A stretch of 64,000 nt of DNA from the NCBI GenBank assembly GCA_003221515.1, contig QHSI01000112.1, positions 1 to 64,000 on the forward strand, given 5' to 3'. Every line of letters begins with the position of its first letter. Within the stretch, counting starts at the first letter, position 1. Positions 1 through 64,000 of the stretch are shown one piece after another. Both the position numbers and the translations under genes were made by a program. Under the pieces are notes generated by a model that searched no databases, was not told the DNA's origin, and saw nothing but the letters and a program-made list of their open reading frames with translations. Source of the DNA: Candidatus Rokuibacteriota bacterium (GTDB taxonomy: Bacteria; Methylomirabilota; Methylomirabilia; Rokubacteriales; CSP1-6).

Positions 1-77
1 CGATCTACATCGGCCAGAAGCCGGCCGCGGCGGCCATGGGCGATCTCGCGCGCCAGATCAACGCGCTGCCCGACTAG
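1..77 (+). CDS. Sugar ABC transporter substrate-binding protein, C-terminal end (partial)
   Basis: Only the last 24 codons are present, read in the frame that ends at TAG 75-77 (…MGDLARQINALPD). The sequence alone is too short for a family call. Its position directly before two MalF/MalG-type permeases, 13 bp upstream of the first, is the usual place for the periplasmic binding protein of a carbohydrate-uptake operon. The call is an inference from context plus the plausible helical C-terminus. Confidence 0.5.
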   Translation, partial: IYIGQKPAAAAMGDLARQINALPD

Positions 78-90
78 CCCCGGCGATCCG

Positions 91-978
91 GTGGGACCGC
101 GCCGCGCGCGCCGCCGGGGCGCCCTCACGCCCTACCTGTTCCTGGCGCCCGGCCTCGTCCTGTTCGCGGCCTTCCGGGTCTATCCGCTCCTGGAAGGGCT
201 GTGGCTCTCGTTCACCAACGCGCGGCTCGGACGCGCCCAGCAGACGTTCGTCGGCGTCGCGAACTACTCGCGGCTGCTCGACGACACGCGTTTCCACGCG
301 AGCCTGCTGAACACCGCGTACTACACGATCGCGAGCACGCTGCCGATCCTCGCCGTCCCGCTCGTGCTGGCGATCGCGCTCAACCGCGGCGTCGCGCTGC
401 GCACCTTCCTGCGCGGCGCGTTCTTTTTCCCATTCACGCTCTCCGTCGTCACCGTCGGCCTGACGTGGCTCTGGCTGCTGGATCCGGTGATCGGTCCCTC
501 CACGTACTATCTGCGGGCGCTCGGGGTGCCGGTGCGCTCGTGGCTGGCCGACCCGGCCACCGCGATGTGGGGGATCATCCTGACCTCGGTGTGGTGGGTG
601 ACCGGCTACTATCTCGTGATCTATCTGGCCGGGCTCCAGGACATACCGCGCGAGCTCTACGAGTCGGCGGCGCTCGACGGCGCGAGCGGCTGGCGGAGCT
701 TCTGGGCGATCACGCTGCCGCTGCTGCGCCCCGTGTTCCTGTTCGTGCTGGTGACCCACATCATCGGCTCGTTCCAGATCTTCGGCCAGGTCTTCATCCT
801 CACCAACGGCGGGCCGGGCGACGCCACCCGCACGGTGGTCCAGCACCTCTACGAGACCGCGTTCCAGAACTTCTTCCACTTCGGCTCGGCGACGGCGATG
901 GCGTGGGTGCTGTTCCTGGTGATCCTCGCCTTCTCGCTGGTGCAGTTCCGGCTGCTGCGCGGCCACACCCAGTACTGA
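91..978 (+). CDS. Carbohydrate ABC transporter permease, MalF/UgpA type
   Basis: Inner-membrane permease of 295 residues with a GTG start. It has about six hydrophobic segments, the first right after a basic N-terminus (PYLFLAPGLVLFAAFRVYPL), the usual opening of MalF/UgpA-like subunits. The conserved cytoplasmic EAA loop is visible around residues 190-215 (ELYESAALDGASGWRSFWAI), where the ATPase docks. It should pair with the next gene. No ATPase gene is present in the window; a shared MsmX-type ATPase, or one upstream of the window, could serve. The sugar substrate cannot be read from the sequence. Confidence 0.93.
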   Translation: MGPRRARRRGALTPYLFLAPGLVLFAAFRVYPLLEGLWLSFTNARLGRAQQTFVGVANYSRLLDDTRFHASLLNTAYYTIASTLPILAVPLVLAIALNRGVALRTFLRGAFFFPFTLSVVTVGLTWLWLLDPVIGPSTYYLRALGVPVRSWLADPATAMWGIILTSVWWVTGYYLVIYLAGLQDIPRELYESAALDGASGWRSFWAITLPLLRPVFLFVLVTHIIGSFQIFGQVFILTNGGPGDATRTVVQHLYETAFQNFFHFGSATAMAWVLFLVILAFSLVQFRLLRGHTQY

Positions 979-984
979 GCCGCC

Positions 985-1836
985 GTGATCGGGACGTTCG
1001 GGCGCCTCTGGTACTGGATCCTCACTACGCTGATGGTGGCGCTCGCCGTCGTGTGGCTCTTGCCGGCGGTGTGGGTCGTCGTCACGTCGCTGAAGCTCAC
1101 CGAGAACATCGTGCGGGTGCCGCCCGAGTGGATCCCGTGGCCGGCGACGCTCGAGCACTACGGCGAGGTGCTCTTCAGCAGCTCGCGGACGGCGCGGATC
1201 GGTCGGGCGTTCCTCAACAGCACGGTGGTGTCGCTCGGGTCGGTGGCGGTGGTCCTGCTCACCAGCGCGATGGCGGCCTATCCGCTGGCCCGCATGCGCT
1301 TTCGCGGCCGCGGCCTCGTCTTCGGGCTGCTCGTCGGCAGCCTCATGATCCCGAACGCGGTCATCCTGGTGCCGCAGTACGTGCTGGTCCAGCGCCTCGG
1401 GTGGCTCAGCACCTATCAGGGGCTCATCGTGCCCGAGGCGGCGATGACGTTCGCGTTCGGCGTGTTCCTGCTCCGCCAGTTCTTCCTGACGATCCCCGCC
1501 GAGCTGGAGGACGCGGCCCGCATCGACGGCGCCGGGCCCTGGCAGATCTTCACGCGCATCTTGCTCCCGCTCTCTCAGCCGGTGCTGGGCGCGCTGGCGA
1601 TCTTCGCGTTCCGGTCGGCGTGGAACGATTTCCTGTGGCCGCTGATCGCGGTCAACAAGCCCGACATGTTCCCGCTGCCGGTCGCGCTGGCGCTGCTCCG
1701 CGGCGCTTACGCCGCGGAGTCGTACGGCCCCATCATGGCCGGCGCCGCGCTGAGCGCGCTTCCGCTGCTGATCGTGTTCCTGGTCGCCAACCGGAGAATC
1801 GTCGAGGGGGTGCGCGTGAGCGCGCTCAAGGGGTAG
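985..1836 (+). CDS. Carbohydrate ABC transporter permease, MalG/UgpE type
   Basis: Second permease subunit, 283 residues, GTG start 6 bp after the MalF-type gene. Six membrane segments are apparent and the EAA loop reads ELEDAARIDGAGPWQIFTRI near residue 175. The family forms a heterodimeric channel with the MalF-type subunit for binding-protein-dependent sugar import. The gene closes the operon: its last 11 bp overlap the tail of the convergent cupin gene, leaving no room for a separate terminator. Confidence 0.93.
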   Translation: MIGTFGRLWYWILTTLMVALAVVWLLPAVWVVVTSLKLTENIVRVPPEWIPWPATLEHYGEVLFSSSRTARIGRAFLNSTVVSLGSVAVVLLTSAMAAYPLARMRFRGRGLVFGLLVGSLMIPNAVILVPQYVLVQRLGWLSTYQGLIVPEAAMTFAFGVFLLRQFFLTIPAELEDAARIDGAGPWQIFTRILLPLSQPVLGALAIFAFRSAWNDFLWPLIAVNKPDMFPLPVALALLRGAYAAESYGPIMAGAALSALPLLIVFLVANRRIVEGVRVSALKG

Positions 1837-2251
1837 GAAGCCGGCGCGGCACCGTGGGCGTCCACGGGCCCGTGACGACGATCGCCTCACCCTCGCTTTC
1901 GCCGGGCCACGGCGGCATCGTCGCGCCGAGCACCGTGAGCGGCTCGTCGCCGAGGGCGCGGAACTGGAAGTGAGCGCCGAGCGGCACGGTCAGGCACACG
2001 CCCGTCCGGAGCTCGACGATTTCCTCGCGAGCGCCCTGGCGGCGCCACATCGCACCCCGGCCGCGCAGCACGTACCAGATCTCCTCGACGGTTCGATGGG
2101 TGACCGCGGTCGACACCTCACCGGCCGCCAGCTCGAACTCGGCCAGACCGCCACCGCCGACACCCAGCAGCACCCGGACGTCGGAGCCGTCTGGCGCCGC
2201 CGCGCGTGGCGCGTGCGCGCGATCGAGCGTGGTGAACGGTGTCGCGCTCAC
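1826..2251 (-). CDS. Cupin-domain protein
   Basis: Small 141-residue single-domain cupin. The first cupin motif region is HRTVEEIWYVLRGRG (residues 52-66) and the second is around TVPLGAHFQFRALG (88-101), so the usual metal-binding histidines are partly present (His52, Glu56, His93). The GTG start at 2251 overlaps the TGA of the upstream retropepsin-like gene as GTGA, so the two are translationally coupled. Cupins of this size can be isomerases, dioxygenases or plain metal or ligand binders; nothing here decides among them. The 3' end overlaps the convergent permease by 11 bp. Confidence 0.85.
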   Translation of the reverse strand: MSATPFTTLDRAHAPRAAAPDGSDVRVLLGVGGGGLAEFELAAGEVSTAVTHRTVEEIWYVLRGRGAMWRRQGAREEIVELRTGVCLTVPLGAHFQFRALGDEPLTVLGATMPPWPGESEGEAIVVTGPWTPTVPRRLPTP

Positions 2252-3525
2252 CGCGCGGGCTTCAGAGTGTAGGACACGAGCTCGTCGATGCGGTCGCCCA
2301 GGCTCGAGACGGTGCGCTCCCGGACCACGCCCTTCACCTCGGCCGCGTACCACACCTCCGACACGACGCGGTCGTTGACGTCGCGGCACACGAGGTGGAG
2401 GGTGAGGAACGTCCCGGCCGCCACGCTCAGCGTGGTCTCGTCGGCGGCGACGCATCGTCGGTAGAACTCGCTGCTGCGCCCGTCGCCGTCCTGGCGCTGA
2501 TAGAAAAATTCCCACTCCTTGCCGACCCGCAGCGGCCAGTCGTGGGCGATCGGCGGCGTGCGACGCAGCACCACCGCGCCGTTCACCTTCTCCATGTGCC
2601 ACCCGAGCGTCGACTTCACGTAGTAGATCTGCCGGGCGCCGGAGCGGATGACGTAGTGCTCGACGTCGTCCACCGTTTCCTCGCCCTCGACGGTGAGGAC
2701 CGACGTGCCGCTGGCGGTCGGGGTCTTCCAGCTCATTCGCCATTCGTCGCCAGGCGACCACGCCGGCACCTGCCACTCGTGGTCGCCCCTCGCCGCCGTC
2801 CCCGGCGCGACGACGGTCGCGGCGGGCTGGCTCGGTCGCGAGGGCTCCAGCGTCAGGCGCCGCGCGGCCCGGTCGATCGTGATCTTGAAGTGGCTGAGGA
2901 AGTTGCCGCCGAGCAGCCCGTCGACGCCCGCGATCTGCCCCGATCCCTCGAGGATCCCGACGTCGATGCCCTCCACCGTGGCGTCGCCGACCGCCATCGA
3001 CCCGACCTTGACGAAGGGGACCGCGTATCGCTGGCCGCCGACCACGATGCCCCTCATCTTCGGCGCGTTCGCGGGGACTTCGATCGACGCGCGGCGCGCG
3101 AACGCCGGATCGAGCACCGTCAGCGTGGCGCCGGTGTCGAGAAGAAGGGTCGCCGTGACGCCGTTCAGGACCACCGGCACCAGGCTCAATGTACCCGCCA
3201 CCTTGATCGGTACCGTCGCGGACCTGGCGGGCGCCACGAGCTGGCCTGCCGAGAACGCCTGGATGTCCAGCTGGCGCCTGACCGTCTCCTGGGCGCAGAT
3301 CTGAAACTTGCGGAGATCGGTGGCGGCGGCCGGAGCCGCCTCCGCATGCAGCCGGCCCTGATTGTCGATGCCGAGCACGCGCACCGACGGATACTGGCGC
3401 TCGCACGGCTCGAGCGCACGCCGGATCGTGCCGCCTCGATCCGCCGGCTCCGGCGCCCGGGCCGAGGCGCACCCGTGGCCGACGAGCGCGGCCACGGCGA
3501 GGAGCGCCGCCGATCTAGTCCGCAT
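2248..3525 (-). CDS. Exported retropepsin-like aspartyl protease, probable lipoprotein
   Basis: Protein of 425 residues. The N-terminus is a signal peptide ending LVGHGC, a loose lipobox with Cys19 as candidate lipidated residue. The clan-AA protease domain carries the catalytic motif LLLDTGATLTVLD (Asp130) and the later flap/hydrophobic motif VDGLLGGNFLSHFKI, both typical of bacterial one-domain retropepsins that act as dimers. About 190 further residues from position 240 (opening WQVPAWSPGDEWRMSW) form a domain I do not recognise. I chose the start at 3525 because no in-frame start lies close upstream. A short leader ORF overlaps the start. The substrate is unknown. Confidence 0.85.
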   Translation of the reverse strand: MRTRSAALLAVAALVGHGCASARAPEPADRGGTIRRALEPCERQYPSVRVLGIDNQGRLHAEAAPAAATDLRKFQICAQETVRRQLDIQAFSAGQLVAPARSATVPIKVAGTLSLVPVVLNGVTATLLLDTGATLTVLDPAFARRASIEVPANAPKMRGIVVGGQRYAVPFVKVGSMAVGDATVEGIDVGILEGSGQIAGVDGLLGGNFLSHFKITIDRAARRLTLEPSRPSQPAATVVAPGTAARGDHEWQVPAWSPGDEWRMSWKTPTASGTSVLTVEGEETVDDVEHYVIRSGARQIYYVKSTLGWHMEKVNGAVVLRRTPPIAHDWPLRVGKEWEFFYQRQDGDGRSSEFYRRCVAADETTLSVAAGTFLTLHLVCRDVNDRVVSEVWYAAEVKGVVRERTVSSLGDRIDELVSYTLKPAR

Positions 3526-3553
3526 CTCGTTCGTCGGCGAACCATTCGGCCAT
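3515..3553 (-). CDS. Possible 12-residue leaderless leader peptide
   Basis: Minus-strand ATG at 3553 opens a 12-codon ORF (MAEWFADERDAD) ending at TAG 3517-3515. It is preceded, 6 nt away, by a TATACT box, the spacing expected for a leaderless transcript. The ORF runs in another frame across the ATG (3525) of the retropepsin-like gene and stops 8 nt inside it, an arrangement compatible with termination-reinitiation. The protease gene itself has only a weak ribosome-binding site. It may equally be a chance ORF at the 5' end of the mRNA. Confidence 0.35.
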   Translation of the reverse strand: MAEWFADERDAD

Positions 3554-3559
3554 GGTCGA

Positions 3560-3565
3560 AGTATA
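3560..3565 (-). promoter_or_regulatory. -10 box (TATACT) for the retropepsin-cupin operon
   Basis: TATACT on the minus strand, ending 6 nt before the ATG at 3553. Initiation would fall on or beside that ATG. No convincing -35 hexamer is visible. Confidence 0.55.
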
Positions 3566-3608
3566 CGTGGCAGCGCCGCGTCCCCCATCGGTCTGCCGTT
3601 CGCCGTCG

Positions 3609-3638
3609 TTGGCCCGGCGGCCCGCCTCCGAGTACACT
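3609..3638 (+). promoter_or_regulatory. Promoter for the acyl-CoA ligase gene
   Basis: TTGGCC (3609-3614) and TACACT (3633-3638) are 18 bp apart. A start near 3645 would give a leader of about 13 nt holding the Shine-Dalgarno sequence GGGAGGG (3647-3653) just before ATG 3658. Confidence 0.45.
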
Positions 3639-3657
3639 GCCGTCTCGGGAGGGACGC

Positions 3658-5607
3658 ATGGCCGAGGCCGGAGGTGGCGAGGTCGTCTGGCGGCCCACGA
3701 GGGACTACGCGGAGCGCACGCGCCTCGCGCGCTTCATGCGCTCTCTCGGCATCGGCTCGCTGGAAGAGCTCCAGCGGCGGAGCGTCGCCGACCCGGACTG
3801 GTACTGGGACGCCGTCGTCCGCGACCTCGGCGTGCGCTTCACCCAGCCGTACACGAAGGTGCGCGACGTCTCGCGCGGCCTGCCGTGGCCGCGCTGGTTC
3901 GAGGGCGGGCGGCTGAACTTCGCCGACAACTGCGTCGATCGCCACCTGGATGCCGGCCGCGGGCAGCAGCCCGCGATCGTCTGGGAAGGCGACGACGGAC
4001 GGAGCCGGGTGCTGACCTACCGGGAGCTCTCGCGCGAGGTGAACCAGCTCGCCAACGCGCTCAAGCGTCTCGGTGTCGGCGAGGGTGACCGCGTGGGCGT
4101 GTTCCTGCCGATGTCGCCCGAGGCGGCCATCGCGACGCTGGCGGTCGTTCGCATCGGCGCGATTTACACCCCGTGCTTCTCTGGCTATGGTGCTCAGGCG
4201 GTGGCCTCGCGCCTGCAAGACTGCGAGGCGAAGGTGCTCCTCACCGCCGACGGCTTCTACCGCCGCGGCCAGGTGGTGAAGATGAAGGAGACGGCTGACG
4301 CGGCGGCCGCCGCGTCGCCCTCCGTCGAGCACGTCGTCGTCTACAAGCGGCTCGGTCGCGAGATCCCGTGGACGCAGGCGCGCGACCACTGGTGGCACGA
4401 GCTGATCGGCAAAGAATCCGGGCAGTGCCCGGCCGTGCCCGTCGACTTCGACCGCCCGTGCCTCATCATCTACACGTCGGGGACGACCGGACGCCCCAAG
4501 GGCGCGGTGCTCACGCAGGGCGGCTTCCTGGTCAAGTGCGCCCACGACTTCGGCTACCTGATGGACGTGGGCCCTGGCGACCGGCTCTTCTGGCTGACCG
4601 ATCTCGGCTGGCTCATGGGCCCGATGCTCATCACGGCGGCGCTCTTTCACGGCGGCACCGCCGTGCTGTTCGAGGGCGTGCCCGACTATCCGAAGCCGAA
4701 CCGGCTCTGGGCGCTCGTCGAGCGCCACCAGATCTCGGTGATGGGGCTGTCGCCCACCGCGGTGCGGGCGCTCATGCCGCACGGCGCCGAGCACGTGCAC
4801 GCTCACGAGCTCTCGTCGCTGCGCGTCCTCGGGTCGACGGGCGAGCCGTGGAACCCCGAGCCCTATCGCTGGCTCTTCGAGAACGCGGGCAAGGCGCGCC
4901 TGCCGATCATCAACTACACGGGCGGCACCGAGATCTCCGGCGGCATCCTCAGCTCGTTCCCAATCGCGCCGATCAAGCCGTGCTCGTTCACCGGGCCCAT
5001 CCCCGGCATGGCGGCCGAGTGCTTCGGCGACGACGGCCGGCCGGTGCGCGGGCAGGTCGGCGAGCTGGTCGTCACCGCGCCGTGGCCCGGCATGACGCAG
5101 GGCTTCTGGAAGGATCCGCAGCGCTACGAGGAGACGTACTGGTCGCGCTGGCCCGACGTCTGGGTGCACGGCGACTGGGCCTACGTGGACGAGGACGGGT
5201 TCTGGTTCATCCAGGGGCGCTCGGACGACACGTTGAAGATCGCCGGCAAGCGGCTCGGGCCCGCCGAGGTCGAGTCGGTGCTGGTCTCGCACGAGGCCGT
5301 CGCCGAGGCGGGCGTGGTCGGCGTGCCGCACGAGGTGAAGGGCGAGGCCATCGTCTGCTTCGTGGTGCTGCGGCCGCGCCAGCGGCCCTCCGAGGCGCTG
5401 CGCGGCGAGCTGTCGGACCTGGTCGCGCGCCAGATGGGCAAGGCGCTCAAGCCGGAACGGGTGTTGTTCACGCGCGACCTGCCGAAGACCCGGAGCGCCA
5501 AGATCATGCGGCGGGTGATCCGCGCCACGTACCTCGGCCGAGAGCCGGGTGACCTCTCGTCGCTGGAGAACCCCGCCGCCATCACGGCGGTCAAGGAGGC
5601 CGTATGA
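3658..5607 (+). CDS. Acetyl-CoA synthetase-like AMP-forming acyl-CoA ligase
   Basis: Adenylate-forming enzyme of 649 residues, the usual size of acetyl/propionyl/acetoacetyl-CoA synthetases. It activates a short acid with ATP and transfers it to CoA. Visible motifs are the P-loop YTSGTTGRPKGA near residue 273, GSTGEPWNPEP, the A5-type NYTGGTE, the hinge region GRSDDTLKIAGKRLGP, and the catalytic lysine in TRSAKIM (Lys615), which is also the usual acetylation site. The reading frame is open far upstream, but ATG 3658 is preceded by GGGAGGG at good spacing and gives the family length. The substrate is unproven. It overlaps the next gene by ATGA. Confidence 0.9.
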   Translation: MAEAGGGEVVWRPTRDYAERTRLARFMRSLGIGSLEELQRRSVADPDWYWDAVVRDLGVRFTQPYTKVRDVSRGLPWPRWFEGGRLNFADNCVDRHLDAGRGQQPAIVWEGDDGRSRVLTYRELSREVNQLANALKRLGVGEGDRVGVFLPMSPEAAIATLAVVRIGAIYTPCFSGYGAQAVASRLQDCEAKVLLTADGFYRRGQVVKMKETADAAAAASPSVEHVVVYKRLGREIPWTQARDHWWHELIGKESGQCPAVPVDFDRPCLIIYTSGTTGRPKGAVLTQGGFLVKCAHDFGYLMDVGPGDRLFWLTDLGWLMGPMLITAALFHGGTAVLFEGVPDYPKPNRLWALVERHQISVMGLSPTAVRALMPHGAEHVHAHELSSLRVLGSTGEPWNPEPYRWLFENAGKARLPIINYTGGTEISGGILSSFPIAPIKPCSFTGPIPGMAAECFGDDGRPVRGQVGELVVTAPWPGMTQGFWKDPQRYEETYWSRWPDVWVHGDWAYVDEDGFWFIQGRSDDTLKIAGKRLGPAEVESVLVSHEAVAEAGVVGVPHEVKGEAIVCFVVLRPRQRPSEALRGELSDLVARQMGKALKPERVLFTRDLPKTRSAKIMRRVIRATYLGREPGDLSSLENPAAITAVKEAV

Positions 5608-6473
5608 AGACGCTCGCGCCGTCCGTCGTCGTCGCGGTGTTGACGCTGCTGCCAGCCGCCGCGGCGCTCGCCCAGCAGCCGCCGCCGCAGCCGCCGGTGC
5701 GGGAGATCACGAAGATCGCCGGCGAGGTCTACCGGTTCCGGAACAACGCCCACTACTCGGTGTTCGCGGTGACGCCCGCCGGAGTGATCGCGACCGATCC
5801 GATCAACGCCGACGCGGCCCGCTGGCTGAAGGACGAGATCCAGAAGCGCTTCAACCAGCCCGTTCGGTACGTGATCTACAGCCACGACCACGCCGACCAC
5901 ATCTCCGGCGGCGAGGTCTTCGCCGACACCGCCGTCGTCGTCGCCCACGACTTCGCGAAGCGGGCGATCGTCGGCGAGAAGCGGCCGACCGCGATTCCTC
6001 AAGTGACGTTCTCCGACGGGCTCACCATCGAGCTCGGCGGCACCGTCGCCCAGCTCGCGTACGTCGGCAAGAACCATTCGGACAACTCGATCGTGGTGCG
6101 CTTCCCCAAGGAGCGAATCCTCTTCGCCGTCGACTTCATCCCGGTGGAGACGCTGGCGTTCCGGGACTTCCCGGACGGCTACATCTACGACTGGATCGAG
6201 TCGCTGCGAATGGTCGAGGCCATGGACTTCGACGTGCTGGCGCCCGGCCACGGCCCGCTCGGCCGCAAGGCCCACGTCGGCATGTTCCGCCAGTACCTGG
6301 AGGAGCTGCGCGACCAGGTGACGGCGGTCGTCCGCCAGGGCAAGTCGATCGAGGAGGCCAAGCAGCTCGTCAAGATGCCGAAGTACGAGAAGTGGGGGAA
6401 CTACGAGCAGTGGCTCGGGCTGAACGTCGAGGGCATGTACCGCTACGTGCAGCTCTACCGCCGGGGTAATTAG
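5604..6473 (+). CDS. Exported metallo-beta-lactamase-fold hydrolase
   Basis: 289 residues with a clear Sec signal peptide ending AAALAQ (about residue 24), so a periplasmic or secreted enzyme. The zinc-binding motif HxHxDH is SHDHADHISGG (His94 to His99). Further ligands are probably in NHSDNS, AVDF and APGHG. The family includes lactonases, glyoxalase-II-like and quinoprotein-associated hydrolases. The ATG overlaps the stop of the acyl-CoA ligase, so the two are co-translated. That pairing hints at hydrolysis of an ester or lactone whose acid is then activated, but this is inference. Confidence 0.85.
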   Translation: MKTLAPSVVVAVLTLLPAAAALAQQPPPQPPVREITKIAGEVYRFRNNAHYSVFAVTPAGVIATDPINADAARWLKDEIQKRFNQPVRYVIYSHDHADHISGGEVFADTAVVVAHDFAKRAIVGEKRPTAIPQVTFSDGLTIELGGTVAQLAYVGKNHSDNSIVVRFPKERILFAVDFIPVETLAFRDFPDGYIYDWIESLRMVEAMDFDVLAPGHGPLGRKAHVGMFRQYLEELRDQVTAVVRQGKSIEEAKQLVKMPKYEKWGNYEQWLGLNVEGMYRYVQLYRRGN

Positions 6474-6500
6474 ATGGGGGGCCCCGAGATGGCCCCCCAT
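6474..6500. terminator. Bidirectional hairpin between convergent genes
   Basis: Perfect 10-bp stem ATGGGGGGCC (6474-6483) / GGCCCCCCAT (6491-6500) with a 7-nt loop, immediately after the stop codon of the hydrolase gene. There is no T-run. Its position between convergent genes suggests a terminator or 3'-end stabiliser for both. The remaining gap to 6561 shows nothing else. Confidence 0.6.
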
Positions 6501-6561
6501 ACCCCCCAACGCTCGGACGCGCCCCGGCGGAGCCGTGGCGCGCCTCGATCGCGCGTCACGC

Positions 6562-8112
6562 TCACTTCTTGAGCTTGACGTCCTCGTAGGGCGCCGAATA
6601 CGCGTGCAGGGCGATCAGGCCGAGCCCCGACTCGTCCACGCGTGGGCCGATCGCGTTCAGGAAGCCCAGCTCCCACAGGGGCGCGTGCATGACGCGCTCG
6701 TGGGCAAGGCGCTGGATCTGGTGGAGCAGGGCCTCGCGCCGCTTGGGATCGAGCTCGCGCGCCTGCTGGACGAACATGTCGTCGATGTCCGGGTAGCCGC
6801 CCCACGAGTAGAGGCCGTCCTTGACGAAGTAGTTCTGGACTCTCGTGGCGGCGTTGCCGAGCCCGCCGGCGCCGGCCTGGAGGATGCCGGTGATCTTCTT
6901 GTCCTTCCAGTTGCCGAGGAAGGCCGCGCGCTCCATCGGCCGCAGCTTGGTGCGGATGCCCACCGCGGCCAGGTAGTTGCCGATCGACTCCGCGACGCTC
7001 GAGTACGACGCGTCGCACGCGTACTCGCCGGCGTCGAAGCCGTTGGGATAGCCGGCCTCGGCCAGCAGTTTCTTCGCCCGCGCGGGATCGTACGGGTAGG
7101 GCGGAATGAACAGCGCGTACTCGAAGGCGCCGGGGATGATGCCGCCGGTGGGCTTGGAGTGCCCCAGCGTCTCCGCCTGGTTGATCGCGTCCTTGTCGAA
7201 GGCGAGCGCCGCCGCCAGACGTACGCGCCGGTCGTGCCAGGGCGATTTCGCGTCCCACTGCAGCGGCCCGAAGTTGAGCCACTGGGTGCCGGAGATCACC
7301 GTGGGAACCAGCTTGAGCCCGGCCGTGCGCTTCACCTCTTCGCCGAGCGTGCCGCGCAGCGAGTACGCGACGTCCACTTCGCCGCGCTTGAGCATCGCCA
7401 GCCGGGTGATGTCCTCCGGAACGACCTTCCACACCAGGCGCTTGACCGTCGGGGGCTTGCGCCAGTAGCGATCGTGCGCGTCCAGGATCAGCTCGACGCC
7501 GGGGTTGAACGACGTGAGCTTGTAGGGTCCGGCGCCGACCGGCACCCGCTTGAAGCCCTCGTCGCCGACCTTCTCGACGTATTTCTTGGAGACGATCCAG
7601 CCGGCGCCGCTGGCCGGTGTCGCGTAGAACGTGATGAAGTCGGGCCACGGCTCCTTCAGCCGGAAGCGAACGCGGAGCGGGTCGACGACGTCGATGCCGA
7701 CGACCTTCTCCTTGAGCAGCTTGGCCGCGGCGCCCCGGTACCGCTCGAAGGAAAACTTCACGTCTTCGGCGGAGAAGGTATCGCCGTTGTGGAAGACGAC
7801 ACCCTTACGCAGGATGAACTCGTAGCTGAGCCCGTCCTTGGCCATGGCCCAGGATTCGGCCAGCGACGGAGCCATCGGGTTACCCGGCATCGGCTTCACC
7901 AGCGCGTCGTGCACGGCGTAGAGCACCATCATCGGGGTGATGATTCCCGTGTGCTCCGCGGGGTCGAACCAGACCGGGGCGAGCGAGACGTGCACCGCCC
8001 ACGTCATCTGACTTCCGGAAGTGTCCGCGCGCGCCTGCGCGGCCGCGGGCGTCACGTAAACGAGCGCGATCAAGGCGATGATCAGCAGAGAAAGAGGGCG
8101 CCGACCGTTCAT
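6562..8112 (-). CDS. Peptide/nickel-type ABC transporter substrate-binding protein (SBP family 5)
   Basis: Periplasmic binding protein of 516 residues. A Sec signal peptide (MNGRRPLSLLIIALIALVYV… ending AAAQA) is followed by an SBP_bac_5 fold, recognisable by LRKGVVFHNGDTFSAEDVKF and RVRLAAALAFDKDAINQ. ATG 8112 is chosen over an in-frame ATG at 8175 because it starts the signal peptide and has GAGGAGA eight bases upstream. No permease or ATPase gene is adjacent, so it is an orphan binding protein. The ligand could be a peptide, opine or metal chelate and cannot be read from the sequence. Confidence 0.9.
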   Translation of the reverse strand: MNGRRPLSLLIIALIALVYVTPAAAQARADTSGSQMTWAVHVSLAPVWFDPAEHTGIITPMMVLYAVHDALVKPMPGNPMAPSLAESWAMAKDGLSYEFILRKGVVFHNGDTFSAEDVKFSFERYRGAAAKLLKEKVVGIDVVDPLRVRFRLKEPWPDFITFYATPASGAGWIVSKKYVEKVGDEGFKRVPVGAGPYKLTSFNPGVELILDAHDRYWRKPPTVKRLVWKVVPEDITRLAMLKRGEVDVAYSLRGTLGEEVKRTAGLKLVPTVISGTQWLNFGPLQWDAKSPWHDRRVRLAAALAFDKDAINQAETLGHSKPTGGIIPGAFEYALFIPPYPYDPARAKKLLAEAGYPNGFDAGEYACDASYSSVAESIGNYLAAVGIRTKLRPMERAAFLGNWKDKKITGILQAGAGGLGNAATRVQNYFVKDGLYSWGGYPDIDDMFVQQARELDPKRREALLHQIQRLAHERVMHAPLWELGFLNAIGPRVDESGLGLIALHAYSAPYEDVKLKK

Positions 8113-8194
8113 GGGACGTCTCCTCTCGTGTCGAGATGCGGATCGAGACAAAAGATGTCCAGCGGGGCGGGGCAAAGCTTAGCACGCATCGCGG

Positions 8195-8203
8195 TGGTAT
8201 ACT
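8195..8203 (+). promoter_or_regulatory. Extended -10 promoter of the thiamine operon
   Basis: TGGTATACT (-10 hexamer 8198-8203 with the TGn extension). The expected start, about 8210, coincides with the first base of the TPP aptamer. No clear -35 box is visible. Confidence 0.65.
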
Positions 8204-8210
8204 CCGCGTT

Positions 8211-8300
8211 GGCGTCGTGGGGGGAGGTTTCCTGAGAACCGGGTGCGGCCCGGGACCCCTCGAACCTGCACTGGGTAATTCCAGCGAAGGGAACACGACG
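8211..8300 (+). promoter_or_regulatory. TPP riboswitch (THI element)
   Basis: The conserved core is present in order: CTGAGA (8232-8237), then GAACCTG (8262-8268) and TGGGTAATTCCAGCGAAGGG (8272-8291). Helix P1 closes perfectly between 8213-8219 (CGTCGTG) and 8294-8300 (CACGACG). It lies between a -10 box and thiS, the first gene of a thiazole-synthesis operon. Family knowledge: it binds thiamine pyrophosphate and lowers expression. The terminator hairpin just downstream suggests transcriptional control here. Confidence 0.93.
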
Positions 8301-8308
8301 ACGACGAG

Positions 8309-8341
8309 CGGCCGCACCCGTGAAGGGGCGCGGCCGTTTTT
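8309..8341 (+). terminator. Riboswitch expression-platform terminator
   Basis: Stem CGGCCGC (8309-8315) / GCGGCCG (8330-8336) followed by five T (8337-8341). The T-run ends only 4 nt before the thiS ATG (8346), so the hairpin also covers the region where a Shine-Dalgarno sequence would lie. I found no obvious antiterminator pairing by eye. Confidence 0.75.
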
Positions 8342-8345
8342 GCTT

Positions 8346-8546
8346 ATGAAGATCTCGGTGAACGGCAAGGACATGGAAGTCGCCGACGGGATCAGCGTCG
8401 ATGGGCTCCTGACCCACCTCGGTGTGACGCGCAAGTACACCGCGGTGGCCGTGAACCGTGACGTGACCCCGAAGAGCGAGTACGCGGCGACGACGCTGCG
8501 CGAGGGCGACCGGGTGGAGATCGTCAGACCGATGGGCGGCGGATAG
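8346..8546 (+). CDS. thiS: Sulfur carrier protein ThiS
   Basis: 66-residue ubiquitin-fold sulfur carrier ending in Gly-Gly ([10 protein letters not shown]). The C-terminus is adenylated and thiocarboxylated, then donates sulfur to ThiG for thiamine thiazole formation. ATG 8346 is the first start after the riboswitch terminator. No good Shine-Dalgarno sequence precedes it; the GAAGGGG at 8322-8328 is 17 nt away and part of the hairpin region. It is the first gene of thiS-thiG-thiE-thiO. A dedicated ThiF/MoeB activator is not in the window. Confidence 0.95.
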
Positions 8547-8565
8547 CAGCAGGGAGGATCGAGCG

Positions 8566-9345
8566 ATGAACGACACGAATCTGGTCATCGGGGGCAAGGA
8601 ATTCTCGTCGCGTCTCATCGTCGGGACCGGCAAGTACGCGTCGATGGACGTCATGAAGCAGGCGCACGAAGCGTCGGGCGCCCAGATCGTCACGGTGGCG
8701 CTTCGGCGGGTGGCGTTGCCGACGGGTGGGTCGATCCTGGATTACCTCGACACCACGCGCTACACGCTGCTGCCGAACACCGCCGGCTGCTACTCGGCGG
8801 ACGAGGCCATCCGGACGTGCTACCTGGCGCGCGAGGCCGGGCTCGGCGAGATGGTGAAGCTCGAAGTCATCGGCGATCCGCGCACGCTGTTCCCCGACGT
8901 CCTCGGGCTCCTCGAGGCCACGCGGACGCTCGCCCGCGACGGGTTCACCGTGATGCCCTACACCAACGACGATCCGGTCATGGCGAAGAAGCTGGAGGAC
9001 GCCGGGGCCGCCGTGGTGATGCCGCTCGGCGCGCCGATCGGCTCGGGCCTGGGAATCCGCAACCCATACAACATCAAGATCATTCTCGAGACGGTGAGCG
9101 TGCCGGTCATCGTCGACGCCGGCGTGGGCACGGCCTCGGACGCCGCCATCGCCATGGAGCTCGGCTGCGAGGGCGTGCTGATGAACACGGCGATCTCGGG
9201 CGCCCAGGACCCGGTCGCGATGGCCCGCGCCATGCGCCTGGGCGTCGAGGCCGGGCGGCTGGCGTTCAAGGCCGGTCGCATCGGCAAGAAGCTCTACGCG
9301 ACCGCGTCCTCGCCGCTCGAGGGCGTGCCCGATTGGTCGAGCTGA
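8566..9345 (+). CDS. thiG: Thiazole synthase ThiG
   Basis: TIM-barrel enzyme of 259 residues that builds the thiazole phosphate from 1-deoxy-D-xylulose 5-phosphate, dehydroglycine and ThiS thiocarboxylate. The Schiff-base lysine is in MVKLEVIGD (Lys98). Phosphate-binding glycines lie near [18 protein letters not shown]. The start is preceded by a strong GGGAGG. It follows thiS by 19 bp and overlaps thiE by 13 bp. Confidence 0.96.
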
Positions 9346-9959
9346 GGCTCTGCCTAGTCACTGACCGCACCCAGACGCGCGGCCGCGACCTCACCGCGGT
9401 CGTCGGCGAATGCCTCGCGGCCGGCCTGCCGGCCGTGCAGGTGCGCGAGAAAGATCTCGGCGCGGGGGACCTCGCGTTCCTGTGTCGCCGCATCCGCGCC
9501 CTCACGCTCGACCGGCGAGCGCTCCTGATCGTGAACGACCGCGTCGACGTGGCGCTGGCCGTCGGCGCCGACGGGGTCCAGCGCACCTCGACGTCGCTCC
9601 CGGTCGAAGACATCCGCGCAATCGTCGACAAACGTCTCCGGATAGGCGTTTCCGTCCACTCCCTTGAGGAAGCGGTCGAGGCCGAGCTGAAGGGGGCCGA
9701 CTGGGTCATCTTCGGTCCCGTGTACGAGACGCCGTCCAAGCTGCCCTATGGACCGCCGCAGGGAGTCAGTCGACTCGAGCGGGTCGCCGCCACGGTGCGC
9801 CTGCCCGTGATCGCGATCGGTGGGATCACGCCCGAGCGCGTCGGCGAGGTACGCCGTGCCGGCGCCAGCGGCGTGGGTGTCATCTCCGCGATCCTCTCGG
9901 CCGCGTCCCCGGCCGACGCGACCCGCCGCTTCCTCGAAGCGCTGGATGGGAGCGCGTGA
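9333..9959 (+). CDS. thiE: Thiamine-phosphate synthase ThiE
   Basis: TIM-barrel protein of 208 residues that joins the pyrimidine pyrophosphate and thiazole phosphate. Motifs are VQVREKD near residue 30, the [10 protein letters not shown] pyrophosphate loop followed by GPPQG, and PVIAIGGIT. The best start is TTG 9333 ([12 protein letters not shown]), which overlaps the end of thiG by 13 bp; there is no ATG or GTG at the family-typical position. It couples to thiO by GTGA. TenI-type thiazole tautomerases share this fold, but the motifs fit ThiE better. Confidence 0.87.
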
Positions 9960-11074
9960 AAGTCCTCGTCGTCGGCGGCGGGATCATCGGCTGCGCCACG
10001 GCCTACGAGCTGGCGAAGGCGGGCTGCCAGGTCTCGGTGTTCGAGCGGTCGACTCCGGGCGCCGAGGCCTCGAGCGCGGCCGCCGGCCTCCTGGCGCCGC
10101 TGGGCGCCTCGAACGACACCAACTTCGCCCGGCTTGCCCTCGCGAGCTGGCGGCTCTATCCCGACGTCGTCCGCGAGCTCCAGGAGCGGACCCGGATCGA
10201 CGTGGAGTACGTCACGCGCGGAACGATCTATCCGATGTCCGTGACGGGGATGAGTCGCGACGCCGAGGAGTGGGCGATCAACAAGGATCTCGGCGTGGAG
10301 GCGCTCGAAGGAGCCGACGTGCAGGCGCTCGAGCCGGCGCTCTCCCCGAAGATCCGCCACGCCATCTTCGTCAAGGGCGACCACTGGCTCAACAACCAGC
10401 GTCTCGTTCTGGCGTATGCGCAGGCCGCGGCCGCGGTCGGCGTCGAGCTCAACACGGGCACGAACGTCTCCCGCCTCATCGTCGAAGGCGGCAAGGTCCG
10501 CGCCCTCGTGACCGAGGGCGGGCGGGTCGACGGCGACGTGGTGCTCCTGGCCGCGGGCGCCTGGAGCGCGGAGCTGATGGCGCCGCTCGGGGCGCCGCTG
10601 CGAATCGAGCCGCGCCGCGGGCAGATGATCGCGCTCGCTCACGTGCCCCCGGTGCTCACGTACTGCGTCCACGGCGAAGCGTATATGGCGCCACGGCCGT
10701 CGGGCGAGCTGATCGTGGGCGCGACCGTCGAGCGCGCCGGGTTCCAGCGCGCCGTCACCGCCGAGGGCATCGCGGGTCTGCTGCGCGCCGCCATCGAGCT
10801 GGTGCCGTCGCTGCGCGAGCTGCCGATCGCGCGCACGTGGTGCGGGTTCAGGCCCTGGGCGCCGGACAGCCTGCCGGTCCTCGGTCCGTGGCCCGGCGTC
10901 GCTGGCTTGTTCGTCGCCACCGGACACTTCAGGAACGGGATTCTACTGGCGCCGATCACGGCGCGGCTCCTGACGGAGTGGATTACCGGCAAGGCGCTGA
11001 GCGTCGACGTGCCGGACTTTCTCCCCGACCGCTTTCTACGCGTCAGGAGTTCGCCGGATCGCTCGACTTCCTGA
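9956..11074 (+). CDS. thiO: Glycine oxidase ThiO
   Basis: FAD-dependent D-amino-acid-oxidase-family enzyme of 372 residues. The Rossmann motif is at the very N-terminus (VVGGGIIGCATAYELAKAG), and the C-terminal flavin/substrate loop reads GHFRNGILLAPITA. It oxidises glycine to the imine needed by ThiG, which indicates an aerobic thiazole route rather than ThiH. The GTG start overlaps the thiE stop. The 3' end overlaps the convergent histidine-kinase-like gene by 32 bp. Confidence 0.93.
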   Translation: MKVLVVGGGIIGCATAYELAKAGCQVSVFERSTPGAEASSAAAGLLAPLGASNDTNFARLALASWRLYPDVVRELQERTRIDVEYVTRGTIYPMSVTGMSRDAEEWAINKDLGVEALEGADVQALEPALSPKIRHAIFVKGDHWLNNQRLVLAYAQAAAAVGVELNTGTNVSRLIVEGGKVRALVTEGGRVDGDVVLLAAGAWSAELMAPLGAPLRIEPRRGQMIALAHVPPVLTYCVHGEAYMAPRPSGELIVGATVERAGFQRAVTAEGIAGLLRAAIELVPSLRELPIARTWCGFRPWAPDSLPVLGPWPGVAGLFVATGHFRNGILLAPITARLLTEWITGKALSVDVPDFLPDRFLRVRSSPDRSTS

Positions 11075-11924
11075 TGTCGAGCATCGGCGGGAGCATGCCC
11101 TGGCCCGGCACGGCCTCGATCTGAGTGATCGAGTTCATGCGGGTGATGATGTTCTTCACGGTGACGACGCCCTCGCGCGCCCGCGCCGCCCACTGCGCGT
11201 CCTCGCTGTCGGCGGGCAGGTGCTTGGCGAGAATCGCGAGCCCCCCGGCGACGACCATGAGCGCGTTGTTGATCTCGTGCGCCGCCGCGCGGGCGAGCAG
11301 CGTGATCGCGCGAAGCTCGGCGGACTCGCGCCGCGCCGCCTCCGCCGCCTGGGCGTTCGCGACGTCCGTGAAGAGTCGGGCGAATCCCCCGATACCCACG
11401 ACGCTGACCACCAGCAGGGGCAGCCAGTCGCGGGCGAACATCTCGATGCCCCGCGCGCCCAGCACGAGGAACGAGGCGAACGTGACGACGAACACCGCGC
11501 CACCCAGGGCGAACGCGTGGCGGTTGCGGACCTGCCCATCGCGGCGCGCCCACATCAGCGCCAGCGCCGCCGTGCCCGCCGTGGCCAGGAGCCAGAGCAC
11601 ACCGGCCAGCGCGCCGCTGCCGCCCATCCACACTAGCCGGTAGCCGGCCGCGATGACCGCGGCGACCAGGCCGGCCCAGCCGCCCTCCACCAGCGTGACC
11701 AGCGCGATCGGCACCGCGCGCGCGTCGACGTAGGCCCCAGGGGCGAACTCGATGCGGGAGATCATCAGCGTGATCGACAGACCCCCGAAGACGACGCCGT
11801 TCAGCAGCACCCGCAGACGGCGATCGATCCGTGCCGTCGACTCGAGCCAGCGGCGCAAATACGAGTAGAAGACGAGCCCCAGGGCCACGATGCCGGCGGC
11901 CTCGATGACATGGTGGAAGTCCAT
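11043..11924 (-). CDS. LytS-type membrane sensor with a histidine-kinase DHp helix but no ATPase domain
   Basis: 293 residues starting at ATG 11924, behind GAGAGGAAACC. Residues 5-180 hold five or six membrane segments resembling the 5TM LytS/YhcK receptor domain (LVEGGWAGLVAAVIAAGYRL and GGSGALAGVLW). A linker helix leads to a kinase-like H-box, ARAAAHEINNALMVVAGG, with His216. The protein ends about 75 residues later, without N, G1 or G2 boxes of a HATPase domain. It could be phosphorylated by a separate kinase or act as a dimerisation platform. No response regulator gene is nearby. Confidence 0.75.
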   Translation of the reverse strand: MDFHHVIEAAGIVALGLVFYSYLRRWLESTARIDRRLRVLLNGVVFGGLSITLMISRIEFAPGAYVDARAVPIALVTLVEGGWAGLVAAVIAAGYRLVWMGGSGALAGVLWLLATAGTAALALMWARRDGQVRNRHAFALGGAVFVVTFASFLVLGARGIEMFARDWLPLLVVSVVGIGGFARLFTDVANAQAAEAARRESAELRAITLLARAAAHEINNALMVVAGGLAILAKHLPADSEDAQWAARAREGVVTVKNIITRMNSITQIEAVPGQGMLPPMLDIRKSSDPANS

Positions 11925-11988
11925 GGTTTCCTCTCGGCTCGAGTGATCTCGCCTCCGTAGTATGCAGGCGCGCCCTGGCTGGCGGCAG

Positions 11989-11994
11989 TAGAAT
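11989..11994 (+). promoter_or_regulatory. -10 box of the M20 amidohydrolase gene
   Basis: TAGAAT in the 110-bp divergent spacer 11925-12034. A start near 12001 would give a leader of about 35 nt containing GGAGAGAA before ATG 12035. A CATACT box at 11963-11958 on the other strand may serve the divergent sensor gene. Confidence 0.4.
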
Positions 11995-12034
11995 GTCTCG
12001 CGCGCCCACACCGGGTGACCACGGAGAGAACGCC

Positions 12035-13363
12035 ATGACCAAGAGCGAGCTGAAGCAGCGGGTCTACGAGGCCATCGACCGTCGCGGCGAGGAGATCATC
12101 GGGCTGGGCGAGCAGATCCGGCGCCACCCCGAGCTCGGGTTCAAGGAGGTCAAGACGGCCCGGCTCGTCGAGGACACGTTCAAGAAGCTCGGACTGGTCC
12201 CGCGGGCGGGCCTCGCGCTGACCGGTGTGCGGGCCGACGCCGGTGGCCGGGGCGGCGACGGGCCGACGTTCGCCGTGCTCGGCGAGCTGGACGCGCTGGT
12301 CGTGGCGGGCCATCCGGAGGGCGACCCGGGCACGGGCGCGGCGCACGCGTGCGGCCACAACGCGCAGATCGCCGGCATGCTCGGCGCGGCGATGGGCCTG
12401 CTGGACGCGAAGGCCGCCGACCATCTAGCGGGACGCGTGGCATTCTTCGCCGTTCCCGCCGAGGAGTACGGCGATATTGAATGGCGCATCACGCAGGCGC
12501 GCGCCGGGAAGCTCGAGTTCCTGGGCGGCAAGCCCGAGCTCCTGCGCCTCGGGCACTTCGACGACGTGGACCTGGCGATGATGGTCCACACCACCTCTCG
12601 GCCCGAGGAAGGCAAGGCGGGCGTGCCCGCGTCGAACAACGGCTGCGTCGTGAAGACGGTGCGCTACATCGGTCGCGCGGCGCACGCCGGCGGCGCCCCG
12701 CACCTGGGCGTGAACGCGCTCTACGCGGCGCAGATCGGCCTGATGGCCATCAACGCGATCCGCGAGACGTTCCGCGACGAGGACACGATCCGCGTCCATC
12801 CGATCATCACCCACGGCGGCTCGCAGGTGAACGTGATCCCGGGCGAGGTGCGGCTCGAGACGTACGTGCGCGGGCGGTCGATGGACGCCATCCTCGACGC
12901 CAACCGCAAGGTCGATCGCGCGCTCCGGGCCGGTGCCCTGGCCCTCGGCGCGAAGGTCGAAATCGAGACGCTCCCGGGCTACATGCCGATGACCTGCGAT
13001 CCGATCATGGCGCGCTACTTCAAGGACAACGTGGCCGGACTGTTCGGTGAGGAGCACTACCGCCAGATCGGCCATCGCACGGGCTCGACCGACATGGGCG
13101 ATCTCTCGCAGGTGATGCCCATACTCCATCCCTACATCGGGGGCGCCCGCGGTACCGGCCACGGCGCCGACTTCGAGATCGTCGACAAGCCGCTCGCGTA
13201 CCTCGGCCCCGCCAAGGCGCTGGCCGCGATGGTGGTGGACATGCTCTGGGAGGGCGCCGCGGGCGCGCGCGAGGTGATGGCCAAAGCCAGGCCGCCGATG
13301 ACCCGCGAGGGCTATCTCGCGTTCCAGCGCGGCCTGGCCAAGCGCCAGACCTACGAGGGCTAG
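12035..13363 (+). CDS. M20-family amidohydrolase (aminobenzoyl-glutamate hydrolase B-like)
   Basis: Zinc amidohydrolase of 442 residues. The M20D signature AHACGHNAQIAGMLGA holds Cys106 and His108. Further likely ligands are in AEEYGD, and the dimerisation-domain histidine in YIGRAAHAGGAPHLG. The long insert and the final TGHGADFEIVDK motif resemble AbgB and related enzymes that cleave N-acyl or N-aryl-glutamate amides. ATG 12035 has GGAGAGAA upstream and is preferred to an in-frame ATG at 11993. The gene is monocistronic. The substrate is not certain. Confidence 0.88.
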   Translation: MTKSELKQRVYEAIDRRGEEIIGLGEQIRRHPELGFKEVKTARLVEDTFKKLGLVPRAGLALTGVRADAGGRGGDGPTFAVLGELDALVVAGHPEGDPGTGAAHACGHNAQIAGMLGAAMGLLDAKAADHLAGRVAFFAVPAEEYGDIEWRITQARAGKLEFLGGKPELLRLGHFDDVDLAMMVHTTSRPEEGKAGVPASNNGCVVKTVRYIGRAAHAGGAPHLGVNALYAAQIGLMAINAIRETFRDEDTIRVHPIITHGGSQVNVIPGEVRLETYVRGRSMDAILDANRKVDRALRAGALALGAKVEIETLPGYMPMTCDPIMARYFKDNVAGLFGEEHYRQIGHRTGSTDMGDLSQVMPILHPYIGGARGTGHGADFEIVDKPLAYLGPAKALAAMVVDMLWEGAAGAREVMAKARPPMTREGYLAFQRGLAKRQTYEG

Positions 13364-13375
13364 CTCGACGAGACG

Positions 13376-14602
13376 CTAGCGACTCACCCGCGGCAAGCCC
13401 TTCGCCGCGACCTCGCCGATCTTCTTGCCCATCGCGGTGCCGACCTCGGCCGAGTTGCGATAGTGCACGCCGTCGCAGATGCGCGCCTCCGCGACTTCGC
13501 GCGTGAAGTCGCCGACGCTCGTCCAGGTGCGCACGGCACCTCCCGCCGTCGGGCTGGCCGAGCTCAGCTTCGGCATCGGCCCGCCGCCGATCTCGGCGTC
13601 GAGCACGGCGCCGAGCGACGCCGACACGATGCAGTGCGCGCACGGGTACTCGGGATGCATCGGCGTGTCGATGAACGGCGTCCAGCCGGCGTCGCGCTCG
13701 GTGGCGTCGTTGCCGTCGAGGTCGGCGTTACGGATCGCCGTGATCGGGCGCCAGAAGTTGTAGGTGTACTTCGCGTCGAACACGGCGATCAGCCCGTCGT
13801 CCATCGCCATTCCGGCGAGTGCGAGCAAGCGCGCGTTCGCGGTCACGTCGCGGCCGGGTATGCTCGCGACCGAGCGCGCCACCGGCCAGTAGACGGCCGG
13901 GGCCGTCGCCTCCCAGAACTTGGCGACCGCCGTCTGCTCCGCCGTGCGATGGGTGCTGTTCTTCGAGCCGATGGCCTTGACCTCGTTGTAATCGCGCGTC
14001 CACGTCTCGCTGGTCAGCTTCGGGGGCGCGGCCGGGCGGAACTGGTCGCCGCTGGCCATCACCCAGGGCTTGCGCTTGCCCCAGTTGGGAACGGCCGGGA
14101 GCAGCGTCGGCACGTAGACGCCGGCCGCCGCCTGGGGCCGATACACGTCCGGTTGGCTCATTCCGTCCTCGGAGCGCCAGGCCAGGATCGCGGCGGCCGC
14201 CTGCTCGCCGACGGCGATGCCGCTGGCCCTGGCCGGACCATCCGGTAGCGGCGCCAGCGCGGCCTGATAGTCGGCGTCGATCGCCGCCTGCTGAGTCGGC
14301 ATGAGCTTCGACAGCGACGCCCGCGTCGCCGCCGCGACCGCGGCATCGATCGAGGCGCCGGGCGCGGCGGCGATCTTCGCGCGCAGCGGCGCGTAGCGGA
14401 GGGTGATCGAGTTGACCGCCTCGAAGACCGAAGCCTGGACGATGGCCATGATTCTCACCGCGGGGGGCGTGGCCGGGTGCTTGGAGACGATGTCGGCAGC
14501 TCTGGCGTTCGCGTCGGTGACGACGTCGGCGTGGACGCGGAGCGCTCCCGCCAGGGCAACAACGGCGAGGACGAGGACGGCGACGCAATGTTTCACGTGC
14601 AT
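13376..14602 (-). CDS. Exported vanadium-dependent haloperoxidase-like (PAP2-superfamily) protein
   Basis: 408 residues with a signal peptide (MHVKHCVAVLVLAVVALAGA…, cleavage near residue 25). The PAP2/haloperoxidase metal-oxyanion motifs are in order: YNFWRPITAIR, HPEYPCAHCIVSAS (Cys321-Ala-His323, where bromoperoxidases have Ser-Gly-His) and RICDGVHYR (His380). The family binds vanadate and oxidises halides, or is a phosphatase. The changed middle motif leaves activity open. The start at 14602 has GAAGGAG upstream. Only 12 bp separate its end from the convergent amidohydrolase. Confidence 0.85.
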   Translation of the reverse strand: MHVKHCVAVLVLAVVALAGALRVHADVVTDANARAADIVSKHPATPPAVRIMAIVQASVFEAVNSITLRYAPLRAKIAAAPGASIDAAVAAATRASLSKLMPTQQAAIDADYQAALAPLPDGPARASGIAVGEQAAAAILAWRSEDGMSQPDVYRPQAAAGVYVPTLLPAVPNWGKRKPWVMASGDQFRPAAPPKLTSETWTRDYNEVKAIGSKNSTHRTAEQTAVAKFWEATAPAVYWPVARSVASIPGRDVTANARLLALAGMAMDDGLIAVFDAKYTYNFWRPITAIRNADLDGNDATERDAGWTPFIDTPMHPEYPCAHCIVSASLGAVLDAEIGGGPMPKLSSASPTAGGAVRTWTSVGDFTREVAEARICDGVHYRNSAEVGTAMGKKIGEVAAKGLPRVSR

Positions 14603-14734
14603 GGGCCGGACTCCTTCATGTTCGAGTTGAGCGTGCATGGTGGTCGACCGCGGTTCGGAGCGCGACAGTCGGTGGCGTCATCCCGACGACTATGCAGGGT
14701 GTGCCCCGGCGCGCAAAGCCAAAAAATGAACTTG

Positions 14735-14760
14735 CCCCCCACCCGGGGGGAGCCTAGAGT
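14735..14760 (+). promoter_or_regulatory. GC hairpin and -10-like box in the gap before the HxlR remnant
   Basis: The gap 14603-14769 contains a CCCCCC/GGGGGG hairpin (14735-14740 with 14745-14750) and a TAGAGT box (14755-14760) nine bases before the remnant's ATG. These may be what is left of the promoter of a decayed regulator gene. The rest of the gap shows nothing I recognise. Confidence 0.3.
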
Positions 14761-14769
14761 CCCCCCAGA

Positions 14770-14916
14770 ATGCACGGGTATGGCCGGTTCTGTCCGGTCG
14801 CCGTCACCTGCGAAGTGTTCGCGGAGCGGCGGACTCCGCTGATCTCGCGGGCGTTGCTGGCGCAGCGACTGCGCTACGCCGGCGTGGCGCGGCCCCGGCC
14901 GGCCCGCGCCTCCTAG
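14770..14916 (+). pseudogene. Truncated remnant of an HxlR-type transcription regulator
   Basis: A 48-codon ORF begins MHGYGRFCPVAVTCEVFAER and continues RTPLISRALLAQRLRYAG. This matches the conserved opening of HxlR winged-helix regulators (typically YGQFCPVAKA…LGERWTLLILRELL), including the sensory cysteine. The similarity stops after the first helices, and TAG follows where about 60 more residues should form the wing. The DNA after the stop is the next gene. I read it as a decayed or truncated regulator; a functional 48-residue peptide is less likely. Confidence 0.5.
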
Positions 14917-14934
14917 CGAACGACCGACTCGCCG

Positions 14935-15738
14935 ATGTACGGGACGCGTCGCGCCGAGTTCCCGCAACGCATCGTCTGCCTCACCGCCGAGACCGCAGAG
15001 ATCGCCTTTCTGGTCGGCGCCGGCGAGCGCGTCGTCGGCGTCCCCGGCACGGCCCGGCGGCCCGAGGCGGCGCGGGAGAAGGCACGGGTCGGCGGCTTCA
15101 CGACGTTCAAGCTCGATCGGATCCTGGCCCTCGAGCCCGACCTCGTGCTGGCGTTCTCCGATCTCCAGCGCGACATCGTCCGCGACCTCATCGCCGCCGG
15201 CGCCAGCGTGCTGTGCACGAACCAGCGCTCGCTCGACGACGTCTTGAAAGCAATCCTCGTCGTCGGTGGAGCTCTCGGCTGTGAGGAGGCCGCGCGGAGC
15301 GTGGTCCAGGACATCGCCGACGAGATCCGGCACGTACGCGAGTACTCCGCGGTGTGGCCCCAGCGGCCGCGCGTCTACTTCGAAGAGTGGATGGATCCGC
15401 TGATCGCCGGGATCCGTTGGGTCTCGGAGATCATCGAGATCGCCGGCGGACGCGACGTCTTCGCCGAGCTGCGCGATCAGCACGCCGCGCGCAGCCGCGT
15501 CGTGATGCCCGACGCGGTCGTCGAACGCGATCCCGAGATCATCCTGGCGTCGTGGTGCGGCAAGCCGGTCGATCCGGGGCTGATCGCGTGTCGTCCGGGC
15601 TGGGAACGGATCGCCGCCGTGCGCGCGGGGCGGGTGCACGAGATCGACGGCGCCGACATCCTTGCGCCGGGCCCATCACTCATGGTCGGGCTCCGACGCA
15701 TCCACGAGATTATTCAAGCCTTTCAATCGACCGACTAG
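14935..15738 (+). CDS. BtuF-like cobalamin/siderophore-binding protein without signal peptide
   Basis: 267 residues with the class III periplasmic-binding-protein fold: RIVCLTAETAEIAFLVGAG, then GVPGTARRP, LEPDLVLAFSDLQRD, and the C-lobe PRVYFEEWMDPLIAGIRWVSEI. The family binds vitamin B12 or ferric siderophores. No signal peptide is visible from ATG 14935, and the region upstream is the HxlR remnant, so either the start is wrong or the protein is cytoplasmic like some cobalamin-binding relatives. No transporter genes are adjacent. Confidence 0.78.
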   Translation: MYGTRRAEFPQRIVCLTAETAEIAFLVGAGERVVGVPGTARRPEAAREKARVGGFTTFKLDRILALEPDLVLAFSDLQRDIVRDLIAAGASVLCTNQRSLDDVLKAILVVGGALGCEEAARSVVQDIADEIRHVREYSAVWPQRPRVYFEEWMDPLIAGIRWVSEIIEIAGGRDVFAELRDQHAARSRVVMPDAVVERDPEIILASWCGKPVDPGLIACRPGWERIAAVRAGRVHEIDGADILAPGPSLMVGLRRIHEIIQAFQSTD

Positions 15739-15777
15739 TCTTCACCCGCTGGATAAAATAGATCGAAGCCAAAAAGT

Positions 15778-15807
15778 TTGGGGCGCGGAAGGCCACACGG
15801 TTAGGAT
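15778..15807 (+). promoter_or_regulatory. Promoter of the tldD operon
   Basis: TTGGGG (15778-15783) and TAGGAT (15802-15807) with an 18-bp spacer, in the unusually AT-rich stretch 15739-15842 between the BtuF-like gene and tldD. Confidence 0.4.
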
Positions 15808-15842
15808 TGGGCCTCCGACGCCCCATGGGAGCCAGACAGGGT

Positions 15843-17291
15843 ATGACAGATCTCGCGAGCACCCGCCCAGAGAGCTTTTTCTCCGACCGCTTCAACATCA
15901 CCGCCGGATTGATGGAGCGCGTCCTCGGCGGCAACCTCGTCGGCAAGGTCGACGACGCCGACATCTACCTCGAGTACCGTATCAACGAGGAGCTGTTACT
16001 CGAGGAAGGCACGGTCAAAAAGGCTTCCCGCCACGTGAGCCAGGGGGCGGGAGTCCGGGCCCAGTCGGGGACGCGGACGGGCTACGCCCACACCGACGAG
16101 ATATCGATCAAGAACCTCGACGAGGCCGCGCGCCAGGCGCGCGCCATCGCCGACCGCAGCAGCACCTCGGGCGTGGTCGCGCTCGCCTCGCGCGGGCGCC
16201 CTCACGATCTCTATTCGCTGGCCGAGCCGCCCATCGCGGCCGATCTCGCGCGCAAGCTCGATCTGCTCAAGCGCATCGACGCCGAGACTCGCGCGGCCGA
16301 CCCTCGCATCAAGCAGGTGATCGCCTCGATCGCCAGCGAAGAGGTCGTCATGCTGATCGCGACCGCCTCGGGCTGGACGGTCGGCGACATCCGGCCCCTC
16401 ACGCGGCTCAACGTCACGGCGATCGCCGAGGACGGCGCCAGGCGCGAGATCGGCTCGTACGGCGGTGGCGGGCGCGTGACCTTCGACTTCTTCCTCGAGG
16501 AGGGACGCTGGCGCCGGTTCGCCGGTGAGGCCGCGCGCCAGGCGGTGCTGAAGCTCCGCGCGGTCGACGCGCCGGCGGGCACGATGACCGTGGTGCTCGG
16601 TCCGGGCTGGCCCGGCATCCTGCTCCACGAGGCGATCGGCCACGGGCTCGAAGGCGACTTCAATCGCAAGGGGACGTCGGCGTTCTCGGGCCGCCTGGGG
16701 CAACGGGTCGCCTCGGAGCTGGTGACGGTGGTCGACGACGGGACGATCCCGAACCGCCGCGGCTCGCTCAACGTCGACGACGAGGGCACGCCGACCGGCC
16801 GGACCGTGCTGATCGAGAACGGGATCCTGACCGGCTACATGCAGGACCGGCTGAACGCGCGGCTCATGGGCATGAAGCCGACCGGCAACGGGCGCCGCGA
16901 GTCCTATGCGCACGCGCCGATGCCGCGGATGACCAACACGTTCATGCTGGCCGGCCCCGACGATCCCGCTGACATTCTGCGATCGGTCAAGAACGGTCTC
17001 TACGCCGTCACCTTCGGGGGCGGCCAGGTCGACATCACGAACGGCAAGTACGTCTTCTCGGCGAGCGAGGCCTACCTGATCGAGGACGGGCGGGTCACGG
17101 CGCCGGTGAAGGGCGCGACGCTGATCGGCAACGGCCCCGATGCCCTCACGCACGTCTCCCGCGTCGGGCGCGATCTGCAGCTCGACGAGGGGGTGGGCAC
17201 CTGCGGCAAGGACGGCCAGTCGGTGCCGGTGGGCGTCGGCCTTCCGACGATCCGCGTCGACGGCATGACCGTCGGGGGCACCGCGGTATGA
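15843..17291 (+). CDS. tldD: Metalloprotease subunit TldD
   Basis: 482 residues, the same size as E. coli TldD. The metal-binding HExxxH motif is LLHEAIGHGLEGD (His262, Glu263, His267). The C-terminal barrel carries GGGQVDITNGKYVFSASEAY and a late Cys in GVGTCGKDGQS. TldD with TldE forms a heterodimeric protease that trims unfolded peptides and some RiPP precursors, with TldD supplying the zinc. I use ATG 15843; the in-frame ATG 15825 would add six residues. The ATGA overlap with tldE makes equal synthesis of the partners likely. Confidence 0.94.
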   Translation: MTDLASTRPESFFSDRFNITAGLMERVLGGNLVGKVDDADIYLEYRINEELLLEEGTVKKASRHVSQGAGVRAQSGTRTGYAHTDEISIKNLDEAARQARAIADRSSTSGVVALASRGRPHDLYSLAEPPIAADLARKLDLLKRIDAETRAADPRIKQVIASIASEEVVMLIATASGWTVGDIRPLTRLNVTAIAEDGARREIGSYGGGGRVTFDFFLEEGRWRRFAGEAARQAVLKLRAVDAPAGTMTVVLGPGWPGILLHEAIGHGLEGDFNRKGTSAFSGRLGQRVASELVTVVDDGTIPNRRGSLNVDDEGTPTGRTVLIENGILTGYMQDRLNARLMGMKPTGNGRRESYAHAPMPRMTNTFMLAGPDDPADILRSVKNGLYAVTFGGGQVDITNGKYVFSASEAYLIEDGRVTAPVKGATLIGNGPDALTHVSRVGRDLQLDEGVGTCGKDGQSVPVGVGLPTIRVDGMTVGGTAV

Positions 17292-18622
17292 ACGAGGACC
17301 TCCTGGTCGACGTGCTGGCCCGCGCCGTCCAGCGCGGGGCCACCGCCGCCGACGGCTTCCTGGTCGAGGAGCGCCGCTTCGCCACGTCGGTGCGGATGGG
17401 CGAGATCGAGACGCTCCACCACTCGAGCGAGCAGCGGCTCTCGCTCCGCGTGTTCGCGGGCCGGGCCTCGGCCGCGGCCTCGACCTCCGATCTTTCCCGC
17501 GAGTCTCTCGACCGGGTGGTCGACGAGGCGACCGCGCTGGCCAAGATCACCGCCGAAGACCCGCACGCCGGGCTCCCGGAGCCGGGAGCGCTGATCGCTC
17601 GCGTGCCGGATCTCGACCTCGAGGACGACGCCGCCGACATCGCGCCCGAGGAGAAGATCGAGATCGCCCGCCGCGCCGAGACCGCGGCGCGCGAGACGGA
17701 CCCGCGCATCACGAACTCCGAGGGCGCCGAGTACTCCGACCGCCGGGCGCGCTACGCCTACGCGACCTCCCACGGCTTCGTGAAGAGCTACGCGACCACC
17801 GGCTACTCGATCGCGGTGTCGCCGATCGCGTCCCACGACGGCGAGATGCAGCGTGACTACTGGTATTCGACGGCGCGCAAGCGCGCGCGGCTCGAGGACC
17901 CGGTCGCCGTCGGCCGCACGGCCGCGGCCCGCGCGCTGCGGCGCCTGGGCGCGCGGAAGATGAAGACCGTCGAGGTGCCGGTGATCTTCGACCCGGAGAC
18001 CGCGGCGAGCCTCGTGCGCGCGATCGCGGGGGCGGCGAGCGGTCCCAGCCTCTATCGCCGCGCGTCGTTCCTGCTCGACCGGCGGGGTACCAAGATCGCG
18101 TCCCCCTCCGTGACCATCATCGACGACGCGCTGGTGCCGGCCGGCCTCGGCTCGCGTCCGTTCGACGGCGAAGGGCTAGAGACCGGGCGAACCGTGCTGG
18201 TCGGGGAGGGCGTGCTCGAGTCCTACCTGCTCGACACCTACAGCGCACGGAAGCTCGGGCTCACGTCCACGCACCACGCCGCCCGAGACGGCAGCGGCGT
18301 CTCGGTCTCGACGACGAACCTCATGCTGCTCCCGGGGCAGGCGACGCCCAAGGACCTGATCGGCTCCGTGAAGAACGGATTTTATGTTACGGAGCTCATC
18401 GGATTCGGCGTGAACGGCGTGACCGGCGATTATTCTCGTGGCGCCGCCGGACAGTGGATCGAGAACGGCGAGCTCGCCTACCCGGTCGAGGAGGTGACGG
18501 TCGCCGGCAATCTCCTGGAGATGCTGTCGGCGATCGACGGCGTCGGCGACGATCTCGTCCTGCGCGATCGAACGGTGGCGCCCACCGTGCGGATCAGTCG
18601 GATGGTGGTGGCGGGGACCTGA
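17288..18622 (+). CDS. tldE: Metalloprotease partner subunit TldE (PmbA)
   Basis: 444 residues, start ATG overlapping the tldD stop. It has the TldD/PmbA fold (ADGFLVEERRFATSVRMGEI at the N-terminus; GFGVNGVTGDYSRGAAG and YPVEEVTVAGNLLEML at the C-terminus) but no HExxxH, as expected for the non-catalytic half. It shapes the tunnel of the TldD-TldE heterodimer. This is the first of two Tld pairs in the window. Confidence 0.93.
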   Translation: MNEDLLVDVLARAVQRGATAADGFLVEERRFATSVRMGEIETLHHSSEQRLSLRVFAGRASAAASTSDLSRESLDRVVDEATALAKITAEDPHAGLPEPGALIARVPDLDLEDDAADIAPEEKIEIARRAETAARETDPRITNSEGAEYSDRRARYAYATSHGFVKSYATTGYSIAVSPIASHDGEMQRDYWYSTARKRARLEDPVAVGRTAAARALRRLGARKMKTVEVPVIFDPETAASLVRAIAGAASGPSLYRRASFLLDRRGTKIASPSVTIIDDALVPAGLGSRPFDGEGLETGRTVLVGEGVLESYLLDTYSARKLGLTSTHHAARDGSGVSVSTTNLMLLPGQATPKDLIGSVKNGFYVTELIGFGVNGVTGDYSRGAAGQWIENGELAYPVEEVTVAGNLLEMLSAIDGVGDDLVLRDRTVAPTVRISRMVVAGT

Positions 18623-18633
18623 GCGCGGACGCG

Positions 18634-19419
18634 ATGATCATCGACAGCCACTGCCACCTCCACGACCCTTCGTTCGCCGACCTCGCCGAGACGCTTCGCA
18701 CCTCGATGACGCACGACGTGTGGGGTGTCGTCGCCGTCGGCTGCGACGCCGAGACGAACGCGCGGACGATGAAGGCGGCCACCGCGGCGCCGAAGGCGGT
18801 GTGGGCGTGCCTCGGCTTCCACCCCGACTGGACCCGGCTGACCGACGACGACCTCGACCGCGTCGAGGCGCAGATCAGCGCGCATCATTCGCGCATCGTC
18901 GGGGTCGGCGAGATCGGCTTGCCCTGGTACTCGCTCGAGGGCGCGACCGATGCGCCGACGCTGATGGCCCGCGGACGGGAGCGGCTCGGGCGACTGCTGG
19001 CGCTCGCCTCGCGCTGGGACCTGCCGGTCGCGCTGCACGCGCCCCACGGCGCGGCGGTCGGCGCGCTCGAAGCGCTCAAGCGTCACCAGATCGAGCGCGC
19101 CGTCTTTCACTGGCACAAGGCGCCCGCCGAAGTGACGCGCGCGATCGTCGACGCCGGCTATCTGATCTCGGTGAGCCCGGAGGTCGTCTACCGCGAGCGG
19201 GATCGCGAGATGGTCGCGGCGGTGCCGCTCGACGCCTTGCTGGTCGAGAGCGACGGCCCGTGGAAGTACGGCGGCGAGTTCGCGGGGATGGGCTCCGGCC
19301 CGTGGCTGGCCAGCCGCGCGGCCGAAGAAGTCGCGAAGCTGAAGCAGCTCCCGGTCGAGGACGTGATGTTTCGCCTCTCGACGAACGCCTGCCAGCTCTT
19401 CGATCTCGTCTGGGCTTGA
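18634..19419 (+). CDS. TatD-family metal-dependent hydrolase (DNase-like)
   Basis: TIM-barrel amidohydrolase-superfamily protein of 261 residues. The N-terminal metal motif is DSHCHLHDP. Further ligands are in GVGEIGL (Glu), LHAPHG (His), FHWHK (His) and ESDGPWK (Asp). TatD enzymes are 3'-5' deoxyribonucleases; related proteins deacylate D-aminoacyl-tRNA or act on other substrates. It is the third gene of the tldD operon, 11 bp after tldE, and overlaps the next gene by TTGA. Confidence 0.85.
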   Translation: MIIDSHCHLHDPSFADLAETLRTSMTHDVWGVVAVGCDAETNARTMKAATAAPKAVWACLGFHPDWTRLTDDDLDRVEAQISAHHSRIVGVGEIGLPWYSLEGATDAPTLMARGRERLGRLLALASRWDLPVALHAPHGAAVGALEALKRHQIERAVFHWHKAPAEVTRAIVDAGYLISVSPEVVYRERDREMVAAVPLDALLVESDGPWKYGGEFAGMGSGPWLASRAAEEVAKLKQLPVEDVMFRLSTNACQLFDLVWA

Positions 19420-20120
19420 TTCACGAGCGACACACCGTCGCGCTCCCGGGCGGCGAGCTCGTCCTCGTTCTCCATCTTCCGGACCGCGCCGGCCCCACGC
19501 CGTGCGTGCTCGCCTGCCACGGCTTGAGCGCCTCCAAGGACAGCGACAAGTACCTGCTGCTCGGCGAGGAGTTCGCGCGGGCCGGGCTGGCCCTCGCGCG
19601 CTTCGACTTCCGCGGCTGCGGCGAATCGTCCGGTAAAGAAGACGAGACGACCGTGGCCACGCGCCTCGAGGATGCCCGGGCAGTGCTGAACCATCTCGAC
19701 GCCCACCCGCGGCTCGATCGGCGGTTCGGACTGCTCGGCTCGAGCCTCGGCGGCTTCGTCGCGCTCCATCTCGCCGCCGAGCGAACCGACGCGGTCGCGG
19801 TGGTGACGTGGAACGCGCCCGCGAGCCTCGAGGACCTCGGCGACGATGTCGGCCGCGACGCGGCCATCGGGACGCCGTTCCTGCTCGAGCTCGCGTCCCA
19901 TCGCTACGACACGTCGCCGGCCGGCGTCGCGCGTCACCTGGCGATCCACGGCGACGCCGACGACGTGGTGCCCGTCGAGCACGGCACGATCCTGCACGCG
20001 CGGGCGGCGGAGCCGTGCGACCTCGTGATCATCGAGGGCGGGGATCACCGTCTCACCGATCCGGTCCATCGAAGGGACGCGGTGCGCCGCAGCATCGAGT
20101 GGATTCGGAGCTTCGTGTAG
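19416..20120 (+). CDS. Alpha/beta-hydrolase (serine aminopeptidase/esterase type)
   Basis: 234 residues from TTG 19416, which overlaps the TatD stop codon. The nucleophile elbow is LLGSSLGGFVAL, the acid lies in HGDADDVVPVEH, and the histidine in EGGDHRLTD. The oxyanion loop is LACHGLSASKDSDK. This subgroup includes esterases and acyl-peptide hydrolases. Placement after tldD, tldE and tatD suggests a shared catabolic or quality-control role, but no specific reaction can be named. Confidence 0.82.
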   Translation: MIHERHTVALPGGELVLVLHLPDRAGPTPCVLACHGLSASKDSDKYLLLGEEFARAGLALARFDFRGCGESSGKEDETTVATRLEDARAVLNHLDAHPRLDRRFGLLGSSLGGFVALHLAAERTDAVAVVTWNAPASLEDLGDDVGRDAAIGTPFLLELASHRYDTSPAGVARHLAIHGDADDVVPVEHGTILHARAAEPCDLVIIEGGDHRLTDPVHRRDAVRRSIEWIRSFV

Positions 20121-20189
20121 CTCGCTCGTCCCAGCAATCCCGAGGGACGCCACGGCTGCGCCCGGTCGCCTCCGAGCGCGGGGGGGGTT

Positions 20190-20211
20190 GGGGGGCCCTT
20201 CGAGGCCCCCC
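20190..20211. terminator. Bidirectional terminator hairpin
   Basis: Perfect 8-bp stem GGGGGGCC (20190-20197) / GGCCCCCC (20204-20211) with loop CTTCGA, between the convergent hydrolase and uppP genes. The 15-mer GGGGGGCCCTTCGAG recurs at 50184-50198. The surrounding gap 20121-20220 shows nothing else. Confidence 0.65.
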
Positions 20212-20220
20212 TTCTCAGGA

Positions 20221-21012
20221 TCAGCCGCGGAGCAGCATCGCGAAGATGGCCGCGGCCAACACGATGCGGTAGATCACGAACGGTTGGAGCGAGCGCCGCT
20301 TCAGGTAGCTCACCAGGAACCACACCGCGAACAGGCCGGCGACGAACGTGGCGAGCAGCGCCACCGCGAGCGGCCCGCCACCGCCCGGCGGCAATCCCGT
20401 CTTCGCCAGCTGCATGCCCTTCAGGGCGCCGGCGCCGGCGGTGATCGGGATGCCGAGCAGGAACGAGTACCGCGCGGCCGTCGCGCGATCGAGGCCGCCG
20501 AGCAGCCCCGTGGTGATCGTGATGCCCGAGCGCGACGTGCCGGGCACGAGCGCCAGCGCCTGGGCGCAGCCGACCGCGAGTCCCTGGCCCCAGGTGACGC
20601 GCTCCACCGGGTCGCCGGGCGCGTTCGGCGCGGCGGCGGCGCGGCGATCGGCGATCCACATCACGATCGCCCACGCGCCGGTGGAGACCGCGATGACGAC
20701 GGGCGACCGCAGGCCGTTCTCGATGACCTTGCCGAAGAGCACGCCGGCGACGGCGCCCGGCACGGTGGCGGCCACCAGCAGCACGCCCAGACGGCGCGAG
20801 ACGTCGCCGGTGACGATCCCGAGGAGCTCGCGCCGGAAGTACACGAGGAGCGCCGCCAGCGTGCCGAGGTGCATGACCGCGTCGACGGCGAGGCCCTGGT
20901 CGGGCCAACCGAAGACGTAGGGGACCAGGATCAGATGTCCCGAGGACGAGATCGGCAGGAACTCGGTCAGGCCCTGGACGATGCCTAGGACCACGCCCTG
21001 GGTGTAGGTCAC
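20221..21012 (-). CDS. uppP: Undecaprenyl-diphosphatase UppP (BacA)
   Basis: Polytopic membrane enzyme of 263 residues that recycles the cell-wall lipid carrier by dephosphorylating undecaprenyl diphosphate. The two signature motifs are GLTEFLPISSSGHL (residues 15-28) and PGTSRSGITI. About seven membrane segments are visible. The GTG start at 21012 overlaps the stop of the upstream reductase as GTGA. It faces a shared terminator at its 3' end. Confidence 0.95.
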   Translation of the reverse strand: MTYTQGVVLGIVQGLTEFLPISSSGHLILVPYVFGWPDQGLAVDAVMHLGTLAALLVYFRRELLGIVTGDVSRRLGVLLVAATVPGAVAGVLFGKVIENGLRSPVVIAVSTGAWAIVMWIADRRAAAAPNAPGDPVERVTWGQGLAVGCAQALALVPGTSRSGITITTGLLGGLDRATAARYSFLLGIPITAGAGALKGMQLAKTGLPPGGGGPLAVALLATFVAGLFAVWFLVSYLKRRSLQPFVIYRIVLAAAIFAMLLRG

Positions 21013-21845
21013 CCGACGATGTCTTCGCCGCCGTCGACGCCGATCACGTTGCCCGTGATCCAGTACGTGTCCGGGTGGGAGAGGACGACCAGGGCGCGCG
21101 CGACGTCCTCGGTGGTAGTCATCCGCCCGCTCGGATTGCGGCTCTTCGCCGCGGCCACGATCGATTCGTGGCCCGGGATCTTCTGCAGGGCCGGGGTGTC
21201 GGTGACGCCCGCACGGATCGCGTTGGCGGTGATGCCCCGCGGCGCCAGCTCGGAGGCGAGCTGACGGACGTGCGACTCGAGCGCGGCCTTGGCCGCCGAG
21301 ACCGGGCCGTAGAAGGGCAGGACGCGCGTGCCGCCCGACGAGGTCATCGCGTAGACGCGCCCGCCGCGCGTCATGAGACCGCGGGCGACGACCTCCTGGG
21401 TCCAGTAGACGAGGCTGTGCGCCATCACGTCGAGCGTCATGTCCATCTGCGCCTGGTTGACGGCGTCCTTCATCGGGTCGGCGACGAACGGCTTGAGGGT
21501 GCCGAACGCGAGCGAGTGGAGGAGCACGCGCAGTGAACCGCCCTCGCCCCGCTCGTCCAGCACGCGCTGCATGTGCGCGGCGGTCTCGACGCGCTTGTCG
21601 GGATCGGCGGCGTTGACGTTGAAGAAGACGGCGTCGCGGCCGAGCGACTTGATCTCGCCCACGATCCGCTCGGCGTTGCCGAGCGTCGCCTTGCGGTCGA
21701 GGTGGACGCCGAAGATGTTCAGGCCCGCCCGCGCCAGCGCCAGGCTGGCCGCCTCGCCGAAGCCGGACGACGCACCCAACGTCAGGGCCCAGCCGCTCAG
21801 ACGGATCAGCTCGTCTCCTTCCCTTGGACGACTGCATTCTAGCAT
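21009..21845 (-). CDS. SDR-family enoyl-ACP reductase-like protein (FabL type)
   Basis: Short-chain dehydrogenase of 278 residues if started at ATG 21845. The cofactor motif is LTLGASSGFGEAA, with Leu in place of the usual Thr. The active-site stretch FYGPVSAAKAALESHVRQLA gives the Tyr-x6-Lys spacing of FabI/FabL enoyl reductases. The true start may be CTG 21809: AAGGAG lies 5 nt upstream of it, the family N-terminus begins there, and the best -10 box would start transcription inside the longer ORF. It is coupled to uppP by GTGA. Confidence 0.8.
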   Translation of the reverse strand: MLECSRPREGDELIRLSGWALTLGASSGFGEAASLALARAGLNIFGVHLDRKATLGNAERIVGEIKSLGRDAVFFNVNAADPDKRVETAAHMQRVLDERGEGGSLRVLLHSLAFGTLKPFVADPMKDAVNQAQMDMTLDVMAHSLVYWTQEVVARGLMTRGGRVYAMTSSGGTRVLPFYGPVSAAKAALESHVRQLASELAPRGITANAIRAGVTDTPALQKIPGHESIVAAAKSRNPSGRMTTTEDVARALVVLSHPDTYWITGNVIGVDGGEDIVG

Positions 21846-21853
21846 CGTAGAAT
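21824..21853. promoter_or_regulatory. Divergent promoter with mirrored TAGAAT boxes
   Basis: ATTCTA (21836-21841) and TAGAAT (21848-21853) form a perfect inverted repeat with a 6-bp centre. Read rightward, TAGAAT with TTGGAC (21824-21829) 18 bp upstream could drive the CinA-like gene. Read leftward, TAGAAT (21841-21836) could drive the reductase, with initiation near 21829. The repeat might also bind a dimeric regulator. Confidence 0.45.
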
Positions 21854-21865
21854 CCCCCCGGAGCC

Positions 21866-22594
21866 ATGCCGAAGACCGCCGGGATCATCCTCATCGGCAA
21901 CGAGATCCTCTCGGGCAAGATCACCGACGCCAACGCCGCCTACTTGTGCCGGGAGCTCCGTGCCCTCGGCGTCGACGTGCGCCGGATCTCGGTCATCCCG
22001 GACGAGATCGACCTGATCGCCCGTGAGGTCGCGACGTTCAGCCGCGACCACGACGTGGTCTTCACCTCGGGCGGCGTCGGCCCCACGCACGACGACGTCA
22101 CCATCGAGGGCGTCGCGCGCGCGATGGACGCGAAGGTGGTGCGCCACCCGTTGCTGGTCGGCATCCTCGAGCGGCACTTCGGCGCGCAGCTGAACGACGC
22201 GCATCTGAAGATGGCGGAGATGCCGGAAGGCGGCCAGCTGGTCGGTCACGAGTCGGTGCGCTTTCCAACCATCCTCATGCGCAACGTCTACATCCTGCCG
22301 GGGGTGCCGGAGATCTTCCGCCGCAAGTTCGAGTCGATCCGCGAGCAGTTCCGCGACCAGCCGATCCACCTGCGCAACGTGTTCGTGGCGATCGGCGAGG
22401 GGACGCTCGCCGAGCACCTCAACGGACTGCTGCTGGCATTCCCCGCGCTGCTCCTCGGGTCGTATCCTGAATTCTCCAATCCCGAGTACAAAGTGAAGGT
22501 GACGCTCGAGTCCCGCGATCAGAGCTACCTCGAGGGCGCGCTGGCGGAGTTCCTGCGGCGCCTGCCCGCCGAGGCGCTCGTGAAGGTCACCTAG
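21866..22594 (+). CDS. CinA N-terminal/MoaB-like domain protein
   Basis: 242 residues. The molybdopterin-binding-like domain is recognisable by GIILIGNEILSGKITDANAAYL and FTSGGVGPTHDDVT. The protein lacks the C-terminal amidase domain of full CinA, so it resembles stand-alone proteins annotated as competence/damage-inducible protein A or the FAD/ADP-ribose pyrophosphatase half. The start ATG follows GGAG at short spacing. A nucleotide pyrophosphatase role is likely from the family but unproven. It lies upstream of, and possibly in, the glycosylation operon (9-bp gap). Confidence 0.82.
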   Translation: MPKTAGIILIGNEILSGKITDANAAYLCRELRALGVDVRRISVIPDEIDLIAREVATFSRDHDVVFTSGGVGPTHDDVTIEGVARAMDAKVVRHPLLVGILERHFGAQLNDAHLKMAEMPEGGQLVGHESVRFPTILMRNVYILPGVPEIFRRKFESIREQFRDQPIHLRNVFVAIGEGTLAEHLNGLLLAFPALLLGSYPEFSNPEYKVKVTLESRDQSYLEGALAEFLRRLPAEALVKVT

Positions 22595-22603
22595 CTCCCG
22601 CCG

Positions 22604-24355
22604 GTGCGGGACGTCCCACTCGGCGTCGCTCTGGTCGCGGTCGGCCTGTACTTCGTCGGGCTCGGCGCGGTGCCGTTCGTCGATCCCCCCGAGGGCTTCC
22701 ACGCCGAGATCGCGCGCCAGATGATGCGCGCGCGCGACTGGGCCACGCCGCGGGCCAACGGCGTGCTCTACCTCGACAAGCCGCCGCTCCTCTACTGGCT
22801 CGTGTCCGCGTCGTTCACCGTGGCCGGCGTGACCCAGTTCGCCGCGCGGCTCGCGCCCGCGCTGGCGGTCGTCGCGTGCGCGGCGGTGACGGCGCGCCTC
22901 GGCGTGTCGCTCGGGGGGCCGCGCCTCGGGCTGCTGGCCGGCCTCATGGCCATCACGAACCTCGGGATGTTCGTGTACGGCCGCGCGGCCAAGCCCGAGA
23001 CCTTGTTCGTGCTCTGGGTCACGCTCGCGTGGACGGGCTTCGCGCTCGCGTACGTCGGGGATCGACGGCGGGGCCTCGCGCTCTTCTATGCGGCGCTCGG
23101 CCTGGCCGTGCTCACCAAAGGGCTCTTGAGCCCGCTCGGCCCGCTGCTGGTCGTCGCAGCGTTCTTCTGGCTCACGCGCGAGCGGCCCCTGGGCCCGTGG
23201 GCGCCCTGGTGGGGCGTCCTGCTGGCCGGCGCGATCGCGCTGCCGTGGTACGTGGTGATGGAGGTCCGCAGCCCGGGCGTGCTCTGGTACATGCTCGTCG
23301 ACAACAGCGTGCACCGACTGACCCGCCAGCGCGTGTTCCCCGGCGAGGACGTGACGCTCGGGACCGTGGAGTTCCTCGTCGTGACGCTCCTCGCGTTCCT
23401 GCCCTGGGCGCTGGCGCTGCCGTGGGCGCTCGCGCGTGCGTTGCAGCGGCCGTGGGAGGACGCCACGGCGCGGCTCTGGTTCCTGATCGGACTCTGGTCC
23501 GCCGCCGTCCTCGTCTTCTTCACGCTGGTCCCCTTCAAGCTGCCCCACGGGGCCCTGCCGGCCTTCCCGTTCTTCGCGCTCCTGGTGGCTCGCGCCTGGG
23601 ACGGGGCGATCGAAGGCGAGCCCGGCGCGCCGTCGCCGCGCGCGCTCCTCGTGCCGGTGCTGTGCCTGTTCGCGCTGGTCGCCGGCGGATTCGTCGCGGC
23701 GTGGATGGGCGTCCCACCGTTGTCGGTCGACGTGCTCTCCAGCCTCGATACCGCCACGCGCAACGTGACCGAGCGGGGACAGCCGGCGCCCCCGCTGCCG
23801 CTCGACGCCTGGGCGGCGACCGTCCGCTCCGGCGCGGTGATCTTCGCCCTCGCGACGGTCGCGATGGCCGTGGCCGTGTGGCGGCGCTCGGCGGCCCTCG
23901 GGATCGGCGGCGCGCTGGCGACGATGATCGCGTTCCTACCGACGGTCGCCGCCGACGGGATGACGCAGTTCGCGCGCGTCAGGTCGGCGCGCCCGCTGGC
24001 CGAAGCGCTCGCCCAGCGAGCGAGGCCGGGGGATCTCGTGGTCCACGAGGGCGCGATCGAGAACAGCGCGTCGATCCTGCTGGTCGTGAACGGTCCGCTG
24101 CGCGTGGTGAACGGGCTCCAGTCGAACCTGGCGTTCGGCGCGACCTTCCCCGAGGCCCGCGACATCTTCTGGGATTCGCCCCAGCTGGAGGAAGCGTGGT
24201 CCAAGCCGGGCCGGCACTTCCTGATTTCGGCGGTCAACCCCGCGCGCAGCGTGGTGCGCGCGCTGCCGCGGGCCTCGGTCCACGCGATCACGCAGGCCGG
24301 TGGGCGCTGGCTCTACTCGAATCTTGCCGATCGAGGCCGAACCGTCGATGATTGA
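22604..24355 (+). CDS. GT39/ArnT-like membrane glycosyltransferase
   Basis: 583 residues, GTG start, about twelve membrane segments. The first periplasmic loop has the GT-C signature DPPEGFHAEIARQM (residues 27-40), followed by NGVLYLDKPPLLYWL, as in ArnT and protein mannosyltransferases that take a sugar from a polyprenyl-phosphate donor. A soluble C-terminal region follows about residue 440. It opens a cluster with a methyltransferase, a polyprenyl-phosphate-sugar synthase-like GT2 and a DUF2079 protein. The acceptor is unknown. Confidence 0.88.
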   Translation: MRDVPLGVALVAVGLYFVGLGAVPFVDPPEGFHAEIARQMMRARDWATPRANGVLYLDKPPLLYWLVSASFTVAGVTQFAARLAPALAVVACAAVTARLGVSLGGPRLGLLAGLMAITNLGMFVYGRAAKPETLFVLWVTLAWTGFALAYVGDRRRGLALFYAALGLAVLTKGLLSPLGPLLVVAAFFWLTRERPLGPWAPWWGVLLAGAIALPWYVVMEVRSPGVLWYMLVDNSVHRLTRQRVFPGEDVTLGTVEFLVVTLLAFLPWALALPWALARALQRPWEDATARLWFLIGLWSAAVLVFFTLVPFKLPHGALPAFPFFALLVARAWDGAIEGEPGAPSPRALLVPVLCLFALVAGGFVAAWMGVPPLSVDVLSSLDTATRNVTERGQPAPPLPLDAWAATVRSGAVIFALATVAMAVAVWRRSAALGIGGALATMIAFLPTVAADGMTQFARVRSARPLAEALAQRARPGDLVVHEGAIENSASILLVVNGPLRVVNGLQSNLAFGATFPEARDIFWDSPQLEEAWSKPGRHFLISAVNPARSVVRALPRASVHAITQAGGRWLYSNLADRGRTVDD

Positions 24356-25055
24356 AGGGATGGGCGGGGTGTGGCCGCGGTACGTGCTCAAGCCCGATCC
24401 GCACAGCAGTCACTCGATCATCCTGCGCTGGCTCGGGAACGGGCGGGATCGGCGCCTGCTCGACGTGGGCGCGGCCGACGGCTTGTTGAGCCGCCAGCTC
24501 ACCGCCGGCGGCTGGCGCGTGACGGCGATCGAGGGCGATCCCGCGCTCGCGCAGGCGGGCGCCCGCCACTGCGAGCGGATGATCACCGCGAACCTCGATC
24601 GCGAGCTCCCGGACTGCGGCGGGCCCTTCGACGTGATCGTGTACGGCGACGTCCTGGAGCACCTGGTGGATCCGCTGCGGGTCCTGGTCGAGCTCGATCG
24701 GAGCCTCGCTCCCGGCGGCTTCGTGATCATCTCCGTGCCGAACATCGCCCACCTGTGGATCCGCCTCCTGCTGCTGGTCGGGCACTTCGACTATCTCGAT
24801 CGCGGGATCCTGGATCACTCGCACCTGCGCTTCTTCACCGAGCGCTCGCTGCGCGCGATGGTCGGCGACGCCGGGCTCGACATCACGCGCTTCACCGCGA
24901 CGCCGGCGCCGCTCTATCAGATCCTCCCGGAGAGCTGGCACAAGCCGTGGGTGGCCGCCACGCATGCCATCAACGCCAGGATCGCCCGCAACGCCCGCCG
25001 CCTGCTCGGGTATCAGTTCATCGTGCTGGCTCGTCCCAAGGGGGCGTCATCGTGA
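24348..25055 (+). CDS. Class I SAM-dependent methyltransferase
   Basis: 235 residues from ATG 24348, overlapping the previous gene by 8 bp; ATG 24360 is a possible alternative start. The SAM-binding motif I is LLDVGAADGLLSRQL, the acidic post-I residue lies in AIEGDP, and motif IV reads VIVYGDVLEHLVDPL, as in UbiG-like type 11 enzymes. Its place between two glycosyltransferases suggests modification of a sugar or lipid-linked glycan. The substrate cannot be read from the sequence. Confidence 0.85.
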   Translation: MIEGMGGVWPRYVLKPDPHSSHSIILRWLGNGRDRRLLDVGAADGLLSRQLTAGGWRVTAIEGDPALAQAGARHCERMITANLDRELPDCGGPFDVIVYGDVLEHLVDPLRVLVELDRSLAPGGFVIISVPNIAHLWIRLLLLVGHFDYLDRGILDHSHLRFFTERSLRAMVGDAGLDITRFTATPAPLYQILPESWHKPWVAATHAINARIARNARRLLGYQFIVLARPKGASS

Positions 25056-25831
25056 TGGCCGACGCGCGGGAGACTCCCAAGATCGTCGTCGTGATGCCCG
25101 CCTACAACGCCGGACGGACGCTCCGGCTGACGTACGAGGAGCTGCCGAAGGACACCGTGAACCTCGTGATCCTGGTGGACGACGGCTCTACCGACGCCAC
25201 GCTCGACGTCGCGCGACAGCTCGGCCTCGAGATCTTCGTGCACAACCGCAACTACGGCTACGGCGCGAACCAGAAGACGTGCTACGCAGAGGCGCTGCGC
25301 GCCGGCGCGGACATCGTGGTCATGGTCCATCCCGACTACCAGTACGATCCGCGGCTGGTGCCGCAGATCATCGAGCCGATCGTGCGCGGCGAGGCCGACG
25401 TCGTGCTCGGCTCGCGGCTGAAGAGCGGCTCGGCGCTGGCCCAGGGGATGCCCTGGTGGAAGTACTTCGCGAACCGCTTCCTGACGGGCGTCGAGAATCG
25501 CGTGTTTGGGCTGACGCTCTCCGAGTTCCACACCGGCTACCGCGCCTTCCGCCGAGAGGTGCTCGAGAGCGTCAACTTCGTGGCGAACTCCGACGGCTTC
25601 GTGTTCGACCAGGAGATCGTCGCCCAGGTCGTGGCCGCCCGCTTCCGGATCACGGAGATCGCGGTGCCGACGCGCTACTTCCCGGAGGCGTCGTCGGCGA
25701 GCTTCGTCGCCTCGCTCGTCTATGGCCTGCGAATCCTCGCCGTGCTCTTCTGGTTTGTCTTGAACAAGCGCGGCCTGCGGCGCTCGCGCCGCTTCGACAG
25801 CCTCCGGGCCAGGTACACCCGCCTGCCTTGA
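25055..25831 (+). CDS. Family 2 glycosyltransferase (polyprenyl-phosphate mannose/glucose synthase-like)
   Basis: 258 residues. GT-A motifs are VVVMPAYNAGRTL, LVDDGSTDAT and MVHPDYQYDP, with DGFVFDQEIV further on. A short hydrophobic C-terminal stretch (LVYGLRILAVLFWFVL) may tether it to the membrane. Dpm1-type enzymes make the polyprenyl-phosphate sugar used by GT-C transferases such as its neighbours. ATG 25055 shares bases with the upstream stop (TGATG); GTG 25052 is an alternative. The TTGA overlap couples it to the DUF2079 gene. Confidence 0.88.
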   Translation: MADARETPKIVVVMPAYNAGRTLRLTYEELPKDTVNLVILVDDGSTDATLDVARQLGLEIFVHNRNYGYGANQKTCYAEALRAGADIVVMVHPDYQYDPRLVPQIIEPIVRGEADVVLGSRLKSGSALAQGMPWWKYFANRFLTGVENRVFGLTLSEFHTGYRAFRREVLESVNFVANSDGFVFDQEIVAQVVAARFRITEIAVPTRYFPEASSASFVASLVYGLRILAVLFWFVLNKRGLRRSRRFDSLRARYTRLP

Positions 25832-27336
25832 CGCGACTGGCCCGGCCACTCGAGCTGGTGGCCGGCGTGGTGACCGCGGTTCTGATCGCCGTGTTCGCGA
25901 CCGGCGGCTGGACCGTCGGCGGTGTCCCGCTCACGCGCGCCGAGGATCTGGTGGTGGTCCTCGCGGCGCTCATCGCGCTGCGAGGGCTGGTCGCGCCGCT
26001 GGCCGTCCCCACGGTCCCGCCGTTGCGCGCGGCCGTCGTCGGGGCGGTCGTCTACGCCGTGGCGATGGGATTCATCGTCGTCTCGCGCCATCTCACCCTG
26101 AAGACCCACGCCCTCGACCTCGGCTACTACGTCCAGGTCGTCTGGAGCATCGCGGCGGGCTACGGGCCGTACGTCACGCTCCCGCCGATGCACGCGTGGG
26201 GCGATCATCTCTCGCCGGTGTTCTATCCGCTGGCGCCGCTGGGCTGGCTGGTACCCGGTGCCGCCGCGCTGCTCCTGGCGCAAACGCTCATCCTCGCCGC
26301 CGGCGGCTTCGCGGTGCTCGGCTACGCGCGGCGCCGCCTCGGGGCGACTCCGGTCGCCGGCGGCCTCGCGCTGCTCCTGCTGGTCAATCCGTCGCTCCAC
26401 GGGATCAACATCCGCGACATCCACCCACAGGCCTTCGCGATTCCGCTGCTGATCGCCGCTGCGCTCGCGTTCGACGCCGAGCGGTACTGGTGGAGCGGCG
26501 CGGCACTGGTGGCGACGCTCGCGTGCCGCGAAGACGCCGCGATCGCCGTCGTCGGTTTCGGGATATGGCTCGCGGTCGCGAGGGGCCGCTGGCGGCTCGG
26601 CGTGGGCGTGGCCGTCGCGAGCGTCCTCCTGTTGGCGCTGGATCTGAAGTACGTCATGCCCTACTTCCGGGGCGAGCCGTACCCACACCTGCACCGCTAC
26701 GCGCATCTGGGATCGTCGCTGGGCGACATCCTCCTGAGCCTAATTCTGAAACCGTGGCGCTGGATCGGCGCCGTGCTGAGTCTCGACAAGCTGGTATACC
26801 TTCTCGCGTTGCTGCTCCCTCTCGGTGGGCTCCCGCTGCTCGGCCCCCGCGCGCTCGTCGCGGCGCTGCCCCCGCTCGCCGTGAACCTCCTGAGCTTCGA
26901 TCACGCGCTCTTTCACTACCGCTCGCAGTATCAGGCCTTCGTCCTGCCGTTCCTGATGCTGGCGGCCGTCGACGGCTACGCGCGGCTCCGCGCGCACCGC
27001 AAGGCCGGCACTGTTCTGCTGCTGGCGTTCCTGGCGAGCGCGGGGCTCACGGCGCGCACCGCCAACGATCTGATGGTGACGCGCTGGCGACTCGGCCCGG
27101 AGCAGCAAGCGGCGCGCGAGCTGATGCAACGCATTCCCGACGGCGTGCCGGCGAGCGTCAACGAGCGCCTCGTGCCCCATCTGGCGACGCGGCGCGAAAT
27201 TTTCGTCTACCCGACTGGCGCTGCGCGCAGCGACTACGTCCTCGAGCACGAATCGGTGCTCTCCGCGTTTCCGGCTGCTGGCTATCGCGAGATCGGGCGG
27301 TCCGGCGGGTGGATCTTGCTGCAGCGATCCACCTAG
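25828..27336 (+). CDS. DUF2079 multi-pass membrane protein, probable GT-C-type transferase
   Basis: 502 residues starting at TTG 25828 inside the GT2 stop. About ten membrane segments precede a soluble C-terminal tail of about 100 residues. DUF2079 features are THALDLGYYVQVVWSIAAG and the loop AWGDHLSPVFYPLAPLGWL. The family is related to polyprenyl-phosphate-dependent glycosyltransferases, but no member's reaction is certain to me. The tail (residues after about 420) resembles the lumenal domains of such enzymes. It is the last gene of the cluster; an inverted repeat begins 4 bp after the stop. Confidence 0.82.
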   Translation: MTRLARPLELVAGVVTAVLIAVFATGGWTVGGVPLTRAEDLVVVLAALIALRGLVAPLAVPTVPPLRAAVVGAVVYAVAMGFIVVSRHLTLKTHALDLGYYVQVVWSIAAGYGPYVTLPPMHAWGDHLSPVFYPLAPLGWLVPGAAALLLAQTLILAAGGFAVLGYARRRLGATPVAGGLALLLLVNPSLHGINIRDIHPQAFAIPLLIAAALAFDAERYWWSGAALVATLACREDAAIAVVGFGIWLAVARGRWRLGVGVAVASVLLLALDLKYVMPYFRGEPYPHLHRYAHLGSSLGDILLSLILKPWRWIGAVLSLDKLVYLLALLLPLGGLPLLGPRALVAALPPLAVNLLSFDHALFHYRSQYQAFVLPFLMLAAVDGYARLRAHRKAGTVLLLAFLASAGLTARTANDLMVTRWRLGPEQQAARELMQRIPDGVPASVNERLVPHLATRREIFVYPTGAARSDYVLEHESVLSAFPAAGYREIGRSGGWILLQRST

Positions 27337-27340
27337 CGGC

Positions 27341-27505
27341 GGCGGCCAGCGCGAGAGCGGGGGGCGGGAGGGGTCGCGTGACCACGTGGCACGCGTCCGC
27401 TGCTCCGCGGTGGCTGGGCTCCATCTGGGCGCGCGGTGATCCGTCGCCGCTTGCCGGGAACGGGTCCCGCCGACCCCTCCCGCCCCCGCTCTCGCGCTGG
27501 CCGCC
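27341..27505. repeat. 165-bp element bounded by a 36-bp near-perfect inverted repeat
   Basis: The left arm 27341-27376 is the reverse complement of 27471-27505 with a single one-base indel, so 35 of 36 positions pair. The 94-bp interior can fold into several small hairpins: around the palindrome CCACGTGG (27382-27389); CCGC/GCGG (27398-27411); GCGGTGA/TCGCCGC with loop TCCG (27433-27450); and CGGGA/TCCCG (27455-27469). No ORF and no flanking target-site duplication are visible. It sits in the 285-bp gap between two convergent genes. It may be a MITE-like element, a structured RNA or an elaborate terminator. From 27506 to 27621 I see nothing else. Confidence 0.75.
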
Positions 27506-27621
27506 GTCTCCCACGCAGGCGTAGGCCCGACGGTGACGGCTCGTCGTCATCCTCGACACGAGTTGTCGCGCCGCGCTCGGCGCTGAGCGCGTGGGTGCGC
27601 CGCCTTGCGGGCGGAGGCGGG

Positions 27622-28464
27622 TTAGGTGAGGGAGCGGAGGAGGTAGGTGGGATGGAGGCGCGCGGGGGCGGCGGCGGTGAGAGAGGGGGTGTTGATTCCG
27701 GTGTCGACGAGGACGGCGTCGAGGCCGAAGTCGTGCGCGCCGCCGATGTCGGCTTCGAGCTGGTCGCCGACCATGACCATGTTGCGCGTGCCCGCGCGGC
27801 GGAGCGCTTCGGCGAAGATCGCGGCGTGCGGCTTGCCAAGCCGCGTGAAGCGCAGGTCGCTCCGGTGCGGGTACCGCAGTCGCAGTGCCGCCTCGAAGAC
27901 CAGCGCGATGCTTCCGGCCGCGATGCCGAAGCCGTCCGGGGCGGGATAGATGAGGTCGGGGTTGGGCAACACGAGGTGGATGGCGTGTTGGCGGTCGATC
28001 GCGCGGAACAGTCCGCTGAGCGCCTGGTCGACGGTCTCGAGGAACGGATAGCCGAACTCGTCGGCGACCACCAGCACGTCGAACGATTCCCGAGGACCGA
28101 CGATCGCTCCGCCGGCGCCGCTGACGTAGCGCCGGCTGTCCTCGGTGCCGAGCACGACGCAGCGCGCGCCGGCCAGGTGATGCGCGGCGAAGTGGCGCTC
28201 GAGCAGGAGTCCCGAGGTGATGATGCGCTCGGCGTCGATCGCCAGCCCGTAGCCCTGATAGCGGGCGGCCGCGGTGGCTGGCAGCTTCGACGCGTCGTTG
28301 GTCAGGATGTAATAGGGCTTGGCCGCGGTGTTGAGCCGGTCGACGAGCTCGGCGGCGCCCGGCAGCGCGCCCGCGCTGTGGACGAGCACGCCGTACGCGT
28401 CGAAGAGCAGCACGTCGTAGCGACGCAGCAGCGCGGTGACGTCGGTCTCCGGGACGGCGGTCAC
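27622..28464 (-). CDS. HAD-superfamily hydrolase, NagD-like (IIA)
   Basis: 280 residues, GTG start. Motif I is LLFDAYGVLVHS (Asp22 nucleophile), with Tyr24 where phosphatases normally have the second Asp. The IIA-type follow-up YILTNDASKLP, Lys in RLGKPHAAIF and the acidic motif MVGDQLEADIGGA complete the site. The family mostly hydrolyses small phosphate esters; the Asp-to-Tyr change is known from haloacid dehalogenases. It is the last gene of a three-gene minus-strand set, 22 bp after the SnoaL-like gene. Confidence 0.85.
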   Translation of the reverse strand: MTAVPETDVTALLRRYDVLLFDAYGVLVHSAGALPGAAELVDRLNTAAKPYYILTNDASKLPATAAARYQGYGLAIDAERIITSGLLLERHFAAHHLAGARCVVLGTEDSRRYVSGAGGAIVGPRESFDVLVVADEFGYPFLETVDQALSGLFRAIDRQHAIHLVLPNPDLIYPAPDGFGIAAGSIALVFEAALRLRYPHRSDLRFTRLGKPHAAIFAEALRRAGTRNMVMVGDQLEADIGGAHDFGLDAVLVDTGINTPSLTAAAPARLHPTYLLRSLT

Positions 28465-28486
28465 GACGCCCGGCCCGGCGCGGCCC

Positions 28487-28909
28487 TCAGTTCAACGTCT
28501 CCGGCGCGTCGTCGGCGGGCCGCCGGCTCAGCACGTGCGAGGCGTGATGGTGGACCATCCGCCATCCGTCGGCGCCACGCTCGAACACGTTCGTGGCGAG
28601 CACCGAGGTGACGGCGAGCCGGCCCTGAACCTCCGAGAAGATGTTCTCGGTGCACGTCACCCACGCGAGATCGCCGCCGGCGGCGGCGCGCACGTCGGAC
28701 AGCGTGAACCGCATCTCCGCGGTGTTCTCGAAGATCGCCGCCCACGAGGCCCGGACCGCTTCCCACCCGATCAGGATCGGCCAGCCCGGATGCACGCATT
28801 TCACGTGCGGGCCGTGAGACCACACCAGATCCATCCGCGCGAGGTCGAGCGTCTCGAACGCCTGATAGAAGCGCGCGTTCGCTTGCTCGATCTCGTCGAG
28901 GTCACTCAT
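28487..28909 (-). CDS. SnoaL/NTF2-fold protein
   Basis: 140 residues with the cone-shaped NTF2-like fold: a first helix (IEQANARFYQAFETLDLARM), then HPGWPILIGWEAVRASWAAIF and a C-terminal WRMVHHHASHV strand. The family includes ketosteroid isomerases, polyketide cyclases and stress-related proteins. The histidine-rich HHHASH could bind metal. It is coupled to the upstream Rieske gene by ATGA. No specific function can be assigned. Confidence 0.82.
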   Translation of the reverse strand: MSDLDEIEQANARFYQAFETLDLARMDLVWSHGPHVKCVHPGWPILIGWEAVRASWAAIFENTAEMRFTLSDVRAAAGGDLAWVTCTENIFSEVQGRLAVTSVLATNVFERGADGWRMVHHHASHVLSRRPADDAPETLN

Positions 28910-29268
28910 CAGGGAGGCGACGAAGCGGGCAGGCGGACGACCAGCGTGTCACCGTCGAGGGTCAGCGGGAGCGCGGTCAGCCGGTCGCCGACGCACGGGC
29001 CGGCGGTGCAGAGGCCGGACACCGGCTCGTAGAGGGCGCCGTGGGTCGAGCAGATCAACGCGCGCCCGTCCTCGGTGTAGAACTCGTTCGGCCACAGGTC
29101 GAGCGGGGTGCCGACGTGCGGGCAGCTATTGACGTACGCGCGATAGTGACCCTCATGGTTGACGACGAAGCCGTGGACGGTGCGCCCGGCGCGCTGCAGT
29201 CGAAACGTCGCGGTGCGACCGGGCGGCACCGTCGCCGCAACGCAGCGCCACTCGTCGGAGCCCGCCAT
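28909..29268 (-). CDS. Rieske [2Fe-2S] ferredoxin-like protein
   Basis: 119-residue soluble Rieske domain. The cluster ligands are in SCPHVGTPL (Cys49, His51) and CSTHGALYEP (Cys73, His76), with the spacing of stand-alone Rieske ferredoxins. It would pass electrons to a partner oxygenase or reductase, none of which is in the window. It is the first gene of the Rieske-SnoaL-HAD operon and lies 24 bp from the divergent ABC ATPase gene. Confidence 0.9.
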   Translation of the reverse strand: MAGSDEWRCVAATVPPGRTATFRLQRAGRTVHGFVVNHEGHYRAYVNSCPHVGTPLDLWPNEFYTEDGRALICSTHGALYEPVSGLCTAGPCVGDRLTALPLTLDGDTLVVRLPASSPP

Positions 29269-29275
29269 GCCCGGA

Positions 29276-29284
29276 TGGTATCAT
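29276..29284 (+). promoter_or_regulatory. Extended -10 promoter of the ABC-2 exporter operon
   Basis: TGGTATCAT, with the hexamer 29279-29284 ending 8 nt before ATG 29293. The transcript would be leaderless or have a leader of 1-2 nt. Confidence 0.5.
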
Positions 29285-29292
29285 CCACCCGT

Positions 29293-30228
29293 ATGCTCGC
29301 GATCGATGCGCGTGACGTCGAGAAGACTTTCCGCTCCGGCTGGTTCGGCCGTCGCGAGACCCCGGCGCTGCGCGGAGTCTCGCTGACCGTCGAGCGCGGT
29401 TCCATCGTCGGCGTCCTCGGGCCGAACGGCGCGGGGAAGACCACGCTGCTCTCGATTCTCGCGACGCTCCTGACGCCCGATCGCGGCCGGGTGCTGGTCC
29501 TGGGGCACGACGTCGTCCGCGAGGCGGGCGTGCTGCGGCGCCGGCTCAACATGGCGAGCGGCCGGCCGTCGTTCTTGTGGAGCCTGCGGGTCGGCGAGAT
29601 CATCGCGTTCTACGGGCGGCTCTACGGTCTGAGCGGCGCTCGCCTGCGCCGGCGTGTCGACACGCTGATCGAGCTGTGCGAGCTCGGGTCGTACCGCCGC
29701 GTGCCGTACTCCGACCTGTCGACCGGTCTGAAGCAGCGGGTGGCGCTCGCCAAGTCACTGGTGAACGACCCCGAGCTCCTCTTCCTCGACGAGCCGACGC
29801 TCGGTCTCGACCCGGACGTCTCCGTGCGCGTGCGTGAGCACATCGCGCGGCTCCGTCGCGAGCAGGGCATCACCATCGTCCTCACGACCCACTACATGCG
29901 CGAGGCGGACGAGCTCTGCGACGAGATCGCCTTCATCAAGGCGGGTCGGATCCTCTCGCGGGGCACACCCGGCGAGCTGAAGCGACAGATCCGCCTGGGC
30001 GAGGTGATCGCGCTCCGTCTGGATCCGCCTGCCGTGACGTGGCTCGCCGAGGCGCCGGGCGTCCTCCGCTGCGTCGAAGCCGACGGCTGGGTCGAGTGCA
30101 CGGTGGACGAGGCCGAGAAGCGGCTGCCGGAGCTGCTGCGCGCGCTCCACAACGACGGGGTCGTCATCCGGAACGTGCAGGTGCGCGAGCCCGAGCTCGA
30201 GGAGGTCTTCGTTGAGCTGGCGAAATGA
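29293..30228 (+). CDS. ABC-2 type exporter ATP-binding protein
   Basis: 311-residue ATPase. Walker A is LGPNGAGKTTLL, the signature is YSDLSTGLKQRVALAKSL (LSTG variant), Walker B is LLFLDEPTLGLDPD, and the switch histidine lies in LTTHYMREADELCDE. A C-terminal extension of about 80 residues is typical of drug/polysaccharide ABC-2 ATPases. ATG 29293 is preferred because the -10 box lies just before it. It overlaps its permease gene by 17 bp. Cargo is unknown. Confidence 0.92.
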   Translation: MLAIDARDVEKTFRSGWFGRRETPALRGVSLTVERGSIVGVLGPNGAGKTTLLSILATLLTPDRGRVLVLGHDVVREAGVLRRRLNMASGRPSFLWSLRVGEIIAFYGRLYGLSGARLRRRVDTLIELCELGSYRRVPYSDLSTGLKQRVALAKSLVNDPELLFLDEPTLGLDPDVSVRVREHIARLRREQGITIVLTTHYMREADELCDEIAFIKAGRILSRGTPGELKRQIRLGEVIALRLDPPAVTWLAEAPGVLRCVEADGWVECTVDEAEKRLPELLRALHNDGVVIRNVQVREPELEEVFVELAK

Positions 30229-31006
30229 GCTCCTCGCCGTCTGGGCGGTGACGCTCCGGAACGCCCTGATGGGCGCGCGCAACGTGTTCTTCTTCTTCGA
30301 GCTCCTGTTCTGGCCCGTCGTCGGCGTCCTCTCCATCGGCTTGATGTCGCGCTTCCTCGAGCTCACGCCGGCGCAGGCGTCGTTCGTGCTGGTCGGGACG
30401 ATCGCGCTGTCAGTGATCAACGTGTGCCAGCTCGAGGTCGCCTACGCGGTGCTGCTCGACGTCTGGTCCAAGTCGCTGAAGCACCAGTTCCTGGCGCCGA
30501 TCGGGATTCGCCACCTGACCCTCGGCTCCTGGGTGGTCGGCATGGTCCGCAGCTCCGTCGTGTTCTTGCTGCTGGCCGCGCTGGGCTGGTGGGCGTTCGA
30601 CTTCGAGGTGCTCCGACCCGGTTGGCTTGCGCTCGCGACGTTTCTGCTGGGCTGCTTCCTCACCGCGTGGGTGGTCGGCGTCGCCGTCTGCGCGCTCATC
30701 ACGCTCTTCGGCAACCGCGCCGAGGCGTTCGCGTGGGCGACCGTCAACCTGGTGCTGGTCCTCGCCGGGATCTACTATCCGGTGTCGGTGCTGCCGGGGT
30801 GGATCGCGGCGATCGCCCGGGCCATCCCGTTGACCTACTTCCTCGACGCCTACCGCTCGTACTACGGCTTTCCGTCGGAGTTCGCGGCGCCGGTCGCGAC
30901 CGGGCTCGCGCTGTCGGTGCTGTACGGCGCGCTCGCCCACTGGGCGTTCCTGGCCGCGATCCAGCGCGCCCGGCGCACGGGGCTCCTCCTCAAGATGTCG
31001 GAGTGA
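30212..31006 (+). CDS. ABC-2 type exporter permease
   Basis: 264-residue inner-membrane protein with six hydrophobic segments and the ABC-2 family end [17 protein letters not shown]. The start is TTG 30212, inside the ATPase gene. It forms the membrane half of a two-component exporter with the preceding ATPase. Its stop overlaps the fumC start by GTGA, which is unusual company for a housekeeping enzyme. Confidence 0.9.
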
Positions 31007-32406
31007 CGGACCCGCCGTTCGCGACGCGCACCGAGCGGGACAGCATGGGTCCCATCGACGTGCGCGCCGATCGCTACTGGGGGGCCCAGACCGAGCGTTC
31101 GCTGCATCACTTCGCGATCGGCGGCGATCGAATCCCGCTCCCGGTGATCCGGGCGCTCGGCCTCGTGAAGAAGGCGTCGGCGCAGGTCAACCAGGACCTG
31201 GGGCTCCTGGACGCCCGCCGCGCCGAGCTGATCGTCGGCGCCGCCGACGAGGTCGTCGCCGGCAAGCTCGACGAGCACTTCCCGCTCTCGGTCTGGCAGA
31301 CCGGCTCAGGCACCCAGACCAACATGAACGTGAACGAGGTGATCGCGAACCGCGCGATCGAGCTCGCCGGCGCCAAGCTCGGCAGCAAGGCCCCGATCCA
31401 TCCCAACGACCACGTCAACATGTCCCAGTCGTCCAACGACGCGTTCCCGACCGCGATGCACGTCGCGGCCGCGCTCGAGATCACCGAGCGGCTCTTGCCG
31501 AGCCTGCGGGCGCTGCGCGACGCGCTGGCCGTCAAGGCGCGCGAGTTCGCCGACATCGTGAAGATCGGGCGGACGCATCTTCAAGACGCCGTGCCGCTGA
31601 CGCTCGGCCAGGAGTTCTCCGGCTACGCCGCCCAGCTCGACGCCGGGATCGCGCGGATCGAGGCGACGCTGCCCGGCCTGCTGGCCCTCGCGATCGGCGG
31701 CACCGCGGTCGGCACCGGACTGAACGCGCCCGCGGGCTTCGGCGACGCCGTCGCGCGCCGGCTCGCCGCGCTCACCGGCCTGCCGTTCACCTCGGCCGCC
31801 AACAAGTTCGCGGCGCTGGCCGCCCACGACGACCTGGTGATGGCGAGCGGCGCCCTCCGCACGCTGGCCGGGGCGCTCATGAAGATCGCCAACGATCTCC
31901 GCTGGCTCGCCTCGGGACCGCGCAGCGGGCTCGGCGAGCTGACACTGCCGGAGAACGAGCCGGGCTCCTCGATCATGCCGGGCAAGGTCAATCCGACTCA
32001 GTGCGAGGCGCTCACGATGGTGGCCGTGGAGGTGATCGGCAACGACACCGCGGTCGCGATCGCCGGCGCGCAGGGCAACTTCGAGCTGAACGTCTTCAAG
32101 CCGCTGATCATCTTCAACGTCCTGCGATCCGTCCACCTGCTCGCCGACGCGTGCGCACGGTTCCGTGAATTCTGCGTGGAGGGCGTCGAGGCGAACCGTG
32201 CGCGGATCGCCGAGCTGGTGGACCGCTCGCTGATGCTGGTGACCGCGCTCGCCCCGCACATCGGCTATGACCGCGCCGCCGCGATCGCCAAGCGGGCGCA
32301 CGCCGAAGGCCTCACGCTGCGCGAGGCCGCCCTGGCCTCCGGTTACGTCACCGCCGAGCAGTACGAGCGCTGGGTGCGGCCTGCGGACATGGTCGGGCCC
32401 GTCTGA
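31003..32406 (+). CDS. fumC: Class II fumarate hydratase FumC
   Basis: 467 residues, the exact length of E. coli FumC. It interconverts fumarate and L-malate in the TCA cycle without an iron-sulfur cluster. The superfamily signature is [11 protein letters not shown]. The substrate loops [13 protein letters not shown] and [14 protein letters not shown] distinguish fumarase from aspartase in context. The GTG start overlaps the exporter permease stop, so it is expressed from the ABC operon promoter or from an internal one not visible. Confidence 0.95.
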
Positions 32407-32421
32407 CCTCGTCGGCGTCGC

Positions 32422-33330
32422 TCAGTCGGCGCCGTGCCGCAGAAAATCCACGAGCGAGGCCGCGAGGGCATCGGGTGCTTCTTCCGGGAGAAAGTGGCCA
32501 CATGCGAGCGCATGGCCACGCACGTCGTCGGCCCACCGGCGCCAGACCGTGAGCGGCCCGTCGGCCAACGCTCCTTCCTGGTCTCCCCAGAGGACGAGCA
32601 CCGGGCACGTGATCCGACGATTGGCCGCGCGGTCCTGAGCGTCCAGAGCCCGATCGAGGTGAAAGGCCGCGCGGTAGTCCGCGCACACCGCGGCGATCAT
32701 CGCCGGGCTGAAGGCGCGCACGTAGACCGCGACCGCCTCGGCGGCGATCGCGCCCGGCGTCCCCGACCACGACTCGAGCGTGTGCCTCAGGAAGAACTCG
32801 GCGTTCGGCTCGAGGAGGCGCTCGGGTAACGGGGCCGGTTGGGCCAGGAAGAGCCAGGGATAGTAGTCGAGCGTCGTCGCGGTCGTCATGCGCTCGAACT
32901 GATCGACCGTCGGCACGACGTTGAGCACGACGAGCCGCTCGACCCGCGCCGGGTGATCGAGCGCCATCCGATAGGCGACTCGCGCGCCCCGGTCGTGCCC
33001 CACGACCGCGAATCGATCGAAGCCCAGATGCTCCATCAACGCGATGAGCTCGCTGGCCATCTCGCGCTTGCTGTAGCCCTCGCCTCGCGGTCCGCCGGGC
33101 GGTGCGACCGTGTCCCCGTAGCCGCGGAGATCCGGCGCGACGACCGTGTGAGTGCTGGCGAGCTGCGGCGCGACCTTTCGCCAGCAGTAGTGCGTCTGGG
33201 GAAAGCCGTGCAGGAGCAGTAGCGGTGACCCCGCGCCGCCTAGCACCAAGTGGTAGCTCACGTCGCCGACGCTGACCTGCCGAGGCTCGAGCCGACCGCG
33301 GCTGGCGGCGTCGCCGACGCACTGCCTCAC
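32422..33330 (-). CDS. Haloacetate dehalogenase/epoxide hydrolase-like alpha/beta-hydrolase
   Basis: 302 residues. The nucleophile motif is VVGHDRGARVAYRMALDHP with Asp113, not Ser. The oxyanion region is LLHGFPQTHYCWRKV, and the histidine lies in CGHFLPEEAPD. This combination is characteristic of haloacetate (fluoroacetate) dehalogenases and close epoxide hydrolases. The GTG start at 33330 overlaps the transketolase stop, making it the last gene of the long moeA-tldD operon. The substrate is unproven. Confidence 0.85.
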   Translation of the reverse strand: MRQCVGDAASRGRLEPRQVSVGDVSYHLVLGGAGSPLLLLHGFPQTHYCWRKVAPQLASTHTVVAPDLRGYGDTVAPPGGPRGEGYSKREMASELIALMEHLGFDRFAVVGHDRGARVAYRMALDHPARVERLVVLNVVPTVDQFERMTTATTLDYYPWLFLAQPAPLPERLLEPNAEFFLRHTLESWSGTPGAIAAEAVAVYVRAFSPAMIAAVCADYRAAFHLDRALDAQDRAANRRITCPVLVLWGDQEGALADGPLTVWRRWADDVRGHALACGHFLPEEAPDALAASLVDFLRHGAD

Positions 33331-34253
33331 CGGTTCAGGAACTTCTTGACGCTCGCGGCGATCCCCGCCGGGTCGAGGCCGTGCTTGGCGTAGAGGCCCT
33401 TGGCGTCGCCCGACTCGCCGAAGCCCTGCACGCCGAGTCGCTTGAGGGGCATCGGCAGCACGTCGGCGAGCGTCTCGGCGACTGCGCCGCCCAGCCCGCC
33501 GGCGATCGAGTGGTCCTCGACGGTCACGACGTGGCCGGTCCGGCCGACCGAACGCACCAGCGTCTCGTCGTCGAGCGGCTTGATGCACGCGGCGTTGATC
33601 ACGTCGGCCGTGATCCCGTCCTTCTCGAGCAGCTTCGCGGCCTCGAGGCAGTTGAACACGGTGCCGCCGGTGCCGATCAGCGTCACGTCGTGGCCCCGGC
33701 GGAGCACGAGCCAGCGGCCGAGCTGGAAGCGGTAGTCGGGCGGACAGACGGGCTCGAGGTTCTGGCGCGTCAGCCGGAGATAGAGCGGGCCCTGATGCTC
33801 GACCGCGTGGGCGATGACCTGCCGGGTCTCGAGCTCGTCCGCCGGCTGGATGATGCCGATGTTCGGGAGCGCGCGGATGCAGGCGATGTCCTCGAGCCCC
33901 ATCTGGCTGTAGCCGTCCTCGCCGATCGCGATGCCGGAGTGCGTCCCGACGATCTTCACGTTCGCGTTGGTGTAGGCCACCGAGATCCGGATGGTCTCGA
34001 AGCGGCCCACGACGAAGCACGCGAACGAGCAGGCGAACGGGATCTTGCCGGTGAGCGCCAGGCCGGCGGCGACCCCGACCATGTTCGACTCGGCGATGCC
34101 GAGGTTGAAGGCGCGGCCCGGGAACTTCTTGGCGAAGTTCACGGTCATGGTGGATTTCGACAGGTCGGCGTCGAGGGTGACGATGCGCTCGTCGCGGGCG
34201 CCGAGCTCGAGGAGCGCCTCGCCGAACGCCGCGCGGCTGGCCTTGGCCGGCAT
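33327..34253 (-). CDS. Transketolase, C-terminal subunit
   Basis: 308 residues with the pyrimidine-binding and C-terminal domains of transketolase. Visible are LDADLSKST, the family glutamate in FNLGIAESNMVGVAAGLAL, and THSGIAIGEDGYSQMGLEDI. With the N-terminal subunit upstream it makes a split, thiamine-diphosphate-dependent transketolase for C2-unit transfer in sugar phosphate metabolism. The ATGA overlap ties their synthesis. Split transketolases are common in archaea and some bacteria. Confidence 0.92.
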   Translation of the reverse strand: MPAKASRAAFGEALLELGARDERIVTLDADLSKSTMTVNFAKKFPGRAFNLGIAESNMVGVAAGLALTGKIPFACSFACFVVGRFETIRISVAYTNANVKIVGTHSGIAIGEDGYSQMGLEDIACIRALPNIGIIQPADELETRQVIAHAVEHQGPLYLRLTRQNLEPVCPPDYRFQLGRWLVLRRGHDVTLIGTGGTVFNCLEAAKLLEKDGITADVINAACIKPLDDETLVRSVGRTGHVVTVEDHSIAGGLGGAVAETLADVLPMPLKRLGVQGFGESGDAKGLYAKHGLDPAGIAASVKKFLNR

Positions 34254-35167
34254 CACTTCTTCCCCAGGGTGACGAGCTCGTCCACGATCGCGCGCGTCGC
34301 CGAGTCGGTCTTCAAGTAGTCCTCCCAACCGCCTTCGGTGACCCCGAGGATCTCGCGGATGCCGGCGATGGCCTCCGCCGGCTTCGGCGCCTTGCCGTGC
34401 CACTCGGGGTCGTTCTCCATGAACGAGACGCCCTTGCCCTTGACCGTGTGGGCGACCACGAAGGTCGGCACGCCGCGCGTGGCTTCCGCCTGATCCAGCG
34501 CCTTCGCGATCTGGGGGACATCGTGGCCGTCGATCTCCACCACCGGCCAGCCGAACGACTGCCACTTGGTGAGGACGGGCTCGAGGTCGAGGATCTTCGT
34601 CACGAAGTTGTCGAGCTGGATCTTGTTGTAGTCGAGGATCACCACGAGGTTGTCGAGCGGATGGCCCGGCTGACCCAGCTTCGGCGCCGACATCGCGGCT
34701 TCCCAGACCTGGCCCTCCTGGATCTCCCCATCGCCGAGCACACAATAGACGCGGGCCGCCGAGCCGCTCAGCTTGAGCCCGAGGGCGAGGCCGAGCGAGA
34801 TCGAGAGCCCCTGGCCCAGCGAGCCGGTGGCGGCCTCGATGCCCGGCAGCATGGTCCGGTCCGGATGGCCCTGGAGCGGCGAGCCGAGCTTGCGCAGCGT
34901 GATCAGCTGCTTCTCGGGGAAGTAGCCGGCCTTGGCCAGCACGCTGTAGAGCGCCGGCACCGCGTGGCCCTTGGAGAGCACGACCCGGTCGCGCTCCGGC
35001 CAGTCCGGACGCTTGGGATCGTGCCGCAAGCGCCCGAAGTAGATCGTGGTGAGGATGTCGATCACCGAGAGCGAGCCGCCGGGATGCCCGGAGCCCGCGT
35101 GGGCGAGCATGCGGAGGATTTGAACGCGGCATTCGCGCGCGATCGCTTCGAGACGCACCTCGGCCAT
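34253..35167 (-). CDS. Transketolase, N-terminal (thiamine diphosphate-binding) subunit
   Basis: 304 residues. The ThDP/metal motif is GDGEIQEGQVWEA followed by the Asn-containing DYNKIQLDN. The substrate/cofactor loop HAGSGHPGGSLSVIDIL and SKGHAVPALYSVL carry the conserved histidines. It pairs with the C-terminal subunit encoded next. The start ATG overlaps the TGA of the second tldE gene. Its cofactor matches the complete thiazole pathway at 8.3-11 kb. Confidence 0.93.
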   Translation of the reverse strand: MAEVRLEAIARECRVQILRMLAHAGSGHPGGSLSVIDILTTIYFGRLRHDPKRPDWPERDRVVLSKGHAVPALYSVLAKAGYFPEKQLITLRKLGSPLQGHPDRTMLPGIEAATGSLGQGLSISLGLALGLKLSGSAARVYCVLGDGEIQEGQVWEAAMSAPKLGQPGHPLDNLVVILDYNKIQLDNFVTKILDLEPVLTKWQSFGWPVVEIDGHDVPQIAKALDQAEATRGVPTFVVAHTVKGKGVSFMENDPEWHGKAPKPAEAIAGIREILGVTEGGWEDYLKTDSATRAIVDELVTLGKK

Positions 35168-36726
35168 CAGTCGAGGTCCTCCATGAATCCGGCGATTTCG
35201 TCCACGTGGACGGAGGTGACGGCGATCTCGGGCGCGTAGACGACCTCGTCCGCGGCCCACACGATCGTGCCCTTCACGTCCTTCGTGATGCCGGCGACGT
35301 TGTTGAGGAACGTGGCGATGGTGTCGTTGATACGTAGCGCGTTCGCCTTGATCGGCGCCGCGATCCGCCCATCGCGGATGATATAGGAGTCACCGACGAC
35401 GGTACAGGTGAAATCGCCGGCGCGCATTCCGTTGATCGGGTACGTGTACCAGATGCGCCCGATGTAGAGTCCGTTGCCGACACGCCGCAACAGCTCGTCG
35501 AGCGCCACCGGCTCGGCGCCCTCGATCACCACGTTGGAGGCGGCCACGCCGGGCGGGCTGTCGAACTGGCGCCCACCCCCGGCGCCGAAGCGGAACCCGT
35601 TGCGTGGCACCAGCGCCGTCTGCGCGGCCGGCCCGGTGGCGCCGAGCTTCTCCGCGAGGGCGGGATCGCGCAGCAACCGCTGGGTCTCGTACCAGCTCGA
35701 CAGGCAGCCGACGAGCACGCCTTGCTTGATCAGGTCGGTCCGGCCGGTCGGCAGCCCTTCGCACGTGATGCCCTTGGAGCCCATGAGCCCGGGCATCGCG
35801 CCGTGATCGTAGAGGCTCAGGAGGGGCGAGGCGACGGCGCGGCCGAGCTTGCCGAGAAACGGCGTGCTCGACGAGTAGAACGCGCCGGCGGTGCAGGAGG
35901 GGATCACGATGTTGTTGAGCAAGTCGGCCACGGGCTGGCGGCCGAAGACGACGGTGTAGATGCCCGACGGCACGCGCTCGCCGCCGATGGCGCCGATCGC
36001 GTTCTGGGCGGCCTCCACGCCGGCTTCGTCCGTGAAGTGATCGAGCCGCGTCCCCGTCGAGGCGCCCGAGCCCTTGGCCCCTCGCGATTCCACCATGGCG
36101 GTGGCGAACGCGGTGATGAGCGACGTCTCGTCTACTTGCGGGCGCGGCATCGCGGTCGAGGCGATCGCGATGCGCTCTCTCAGGATCGTGACGTCGCCGC
36201 CCAGGATCAGACCGAGCTGGCGCAGCGCTTCGTCGTCGCCCGCGAGCCCGGCCAAGCGCCCCGAGGCGATGAAGGTCCGCAGGGCGCCACCGGTGATCCG
36301 CCAGCCCGCGTCCACGAGGCTCGCGTCGTCGAGCTCCATCAGCCGGGGATCGTGATAGTCGGTGAGGGCGCGCGGAGCGGACGCCGCCGCCGGCAGGGAG
36401 ACGAACTCGGGATCGGCGACGGCCGCCTTGCGCGCCTTGGCCAGCGCGCGCTCGGCGCCGGCCGCCGTGAGATCGCTCGGCTCGCTGCCGAATCCGATCA
36501 GTCGTCCGCGCTCCGACCCGAAGACCGCCTGGATCCCGATGCCGTAGGACTCGGTCGACTTCGGCTCTTCGACGCCGTTGCAGGGGATGTGCGAGGTGTA
36601 GTTGAGGCGCGTCAGCAGCGCGGAGTTGGCCGAGGTGAACACCTCGGCCTCCTGGACGTCGGGCTGGCTCTTGACCAGCGCGAGCGCCGCTTCCGCGGCC
36701 TGCGCGAGCTCGCCGACGGTCTTCAT
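35167..36726 (-). CDS. Second TldE/PmbA-like protease partner subunit
   Basis: 519 residues, about 75 longer than the first TldE. The PmbA fold is seen in PRPQVDETSLITAFATAMVE, VVFGRQPVADLLNNIVIPS, and the C-terminal IGRIWYTYPINGMRAGDFTC. No HExxxH is present. It probably pairs with the TldD-like protein encoded two genes upstream, with the Sec-rhodanese between them. The longer, divergent sequences suggest a substrate different from that of the 15.8-kb TldD/TldE pair. It is 7 bp after the rhodanese stop. Confidence 0.88.
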   Translation of the reverse strand: MKTVGELAQAAEAALALVKSQPDVQEAEVFTSANSALLTRLNYTSHIPCNGVEEPKSTESYGIGIQAVFGSERGRLIGFGSEPSDLTAAGAERALAKARKAAVADPEFVSLPAAASAPRALTDYHDPRLMELDDASLVDAGWRITGGALRTFIASGRLAGLAGDDEALRQLGLILGGDVTILRERIAIASTAMPRPQVDETSLITAFATAMVESRGAKGSGASTGTRLDHFTDEAGVEAAQNAIGAIGGERVPSGIYTVVFGRQPVADLLNNIVIPSCTAGAFYSSSTPFLGKLGRAVASPLLSLYDHGAMPGLMGSKGITCEGLPTGRTDLIKQGVLVGCLSSWYETQRLLRDPALAEKLGATGPAAQTALVPRNGFRFGAGGGRQFDSPPGVAASNVVIEGAEPVALDELLRRVGNGLYIGRIWYTYPINGMRAGDFTCTVVGDSYIIRDGRIAAPIKANALRINDTIATFLNNVAGITKDVKGTIVWAADEVVYAPEIAVTSVHVDEIAGFMEDLD

Positions 36727-36733
36727 CGCGCCC

Positions 36734-37156
36734 TCAATGGGCGGGCGGCGCCTTGGGATTCTTGCCCTCGACCGGATAGCCCTTCGCGATCCAGCCGGGC
36801 AGCCCCTCCTCGAGGACCTGATGGTTCCGCCATCCCATCTGGTAGAGCATGTCGCTGGCCCCCCGGGCCAGGGCGTGCGGGCAGGTTCAATAGAACACCA
36901 CGGCGATCGACCTGGAGATCTCCCGCGCCCGGTCGGGCAGCGCGCGCAACGGGATCGAGCGCGCGCCGCGGATGTGGCTCTCGACGTACGAATCCCAGTG
37001 CCTGACGTCGATGATGTCCGCCCGGGTGTTGCGGTCGAGCAAGGCCTTGAGCTCCTCGACCTTGATGAAGCGCACCGGGTACTCCGGCGGCGCGGCCGGC
37101 GCCGCGCTGGCCAGCATCACGCCGGCGACGATCGCGGCGATCAGGCTGCCGCGCAC
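36734..37156 (-). CDS. Exported rhodanese-like protein with selenocysteine at the catalytic position
   Basis: 140 codons with one in-frame TGA (36889-36887) at position 90. Before it are a GTG start behind GGAGG, a signal peptide (IAAIVAGVMLASAAPAA) and the rhodanese first half (ADIIDVRHWDSYVESHIRGA, RSIPLRALP). The strand AVVFY leads into the TGA and then TCPHA. Many rhodaneses have YC-x-CP there, so the TGA replaces the catalytic Cys. The reading frame continues through the expected second half (VLEEGLPGWIAKGYPVEG) to TGA 36736-36734. A SECIS-like hairpin follows the first TGA. I read it as a periplasmic selenoenzyme for sulfur or redox transfer. A nonsense mutation is the alternative. Confidence 0.82.
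36855..36889 (-). promoter_or_regulatory. SECIS-like hairpin after the in-frame TGA
   Basis: Downstream of TGA 36889-36887, 15 nt are followed by a perfect 7-bp stem CTGGCCC (36871-36865) / GGGCCAG (36861-36855) closing a GGG loop. UGA-to-loop distance is 22 nt and the loop begins with G. Both meet the published bacterial SECIS consensus (16-37 nt, G among the first two loop bases). SelB would bind it. Confidence 0.65.
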
Positions 37157-37158
37157 CG

Positions 37159-38718
37159 TCAGCCTCCGATGACGCGCGCCCGCGTCCGCATCGTCGGCCC
37201 GCCGTTGCCCAGGCGCTTGGTCTGCATCGGTTGTCCCTTGCCGCAGTTCGGGATCGGGTAGACGCGAAAGTCGGAGCCGACCGCGTCGACGTTCACCAGG
37301 TAGTCGCGCGAGTCGGCGGCGATGCCGCCGTCGCGGTAGAGACGGCCGAGCTCGCCGTTCCGGATCTCGTAGACCCGGCGCGCCGAGATGCGGAAGTTCT
37401 CGCGGCTCTCGGCGATCGACGGCGTCCGGTGGCCCGCCACGTAATAGCCGTGGTCGACCTCCTTGACGATGTCCTCGGGCGCGCGCGCGCCGGCGTCGAA
37501 GACGGTGTTCGACATGCGGATCAGCGGCACCAGCGAGGCGTCGGTCGCCTTCCAGTGGCCGTTGGGCTCGCCGCCGAAGATCGCCGCCGTCTGCCGGCTG
37601 TTCATGAATCCCCGGAAGATGCCTTTGTCGATGTGGACCACGCGGCGGCCCGGCGTGCCCTCGTGATCGTACTTGTAGTGGCCGAAGCCCGGCAGCGCCG
37701 GGTCGGAGTACGCGGTCACCAGCGGCGAGGCCACGCGCCGGCCGACCTGATGCTCGCGGAGCCCGCCCAGCAGCCACGAGCGGCCCGCGTACGCGGTCTC
37801 CATCTTGAGGGCGCGGTCGAGCTCGACCGGATGACCGATGATCTCGTGCGAGAGGAGCGTGTTGTAATGCGGGTCGGTGACGACGACCACGTCGCCGTCC
37901 GAGGTCGGCAGCACCGGGGCCGCCGCGAGCTCCACGCCCTCGCGCGCCAGGCCTAGCGCGAAGTCGCGGAAGGCCGGGAAGGTGAGGGGCCGCTCGCTGG
38001 CGCCGTCGAGCAGGATCTCCCACCCGCGCTGGTGACCGATCGCGTCGTACAGGTCCTGACTCACCTCGCCCTGGACGGTCACGACACTGCAGGTGCCCTG
38101 GGTCAGCGCGAACGACTGGTCGATACGCGCGCCCTCGGTCGACACGAAGAGCTCGCGCGAGAGCTCGGTCAGCGTCGAGATGTAGTTGTACTTCACCCGC
38201 GCGTCTACCGCCGCGACCTGGCGCGAGACGTCGGTCGCGTAGCGCACCATCTCGGCCAGGTCGACCGTGCGGGGATCGACGCGATAGACGGCGGCCACGG
38301 TGTCCTCGAGCGCCGGGATCGGGTGCAGGTGTGTGTCGGCCAGCGCCGCGCCCAGCGCACCGTACTTCTCACGGGCGTCGGCCTTCATCTCGCCGTTCAC
38401 CATCGCCCGCCGATACGCGCGCTCGATCGCCTCCTGGATGATCCGGCCGAGCTCGGCGACGTCGGCGGTGCCGAGGACCTGCCCCACGTAGCCGGGCGCG
38501 ATCATCCGCTCGCCGGCGAGAACGCGGACGCCCAGCGAGAAGCCGTAGTCGTCGCCGGAGAACTTGGGCGTTCCATTCTCCGCGCCCGCGCCCTTGGCCT
38601 CGGTGACCTCGAGCCGCAGATCGGCGTAGCGCAGGTGCGGCAGGCGCCGCGCCTGGCGCACGCGCTCCTGCGCGATCGGCGTGACCGTGTCGATGAGGTC
38701 GACGGAGATCGGCGTCAT
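37159..38718 (-). CDS. Second TldD-like metalloprotease subunit
   Basis: 519 residues with a TldD metal motif HExxxH in LLSHEIIGHPVELD (His291 to His296). The C-terminal half shows FGHYKYDHEGTPGRR, GIFRGFMNSRQTAA and a cysteine in PNCGKGQPM. It is only distantly similar to the TldD at 15.8 kb. It is coupled to moeA by ATGA and ends 2 bp before the rhodanese start. With the TldE-like protein further downstream it should form a second heterodimeric peptidase. Confidence 0.9.
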   Translation of the reverse strand: MTPISVDLIDTVTPIAQERVRQARRLPHLRYADLRLEVTEAKGAGAENGTPKFSGDDYGFSLGVRVLAGERMIAPGYVGQVLGTADVAELGRIIQEAIERAYRRAMVNGEMKADAREKYGALGAALADTHLHPIPALEDTVAAVYRVDPRTVDLAEMVRYATDVSRQVAAVDARVKYNYISTLTELSRELFVSTEGARIDQSFALTQGTCSVVTVQGEVSQDLYDAIGHQRGWEILLDGASERPLTFPAFRDFALGLAREGVELAAAPVLPTSDGDVVVVTDPHYNTLLSHEIIGHPVELDRALKMETAYAGRSWLLGGLREHQVGRRVASPLVTAYSDPALPGFGHYKYDHEGTPGRRVVHIDKGIFRGFMNSRQTAAIFGGEPNGHWKATDASLVPLIRMSNTVFDAGARAPEDIVKEVDHGYYVAGHRTPSIAESRENFRISARRVYEIRNGELGRLYRDGGIAADSRDYLVNVDAVGSDFRVYPIPNCGKGQPMQTKRLGNGGPTMRTRARVIGG

Positions 38719-39911
38719 CAGAAGGGCTCGACCAGCACGGTGTCGCCCGCCGCCACGTCGCCGCGCTCCTCCTCGAGCACGATGAGGCAGTTGCCGGCCG
38801 TCATCGACGAGAGGATCCCGGAGCCCTGCGGCCCGGTGATGCGCGCCTCCCAGCGCCCGTCGCGCCACTGGACGATGCCACGCTTGAACTCGCGCCGCCC
38901 GGCGCGCTTGCTCATCGGCTCGAGCGCGGTCGCCTGGTACATCTCCGGGAACAGGCGGCGCCGCCCCGCCAGCTTGAAGATCGCCGGACGCAGGAAGAGC
39001 ATCGAGGCGAGCATGGACGCGACGGGATTGCCCGGCAGCCCGAAGAAGTGCGCGGACTTGATCCGCCCGAAGGCGAGCGGGCGCCCGGGCTGCATCGCGA
39101 CCTGCCAGAAATCGATCGCGCCGATCTCGGCCAGCACGTCCTTGACGAGGTCGAGGACACCGACCGAGACGCCGCCCGAGGTGACGACGATGTCGCCGAC
39201 CTCGGCGGCCTCGAGCAGCCGCGCGCGGAGCTCCTCGCGCACGTCGGGTACGATCCCGAGGTCGACCACGTCGCCGCCGTACTGCTCGATCGCGCCGCGC
39301 AACGTGAACCGATTGGCGTCGTAGATCTGGCCGGGCTTGCGCGGCGTGCCGGGCTCGACGACCTCGTCGCCGGTCGAGAGGAGCGCGACGCGCGGCCGCC
39401 GGTGCACCAGGACTTGCCACCGACCCAGGGAAGCGGTGAGCCCGAGCTCCTGCGGGCGCAGCACGGTGCCGCGCTCGACCACGATCGTCCCGGCCTGGAT
39501 GTCCTCGCCGCGCATGCGGACGTTCACGCCCTTCTTGATCGGGCCGACGCTCACGCGGCCGCCGCGTCGCTCGACGATCTCCTGGGGATAGACGGTGTCG
39601 GCGCCCTGCGGCATCGACGCGCCGGTCATGATGCGGACGGCCTGGCCCGGATTCAGCGCGCCGTCGAAGAGCGCCCCGGCGTGGAGCTCCGCCACCACGT
39701 CGAGCTCGCGCGTTCCGGTGGCCGGCACGTCGCCGCTCGCCACCGCGTAGCCGTCGACCGCGGAGTTGTCGGTGGGCGGCACGTCGAACGGCGCGCGCAG
39801 ATCTTCGGCCAGCACACGCTCGCGCGCGCGGGTGACGGCGAGGAGCTCGGGAGGTGTAGGCTGGGTGAACTGCGCGAGAATTTGATTTTGGCCGTCGCGC
39901 ACCGAAATCAT
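38718..39911 (-). CDS. moeA: Molybdopterin molybdenumtransferase MoeA
   Basis: 397 residues. It inserts molybdate into adenylylated molybdopterin. Motifs include PPTDNSAVDGYAVASGD, TGASMPQGADTVYPQE, the MoaB-like TSGGVSVGVLDLVKDVL and FFGLPGNPVASMLAS. ATG 39911 is chosen because TATAAT ends 6 nt before it, giving a leaderless mRNA; the frame is open further upstream, but that DNA is the divergent gene. It is the first gene of the seven-gene operon. No molybdoenzyme is encoded in the window. Confidence 0.93.
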   Translation of the reverse strand: MISVRDGQNQILAQFTQPTPPELLAVTRARERVLAEDLRAPFDVPPTDNSAVDGYAVASGDVPATGTRELDVVAELHAGALFDGALNPGQAVRIMTGASMPQGADTVYPQEIVERRGGRVSVGPIKKGVNVRMRGEDIQAGTIVVERGTVLRPQELGLTASLGRWQVLVHRRPRVALLSTGDEVVEPGTPRKPGQIYDANRFTLRGAIEQYGGDVVDLGIVPDVREELRARLLEAAEVGDIVVTSGGVSVGVLDLVKDVLAEIGAIDFWQVAMQPGRPLAFGRIKSAHFFGLPGNPVASMLASMLFLRPAIFKLAGRRRLFPEMYQATALEPMSKRAGRREFKRGIVQWRDGRWEARITGPQGSGILSSMTAGNCLIVLEEERGDVAAGDTVLVEPF

Positions 39912-39916
39912 GGCGA

Positions 39917-39923
39917 TATTATA
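39917..39923. promoter_or_regulatory. Overlapping bidirectional -10 boxes for moeA and the RDD gene
   Basis: Only 18 bp separate the two start codons. On the minus strand a consensus TATAAT (39923-39918) ends 6 nt before the moeA ATG. On the plus strand TATTAT (39917-39922) ends 7 nt before ATG 39930. Both mRNAs would be leaderless, and the two polymerases could not bind at once. Confidence 0.65.
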
Positions 39924-39929
39924 CGCGGC

Positions 39930-40427
39930 ATGACTGAGGGCCGCCCGGCGGGCTTCTGGATCCGCGCGCTCGCCGCACTCCTCGATTTCCTGGTCTTTCT
40001 CCTCGTGCAGTTTTCGTTCGGGCTCATCGGCGGCAGGGTGTGGGGCCCGGACGTCGCGAGCACGCCGACGTTCCGGCCGATCGTGGTGCTCTTCACGGTC
40101 GTCTTCGCCGGGGCGTACTCGACGCTGCTCCTGGCCCTGGGTGGTCAGACGATCGGCAAGATGCTGGTCGGCGTGCGCGTGGTCGCGGGCGAGGAGCTGC
40201 CGTCGATCGGCGCGGCCCTGCTCCGGTTCATCGGCTACTTCGTCTCCCTCGGGACGCTGACGCTGGGCTACGTGATGGCGGGACTCCGCCAGGACAAGCG
40301 CGCGCTCCACGATCTGATCGCGGGTACGCGCGTCGAGTACGTCTCGCGAGCCGATGCCGAGGCGCCCGTGGCGCCGCCGCCGGCCGCGACGGCCGACGCG
40401 TCGTCGAGCGCCTCGGGCCCCGTGTGA
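39930..40427 (+). CDS. RDD-family membrane protein
   Basis: 165 residues with three or four hydrophobic segments. The family signature is visible: GFWIRALAALLDFLVFLLV with the Arg and Asp at the membrane edge, then LGGQTIGKMLVGVRVV and DKRALHDLIAGTRVEY. The last 25 residues are Ala/Pro/Ser-rich and unstructured. Function of RDD proteins is mostly unknown; some are sodium/proton antiporters. It is the first gene of RDD-DUF309-SDR, each coupled by GTGA. Confidence 0.85.
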   Translation: MTEGRPAGFWIRALAALLDFLVFLLVQFSFGLIGGRVWGPDVASTPTFRPIVVLFTVVFAGAYSTLLLALGGQTIGKMLVGVRVVAGEELPSIGAALLRFIGYFVSLGTLTLGYVMAGLRQDKRALHDLIAGTRVEYVSRADAEAPVAPPPAATADASSSASGPV

Positions 40428-41005
40428 TTCCGACCGCGCCGCTACGCGTTCGCAACCGCCTCGCCGAGCTGATCCTCGCCTCGCTGGCGGATGCCGGAGC
40501 GCGCGATGAGCTGGCGGCGATCAGCCGCGCGGACGCGGGCGCGCCGGCCTGGCTCGTCGACGACGACCTTGCCTACCGTCATCTGCTCAAGGTAAGAGCG
40601 CGCAGCGCCTGCACCGCGCTGGCGTCCCGACCGCCGGGTGCTTCCATACGCTCACGCGCCGACGTGCTCGACGCCGCGGCGACGCTGTTCGACGCCTATC
40701 TGTTCTTCGAGGTGCACGAGCTGCTCGAGGGGTTCTGGCGTGACGCGCGCGGCGACGACCGCGAGGCGCTGCAGGGACTGATCCAGGTGGCGGTGGGATA
40801 CCAGCACCTGGCCAACGGTAACTTCGCCGGAGCCCGCGCGCTGCTCGAGGAGGGCAGCGGCCGGCTCCTCGGCCGGCGGCTCGACGGGATCGATCTGGAG
40901 CCGTTCGCGCACGCGGTCCGGCGCTCGCTGGGCCGGCTGCTCGAATTCGACTGGCGAGCGGTGCCGGCCTTTCCCGGCGCCGTTCTCAGAAAGGACCCAA
41001 CGTGA
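40424..41005 (+). CDS. DUF309-domain protein
   Basis: 193 residues, GTG start overlapping the RDD stop. The DUF309 motif is AYLFFEVHELLEGFWRDA followed by REALQGLIQVAVGYQHLANGN, a helical bundle with conserved His and Glu that could bind metal. An N-terminal part of about 80 residues is extra and variable. The function of this family is unknown to me. It is coupled to the downstream SDR by GTGA. Confidence 0.82.
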   Translation: MIPTAPLRVRNRLAELILASLADAGARDELAAISRADAGAPAWLVDDDLAYRHLLKVRARSACTALASRPPGASIRSRADVLDAAATLFDAYLFFEVHELLEGFWRDARGDDREALQGLIQVAVGYQHLANGNFAGARALLEEGSGRLLGRRLDGIDLEPFAHAVRRSLGRLLEFDWRAVPAFPGAVLRKDPT

Positions 41006-41796
41006 ATCTGGAGCTGACCGGCAAGACCGCGCTCGTGACCGGAGGTAGCCAGGGCATCGGTCGGGCCATCGCGTTCGGCCTCGCCGCCGAAGGCGCGCGG
41101 GTCGCGATCTGCGCCCGCGACAAGGCGCGGCTCGAACAGACCGCGGACGAGGTCAAGGCGAAGACGCGCGCCGAGGTGCTCGTCCTTCCCGGCGACCTGA
41201 GCCGACTCGACGACGTGAACCGGGTTGCGGCGGCCGCCCGCGACCGGTTCGGCCGGCTCGACATCCTGATCAACAACGCGGGCGCCATCCGCGGCGGCGA
41301 CTTCCTGAAGATTCCCGACGAGCAGTGGGCGGGCGACTGGAGCCTGAAGATCCTCGGCTACGTGAGGATGGCGCGCGCCGTGTTTCCGATGATGCAGGCG
41401 CAGGGTGGCGGACGGATCGTGAACGTCGTCGGCGCGGCCGCTCGCAATCCGACCGCGGGCTACCTTCCGGGCGACATCGCGAATTCCGGAATCATCAACT
41501 TCACCAAGGGACTGGCGGATCTCGGCGGGCCTTCCGGAATCCTCGTCACCGCGGTTTCGCCGGCGGCCACGGCGACCGCGCGGTGGGAAGGATTGATCGC
41601 GACGCAGGCGGCGCTGGCGGGAAAGAGCGTGGACGAGCAGCGGGCAGAAGCTGTCAAGGACTACCCGTTGAAGCGCATCGCGACGCCCGAGGACATCGCC
41701 GATCTCGTGTGCTTTCTCGTATCGGCGAGAGCCTCGTTCATCACGGGCGTGTGCATCACGGTCGACGGCGGTGCAACCCGTGGCGTCTATCTATGA
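41002..41796 (+). CDS. Atypical short-chain dehydrogenase/reductase lacking the YxxxK pair
   Basis: 264 residues, GTG start. The N-terminal NAD(P)-binding half is classical (LVTGGSQGIGRAIAFG; NNAG in ILINNAGAIRGG). At the active site, where YSASKAAL is usual, the sequence reads GDIANSGIINFTKGLA, so the catalytic Tyr is Gly and the Lys is Asn by alignment on INFTKGLA. Other SDRs with Asn-Ala/Ser-Gly here form a recognised atypical group. It probably still binds a dinucleotide; its reaction is uncertain. Confidence 0.88.
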   Translation: MNLELTGKTALVTGGSQGIGRAIAFGLAAEGARVAICARDKARLEQTADEVKAKTRAEVLVLPGDLSRLDDVNRVAAAARDRFGRLDILINNAGAIRGGDFLKIPDEQWAGDWSLKILGYVRMARAVFPMMQAQGGGRIVNVVGAAARNPTAGYLPGDIANSGIINFTKGLADLGGPSGILVTAVSPAATATARWEGLIATQAALAGKSVDEQRAEAVKDYPLKRIATPEDIADLVCFLVSARASFITGVCITVDGGATRGVYL

Positions 41797-41819
41797 TTTC
41801 TTCGCTTTTCCGGACCACC

Positions 41820-41849
41820 TTGACATGCGTCACGTCTTGTCATTAACCT
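41820..41849 (+). promoter_or_regulatory. Promoter of the RRM protein gene
   Basis: Consensus TTGACA (41820-41825) and TAACCT (41844-41849) with an 18-bp spacer. The transcript would carry a leader of about 65-70 nt ending in AGGAGG (41910-41915). Long leaders are common for cold-induced RRM genes. Confidence 0.6.
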
Positions 41850-41923
41850 GTGCGCCAGCATTCGGGACCAAGGTAGTAGCGTCCTATTTCCGCCGCTTTC
41901 GCTAGGGCTAGGAGGTCGCAACG

Positions 41924-42259
41924 ATGGCCGCTAAGTTGTTCGTCGGAAACCTCTCGTTCCAGGCCACGGAGGAGGATCTGCGCGAGCTGTTCCAGCAATC
42001 TGGCACCGTGGAGACGGTTCGGATCATCACGGACCAGTTCACGGGCCGGCCGCGCGGATTCGGGTTCGTGGAGATGGCTACGAAGGAAGAGGCCAGCAAG
42101 GCAATCGAGATGCTGAACGGTCGGCTCTTCCGGGATCGCAATCTCGTGGTCGACGAGGCGCGCCCACAGCCTCAGCGGGGCGGAGTCGGCGGCGGCCCGC
42201 GGAGCGACCGTGGCGCACGGCCCGGCGCGCCTGGCGGCGGCGGAGGTTGGCGCCGCTAA
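41924..42259 (+). CDS. RRM-type RNA-binding protein
   Basis: 111 residues. One RNA-recognition motif: RNP2 KLFVGNLSF at residues 4-12 and RNP1 RGFGFVEM. The tail from residue 83 is Gly/Arg-rich (GGVGGGPRSDRGARPG), as in bacterial and cyanobacterial cold-inducible RNA-binding proteins. It binds single-stranded RNA and may act as an RNA chaperone. It has its own promoter, a strong AGGAGG and its own terminator, so it is a monocistronic unit. Confidence 0.93.
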   Translation: MAAKLFVGNLSFQATEEDLRELFQQSGTVETVRIITDQFTGRPRGFGFVEMATKEEASKAIEMLNGRLFRDRNLVVDEARPQPQRGGVGGGPRSDRGARPGAPGGGGGWRR

Positions 42260-42273
42260 GCAGACGGAACACC

Positions 42274-42305
42274 ACCCGGGGATCAAAACCAGGTCCCCGG
42301 GTTTT
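42274..42305 (+). terminator. Intrinsic terminator of the RRM gene
   Basis: Perfect 9-bp stem ACCCGGGGA (42274-42282) / TCCCCGGGT (42294-42302) with an 11-nt loop, followed by TTTT (42302-42305). It ends only 12 bp before the -10 box of the next gene. Confidence 0.88.
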
Positions 42306-42314
42306 CTTGGGGGT

Positions 42315-42322
42315 TGTATACT
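42315..42322 (+). promoter_or_regulatory. -10 promoter of the radical SAM gene (leaderless)
   Basis: TGTATACT, with the hexamer 42317-42322 ending 6 nt before ATG 42329. No -35 is visible, since that region is the upstream terminator. The sequence TATACTCAACACATG closely matches TATGCTCAACGCATG at 46425. Confidence 0.6.
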
Positions 42323-42328
42323 CAACAC

Positions 42329-43324
42329 ATGACGTCCTCAAGGCGCGAGAGCCTCGTGAAGCCCGGCGTCGCGGCGCCCGGGATGGCGGCCAGGCTCGGG
42401 AGCACGGTCGACGAGCGCCGCGGCGTTGAATATCGTGAGCTCAAGTCCAAGGACCTGCTGAACCGCTTCAACGGGCGTCCGATGCCCTTCGGCTGGACGG
42501 TCAATCCCTACCGCGGCTGCGAGATGGCGTGCCGGTACTGCTTCGCGCGCTACACGCACGACTTCCTCGGGCTGAACGATCCGCGGGCCTTCGAGCGGAC
42601 GATCTACGTGAAGGACGCCGACCGCGCGCGCCTCGTCGCCGAGTTGCGCCGGGCCCGGCGGAGCGGGCAGGTGATCGCGCTGGGGACAGCGACCGATCCC
42701 TACCAGCCGGCGGAGGCGAAGTTCGAGGTGACCCGGCGGGTCCTGGAGGCGGCGCGTGAGGTGCCCGGGCTGTCGCTCTCGATCACGACGAAGTCGACAC
42801 TGGTCGCGCGCGACGCCCAGCTTCTCCGCCAGGTCGGAGCCACCTCGGAGGTGACGGTGAACCTCTCGGTGACGACCGCGGACCCGGCGCTCGCGCGTCG
42901 TCTCGAGCCCCGCGCGCCCCGGCCCGATCTGCGCTTCGCGGCCATGCGCGCGCTGGCAGAGGTCGGTGTCGCGAGCCGGCTCTTCATCATGCCGATCCTG
43001 CCGCTCTTGACCGACAGCGAGCCGAACTTGCGCGCCCTGCTGATCGCGGCGCGCGACGCCGGCGCGGTAGGCGCCGAGTCGAACGTGCTCTTCCTCCGGC
43101 CCGGGACTCGCGAGACCTTCTTCGAATTCCTGGCGACCGACTTTCCGCGGCTCGTCCCGGAATATTCGCGGCTCTACGCAGGATCCGCTTACGTGCCGTC
43201 CGGGCGCGCCCGCGAGATCGATGAGCGCGTGCGCCGCCTGGCGGCCGCCGTCGGGCTCGCCACGCGCCGTCGGGCCGATCGACCCGACCAGCGCGCGCCG
43301 CGCCAGCTCAACCTGAGCTGGTAG
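42329..43324 (+). CDS. SPL-like radical SAM protein
   Basis: 331 residues. The 4Fe-4S motif CxxxCxxC is RGCEMACRYC (Cys64, Cys68, Cys71), within the spore-photoproduct-lyase-like context FGWTVNPYRGCEMACRYCF. The family (often annotated PA0069-type or SplB-like) has no settled reaction in non-sporeformers. ATG 42329 is chosen over ATG 42314 because of the leaderless promoter. It converges on the DNA polymerase gene with 11 bp between the stops. Confidence 0.88.
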   Translation: MTSSRRESLVKPGVAAPGMAARLGSTVDERRGVEYRELKSKDLLNRFNGRPMPFGWTVNPYRGCEMACRYCFARYTHDFLGLNDPRAFERTIYVKDADRARLVAELRRARRSGQVIALGTATDPYQPAEAKFEVTRRVLEAAREVPGLSLSITTKSTLVARDAQLLRQVGATSEVTVNLSVTTADPALARRLEPRAPRPDLRFAAMRALAEVGVASRLFIMPILPLLTDSEPNLRALLIAARDAGAVGAESNVLFLRPGTRETFFEFLATDFPRLVPEYSRLYAGSAYVPSGRAREIDERVRRLAAAVGLATRRRADRPDQRAPRQLNLSW

Positions 43325-43335
43325 CGTTGCCGAGG

Positions 43336-45600
43336 CTAGAACAAGCTCAGCTGAGGGCTCTCCGGCTCCCCGATAGGGGGTCGAAGCCCGTCGAGCTCGG
43401 CGAACGCGCGAAATCGCTCCCAGATCTCGCGAACCTTGCCCTGGTAGTACTCGACGTTCTCGTCCGGGCGCTTCGGATCCCACAAGCTCGCCAGCTTCGC
43501 GTACTCGTTGACGGCCACGTTCACCCCGCGGCCCGCGACGTAGTACGAGACCTGATCCCCCGGCTGCACCGGCCGGCCCGACGCGTCGGCCAGCTCGTAG
43601 GCCGCCGACGTCGCGCGGGCGCCGGCGCGAACCTTCTCGCGATACGCCTCGATCGATTCCTGGAGCGTCTCGGTCCGGGCGAAGGCGCGCGGCGCGACCC
43701 GATGGAACGCGAAGTCTTCGAGCCACCGGTCGATGACCGCCCGCGCCTGGTCGCGACGTCCCGTCACCAGGCGCTGGACGATCTCCTCGATGATCTGGCG
43801 CTGGAAGGGCTCGAGGCCGCGCGAGCGGAACGCCGAGCCCTTGAGGCGCAGGCGGCCGCGCTCGTCGAGTAGCGCGTACGTCTTCATCTTGTAGCTGAAC
43901 ATCGCCGCGTAGCGCCCGTCGAGCTCGAGCTGGATGCCGTCGGGCAGCCCCGCGGCGATGCGCTCGAGCAGCCGGTCGTCGGCGCCGGGCGTGTGGTCGG
44001 CCGGCGGCACGAAATAGACGCCGTCGGTATCGGCCTCGACCGGCGTGGCGCCGAGCGCCGCCAGGCGATCGAGGATCGCGGTGACGATGGCCCGGCCCTC
44101 GGCCGTCACGCGGTCGGCGGCCGCGAAGTCGTTCCAGTGCCCGCCGTTGAACGCGAGGTAGCCGTAGAACGCGTTGATGAGGATCTTGAAGGACTGCTGG
44201 AGGGCGCCGAGGTGCGCGCGCTCGGCGGGGTCCGGCGACTCGCGGGCCAGCCGCTTGGCGTGCACCCGGAACTCGCGCAGGCGCTCGAGGAGCGACGGGA
44301 AGACGCCGAGCGCGTCGGAGGCCGGCGCGATCGACCGCGCCAGCATGATCGAGGGATAGAGCGACGTGACGTCCACGTGGAGCGCTGGCCGCGCCACACC
44401 TTCCTGGAGGATCGCGGTGTAGCCGCCGCCGACCGGCCCGACGGGTCGTGGCAGCGGCACCGCGTGGCCACGGTGGAGGTATTCGCGTAGCAGCAGCGCA
44501 TCGATCTTCGCGGCGGCGCCGCGGAGCGTGCACGATTGATAGTCGAAGGGGACGACCTGCGCCTGGGCGAAGTAGGGCGGCGCCAGGATCGCCGCGATGG
44601 CGAGCGTCTCGACCGCGTCGTCGGCGGCGTAGGCCATGAGCCGGTCGGGCGCGTCCCTGAACTCGCGGGGGATCTGCGAGGGATCGATGTACGTGCGGTC
44701 GGCGGCGGCCACGCCGAAGTGGCGCGCGAGGTCCTTGAGACCGAACCCCGGCAGATCGCGCGTCCCGGCGTCTTGGACCTGGGCGAGGATGTAGGTGTCG
44801 ATCACGTGGCGGCCGGTCACGTCGTAGCGCCGGTACCCGATCGTGCGCTCGGCGATCTGCAGACGGGCCACCCGGCTCCGCAGAAGGGAGCCGTCGCGGC
44901 CCCACGCGAGCGCGACGCGATGCATCCGGGCCCGCGCCTCCAGGTACTCCAGGTCGAAGCGGAAGATGTTGTGGCCCTCGATCACGTCGGGATCGCGCTC
45001 GCGGATGATCCGCGAGCACTCGGCCAGGAGCGCCGGCTCGTCGAGCCGGTCGCCCCGCACCACGTGGCGAAACCCCGTGGTGTCGGCGAGAGCGACCGCG
45101 ATGATCCGATCCCCCGGGCGCGCGGCGCTGGGGAACTCGTAGCCCTCGGTCGTGATCACCTCGATGTCGAGCGCGAGCCGCCGCAGGTCCGTGAACACGA
45201 GCCCGCCGAACGACGTGCGGCCCGCGTCGAGCAGATATTGATGAATCGAGTCCCCCAGGAAGAGATACGGCGCCCCCGGCACGTTCGACGGCTGGCCGGA
45301 CAGATCGCGGCACCGATCGCGCGCGCCCACGGCATCGCTCCACGAAGCGAAGCGGGCTCGCCACCGCAGATCGCCCGGCCCCTCGAGCGGCTCGACCGCC
45401 ACGAGACCCGCCGCGTCCTTGACGAGCTCGCGGTCGGCCAGGAGCATGAAGGGCGAGAGCGGCGCGGTCTCCGTGATGGTGGCCTCGCCCACGCGGCGAT
45501 AGAGACGCACGGCGCGCCCGGCGTCGGCGAGATCGTACGCGATGAGCCCGGGGTGCGAATCCCGTCCGAACAGGAGCGGAGCGTGCTCGATGGTGAGCAC
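43336..45600 (-). CDS. Family B DNA polymerase (Pol II/archaeal type)
   Basis: 754 residues with both activities. Exonuclease motifs are LALDIEVI (Exo I), EGHNIFRFDLEYL (Exo II) and YAADDAVETL (Exo III). Polymerase motifs are DVTSLYPSIML (A), KILINAFYGYL (B) and EADTDGVYF (C, Asp-Thr-Asp). The last residues QLSLF match the bacterial beta-clamp-binding motif. It is smaller than E. coli Pol II and closer in size to archaeal PolB. The likely role is repair or translesion synthesis. GTG start. Confidence 0.93.
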   Translation of the reverse strand: MLTIEHAPLLFGRDSHPGLIAYDLADAGRAVRLYRRVGEATITETAPLSPFMLLADRELVKDAAGLVAVEPLEGPGDLRWRARFASWSDAVGARDRCRDLSGQPSNVPGAPYLFLGDSIHQYLLDAGRTSFGGLVFTDLRRLALDIEVITTEGYEFPSAARPGDRIIAVALADTTGFRHVVRGDRLDEPALLAECSRIIRERDPDVIEGHNIFRFDLEYLEARARMHRVALAWGRDGSLLRSRVARLQIAERTIGYRRYDVTGRHVIDTYILAQVQDAGTRDLPGFGLKDLARHFGVAAADRTYIDPSQIPREFRDAPDRLMAYAADDAVETLAIAAILAPPYFAQAQVVPFDYQSCTLRGAAAKIDALLLREYLHRGHAVPLPRPVGPVGGGYTAILQEGVARPALHVDVTSLYPSIMLARSIAPASDALGVFPSLLERLREFRVHAKRLARESPDPAERAHLGALQQSFKILINAFYGYLAFNGGHWNDFAAADRVTAEGRAIVTAILDRLAALGATPVEADTDGVYFVPPADHTPGADDRLLERIAAGLPDGIQLELDGRYAAMFSYKMKTYALLDERGRLRLKGSAFRSRGLEPFQRQIIEEIVQRLVTGRRDQARAVIDRWLEDFAFHRVAPRAFARTETLQESIEAYREKVRAGARATSAAYELADASGRPVQPGDQVSYYVAGRGVNVAVNEYAKLASLWDPKRPDENVEYYQGKVREIWERFRAFAELDGLRPPIGEPESPQLSLF

Positions 45601-45631
45601 GCGACTAGGCCCGGACCTCCGTCACGCGCTC

Positions 45632-45660
45632 AGAATAACCGGCGGCGGGTGTTGGCTCAA
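45632..45660 (-). promoter_or_regulatory. Promoter of the DNA polymerase gene
   Basis: On the minus strand, TTGAGC (45660-45655) and TATTCT (45637-45632) are 17 bp apart. Initiation near 45625 gives a leader of about 25 nt with GGAGG. Confidence 0.5.
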
Positions 45661-45670
45661 CCCCCCGCAG

Positions 45671-46177
45671 CTACCGCACGTTGCATTTGTAGCTTACGTA
45701 GTGACGGAGCATCTCGTTGAGCGTCCGCTGACACGCGACAAATCTGATGAACAGGTCCAAGACCTCCTTGACATCAGCCTTCTCGGACAACACATGGTTT
45801 GCGAGTGCGTGCGTAAGAGGCTCTTCGTCTTTTTGTGTTCGCCAGATGTTGAACGCGTTGGCATACTCCTGCTGACGTACGTCGGCGACTGCCTGGAACG
45901 CGGTCAATGCATGCCGGGACGTGAAGTGGGTCGGATGACAAATTCGGGTGCGCATCGCGTAGAGCGCGCGATCCGCCGCGTCTTTGTTGAGGAGCGGGAG
46001 CGTCTGGACAACCCGGGTCGCGACGAACGTTCTCAGGATGAGCCACTCCCAAACAATGTACGTGCTCGGGATCGGGTCTTGCGGCTTATGGACGTCCTTC
46101 CAGATTTCGTCGGCGAGGCGTTGGCCGAGATACTCTGCCGTGACGGTTTGTTTCCGTGCGGAGCCGAAATCCCACAT
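45671..46177 (-). CDS. Hypothetical helical protein in an AT-richer island
   Basis: 168 residues that I do not recognise. It is soluble and mostly helical, with many aromatic and His residues (YIVWEWLILRTFVATRVVQ; TRICHPTHFTSRHALTAF). ATG 46177 is preferred over TTG 46183 because GGAG lies about 8 nt upstream. Codon use and base composition are clearly less GC-rich than the neighbours, which suggests recent acquisition. It follows no operon partner. The protein could be part of a defence or mobile cassette, but nothing shows it. Confidence 0.7.
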   Translation of the reverse strand: MWDFGSARKQTVTAEYLGQRLADEIWKDVHKPQDPIPSTYIVWEWLILRTFVATRVVQTLPLLNKDAADRALYAMRTRICHPTHFTSRHALTAFQAVADVRQQEYANAFNIWRTQKDEEPLTHALANHVLSEKADVKEVLDLFIRFVACQRTLNEMLRHYVSYKCNVR

Positions 46178-46270
46178 AGACAATCTCCGTGTCGTCAGAA
46201 TCCCAGGATCCGAAGTGCCGGTCTAGCTAGCATGCAAGAGGTGAGCGCCAATTCCCTAGAAAGTGTTTAC

Positions 46271-46305
46271 GGGGGGCGGAGGCACGGCCCGCCACGGAGC
46301 CCCCC
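46271..46305. other. GC-rich hairpin in the gap 46178-46436
   Basis: GGGGGGC (46271-46277) pairs with GCCCCCC (46299-46305), enclosing 21 nt with further GC pairing. It lies between the divergent orphan and lipoprotein genes. Apart from this and the -10 box at 46425 I see nothing in the gap. Confidence 0.4.
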
Positions 46306-46422
46306 CCGGCCCTTCGCGCCGGTCAGAAAGTGCTGCCATCCCGGCGTGTAGACTCCGCGCCGCCGTTTCGTAACTCTCCGCACTCCTTGGCTGTTCGGTC
46401 CTCGTCCCCCATGCGAGGCCGG

Positions 46423-46430
46423 TGTATGCT
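46423..46430 (+). promoter_or_regulatory. -10 promoter of the lipoprotein hydrolase operon (leaderless)
   Basis: TGTATGCT, with the hexamer 46425-46430 ending 6 nt before ATG 46437. It has the same arrangement and nearly the same bases as 42315-42331. Confidence 0.55.
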
Positions 46431-46436
46431 CAACGC

Positions 46437-47282
46437 ATGGTGCGACACGCGCTGGCGGCGCTGCTCGCCTCGACCGTCGTCGCCGGGTGCGCCACCACGC
46501 GAGTCACCTTCCAGAACGCGACGCCGGGCCGACCCTTGACGGTGCCGGCCTGGGAAGAGCGCCCGGAGGGCCCCGGCCCGTTCCCGGCAGTCGTGCTGCT
46601 GCACGGCTGCGCCGGCATCTCCGAGTCGAACCACGAGTGGTCGCGCTGGTTCCGCGATCAGGGCTACGTGGCGATGCTCGTCGACAGCTGGAGCCCGCGT
46701 GGTGTCCCCAAGACCTGCGACCCGAAGCTCCCTGACATTCCCAACACCGAACGGTTCGACGACGCGGTGGGCGCGCTGCGCCTGCTGCACACGCGGCCCT
46801 ACGTCGATCGGGAGCACGTCGGCGTGATCGGCTGGTCCAACGGCGGCGTCTTCGCGGTGGCGCTCGTCAACGGCCCGAGCCTCGAGCGCGCCCGCCGGCG
46901 CGGTGTCGTGCTGCCCGAGCCGGGCTTCCGCGCGTCGGTCGGCTTCTACCCGGGCGGGTGCTACTCGCTCGTCAACGAGCTGGTGACGCGCCCGCTCCTG
47001 GTGCTGCTCGGCGATGCCGACGACTGGACCACGCCCGGTCCGTGCGTCGAGATGGTCGAGGCGATGCGACGGCGCGGCGCGGATGCGCGGATCGTCCTCT
47101 ATCCGCAGGCCTACCACTACTTCGACGTCATCGGGCAGCCGCGGGCCTATCTGCCCGACGTCGCCAACCGCAACAAGCCGAACGAGTGCTGCGGCGCGAC
47201 CGTCGCGTTCGACCCAGCCGCCTTCGCCGACGCCCGCCGTCGGGTCGCCGAGTTCTTCGGCTATCATCTGAAAGCCAGGTAG
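46437..47282 (+). CDS. Dienelactone-hydrolase-family lipoprotein
   Basis: 281 residues. The signal peptide ends in a good lipobox, VVAGC (Cys18), so it is probably an outer- or inner-membrane lipoprotein. The alpha/beta-hydrolase fold shows VVLLHGCAGIS, the nucleophile elbow IGWSNGGVFAV (Ser rather than the Cys of true dienelactone hydrolases), Asp in GDADDWTTP and His in QAYHYFD. The role is likely an esterase in the cell envelope. It starts a three-gene operon with the PDZ protein and YihY protein. Confidence 0.87.
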   Translation: MVRHALAALLASTVVAGCATTRVTFQNATPGRPLTVPAWEERPEGPGPFPAVVLLHGCAGISESNHEWSRWFRDQGYVAMLVDSWSPRGVPKTCDPKLPDIPNTERFDDAVGALRLLHTRPYVDREHVGVIGWSNGGVFAVALVNGPSLERARRRGVVLPEPGFRASVGFYPGGCYSLVNELVTRPLLVLLGDADDWTTPGPCVEMVEAMRRRGADARIVLYPQAYHYFDVIGQPRAYLPDVANRNKPNECCGATVAFDPAAFADARRRVAEFFGYHLKAR

Positions 47283-47292
47283 CCCGCGACCC

Positions 47293-48198
47293 ATGGACGC
47301 CTCGGTCGAGCTCGTCAAGCACCTGTTGCGGAGCGTCGTGCACATCCACACGAACGTCTCGCGCGAGCATCCGTCCACGCGCATTCTGGGCGACGAACGC
47401 CTGGGCACGGGCGTGATCGTCGACGCCTCCGGCCTCATCCTGACCGTCAACTACGTCGTCATGGGGGCCCAATCGATCGACGTGGCGTTCCAGAAGGGGC
47501 GGAAGGCCAAGGGCGAGATCATCGCGCAGGATTTCGACATCGGCCTGGCTCTGGTGCGCGTCAAGCGGCAGGGGCTCACCGCCGCCGTGGTCGGCGCGGC
47601 CGACGCGGTCGAGCGGTCGCAGGAGGTCGTGCTGCTGGGCGCGATGGGCGAGCAAGAGCGGCGCGTGACCGCGGGCGTCGTCACCTACGTCGGCGAGTTC
47701 GAGGCGCAGTGGGAGTATCTGCTCGATCGCGGGATCGTCTCCAACGCGCCGAATCCGGGCTACGGCGGCGGCGGGCTCTTCACGATGACGGGGCAGCTCG
47801 TGGGGACCGTGTCGCTCAACCTCAACGAGATCTCCCGGAGCTCGCTGGCGATCCCCGTCGATTTCTATCGCGAGCATCGCGACGAAATGGTCCGCTACGG
47901 ACGGATCGTCAGCCGGCCCCGCCGCGCGTGGCTCGGCGTGTTCGCGCACGTGATCGAGGAGGGGGTGGTCGTCGCGGGCGTGGTGCCGGACGGACCTGGC
48001 GATCGCGGCGGGCTGCAGGAGGGCGACCTGATCGTCTCGCTCAACGCGCAGGAGGTCGGGAGCCGCCGCGACCTCTACATGAACCTCTGGCGTCACGAGC
48101 CAGGCGAGCCGCTGACCTTCGAGGTGATGCGGGACAACAAGGTCCGCCGCTGCGAGGTGAAGGGAGGCGACCGCGCCCACTTCTTCCGCCAGCTGTGA
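47293..48198 (+). CDS. Trypsin-like/PDZ protein with a degenerate catalytic triad
   Basis: 301 residues with the HtrA layout, a two-barrel trypsin-like domain (1-200) and a PDZ domain (210-295), but no signal peptide. The His position LTVNHVV reads LTVNYVV (Tyr54). The Asp is kept in DFDIGLALV (Asp82). The Ser motif GNSGGPLF reads GYGGGGLF (Gly158). With His and Ser gone it cannot be a serine protease and is likely a binding or scaffold protein. It lies 10 bp after the lipoprotein gene and is coupled to the next gene by GTGA. Confidence 0.85.
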   Translation: MDASVELVKHLLRSVVHIHTNVSREHPSTRILGDERLGTGVIVDASGLILTVNYVVMGAQSIDVAFQKGRKAKGEIIAQDFDIGLALVRVKRQGLTAAVVGAADAVERSQEVVLLGAMGEQERRVTAGVVTYVGEFEAQWEYLLDRGIVSNAPNPGYGGGGLFTMTGQLVGTVSLNLNEISRSSLAIPVDFYREHRDEMVRYGRIVSRPRRAWLGVFAHVIEEGVVVAGVVPDGPGDRGGLQEGDLIVSLNAQEVGSRRDLYMNLWRHEPGEPLTFEVMRDNKVRRCEVKGGDRAHFFRQL

Positions 48199-48992
48199 GC
48201 CGGACCCCCAAGGGGGCCCTCTCCCGCTTCGCCGCGGCCGACGGCCTGTTCCTCAGCGCCGGGCTCGCGTTCTTCTTCCTGGTGTGCATGATCCCGATCT
48301 TGCTGCTCGGCGTCTCGATGGTGGGGTTCGTGCTGTCGAGCGAGCAGGCCGGGCGCCTTGTCGCCGGCCAGCTGAGCCAGCAGTTTCCCGTCTACCAGAA
48401 GCAGATCGGCGCGGCCTTGCTCCGGATCGTGGAGACGCGCGCGGTGTCGGGCCTGCTGGGCACGGCGGTGCTCGTGATGTTCTCGACGCCGTTGCTCAGC
48501 GCGTCGCGCTTGACCATGCACCGGCTCCTCGGCATCCGGGGCAGTGTCGGCATGTTGAAAAGCCTGGCGCGCGACATCGCGATGGCGCTGCTGCTGAGCG
48601 CGCTCCTGTTCACGGTGAGCACCGCGACCTGGCTCTATCACTGGTTCCGCGCGATGACCGCCAACACGCTGCCGGTGCCGCCCCGGTGGCTCGACGTCAC
48701 CGGGCTGCCGGTGAGCCTGGCGCTCTCCACGGTGATGTTCTATCTGGCCTATCGCTACGTTCCCCACCGGCGCGTTGGGGTGGGCGCGGCGCTGGCCGGC
48801 GCCGTGCTGGCGAGCGTCCTGTGGGAAGTCGCCAAGCAGCTCTTTCGCCTCTACATCTTGAAATTCGGCCTGTACAGCCAGATCTACGGTCCGCTGGGAA
48901 TCCTCGTCGCGTTCGTGATGTTCGTCTACTACTCGGCGGTCGTGTTCGTCTTCTCGGGCGCCTTCGTCGCGGCGCTCGACGCTCGCCGCTGA
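48195..48992 (+). CDS. YihY/UPF0761-family membrane protein
   Basis: 265 residues from a GTG that overlaps the PDZ gene stop. Six membrane segments and the family pattern LFLSAGLAFFFLVCMIPILL near the N-terminus, then YVPHRRVGVGAALAGAVLAS and KFGLYSQIYGPLGILVAFVM. These proteins were once called ribonuclease BN, which is now known to be wrong; the real function is unclear. Co-expression with a pseudo-protease and an envelope esterase points to a cell-envelope role. Confidence 0.87.
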   Translation: MSRTPKGALSRFAAADGLFLSAGLAFFFLVCMIPILLLGVSMVGFVLSSEQAGRLVAGQLSQQFPVYQKQIGAALLRIVETRAVSGLLGTAVLVMFSTPLLSASRLTMHRLLGIRGSVGMLKSLARDIAMALLLSALLFTVSTATWLYHWFRAMTANTLPVPPRWLDVTGLPVSLALSTVMFYLAYRYVPHRRVGVGAALAGAVLASVLWEVAKQLFRLYILKFGLYSQIYGPLGILVAFVMFVYYSAVVFVFSGAFVAALDARR

Positions 48993-49002
48993 CCTTACGG
49001 CG

Positions 49003-49020
49003 CCCCCGCTCACGCGGGGG
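49003..49020 (+). terminator. Hairpin terminator after the YihY gene
   Basis: Perfect stem CCCCCGC (49003-49009) / GCGGGGG (49014-49020) with loop TCAC. It lies 10 bp after the stop codon. No strong T-run follows. Confidence 0.6.
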
Positions 49021-49065
49021 ACGAATGTGTTATCGTCAGCCCCGCTTCGGACTTATCTGAATGAT

Positions 49066-49243
49066 GTACGCGCCGCAGGCCGTCGCGGGGCAGGGGCCCC
49101 GCCGGCCGAGGCGCGGCTACGAAAAGTAGTACGCGCCGCAGGCCGTCGCGGGGCGGGGGCCCCGCCGGCCGAGGCGCGGCTACGAAAAGTAGTACGCGCC
49201 GCAGGCCGTCGCGGGGCGGGGGCCCCGCCGGCCGAGGCGCGGC
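49066..49243. repeat. 63-bp tandem repeat, about 2.8 copies
   Basis: Units start at 49066, 49129 and 49192, each opening GTACGCGCCGCAGGCCGTCG. The third is cut after 52 bp. Copies differ at one position (49092). Each unit contains a GC-rich hairpin (GCGGGG/CCCCGC) and the first two end in the AT-richer CTACGAAAAGTA. The period is a multiple of three, so an ORF crosses all copies, but it looks like a by-product. The array ends 19 bp before the SDR start. Confidence 0.9.
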
Positions 49244-49262
49244 TCACACAGAGGACAAGCTC

Positions 49263-50174
49263 ATGATGCTCAGGGGCAAGGTCGCGGTGGTCACGGGAGC
49301 GGGACGCGGCATCGGCCGGGAGATCGCGCTGCTGATGGCGCGGCACGGGGCGCAGGTGGTCGTCAACGACTACGGCGGCTCGGCGGCCGGCACCGGCGGC
49401 GAGAGCGCGCCGGCCGACGAAGTGGTCAGCGAGATCACGAAGGCCGGCGGCAAGGCCACCGCGAACTACGATTCGGTGGCGTCCATGGCCGGCGGACAGT
49501 CGATCATCAAGACGGCCGTCGATACCTTCGGCCGCGTCGACATCGTCGTCAACAACGCGGGGATCCTCCGTGACCGCATGATTTTCAACATGACCGAAGA
49601 AGAATGGGACAGCGTCATCAACACCCACCTCAAGGGCACCTTCGCGGTCACCCGGGCGGCGGCGCCGCTCATGCGCGAGCAGAAGTGGGGGCGAATCATC
49701 AACATGACGTCAACGTCGGGCCTGATCGGCAACGTGGGCCAGGCGAACTACGCCGCCGCCAAGCTCGGCATCTTCGGTCTCACCAAGGCCACCGCGCTCG
49801 ACATGGGCCGCTACAACGTCACCGCCAACTGCATCTCGCCGTTCGCGTGGACGCGCATGATCGGCACGATCCCGACCGAGACCGAGGCGCAGAAGGCGCG
49901 CGTGGAGAAGATCAAGAAGCTCTCGCCCGCTCACATCGCGCCGGTGGCCGTGTTCCTGGCGAGCGACGCCGCCCGCGACGTCACCGGCCAGGTCTTCGGC
50001 GTGCGCGGCAAGGAGATCATGCTGTTCAGCCACGAGCGGCCGATCATGCGCGTGCACAATTCCGAGGGCTGGACCCCCGAGAGCTTCGCCGAGGTGTTCC
50101 CGGGCACGCTCCAGCACCATCTGGTGCCCCACGTGACCTCGGGCCAGTACTTCAACTACGACCCGCTGGTCTGA
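49263..50174 (+). CDS. SDR-family 3-hydroxyacyl-CoA dehydrogenase-like protein
   Basis: 303 residues. The cofactor motif is VVTGAGRGIGREIALLMA, followed by NNAG in IVVNNAGILRDRMIFNM. The active site NYAAAKLGIFGLTKATALDM has the full YxxxK. The Ala/Gly-rich insert VVNDYGGSAAGTGGESAPADEV and the RDRMI loop resemble the dehydrogenase domain of peroxisomal multifunctional enzyme 2. An extra C-terminal part of about 60 residues is present. The likely role is beta-oxidation or polyhydroxyalkanoate metabolism. It follows the tandem-repeat array. Confidence 0.9.
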   Translation: MMLRGKVAVVTGAGRGIGREIALLMARHGAQVVVNDYGGSAAGTGGESAPADEVVSEITKAGGKATANYDSVASMAGGQSIIKTAVDTFGRVDIVVNNAGILRDRMIFNMTEEEWDSVINTHLKGTFAVTRAAAPLMREQKWGRIINMTSTSGLIGNVGQANYAAAKLGIFGLTKATALDMGRYNVTANCISPFAWTRMIGTIPTETEAQKARVEKIKKLSPAHIAPVAVFLASDAARDVTGQVFGVRGKEIMLFSHERPIMRVHNSEGWTPESFAEVFPGTLQHHLVPHVTSGQYFNYDPLV

Positions 50175-52165
50175 GCCGCCCTTGGGGGGCCCTTCGAGCC
50201 CCACCATGTATAGAGTCGGAACGCGCCGGCCGCGAGCCAGGCGGCGGCGATGACGGCGCTCACGATGGTTGACGCGATCTCCGGCGCTCCCGCGACGTAA
50301 GCCAGCTCCACGGTCGCCGCGCTCCCGTTCGACCGCACCTCCAGATCGCCGAAGCGTCCGCGCCGCGACTCGGTCGTCGCTCCATCAACGCCCGCGCGCC
50401 AGAGCGGATAGTACGTCGTGCGCGTCGAGACCCACGCGTCGCGGTCGGCGGCGGTGACCGTGACAGCCCAGCGGCCGGACGGGCCCGGGCGGGGCAGCGC
50501 GACCGGCGCGCGGCGCACGTAGACCACGAACGGCTCGGGCGCCGCACGCTTCGCGAACACGTCGCTCTCGTCGAGGCCGCGCAACCCCGGAGCGTCCTCG
50601 TCGAGGGCCACGACGACGCTGACGCCCAGCCGATCCGCGTGTTCGTCGATCGCCGCTGGATCGAGCGTCTCGAGCGGTCGGCCGAAGATCGAGCGGCCGT
50701 CGAGCTGCTCGGCCAAATGCGTGATCGGCGCTCGCCCGGCGTCGCCGCGGTACACGAGCGCCGCGATCGGCGACGGGTGGGTGAACGTGCCGTGGACGAT
50801 CGCGCGCCCGGTATAGACGGGTGTGAGCGCGGTGACGTGGGTGTGCGGACGGTACCACTCCCGCGCGCCGGACCCATAAGTGAGCGGCACCCCCGATCTC
50901 AAGAACAGGATCCGGCCCTCGGGCGCGTCGCGCAGCGTCGTCCAGAGATCGCCGAGCCGCAGGCCTCGCTCGACGGTCGCCAGCGACGGCCACTCGGCGG
51001 GCCGAGGCCAGAGCGTGAGCGTGCCAGCCCCCGCGCGGAGCGAGACCGCGATCAGCACGAGCACTCCGGCCAGGCCGATCAGCGGCTCGCGGAAGCGGAA
51101 GCTCCTGTGTGGCTCGGTCACCGCCGTCGAGGCGACGAGCGGCTCGTGGCCGTTCGAGCGGCGGCGGCCCGACCAACCCAGGCCGGCCGCGAGCACCAGC
51201 GCGAGCCAGGCGCCGTCCACGACGCGGTTGGCCGGGAGCCAGCGGGCTCCGAGCGGCTCGAGCGCATACCGGTCGAGGAGCGTGACGATTACCATCACCC
51301 ACGGGAAGGCGGCCGCGACACGCACGGCTCGGCCGCCGCTCCAGGCGCGCAGGAGCCCGAGCAGCGCCAGGAGTCCGAGCACCCCGCCGAAGAGGCCCAC
51401 GCGGGGCGGCCCGCCCCACGCGAGCGCGCGCGTCTCCGCGAGACGGACGACCAGCGGCACGGTCCAGAACGCCGTCAGCGCGGCCGCGACGGCGAGGACC
51501 ACCGCCGCGACGGCGAGTCGCCGCGCGCGCGGCGAGCGGGCGAGCGCGGCGAGCGCGATCAACGCCACCGCGGCCGGAAGCTCCGCCGGGTGAAGGAGCA
51601 GGATCGCTCCGATCAAGATCGGTGCGCTCCACGATGGCCGACGCGCATCCTCGATCCAGGGAACGAGCGTGTAAAGGAGCAGGGGAACCAGCGCCCACGC
51701 GAGCCGTGCGCCAACCATCCCGATGTGCACGCCGCCCTCGACGCCACTCGTGGTGCCGGCGGACAGCGTGAGCGCGACGAACGCGCCCGGGAGCGCGAGC
51801 CAGCCGCTTCCGAGAATTCGCGCCAGGGCGAGAAACGCCGTCAGCCCCGGCGCCAGATACGCGATCCAGACGAGCGCGTGGAACGCGGCCGGCACGGACA
51901 GCGCGGTGAACGACGCCCAGTGCAGGAGCGCGCCCGCGTACGCGAATCCGGGCGGGTAGAACTGGAGCTCCGGGTAGCCAGCCCACCAGTCCGGGTTCCA
52001 CGTCCACGGCGCCGGCCCGCGCGCGACGACGTGCCACACGCGGTAGAGCTGTCCCGGATGGTCGTCGAAGGCGAGGGGGGCTCGGCCGAGCGCGACGGCG
52101 CCGAAGGTGATCCCGTACGCGGCGAGCAGCACGAGCGGGGAAATCCCCTCGGAACGCACCGTCAC
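50156..52165 (-). CDS. Large multi-pass membrane protein, GT-C/YfhO-like
   Basis: 669 residues, GTG start, about 12 membrane segments to residue 380 and then a soluble C-terminal domain of about 280 residues. The first loop has DDHPGQLYRVWHVVARG, with the acidic pair seen in GT-C membrane glycosyltransferases, followed by WWAGYPELQFYPPGFAY. Relatives are annotated as 6-pyruvoyl-tetrahydropterin-synthase-related or YfhO-like membrane proteins. It is probably an envelope glycosyltransferase, but donor and acceptor are unknown. Its last 19 bp overlap the convergent SDR gene. Confidence 0.78.
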   Translation of the reverse strand: MTVRSEGISPLVLLAAYGITFGAVALGRAPLAFDDHPGQLYRVWHVVARGPAPWTWNPDWWAGYPELQFYPPGFAYAGALLHWASFTALSVPAAFHALVWIAYLAPGLTAFLALARILGSGWLALPGAFVALTLSAGTTSGVEGGVHIGMVGARLAWALVPLLLYTLVPWIEDARRPSWSAPILIGAILLLHPAELPAAVALIALAALARSPRARRLAVAAVVLAVAAALTAFWTVPLVVRLAETRALAWGGPPRVGLFGGVLGLLALLGLLRAWSGGRAVRVAAAFPWVMVIVTLLDRYALEPLGARWLPANRVVDGAWLALVLAAGLGWSGRRRSNGHEPLVASTAVTEPHRSFRFREPLIGLAGVLVLIAVSLRAGAGTLTLWPRPAEWPSLATVERGLRLGDLWTTLRDAPEGRILFLRSGVPLTYGSGAREWYRPHTHVTALTPVYTGRAIVHGTFTHPSPIAALVYRGDAGRAPITHLAEQLDGRSIFGRPLETLDPAAIDEHADRLGVSVVVALDEDAPGLRGLDESDVFAKRAAPEPFVVYVRRAPVALPRPGPSGRWAVTVTAADRDAWVSTRTTYYPLWRAGVDGATTESRRGRFGDLEVRSNGSAATVELAYVAGAPEIASTIVSAVIAAAWLAAGAFRLYTWWGSKGPPRAAQTSGS
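50186..50202. terminator. Short hairpin at convergent gene ends
   Basis: GGGGC (50186-50190) / GCCCC (50198-50202) with loop CCTTCGA, just after the SDR stop and within the last codons of the opposite gene. The 15-mer GGGGGGCCCTTCGAG (50184-50198) is identical to one in the hairpin at 20190. Confidence 0.4.
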
Positions 52166-52179
52166 GGATCATACGCCAA

Positions 52180-52208
52180 TTGACATGCGCAGGAGTTGAG
52201 TGTTAAGT
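52180..52208 (+). promoter_or_regulatory. Promoter of the threonine synthase operon
   Basis: Consensus TTGACA (52180-52185) and TTAAGT (52203-52208) with a 17-bp spacer. A start near 52215 leaves a leader of about 60 nt. Confidence 0.55.
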
Positions 52209-52226
52209 GATGGAAATGTCTAGCTG

Positions 52227-52264
52227 TCGGTGCAACAAAACTCGGGGCTCAATTCCCCTACCGA
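52227..52264 (+). promoter_or_regulatory. Structured 5' leader of the threonine synthase mRNA
   Basis: Nested pairing: outer TCGGT (52227-52231) / ACCGA (52260-52264), and inner GGGG (52244-52247) / CCCC (52255-52258). The Shine-Dalgarno TGGAGA begins right after the outer stem, so opening or closing it could affect translation. It does not match a riboswitch class known to me. Confidence 0.4.
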
Positions 52265-52275
52265 TGGAGACTTGA

Positions 52276-53523
52276 ATGGAAAAGCTCAATGGTCTGCGCT
52301 GCCGCGAATGTGGCCGCCACTATCCGGCGGCTCCCGTCCACGTCTGCGAGTTCTGTTTCGGCCCCCTCGAGGTCGACTACCACTACGACGCGCTGAAGGG
52401 TGTCGTCACGCGTGAGTCGATCGCCGCCGGGCCGCCGAGCATGTGGCGGTACCGCGATCTGCTCCCGATCGAGGGGGACGCCGCCGTCGGCCATCACGTC
52501 GGCTTCACGCCGCTGATCCGCGCCAAGAACCTCGCCGACGAGCTGGGCTGCCGCGAGGTGTGGGTGAAGAACGACTCGGTCTGTCACCCAACGTGGTCCT
52601 TCAAGGACCGCGTCGTCGCCGTCGCGGTCACCAAGGCCCTCGAGTTCGGGTTCGACACCGTCGCGTGCGCCTCGACCGGCAACCTCGCAAACTCGGTCGC
52701 CGCCCACGCCGCGGAGGGCCGGCTCAAGTCGTACATCTTCATCCCGGCCGACCTCGAGCAGGGGAAGATCCTGGGAACGCTGGTGTACAGCCCGACGCTG
52801 GTCGCCGTCCACGGCACCTACGACGAAGTGAACCGGCTGTGCTCCGAGATCGCCGACAAGTACCGGTGGGCCTTCGTGAACGTGAACTTCCGCCCGTACT
52901 ACTCCGAGGGCTCCAAGAGCTATGGGTTCGAGATCATCGAGCAGCTCGGTTGGCGGACGCCCGGTCATATTGTTGTCCCGTGCGCCGGCGGCTCGCTGAT
53001 CACGAAGATCTGGAAGGCGATCAAGGAGCTGAAGACGCTCGGGCTGCTCGAGGGGCCGGTTCGCACCAAGATGCACGCCGCGCAGGCGCTCGGCTGCGGC
53101 CCCATCGTCACGATGATCAAGAACGACACCGACGTGCTGGTGCCGGTGCGGCCCAACACGATCGCCAAGTCGCTGGCGATCGGCAACCCGGCCGACGGCT
53201 ACTACGCCTACAAGACCACGAAGGAATCGGGGGGCTCCGGCGAGCACGCCACCGACGAGGAGATCATCGAGGGGATGCTGCTGCTGGCGCGCACCGAGGG
53301 AATCTTCACCGAGACCGCCGGCGGTGTGACCGTCGCCGCCGCCAAGAAGCTCATCGAGCGCGGCGTCATTCCGCGCGATGAATCGATCGTCATCTGCGTC
53401 ACGGGCAACGGCCTGAAGACACCCGACGCCCTCCAGGACCGCCTGCAGACCCACGCGAAGATCAAGCCCTCGCTGTCGGCCTTCGACCGCGCGCTGGCCG
53501 AGCTCAAGTCCCAAACGTCGTAG
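52276..53523 (+). CDS. thrC: Threonine synthase
   Basis: 415 residues. PLP enzyme that turns O-phosphohomoserine into threonine. A rubredoxin-like zinc ribbon opens the protein (Cys9, Cys12, Cys24, Cys27). The PLP lysine lies in HPTWSFKDRVV (Lys110), followed by the Asn loop ASTGNLANSVAAHA. This is the long, zinc-ribbon-bearing ThrC type. It is followed 11 bp later by a sulfur-carrier-like gene, so a phosphohomoserine-dependent sulfur-transfer side activity is conceivable. Confidence 0.9.
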   Translation: MEKLNGLRCRECGRHYPAAPVHVCEFCFGPLEVDYHYDALKGVVTRESIAAGPPSMWRYRDLLPIEGDAAVGHHVGFTPLIRAKNLADELGCREVWVKNDSVCHPTWSFKDRVVAVAVTKALEFGFDTVACASTGNLANSVAAHAAEGRLKSYIFIPADLEQGKILGTLVYSPTLVAVHGTYDEVNRLCSEIADKYRWAFVNVNFRPYYSEGSKSYGFEIIEQLGWRTPGHIVVPCAGGSLITKIWKAIKELKTLGLLEGPVRTKMHAAQALGCGPIVTMIKNDTDVLVPVRPNTIAKSLAIGNPADGYYAYKTTKESGGSGEHATDEEIIEGMLLLARTEGIFTETAGGVTVAAAKKLIERGVIPRDESIVICVTGNGLKTPDALQDRLQTHAKIKPSLSAFDRALAELKSQTS

Positions 53524-53534
53524 GAGGAACGCGA

Positions 53535-53813
53535 ATGCCGGTGCTCGTACGGATTCCCACGCCGCTGCGCACGATCACGAAGGGTAACGCCGAGATCCAG
53601 GCCAAGGGCGACACGGTCGACAGCCTCGTCGCCGACCTCGAGCGACAGTTTCCGGGGCTGAAGGAACGGCTGCTCGACGAGTCCGGGGAGCTACGGCGCT
53701 TCATCAATATCTACGTCAACCAGGAGGACATCCGGTTCCTCCAGGCCCAGAAGACGACGCTGAAGGACGGCGACGAGGTCTCGATCGTTCCGGCGATCGC
53801 CGGGGGCCGCTGA
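53535..53813 (+). CDS. MoaD/ThiS-family sulfur carrier-like protein ending Gly-Gly-Arg
   Basis: 92 residues with a ubiquitin-like fold: VLVRIPTPLRTITKGNAEI, a Leu-rich helix (SLVADLERQFPGLKERLL), and the end EVSIVPAIAGGR. It resembles CysO/MoaD. The C-terminal diglycine is followed by one Arg, so activation as a thiocarboxylate would first need removal of that residue, as in the HcyS system where one terminal residue is trimmed. It has AGGAGG before the start and is co-transcribed with thrC and the NIL gene. Confidence 0.88.
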   Translation: MPVLVRIPTPLRTITKGNAEIQAKGDTVDSLVADLERQFPGLKERLLDESGELRRFINIYVNQEDIRFLQAQKTTLKDGDEVSIVPAIAGGR

Positions 53814-53825
53814 TCTAGGCAGGCA

Positions 53826-54068
53826 ATGGCCCGCACGCGCGTTCGCCTGACCTTTCCGACGGCGCTCATCCAGGAGCCCATCGTCTATCGCCTCGTGAAG
53901 GACTTCGACATCGTGATCAACATCCGCCGCGCCGACGTGACGGCCGACCACGGCTGGATGGCGCTCGAGCTCGAGGGCGACGAGGGCGCGCTCGAACGCG
54001 GGGTCAAGTGGCTCAGGGACCGCGGGGTGCAGGTCGATCCGCTCGAGCGTGACGTGATCGTTCCATGA
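53826..54068 (+). CDS. Stand-alone NIL-domain protein
   Basis: 80 residues, one ferredoxin-like NIL domain: VRLTFPTALIQEPIVYRLVK followed by IVINIRRADVTADHGWMALE and a basic helix. NIL domains end the methionine importer ATPase MetN, where they sense methionine; free-standing ones occur with homocysteine-synthesis genes. Here it follows thrC and the sulfur carrier by 12 bp. The trio therefore looks like a sulfur amino acid module. Confidence 0.87.
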   Translation: MARTRVRLTFPTALIQEPIVYRLVKDFDIVINIRRADVTADHGWMALELEGDEGALERGVKWLRDRGVQVDPLERDVIVP

Positions 54069-54085
54069 TGCACCGTCGGGGCGAT

Positions 54086-54115
54086 TCTCCGCCGCCGAGG
54101 CAAGCTCGGCGGAGA
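54086..54115 (+). terminator. Hairpin after the NIL gene
   Basis: The strand 54086-54099 pairs with CTCGGCGGAGA (54105-54115) over 11 bp with a 3-nt bulge. There is no T-run. It may end the thrC-NIL transcript or separate it from the aminotransferase gene. Confidence 0.45.
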
Positions 54116-54156
54116 GAGGCCGCCGGCGCCCGACGTTCGGGCAGATAGTCCTCCGC

Positions 54157-55320
54157 GTGATCTCAAAACGGGTCCAGGGCTTCACCGAGTCGGTCATCCG
54201 CGAGATGACCCGTGTCGTCGACCAGCTCGGAGGCGTGAACCTGGCCCAGGGCATGCCCAACTTCCCGCCGCCGCCAGAGCTGATCGAAGCGGCGCACCGC
54301 GCGATCGACGGCGACTTCCACCAGTACGCGATCACCTGGGGCACACCCCGGCTGCGGCGCGCGATCGCCGCCAAGTACCGGAAGTTCTACGGGATGGAGG
54401 TCGATCCCGAGCTCCACGTCACGATCTGCTGCGGCTCCACCGAGACCATGCTGGCGACGCTGCTCGCCGTGCTCAATCCCGGCGACGAAGTCATCATCTT
54501 CGAGCCCTTCTACGAGAACTACGGGCCCGGTTGCATCATCTCCGGCGCTCAGCCGATCTTCGTGCCCCTGGAGCCGCCCGACTTCTCGTTCGATCCCGAT
54601 CGGCTCGAGCGTGCGGTGACGCGCCGAACGCGCGCCATCGTCTTCAACAGCCCGAACAACCCGACCGGGAAGGTCTTCTCGCGGGGCGAGCTCGAGACGA
54701 TCGCCGCGCTTTGTCGCGAGCACGGCCTGCTGGCGATCACCGACGAGATCTACGAGCACATCGTCTACGATGGCCTCGGGCACACGCCGATCGCGACGCT
54801 GCCGGGCATGGCCGAGCGCACGGTGACCATCTCCGGGATCTCGAAGTCCTACTCGGTCACCGGCTGGCGCGTCGGCTATGCGATCGCGCCCCCGGACCTC
54901 GCGGTCGGGATCCGGCGCGCCCACGACTTCATCACCGTCGGGGCCCCGCATCCGCTGCAGGAAGCGGCGGTCACCGCGCTCGAGCTGCCCGACGACTACT
55001 ACGTCAAGCTGCGGACGTCCTACCAGGCGCGACGCGATCTGCTCTGGCACTACGTCGAGGCGGCTGGGTTCGTGGCGTGGAAGCCGCGCGGTGCCTACTA
55101 CATCCTGACGGACGTCTCCCACTTCCTGAAACAGTACGACGTCCGCGACGACACCGCGTTCGCCATGTGGCTCATCCGCAACGTCGGCGTCGCCACGGTG
55201 CCGGGCTCCTCCTTCTACGCCCACCCCGAGCTCGGCCGCACGAAGATCCGATTCTGCTTCCCGAAGACCGACGACATGCTTCGGGACGCGGGAGAGCGCC
55301 TCCTCAAGCTTCGCTCGTGA
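54157..55320 (+). CDS. Class I/II PLP-dependent aminotransferase
   Basis: 387 residues, GTG start. The PLP lysine is in SGISKSYSVTGWRVG (Lys230). NSPNNPTGKVFS gives the Asn motif, ITDEIYEHIVYDG the Asp, and KIRFCF the carboxylate-binding Arg. It is closest in pattern to aspartate, methionine or kynurenine aminotransferases (the start VQGFTESVIREMTRV and NLAQGMPNFPPP). Its place after a sulfur amino acid module would fit methionine or aspartate transamination. It is coupled to the glycerate kinase gene by GTGA. Confidence 0.88.
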   Translation: MISKRVQGFTESVIREMTRVVDQLGGVNLAQGMPNFPPPPELIEAAHRAIDGDFHQYAITWGTPRLRRAIAAKYRKFYGMEVDPELHVTICCGSTETMLATLLAVLNPGDEVIIFEPFYENYGPGCIISGAQPIFVPLEPPDFSFDPDRLERAVTRRTRAIVFNSPNNPTGKVFSRGELETIAALCREHGLLAITDEIYEHIVYDGLGHTPIATLPGMAERTVTISGISKSYSVTGWRVGYAIAPPDLAVGIRRAHDFITVGAPHPLQEAAVTALELPDDYYVKLRTSYQARRDLLWHYVEAAGFVAWKPRGAYYILTDVSHFLKQYDVRDDTAFAMWLIRNVGVATVPGSSFYAHPELGRTKIRFCFPKTDDMLRDAGERLLKLRS

Positions 55321-56570
55321 CGCCGCGAGACGTGGCGCGCGCCATCCTCCAGGCGGCGCTCGAGGCGGGCGACGTCGTCCCGCTCGTGCGCTCGCACCTC
55401 CCGATCAGTCGCGGGCGCGTCCTCGTCCTCGGCTGCGGCAAGGCCAGCGGCGCCATGGCCGCCGCCGCCGAGGAAGTCCTGGGCGATCGCGTCGCCGGCG
55501 GGTTCGTCGTTGTCAAGGACGGCTGCGCGGTCCCGCTCGGGCGCATCGAGCTCGCCGAAGCGGGCCACCCCGTGCCCGACCAGCGCGGCCTCCACGCCTC
55601 GGCGAGGCTTCTCGAGCTGGCCCACGGCGCCGGGGAGGACGATCTCGTCCTGTTCCTCGTTTCCGGCGGCGGCTCCGCGCTCACGCCGGCGCCGGCCCCG
55701 CCGATCACACTTGCCGAGAAGCAAGAGGTCACGCGGCTCCTGCTGGCCTCGGGCGCGGCGATCGGCGAGCTCAACGCGGTCCGCAAGCACCTCTCGCGCT
55801 TCAAGGGCGGTCAGCTCGCCCGCGCGGCGTGGCCGGCGGCCGTTCTCACGCTCGCCCTGTCCGACGTGATCGGCGACCCGCTCGACGTGATCGCGTCCGG
55901 GCCCACCGCGCCCGACCCGACGACCTTCGCCGATGCGGCGGACGTGCTGGCGCGCCGAGGCGTCGAGGGCCGGGTGCCGGCGTCGGTCAGGGACCGCCTG
56001 CAGGCCGGGCTCAGAGGCGACCTCGAGGAGACGCCGAAGGCGGGCGATCGCGTCTTCGGTCGCGTCACCAACGTCGTCGTCGGCAACAACCGCCTGATCA
56101 CCGACGCGGCCGTCGCGGCGGCCACGCGCCTCGGCTACCGCCCGTACTTCCAGACGCGCGAGCTCGAGGGCGAGGCGCGGGACGTCGCCCGCGATCTCGT
56201 CGCGCGCGCGCGCCGGCTCGAGCCTCCCGCGTGCCTGGTCGCGGGCGGCGAGACCACCGTGACCGTGCGCGGCCGGGGAACGGGCGGACGCTGCCAGGAG
56301 TTCGCGCTGGCCGCCGCGCTCGAGCTCCAGCCGAAGGACGGGATCACGGTGCTCGCCGCCGGTACCGACGGCTCCGACGGCCCGACCGACGCGGCCGGCG
56401 CGATCGTCGACGCCGCCACGCTCGGCCGCGCCGCTCGGGCGGGCGTGGACGCGCGCGCGGCCCTCGAGGACAACGACGCGCATCGATGCCTGCGATCGAG
56501 CGGCGATCTGCTCGTCACCGGCCCGACGCGCACGAACCTGCTCGACCTCTACGTCCTGCTGCGCGCGTAG
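55317..56570 (+). CDS. Glycerate 2-kinase (MOFRL/GckA family)
   Basis: 417 residues from GTG 55317. The family pattern is clear: VLGCGKASGAMAAAAEEVLG, LFLVSGGGSAL, LSDVIGDPLDVIASGPTAPD and the C-terminal MOFRL domain (GTGGRCQEFALAAALEL; GTDGSDGPTDAAGAIVD). It phosphorylates D-glycerate to 2-phosphoglycerate. Pairing with an aminotransferase recalls serine-glyoxylate type routes, where hydroxypyruvate is reduced to glycerate, but the reductase is not here. Confidence 0.92.
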   Translation: MTPRDVARAILQAALEAGDVVPLVRSHLPISRGRVLVLGCGKASGAMAAAAEEVLGDRVAGGFVVVKDGCAVPLGRIELAEAGHPVPDQRGLHASARLLELAHGAGEDDLVLFLVSGGGSALTPAPAPPITLAEKQEVTRLLLASGAAIGELNAVRKHLSRFKGGQLARAAWPAAVLTLALSDVIGDPLDVIASGPTAPDPTTFADAADVLARRGVEGRVPASVRDRLQAGLRGDLEETPKAGDRVFGRVTNVVVGNNRLITDAAVAAATRLGYRPYFQTRELEGEARDVARDLVARARRLEPPACLVAGGETTVTVRGRGTGGRCQEFALAAALELQPKDGITVLAAGTDGSDGPTDAAGAIVDAATLGRAARAGVDARAALEDNDAHRCLRSSGDLLVTGPTRTNLLDLYVLLRA

Positions 56571-58541
56571 ATGATCGCGGAACCCGTCCTCTTCAGGGAT
56601 CTCGCATACGTCTTCCTCGCCGCCGTACTGGGTGGAGCGCTCGCGCGGCTCGCCCACCAGCCGTTGATCCTGGGGTACGTCTTCGGCGGGCTCCTGGTGA
56701 GCCCGTTGACGCCGGGACCCTCGGTCACGGACGTCCACACGTTCCAGGCCTTCGCCGAGATCGGCGTCGTGCTCCTGATGTTCTCGCTCGGCATCGAGTT
56801 CTCCCTCAAGGACCTCATGGGGGTGAAGTGGATCGCGCTGGTCGGCGCCCCCCTCGGCATGGCCCTGTCCATCGGGCTCACGCTCACCACCGGCGCCGTG
56901 CTCGGCTGGAGCCCGTTGCAAGGCGCGGTCGTCGGCATGGTCATCTGCGTCGCGAGCACGATGGTGCTGGCCCGGCTGCTGCTCGACCGCGGCGAGCTCC
57001 ACACGCGTCACGGCCGGGTGATGATCGGGATCTCGCTGGTCGAAGACCTGGTCGTGGTCGTGCTGATCGTGCTCATCCCGGCGCTCGGCGCGCTGCAAGG
57101 CGAACGGCTCGTCGCAATCGTAAAGGCGTTGCTGACGGCGGCGGTCATCCTCGGGCCCTTCTTCTATCTGACCCGCCGCATTCTGCCCCCGATCCTGGCC
57201 CGCGTGGCGCGGACAAGGAGCGACGAGCTCTTCCTGCTCGTGACGCTCGCCATCGGCCTCGGCGCGGCCGCCATCACCCAGGCGGCCGGCCTGTCGCTGG
57301 CGCTGGGCGCGTTCCTGGCCGGGCTGCTCATCAACGAATCGGACTACGCTCACGAGATGCTCGCGCGGGTCCTGTCGCTCCGCGACGCGTTCACCGCGCT
57401 GTTCTTCGTGACGATCGGCGTTCTCATCGATCCGCGCGTCGTCGCGGCGAACCTCGGGCTGCTCGGAGCGCTGGTCGGCCTCATCGTGATCGGGAACTGG
57501 GCGATCTGGACGACCGTATGCCTGGCGTTTCGCCAGTCGCTCTTCACGGCCGTCCGGGTCGGCCTGGGCCTCGCCCAGATCGGAGAGTTCTCCTTCATCC
57601 TGGTCGGCGTGGCGCGGCAGTCCGGCCACGTCGATCACGATATGTACAGCGCGACGCTCGCCGCGTCACTGGTGACGGTCCTGATCAACGCCGCGCTCGT
57701 CCGGCTCGTCGCGCGGTGGCTCGGGCCGCCGCGTCACGAGGACCGGGGAACGTTGGGTCGGCCATCGGGAGAGGGGCTCGACGGCCACGTCGTCGTGTGC
57801 GGGTTCGGCCGTGTCGGGAGCGCGATCGGCGAGGCCCTGGAGACGTTCGGCGTCCCGTACGTCGCGATCGAGACCGACCCCGACATCGTCAAGAGCCTCC
57901 GCGCCCGGAAGGTGCCCGCCGTCTTCGGCGACGCCGCCCAGCGGGTCATACTCGCCGCGGGCCAGGCCGATCGCGCGGCCCTCGTCATCCTCGCGGTGCC
58001 CGAAAGCGAGCGCGCGCGCCTCGCCGTCAGCCGCATCCGCGCGTTCAATCCCACCGTACCGATCCTGGCCCGCGTGAACGATCTGGCGTGGCGCGGCCGA
58101 CTCATGGAGGCGGGCGCCGCGGAGGTGATCCAGCCGGAGCAGGAGGCCGCGTCGACCCTGATCCGCCACGCGCTCGAGCGGCTGTCCCTGCCGCGGGAGC
58201 GGGTCCTCGCCTACTTGAACAGCTTTCGAGGGGCCATGGAGAGCGTCGTGCCGGAAGCGAACGTTCCGCCGGTGGGCGACGCGCTGCGAGCGACGAGCGG
58301 CATGCCGCGCCTGCGGGTGGTCACGCTCAGGGGCGGCGATCTCATCGGTCGCTCGCTGGGCGAGGCGCGCGTCCGCGAGCGCTTCGGGGTCAATGTGATC
58401 GCCGTCGAGCGCGCGACGGGCGAGATCGTGGACGACCCATCGGCCGACACGGTGCTGCGCGAGGGGGACCGGATCCGCCTCTTCGGTCTCCCGCGGCAGA
58501 TCGAGGCGCTCCTGTCCGGGTCCGCGGTGCTCATCGAATGA
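56571..58541 (+). CDS. CPA2-type potassium/proton antiporter with RCK domain (Kef-like)
   Basis: 656 residues. The Na/H-exchanger domain (1-385) has about 12 membrane segments, including MFSLGIEFSLKDLMGVKW and LALGAFLAGLLINESDYAHE. A TrkA-N (RCK) nucleotide-binding domain starts at about residue 404 (GHVVVCGFGRVGSAIGEAL), and a TrkA-C domain follows from about 575. The layout is that of KefB/KefC/YbaL, ligand-gated potassium efflux systems. The ATG follows the glycerate kinase stop with no gap. Confidence 0.93.
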   Translation: MIAEPVLFRDLAYVFLAAVLGGALARLAHQPLILGYVFGGLLVSPLTPGPSVTDVHTFQAFAEIGVVLLMFSLGIEFSLKDLMGVKWIALVGAPLGMALSIGLTLTTGAVLGWSPLQGAVVGMVICVASTMVLARLLLDRGELHTRHGRVMIGISLVEDLVVVVLIVLIPALGALQGERLVAIVKALLTAAVILGPFFYLTRRILPPILARVARTRSDELFLLVTLAIGLGAAAITQAAGLSLALGAFLAGLLINESDYAHEMLARVLSLRDAFTALFFVTIGVLIDPRVVAANLGLLGALVGLIVIGNWAIWTTVCLAFRQSLFTAVRVGLGLAQIGEFSFILVGVARQSGHVDHDMYSATLAASLVTVLINAALVRLVARWLGPPRHEDRGTLGRPSGEGLDGHVVVCGFGRVGSAIGEALETFGVPYVAIETDPDIVKSLRARKVPAVFGDAAQRVILAAGQADRAALVILAVPESERARLAVSRIRAFNPTVPILARVNDLAWRGRLMEAGAAEVIQPEQEAASTLIRHALERLSLPRERVLAYLNSFRGAMESVVPEANVPPVGDALRATSGMPRLRVVTLRGGDLIGRSLGEARVRERFGVNVIAVERATGEIVDDPSADTVLREGDRIRLFGLPRQIEALLSGSAVLIE

Positions 58542-58567
58542 GCCAAGCGGTGCTCATCGAATGAGCC
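58524..58567. repeat. Tandem duplication of 23 bp around the antiporter stop codon
   Basis: The 21-mer beginning GCGGTGCTCATCGAATGAGC occurs at 58524-58544 and again at 58547-58567. The first copy encodes the last residues and stop of the antiporter. Each copy contains the hairpin GCTCAT-CGA-ATGAGC, so the duplication creates two adjacent small hairpins. Confidence 0.8.
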
Positions 58568-58610
58568 CCTTGTACACGGTCCTCGGGTGAAACGCCGTGT
58601 AGGAGTGGCG

Positions 58611-58619
58611 TGATATCCT
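58611..58619 (+). promoter_or_regulatory. Extended -10 promoter of the rlmN operon
   Basis: TGATATCCT, with the hexamer 58614-58619 ending 7 nt before ATG 58627, implying a leaderless rlmN mRNA. Confidence 0.5.
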
Positions 58620-58626
58620 TCCCAGG

Positions 58627-59676
58627 ATGTCGCCCGTGAATCTCGTCGGTCAGTTGCCTTCCGAGCTCGAGGACCTCGCCGTCGAGTTGGGCGCCTCGCG
58701 TTATCGGGGCCGCCAGCTCGCGACGTGGATTTATCGGAAGTCGGTCTTCGACCTCGAGGCGATGACCGATCTCCCGAAGGACTTCCGCGCTCGACTGGGC
58801 GAGGTGGCGTTCGTCGAAGTGCCCGTGCCCGAGCGGCTGACGCCCTCGCAGGACGGCAGCCAGAAGCTCGTGTTCGCCCTGGACGGCGGAGCCCGGATCA
58901 GCTCGGTGCTGATGCCCGACGACGATCGCATCACCCTGTGCGTGTCGACGCAGGTGGGATGCGGCTTCGCCTGCGCGTTCTGCCTGACCGGCGTGATGGG
59001 GCTCGAGCGGAATCTCACCGCGAGCGAGATCCTCGGGCAGGTCCTCGCCGCCAACCGGCTCCTCGGAGAGGGGCGGCGCGCGACTCATATCGTGTTCATG
59101 GGCATGGGCGAGCCGCTCGCGAACTACGCCGCGCTGGTGAAGGCGCTACGGATCCTCACCGACGCGAAGCTCGGGCTCGGATATTCGCCGCGACGGATCA
59201 CCGTGTCCACGGTCGGTCTCGTCCCCGGGATCGAGAAGCTCGGCCGCGAGGACCTCAAGGTGAACCTGGCGATCTCACTGCACGCCGCCACCGACGAGGT
59301 GCGCGAGCGGCTGATGCCGGTGAACCGGTCCTTCGATCTCGCCGCGCTCATGGGCGCCGTCAAGCGCTATCCGCTGGCCTCGCGGCAGCGGGTGTTCTTC
59401 GAGTACGTCATGCTCGAGGACGTGAACGACACCATGGACGACGCGCACCGTCTGGCCCGGCTCCTCCGCGGCGTTCGGGCCAAGGTGAACCTGATCCCGT
59501 TCAACGACTGGGAGGGCGCCCCGTTCCGGCGGCCGCCGCTGGCGCGGATCCTCGCGTTCCAATCCGTGCTGCTCGACGCCGGCATCACGACGACCGTCCG
59601 CTGGAGCAAGGGCGAGGACGTTGGCGCGGCGTGCGGTCAGCTGTGGGAGAGTCGCGAGGCGACCGTCGGTGGCTGA
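58627..59676 (+). CDS. rlmN: 23S rRNA/tRNA adenine-C2 methyltransferase RlmN
   Basis: 349 residues. Radical SAM enzyme that methylates A2503 of 23S rRNA and A37 of some tRNAs. The cluster motif is VGCGFACAFC (Cys112, Cys116, Cys119). The second catalytic cysteine is in GAACGQLW near the end. GMGEPLANY and SLHAATDEVR are typical. It starts a tightly packed operon with mtaB, another radical SAM RNA-modifying enzyme. Confidence 0.96.
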   Translation: MSPVNLVGQLPSELEDLAVELGASRYRGRQLATWIYRKSVFDLEAMTDLPKDFRARLGEVAFVEVPVPERLTPSQDGSQKLVFALDGGARISSVLMPDDDRITLCVSTQVGCGFACAFCLTGVMGLERNLTASEILGQVLAANRLLGEGRRATHIVFMGMGEPLANYAALVKALRILTDAKLGLGYSPRRITVSTVGLVPGIEKLGREDLKVNLAISLHAATDEVRERLMPVNRSFDLAALMGAVKRYPLASRQRVFFEYVMLEDVNDTMDDAHRLARLLRGVRAKVNLIPFNDWEGAPFRRPPLARILAFQSVLLDAGITTTVRWSKGEDVGAACGQLWESREATVGG

Positions 59677-61006
59677 GCCCGGCGCCCGCACCGTCTCGTT
59701 CGCGACGCTGGGGTGCCGCCTCAATCAGGTGGACACGCAGCAGATCCAGGCGGCGCTCGAGGCCCGTGGCTTTCGGACCGTGGCCTTCGACGAGCCCGCG
59801 GACGTGGTGGTGGTCAACACGTGCACGGTCACGGCGCGCGCCGAGTTCTCCGACCGCCAGATGATCCGCCGCGCGGCGCGGGTGAGCGACGGCGCGAAGC
59901 TCGTCGTGACCGGATGCTGGGCCCAGACCAGCCCGGACGACGTCACCGCGATGGCGGAGGTCGATCTGGTCGTCGGCAACGGGGACAAGCATCGGCTCCC
60001 GGACCTGCTCGACCAGGTTGTCGCCGACCGCGTCCACGTCACCGACATCGCCCACGCCCGGCCGCTGGACGCGACGCCGATCGTCCGGATCAGCGGGAGG
60101 TCGCGCGCGTTCCTGAAGGTCCAGGACGGCTGCCAGCATCGTTGCGCGTTCTGCATCGTGCCCCTCGCGCGCGGCGCCAGCCGCAGCCTCGACCCCAAGC
60201 GCGTGCTCGATCAGGCCCAGCGTCTGGTCGAGGCCGGCCACCCCGAGCTCGTGCTCACCGGGATCGACCTGGGGCACTACGGCGCCGACCTGCTTCCGCG
60301 CACGAGCCTCGCCGCGCTGCTTCGGCGGCTCGCCGAGATCCCCGGGCTCCGCTGGATCCGGCTCTCGTCGCTGCTTCCGGCGTACTTCACGCCGGAACTG
60401 GTCGAGGTCGTGACCGCGACGCCGGCGATCGCGCCGCACTTTCACATCCCGCTCCAGAGCGGCAGCGACCGCGTGCTCCGCCGGATGCGCCGCCCGTACG
60501 ACACCCGCATGTACCGTACGCTCGTCGAGCGACTGGCCGCCGCGCGCCAGCGGCTCGGGCTCGGGGCCGACGTGATCGCGGGATTCCCCGGCGAGACCGA
60601 CCCGGACTTCGCGGAGACGATCGCGCTCGTCCGCGACCTGCCCTTCTCCTATCTGCACGTCTTCCCGTACTCGGCGCGCCGGGGCACCGAAGCGGCGCGC
60701 CTCGGCGGCCAGGTGGACGCGCGCCTGATCACGCGCCGGAGCCGCGCGCTCCGAGAGCTCGGCCGCGCGAAGAACGCCGAGTTTCGGCGGGGCCTCGTCG
60801 GGGTGAAGGAAGACGTGCTGGTGCTGGAGACGCGCGAGAGAGGGACCGGCTGGCTCGTGGGCCTCACCGGCAACTACGTCGAAGTGGCGTTCCCGGGCCC
60901 GGCGGCGCTCGTGCGAGAAATCGTCCGGGTCCACCTCACCGCCGCGATGAGCGACCGCACGGTGGGCGAGCTCATGCCGACCTCGCCGGAGGCGATCCGC
61001 TCGTGA
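59669..61006 (+). CDS. mtaB: tRNA t6A37 methylthiotransferase MtaB
   Basis: 445 residues from GTG 59669, overlapping rlmN by 8 bp. The methylthiotransferase N-terminal cysteines are Cys16 (LGCRLNQVDTQ), Cys52 (NTCTV) and Cys83 (TGCWAQ). The radical SAM cluster motif is DGCQHRCAFC (Cys155, Cys159, Cys162). A C-terminal TRAM-like region ends the protein. It converts t6A37 to ms2t6A37. The GCRLNQ motif and tRNA-type layout separate it from MiaB and RimO, though only moderately. GTGA overlap with mtnP. Confidence 0.92.
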   Translation: MAEPGARTVSFATLGCRLNQVDTQQIQAALEARGFRTVAFDEPADVVVVNTCTVTARAEFSDRQMIRRAARVSDGAKLVVTGCWAQTSPDDVTAMAEVDLVVGNGDKHRLPDLLDQVVADRVHVTDIAHARPLDATPIVRISGRSRAFLKVQDGCQHRCAFCIVPLARGASRSLDPKRVLDQAQRLVEAGHPELVLTGIDLGHYGADLLPRTSLAALLRRLAEIPGLRWIRLSSLLPAYFTPELVEVVTATPAIAPHFHIPLQSGSDRVLRRMRRPYDTRMYRTLVERLAAARQRLGLGADVIAGFPGETDPDFAETIALVRDLPFSYLHVFPYSARRGTEAARLGGQVDARLITRRSRALRELGRAKNAEFRRGLVGVKEDVLVLETRERGTGWLVGLTGNYVEVAFPGPAALVREIVRVHLTAAMSDRTVGELMPTSPEAIRS

Positions 61007-61911
61007 CCGCCCGCCAGGCCACGGAGCCCGTCGCCGAAGCGGCCATCGGAGTCATCGGTGGGAGTGGGTTGTACGAGCTCGAGGGACTCAGCGACGTCAC
61101 CTGGCAGAAAATTCGCACGCCCTTCGGCGATCCCTCCGACGCCTACTGCGTCGGCCGCTTCGCCGGCCGGCGGGTCGTGTTCCTGCCGCGCCACGGCCGC
61201 GGGCATCGCGTGATGCCGAGCGAGCTGAACTTCCGCGCCAACATCTGGGGGCTTCGCTCGCTCGGCGTGCAGTGGGTGATCTCGATCTCGGCCGTGGGCA
61301 GCCTGAAAGAGGCGATCCGGCCGCTCGATCTGGTGATCCCCGATCAGTTCTTCGACGCGACGAAGCGCCGGGTGTCGTCGTTCTTCGGCGACGGGATCGT
61401 CGCGCACATCGGCATGGCCGAGCCCGTCTGCCCCGACCTGGCGGCGGCGCTCGACAAGGCGGCGCACCAGACGGCCGCGACGGTGCACCGGGGCGGGACC
61501 TACATCTGCATCGAGGGGCCGCAGTTCTCGACGAAGGCCGAGTCGCGCATCTACCGGAGCTGGGGAGTCGACGTCATCGGGATGACGAACATGCCCGAGG
61601 CGAAGCTCGCGCGAGAGGCGGAGCTCTGCTACGCCACCCTCGCGCTCGCCACCGACTACGACGTGTGGCACGAGACCCACGAGGCGGTGACGGTCGAGGC
61701 GGTGATCCAGAACCTCTTGAAGAACGTCGCGACCGCGAAGGACGTGCTCCGGCGAGTGATCCCGGCGATCGTGCCGCCGCGCCGGTGCCCGTGCCCGAGC
61801 CTCCTCGCGAACGCCGTCATCACGGCGCCCGACGTCGTGCCTCCGGCGACCCGCAAGAAGCTCGCGCTGTTCCTCGACAAGTATTGGCAGACCGAAAGGC
61901 ATCATGGCTGA
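61003..61911 (+). CDS. mtnP: S-methyl-5'-thioadenosine phosphorylase
   Basis: 302 residues, GTG start. Family motifs: IGVIGGSGLYELEGL, PRHGRGHRVMPSELNFRANI, YICIEGPQFSTKAESRIYRS and MTNMPEAKLAREAELCYATL. It cleaves methylthioadenosine, a by-product of polyamine synthesis and radical SAM chemistry, to adenine and methylthioribose-1-phosphate. A purine nucleoside phosphorylase of the same family is the main alternative. It overlaps the next gene by 8 bp. Confidence 0.92.
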   Translation: MTARQATEPVAEAAIGVIGGSGLYELEGLSDVTWQKIRTPFGDPSDAYCVGRFAGRRVVFLPRHGRGHRVMPSELNFRANIWGLRSLGVQWVISISAVGSLKEAIRPLDLVIPDQFFDATKRRVSSFFGDGIVAHIGMAEPVCPDLAAALDKAAHQTAATVHRGGTYICIEGPQFSTKAESRIYRSWGVDVIGMTNMPEAKLAREAELCYATLALATDYDVWHETHEAVTVEAVIQNLLKNVATAKDVLRRVIPAIVPPRRCPCPSLLANAVITAPDVVPPATRKKLALFLDKYWQTERHHG

Positions 61912-62815
61912 TCTGCTCGTGGTCGGATCGGTGGCGCTGGACAGCGTCGAGACTCCGTTCGGCAAGGTCCGCGAGGTGCTCGGCGGCTCCGCGACGTACT
62001 TCTCGTACTCGGCCAGCTTCTTCACCCAGGTGCGCCTGGTGGCGACCGTCGGCGAGGACTTCCCGGACGCGCATCTGCGCCTGCTCGAGGACCGCGGCGT
62101 GGACACCGGTGGGCTCCAGACCTCGGCGGGGCGGACGTTCCGGTGGACCGGCGAGTACGGCTACGACCTGAACGAAGCCAAGACGCTGGAGACCCAGCTG
62201 AACGTGTTCGCCGAGTTCCGGCCGGTGCTCACGGACGGGCTGGGCCGCGTGCCCTACCTGTTCCTGGCGAACATCGACCCCGAGCTCCAGCTCGACGTGC
62301 TGCGCCAGATGAAGGAGCGCCCGCGCCTCATCGCGCTCGACACGATGAACTTCTGGATCCAGCGCAAGCGCGAGGCGCTGCGCCGCGTGCTCTCCGAGGT
62401 CGACGTCATCACGATCAACGACGGCGAGGCGCGCCAGCTCGCCAGCGAGCCCAACCTGATCCGCGCCGCGCGCGCGATCTCGGCGATGGGCCCCAAGACC
62501 GTCGTGGTCAAGCGCGGCGAGTACGGCGCGCTCCTGATGACCGACGGCACGCTGTTCTTCGTGCCCGCCTATCCGCTGGAGTCGGTCTACGACCCCACCG
62601 GGGCCGGCGACACGTTCGCCGGCGGGTTCATGGGCTACCTGGCCGCCCAGGACCGGGTCGACGCCGCGGCGATGCGGCGGGCGATCGTCTACGGCACGGT
62701 GATGGCGTCGTTCACGGTCGAGGATTTCTCGCTCAAGCGCCTGACGCTGCTCAAGCCCTCCGACATCGCGGAGCGCTACGCGGCGCTCCACGAGCTGATC
62801 CGGGTGGAGCCGTAG
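61904..62815 (+). CDS. PfkB-family carbohydrate/nucleoside kinase
   Basis: 303 residues. The ribokinase fold shows LGGSATYFSYSASFF, the second-site INDGEARQLASE, and the PfkB signature DPTGAGDTFAGGFMGYLA with the catalytic Asp. The DYDLNEAKT-like loop (GYDLNEAKTLETQLNVF) and companionship with mtnP suggest a nucleoside or sugar kinase in salvage, as found beside MTA phosphorylase in other genomes. The exact substrate is unknown. Confidence 0.88.
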   Translation: MADLLVVGSVALDSVETPFGKVREVLGGSATYFSYSASFFTQVRLVATVGEDFPDAHLRLLEDRGVDTGGLQTSAGRTFRWTGEYGYDLNEAKTLETQLNVFAEFRPVLTDGLGRVPYLFLANIDPELQLDVLRQMKERPRLIALDTMNFWIQRKREALRRVLSEVDVITINDGEARQLASEPNLIRAARAISAMGPKTVVVKRGEYGALLMTDGTLFFVPAYPLESVYDPTGAGDTFAGGFMGYLAAQDRVDAAAMRRAIVYGTVMASFTVEDFSLKRLTLLKPSDIAERYAALHELIRVEP

Positions 62816-62817
62816 CG

Positions 62818-63642
62818 GTGCGAGCGAAGTACGACCGCCTGGTCGAGCTGCTGCGCGGGATGGAGAGTGTCGTGGTGGCGTTCTCGGGTGGCGTCGACTC
62901 GACGCTGCTGGCGCGCGCGGCGAAGGACGCGCTGGGCCGGCGTGCGGTGCTGGTGACGGCGGACTCCGAGACCTATCCGGCCGCCGAGCTCGCGGAGGCG
63001 CGGCGGCTCGGCGAGCTGCTGGACATGCGCCACGTGATCGTCCGAACCGACGAGCTCCAGAACCCCGACTACGCGCGGAACCCCGTGAACCGCTGCTTCT
63101 TCTGCAAGGAGGAGCTGTTCGCCAAGCTCGCGCCGATCGCCCAGCGCGAGGACTGTCAGACGCTGGTCTACGGCGCCAACATGGACGACCTCGGCGACCA
63201 TCGCCCGGGGATGAAGGCCGCGCAAGAGCGGGGCGTGAAGGCGCCGCTCATCGAAGCGGAGCTGTGGAAGGCGGAGATCCGCGATCTCTCGCGCGAGCTC
63301 GGGCTGCCCACCTGGGACAAGCCGTCGTTCGCGTGTCTCTCGTCGCGCTTCCAGTACGGTGACCGGATCACCCCGGCGAAGCTGCGACAGATCGACGCGG
63401 CCGAGGAGTTCGTGCGCTCCCTGGGCTTCCGTCAGTTCCGCGTGCGCCACCACGAGCGACTGGCGCGGCTCGAGCTCCCCGCCGACGAGATGCCGCGGCT
63501 CTGGGAAGACGGACGGCGCGAGGCCATCGTGAAGCGCCTGCGCGAGCTCGGCTACGTCTACGTCGCGGTGGACCTGGCCGGGTTCCAGTCGGGAAGCGGC
63601 AATCTTCTCCTGAAGCTCCCGCCGAAGGCGAGCGGTGGATAG
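62818..63642 (+). CDS. larE: ATP-dependent sacrificial sulfur transferase LarE
   Basis: 274 residues, GTG start. The PP-loop is VVVAFSGGVDSTLLARAA. The family cysteine that gives up its sulfur lies in SFACLSSRFQYGDRI, and extra cysteines are in NRCFFCKEELF. LarE adds sulfur to pyridinium-biscarboxylic acid mononucleotide on the way to the nickel-pincer cofactor of lactate racemase. It overlaps the LarB-like gene by 8 bp, which supports the assignment. Confidence 0.9.
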   Translation: MRAKYDRLVELLRGMESVVVAFSGGVDSTLLARAAKDALGRRAVLVTADSETYPAAELAEARRLGELLDMRHVIVRTDELQNPDYARNPVNRCFFCKEELFAKLAPIAQREDCQTLVYGANMDDLGDHRPGMKAAQERGVKAPLIEAELWKAEIRDLSRELGLPTWDKPSFACLSSRFQYGDRITPAKLRQIDAAEEFVRSLGFRQFRVRHHERLARLELPADEMPRLWEDGRREAIVKRLRELGYVYVAVDLAGFQSGSGNLLLKLPPKASGG

Positions 63643-64000
63643 GGAAGCGCTCCGAAAGCTCCTCGAGGACCTTCGGGCCGGTCGCACCGACGTCGACGCC
63701 GCGGCGGCCAGGCTCCGCGGGCTGCCCTACGAGAACCTCCACTTCGCCAAGGTGGATCATCACCGCGCACTGCGCGGCGGCGCTCCCGAGGCGGTGTTCT
63801 GCCCGGGCAAGACGCCGGCGCAGATCGTCGCGATCCTCACGCGGCTGGCCGAGGGGCACGCCAACGTCCTCGCGACGCGTGCCGAGCAGGTCGTCGCCGA
63901 CGCGGTAGCCGCGGCCAGGCTGCCGCACGTCTACCACGCTCAGGCGCGACTCGTGATCGTGCGGCCCGAGCCGGGCGAGGGGATCGGGCTCGTCGTGGTC
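63635..64000 (+). CDS. larB: LarB (pyridinium biscarboxylate synthase), 5' part
   Basis: The first 122 codons from GTG 63635; the gene runs off the window. The sequence LPYENLHFAKVDHHRALRGG followed by PEAVFCPGKTPAQIVAI is characteristic of LarB, a PurE-like enzyme that carboxylates and hydrolyses nicotinic acid adenine dinucleotide as the first step of nickel-pincer cofactor synthesis. larC and a cofactor-using racemase would be expected beyond the window. Confidence 0.88.
   Translation, partial: MDREALRKLLEDLRAGRTDVDAAAARLRGLPYENLHFAKVDHHRALRGGAPEAVFCPGKTPAQIVAILTRLAEGHANVLATRAEQVVADAVAAARLPHVYHAQARLVIVRPEPGEGIGLVVV

Follow-up and report, generated by a model that had tools for sequence, protein, structure and literature searches.

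The window analyzed here, a 64,000-nucleotide stretch of contig QHSI01000112.1 from a Candidatus Rokuibacteriota genome, carries between the tldD and tldE genes, on the same strand, a short gene that contains an in-frame UGA and is predicted to encode an exported rhodanese with selenocysteine (Sec, U) in its active site (Table 1). The gene has 140 codons, starts with GTG (37156-37154), and ends with TGA (36736-36734). Its translation across codon 90 reads VRGSLIAAIVAGVMLASAAPAAPPEYPVRFIKVEELKALLDRNTRADIIDVRHWDSYVESHIRGARSIPLRALPDRAREISRSIAVVFY-U-TCPHALARGASDMLYQMGWRNHQVLEEGLPGWIAKGYPVEGKNPKAPPAH, with the strand VVFY leading into U and followed by T-C-P-H-A-L. The Pfam rhodanese domain (PF00581) matches residues 41-132 and therefore spans the TGA, with an E-value of 1.1e-14 and a score of 55.2 bits against a gathering threshold of 22.2. 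An earlier note on this DNA had described a single frame with two rhodanese halves split by a TGA at codon 90, with the TGA standing at the position of the first Cys in a YC-x-CP motif. The coordinates and the PF00581 match agree with the first part of that description, and the second is borne out by the Cys-containing homologs, which read YC-x-CP. The Shine-Dalgarno sequence and signal peptide of that note can also be recognized by eye, as a GGAGG and a putative signal peptide-like N terminus that ends in an A-x-A type site.

Table 1. Features of the rhodanese locus (positions in the window)
Feature	Position	Strand	Remarks
tldD (PmbA/TldD family), directly upstream	37159..38718	minus	2-nt gap between its UGA stop and the start codon of the rhodanese gene
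Predicted Sec-containing exported rhodanese gene, 140 aa	36734..37156	minus	GTG start, in-frame UGA, stop UGA
Putative signal peptide, VRGSLIAAIVAGVMLASAAP...	37097..37156	minus	Recognized by eye in the sequence; N-terminal helix of low confidence in the predicted structure
In-frame UGA, candidate Sec90	36887..36889	minus	Catalytic-Cys column of the rhodanese loop; Cys in homologs
Cys92 codon TGC	36881..36883	minus	Invariant partner, two residues past Sec
bSECIS-like hairpin CUGGCCC-GGG-GGGCCAG	36855..36871	minus	Spacing of 22 nt between the UGA and the loop (36864-36862)
tldE/pmbA, directly downstream	35167..36726	minus	7-nt gap to the rhodanese gene

The predicted structure of the 140-residue protein (mean pLDDT of 87, pTM of 0.76) has rhodanese domains as its top fold matches in the PDB, such as 3nhv (E-value of 3.9e-9, rmsd of 1.5). 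Residue 90 lies between the strand formed by residues 85-89 and the helix formed by residues 95-106, which is, in this model, the place of the rhodanese nucleophile.

The position between tldD and tldE is shared by nearly all copies of the gene in Rokubacteria. Among 38 independent loci, tldE is found downstream in 37 and tldD is found upstream in 36, the exceptions being one locus whose tldD side is truncated at a contig boundary and another (L039) that lacks both neighbors. In most readable members of the host family that do not carry the rhodanese gene, tldD and tldE are directly adjacent (e.g., L136, L141, L147, and L148), which indicates insertion or loss of the gene as one unit at this site. 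The wider gene order in Rokubacteria, seen in the window at 33327-40310 on the minus strand, is moeA, tldD, the candidate Sec rhodanese, tldE, and the N- and C-terminal halves of transketolase, and the moeA-tldD-tldE order is kept also where the rhodanese gene is absent. In the Binatota-type loci, the rhodanese gene lies beside genes that, from a reading of their sequences, resemble those of ABC transporters. To our knowledge, the products of tldD and tldE are not exported enzymes, so this neighborhood points to no particular function for the rhodanese.

Conservation of the UGA codon and of the sequence beyond it

Of the 57 genomes sampled from the host family (the host included), 39 carry the version of the gene with the in-frame TGA; according to their named records, these represent Candidatus Rokuibacteriota. 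It is also found in three Binatota-type copies, L063 and the similarity-placed L116 and L117, the last two of which come from single-contig assemblies. In every copy read, the TGA occupies the identical column, within the motif Y-U-(T/A/G/S)-C-P-H-A-L in Rokubacteria and YU(A/T)CP(R/H)HL in the Binatota-type copies, a recurrence far in excess of what chance would produce. Homologs outside this clade have Cys at the same column, in motifs such as YCACP, YCGCPH, and YCACPH (L075-L078, L118, and L119), giving the Sec/Cys pairing that a selenoprotein should show. The earlier note had looked to orthologs with TGA or Cys at this column for support, and to other codons or frameshifts in close relatives for evidence to the contrary. 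The pattern found is TGA throughout the clade and Cys in the more distant homologs, none of the clade copies read having Cys, a different codon, or a frameshift at this column.

The distance from the UGA to the stop codon is 51 codons in 27 of the 39 Rokubacteria loci and 45 to 53 codons in the others, always in frame. The median pairwise dN/dS ratio is 0.42 in the mature part of the protein upstream of the TGA versus 0.20 to 0.23 downstream of it, and beyond the end of the gene, pN and pS in this frame are nearly equal (0.595 and 0.643, respectively). The low ratio after the TGA and its loss past the end of the gene indicate that the part following the TGA is translated and constrained. The marks by which selenoproteins are recognized are accordingly seen here: the TGA is kept in orthologs, with purifying selection continuing past it, and the in-frame UGA falls in a column that is Cys in homologs. 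These genome comparisons establish the potential of the rhodanese gene to encode Sec as well as its conservation. A separate observation concerns L039 (genome G049) and L040 (genome G047), near-identical rhodanese loci that come from different genera and lack the usual tldD and tldE neighbors; their near-identity is likely to be a binning or assembly artifact in one of the two genomes.

Selenocysteine machinery and the hairpin downstream of the UGA

The host genome (5.1 Mb, 95% complete, a draft of 191 contigs) encodes SelA (485.6 bits), SelB (359 bits), and tRNA-Sec, all on contig C184, and SelD (339 bits) on contig C150. The tRNA-Sec gene (selC) scores 69.8 bits and is also reported by ARAGORN as SeC with the anticodon tca. 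All four components that the earlier note had proposed to look for are thus present. The selD gene (L019, G000:C150:27763-28707) itself carries one in-frame TGA, and the host selenophosphate synthetase is, judging from that codon, probably a selenoprotein too. Among 62 relatives, selB and tRNA-Sec were found above the cut-off in 55 and 51 genomes, respectively, those missing them being draft genomes; with the machinery near-universal in the clade, its presence or absence provides no usable contrast with that of the rhodanese gene. The tRNA-Trp seen in the host has the anticodon CCA. The window also contains a predicted tRNA-His with the anticodon atg (ARAGORN; 55421-55505, plus strand), which is unusual for a bacterium and may be a spurious call or a degenerate tRNA.

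Both tldD and the rhodanese gene terminate in UGA codons that act as stops in close vicinity, so Sec insertion at codon 90 must depend on local context. A candidate for such a context is the hairpin formed by nucleotides 19-35 counted from the UGA, which begins 15 nt downstream of it. The bacterial SECIS (bSECIS) model calls for a stem of 4 to 16 bp, a loop of 3 to 9 nt with an early G and, as a rule, G or U as the next base, a spacing of 16 to 37 nt, and a minimum free energy of at most -7.5 kcal/mol (PMC13188914). The hairpin in the window conforms to this model, with a 7-bp core stem, the loop GGG, a spacing of 22, and an energy of -12.8 kcal/mol. The same holds for 35 of the 41 copies, the other six falling short in energy only (-6.6 to -7.4 versus -7.5 kcal/mol). 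Since this test is a loose one, passed also by 501 of the 1,400 TGAs (36%) of this GC-rich window, passing it is weak evidence, and the hairpin alone is not diagnostic; the copy in the window showed no folding excess over simple shuffles.

The stronger signal comes from codon usage. Among the 97 six-codon windows, excess synonymous identity peaks at codons +6 to +11, which encode the hairpin (0.518, against a background mean of 0.091 and standard deviation of 0.102), a value reached in none of 20,000 random six-site sets. Gly +9 is encoded by GGG in 32 of 32 core rows, despite GGC being the commoner Gly codon, and Arg +8, in the loop, is encoded only by CGG or CGT, never by CGC, the commonest Arg codon. 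In the core set, CTG, TCC, GGG, and AGC are fixed wherever their amino acids occur, and GCC is nearly fixed. In the Binatota-type copies, the top C-G pair is replaced by A-U and the loop is GUU. Covariation is thin, with a single pair changed on both sides, and RNAalifold did not recover the hairpin as a consensus from the 60-nt alignment, probably owing to the Ser codon TCC, which disrupts one central pair in roughly half of the rows. It is therefore synonymous conservation, and not covariation, that carries the case for the hairpin. Hairpins of similar shape were seen by eye 3' of the TGA in other candidate Sec rhodaneses.

Several other readings of the in-frame UGA have to be weighed against these data. 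The gene could be an ordinary Cys rhodanese truncated by a nonsense mutation or a miscall, given that a gene intact but for a lone in-frame stop resembles the product of a recent nonsense mutation and that the host genome is a draft of many contigs. However, a pseudogene or sequencing error is refuted, as the TGA recurs in 39 Rokubacteria genomes and in three of Binatota type, two of the latter single-contig, and the purifying selection downstream of the TGA, with the frame intact throughout, argues in the same direction, leaving this explanation a negligible probability. A designed stop, with the N-terminal half as the product or the two halves made separately, is what gene callers would report, and the first half alone does form an open frame. 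Separate half-proteins were nevertheless rejected, because the rhodanese fold requires both halves and the codon concerned is that of an active-site residue that is Cys in homologs. The near-constant and always in-frame distance from the UGA to the stop, and a downstream half constrained no less than the upstream one, also make a designed stop very improbable. Read-through by other means, whether under a code with UGA as Trp or by near-cognate suppression, would give an equal conservation footprint and has a comparably slight chance. A UGA=Trp code was rejected, since UGA is the normal stop of both tldD and the rhodanese gene, the homologs have Cys and not Trp at this column, and the tRNA-Trp anticodon is CCA, while a tRNA-Sec with UCA is present; the hairpin signature, moreover, is a requirement of Sec insertion. 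Judged from the sequence comparisons, the product of the gene is almost certainly a Sec-containing protein.

Relation to other rhodaneses and known selenoprotein families

In a 2026 review, rhodanese selenoproteins are listed in five forms, with the motifs UxxS, UxxG, CxU (NF041203), UxxG, and UxxxxU (TsoB), and the UxC motif of the window protein is not among them (PMC13188914). The best-scoring curated family is NF041203 (rhodanese_LYCAU, "rhodanese-related (seleno)protein," form 3 of the review), whose members likewise are rhodaneses with a C-x-C type site and one Sec. The window protein scores 47.9 bits (40.9 bits in the genome search), below the cut-off of 115, and has Sec in the first position of the motif (UxC), whereas NF041203 has it in the second (CxU; PMC13188914). 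In forms 1 (UxxS), 2, and 4 (both UxxG), which belong to PF00581, Sec is probably at the position of the catalytic Cys, as in the window protein (PMC13188914), but their motifs, by which they were compared, give no Cys two residues past Sec, unlike the U-T-C-P of the window protein. TsoB (NF045694), which is similar to a rhodanese/DsbD fusion, shares a rhodanese-related domain with Sec; its match to the window protein is weak (22.8 bits, below the cut-off of 805), and its 572-position fusion model has two Sec residues (UxxxxU), in contrast to the single domain of 140 residues with one Sec described here. The nearest Cys homologs found are the Cys-x-Cys rhodaneses L075-L081, L118, and L119, which have the domain in common and in several cases the YC-x-CP motif, but carry Cys for Sec and are encoded away from tldD and tldE.

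Same-phylum relatives with a Cys-x-Sec arrangement are encoded in the host genome itself (contig C86) and in genomes G042, G005, G082, and G058. The host protein (L100, G000:C86:107162-109506; YCTUPDEAT) is similar to NF041203, scoring 74 bits against the cut-off of 115. Relatives with Sec-x-Sec were detected in G068, G093, G083, G071, G076, G070, and G069 and, outside the class, in G126. In these eight genomes, the rhodaneses (L083, L084, L086, L087, L094, L096, L097, and L101) have the motif YUTUP, with two TGAs two residues apart, and are on that basis probable double selenoproteins; the UxU motif is absent from the text of the 2026 review (PMC13188914). One further rhodanese with a hydrophobic N terminus (L103, G034:C39) has its TGA elsewhere within the active-site loop, in YCGGPNU. 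In a tree of 43 rows, the UxC proteins form one group (support of 95/65) and the CxU proteins another (98/90), with the UxU proteins placed with the latter, so the Sec arrangement appears to be a stable trait of each subfamily.

Proposed mechanism and significance

In rhodaneses, a persulfide is carried by the Cys residue of the active-site loop. In the proposed mechanism, SelB and tRNA-Sec would decode UGA90 as Sec, directed by the downstream hairpin, and the UGAs that end tldD and the rhodanese gene would be read as stops. The product would be a small exported single-domain rhodanese whose active-site loop begins with the nucleophile, Sec90. Outside the cytoplasm, Sec90 would attack a sulfane-sulfur or disulfide substrate, giving a selenopersulfide or a mixed selenosulfide; Cys92 would resolve this intermediate, with sulfide being released or sulfur passed on, and the Se-S bond left behind would be reopened by a periplasmic thiol reductase, closing the cycle. 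Export, substrate, and redox cycle are what we infer for this protein, and the formation of a selenopersulfide with resolution by Cys92 outside the cytoplasm is proposed tentatively, at a little under even odds. The periplasmic role in sulfur or redox exchange that the earlier note suggested would be reasonable. For the explanation as a whole, Sec decoding of UGA90 together with the proposed chemistry, a probability of roughly 0.88 can be given, a figure weighted mostly to the coding claim.

The chemistry could also be of another kind. A selenoprotein that does not handle sulfur, in which the UxC pair serves to bind or transfer selenium or a metal, or functions as a plain thiol-disulfide oxidoreductase, has an appreciable chance of being the correct description, if one well below even. 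The loop lacks the Arg-rich cradle of the C-R-x-G-x-R type seen in thiosulfate rhodaneses, C-x-C type motifs are known in redox and metal-binding proteins too, and the 2026 review lists UxC for a family of Cu/Zn efflux transporters and for a thioredoxin-like protein (PMC13188914). On the other hand, both the fold and the placement of Sec match those of the rhodanese nucleophile, and the gene neighborhood offers no support for metal handling.

Somewhat probably, the exported UxC rhodanese, which Rokubacteria encode between tldD and tldE and which recurs in Binatota, constitutes an unlisted selenoprotein family that makes up, with the related groups, a natural series in which one C-x-C active site exists as Cys-x-Cys, Sec-x-Cys, Cys-x-Sec, and Sec-x-Sec. 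A groundwater study, as cited in the 2026 review, reported 63 predicted selenoproteins in a Methylomirabilota MAG (PMC13188914), so an abundance of selenoproteins in this phylum is already known, and that survey, as far as the citation goes, may have picked up the UxC gene without describing it. Standard gene calling would truncate the gene at the active site, so that the enzyme would be misread wherever it is present; at stake is a conserved, predicted exported enzyme of Rokubacteria, a large uncultured soil group. The four Cys/Sec arrangements of one motif would provide natural enzymes in which to compare the benefit of selenium at either position, and the UxC rhodanese would be a further sign of an unusual wealth of selenoproteins in Methylomirabilota.
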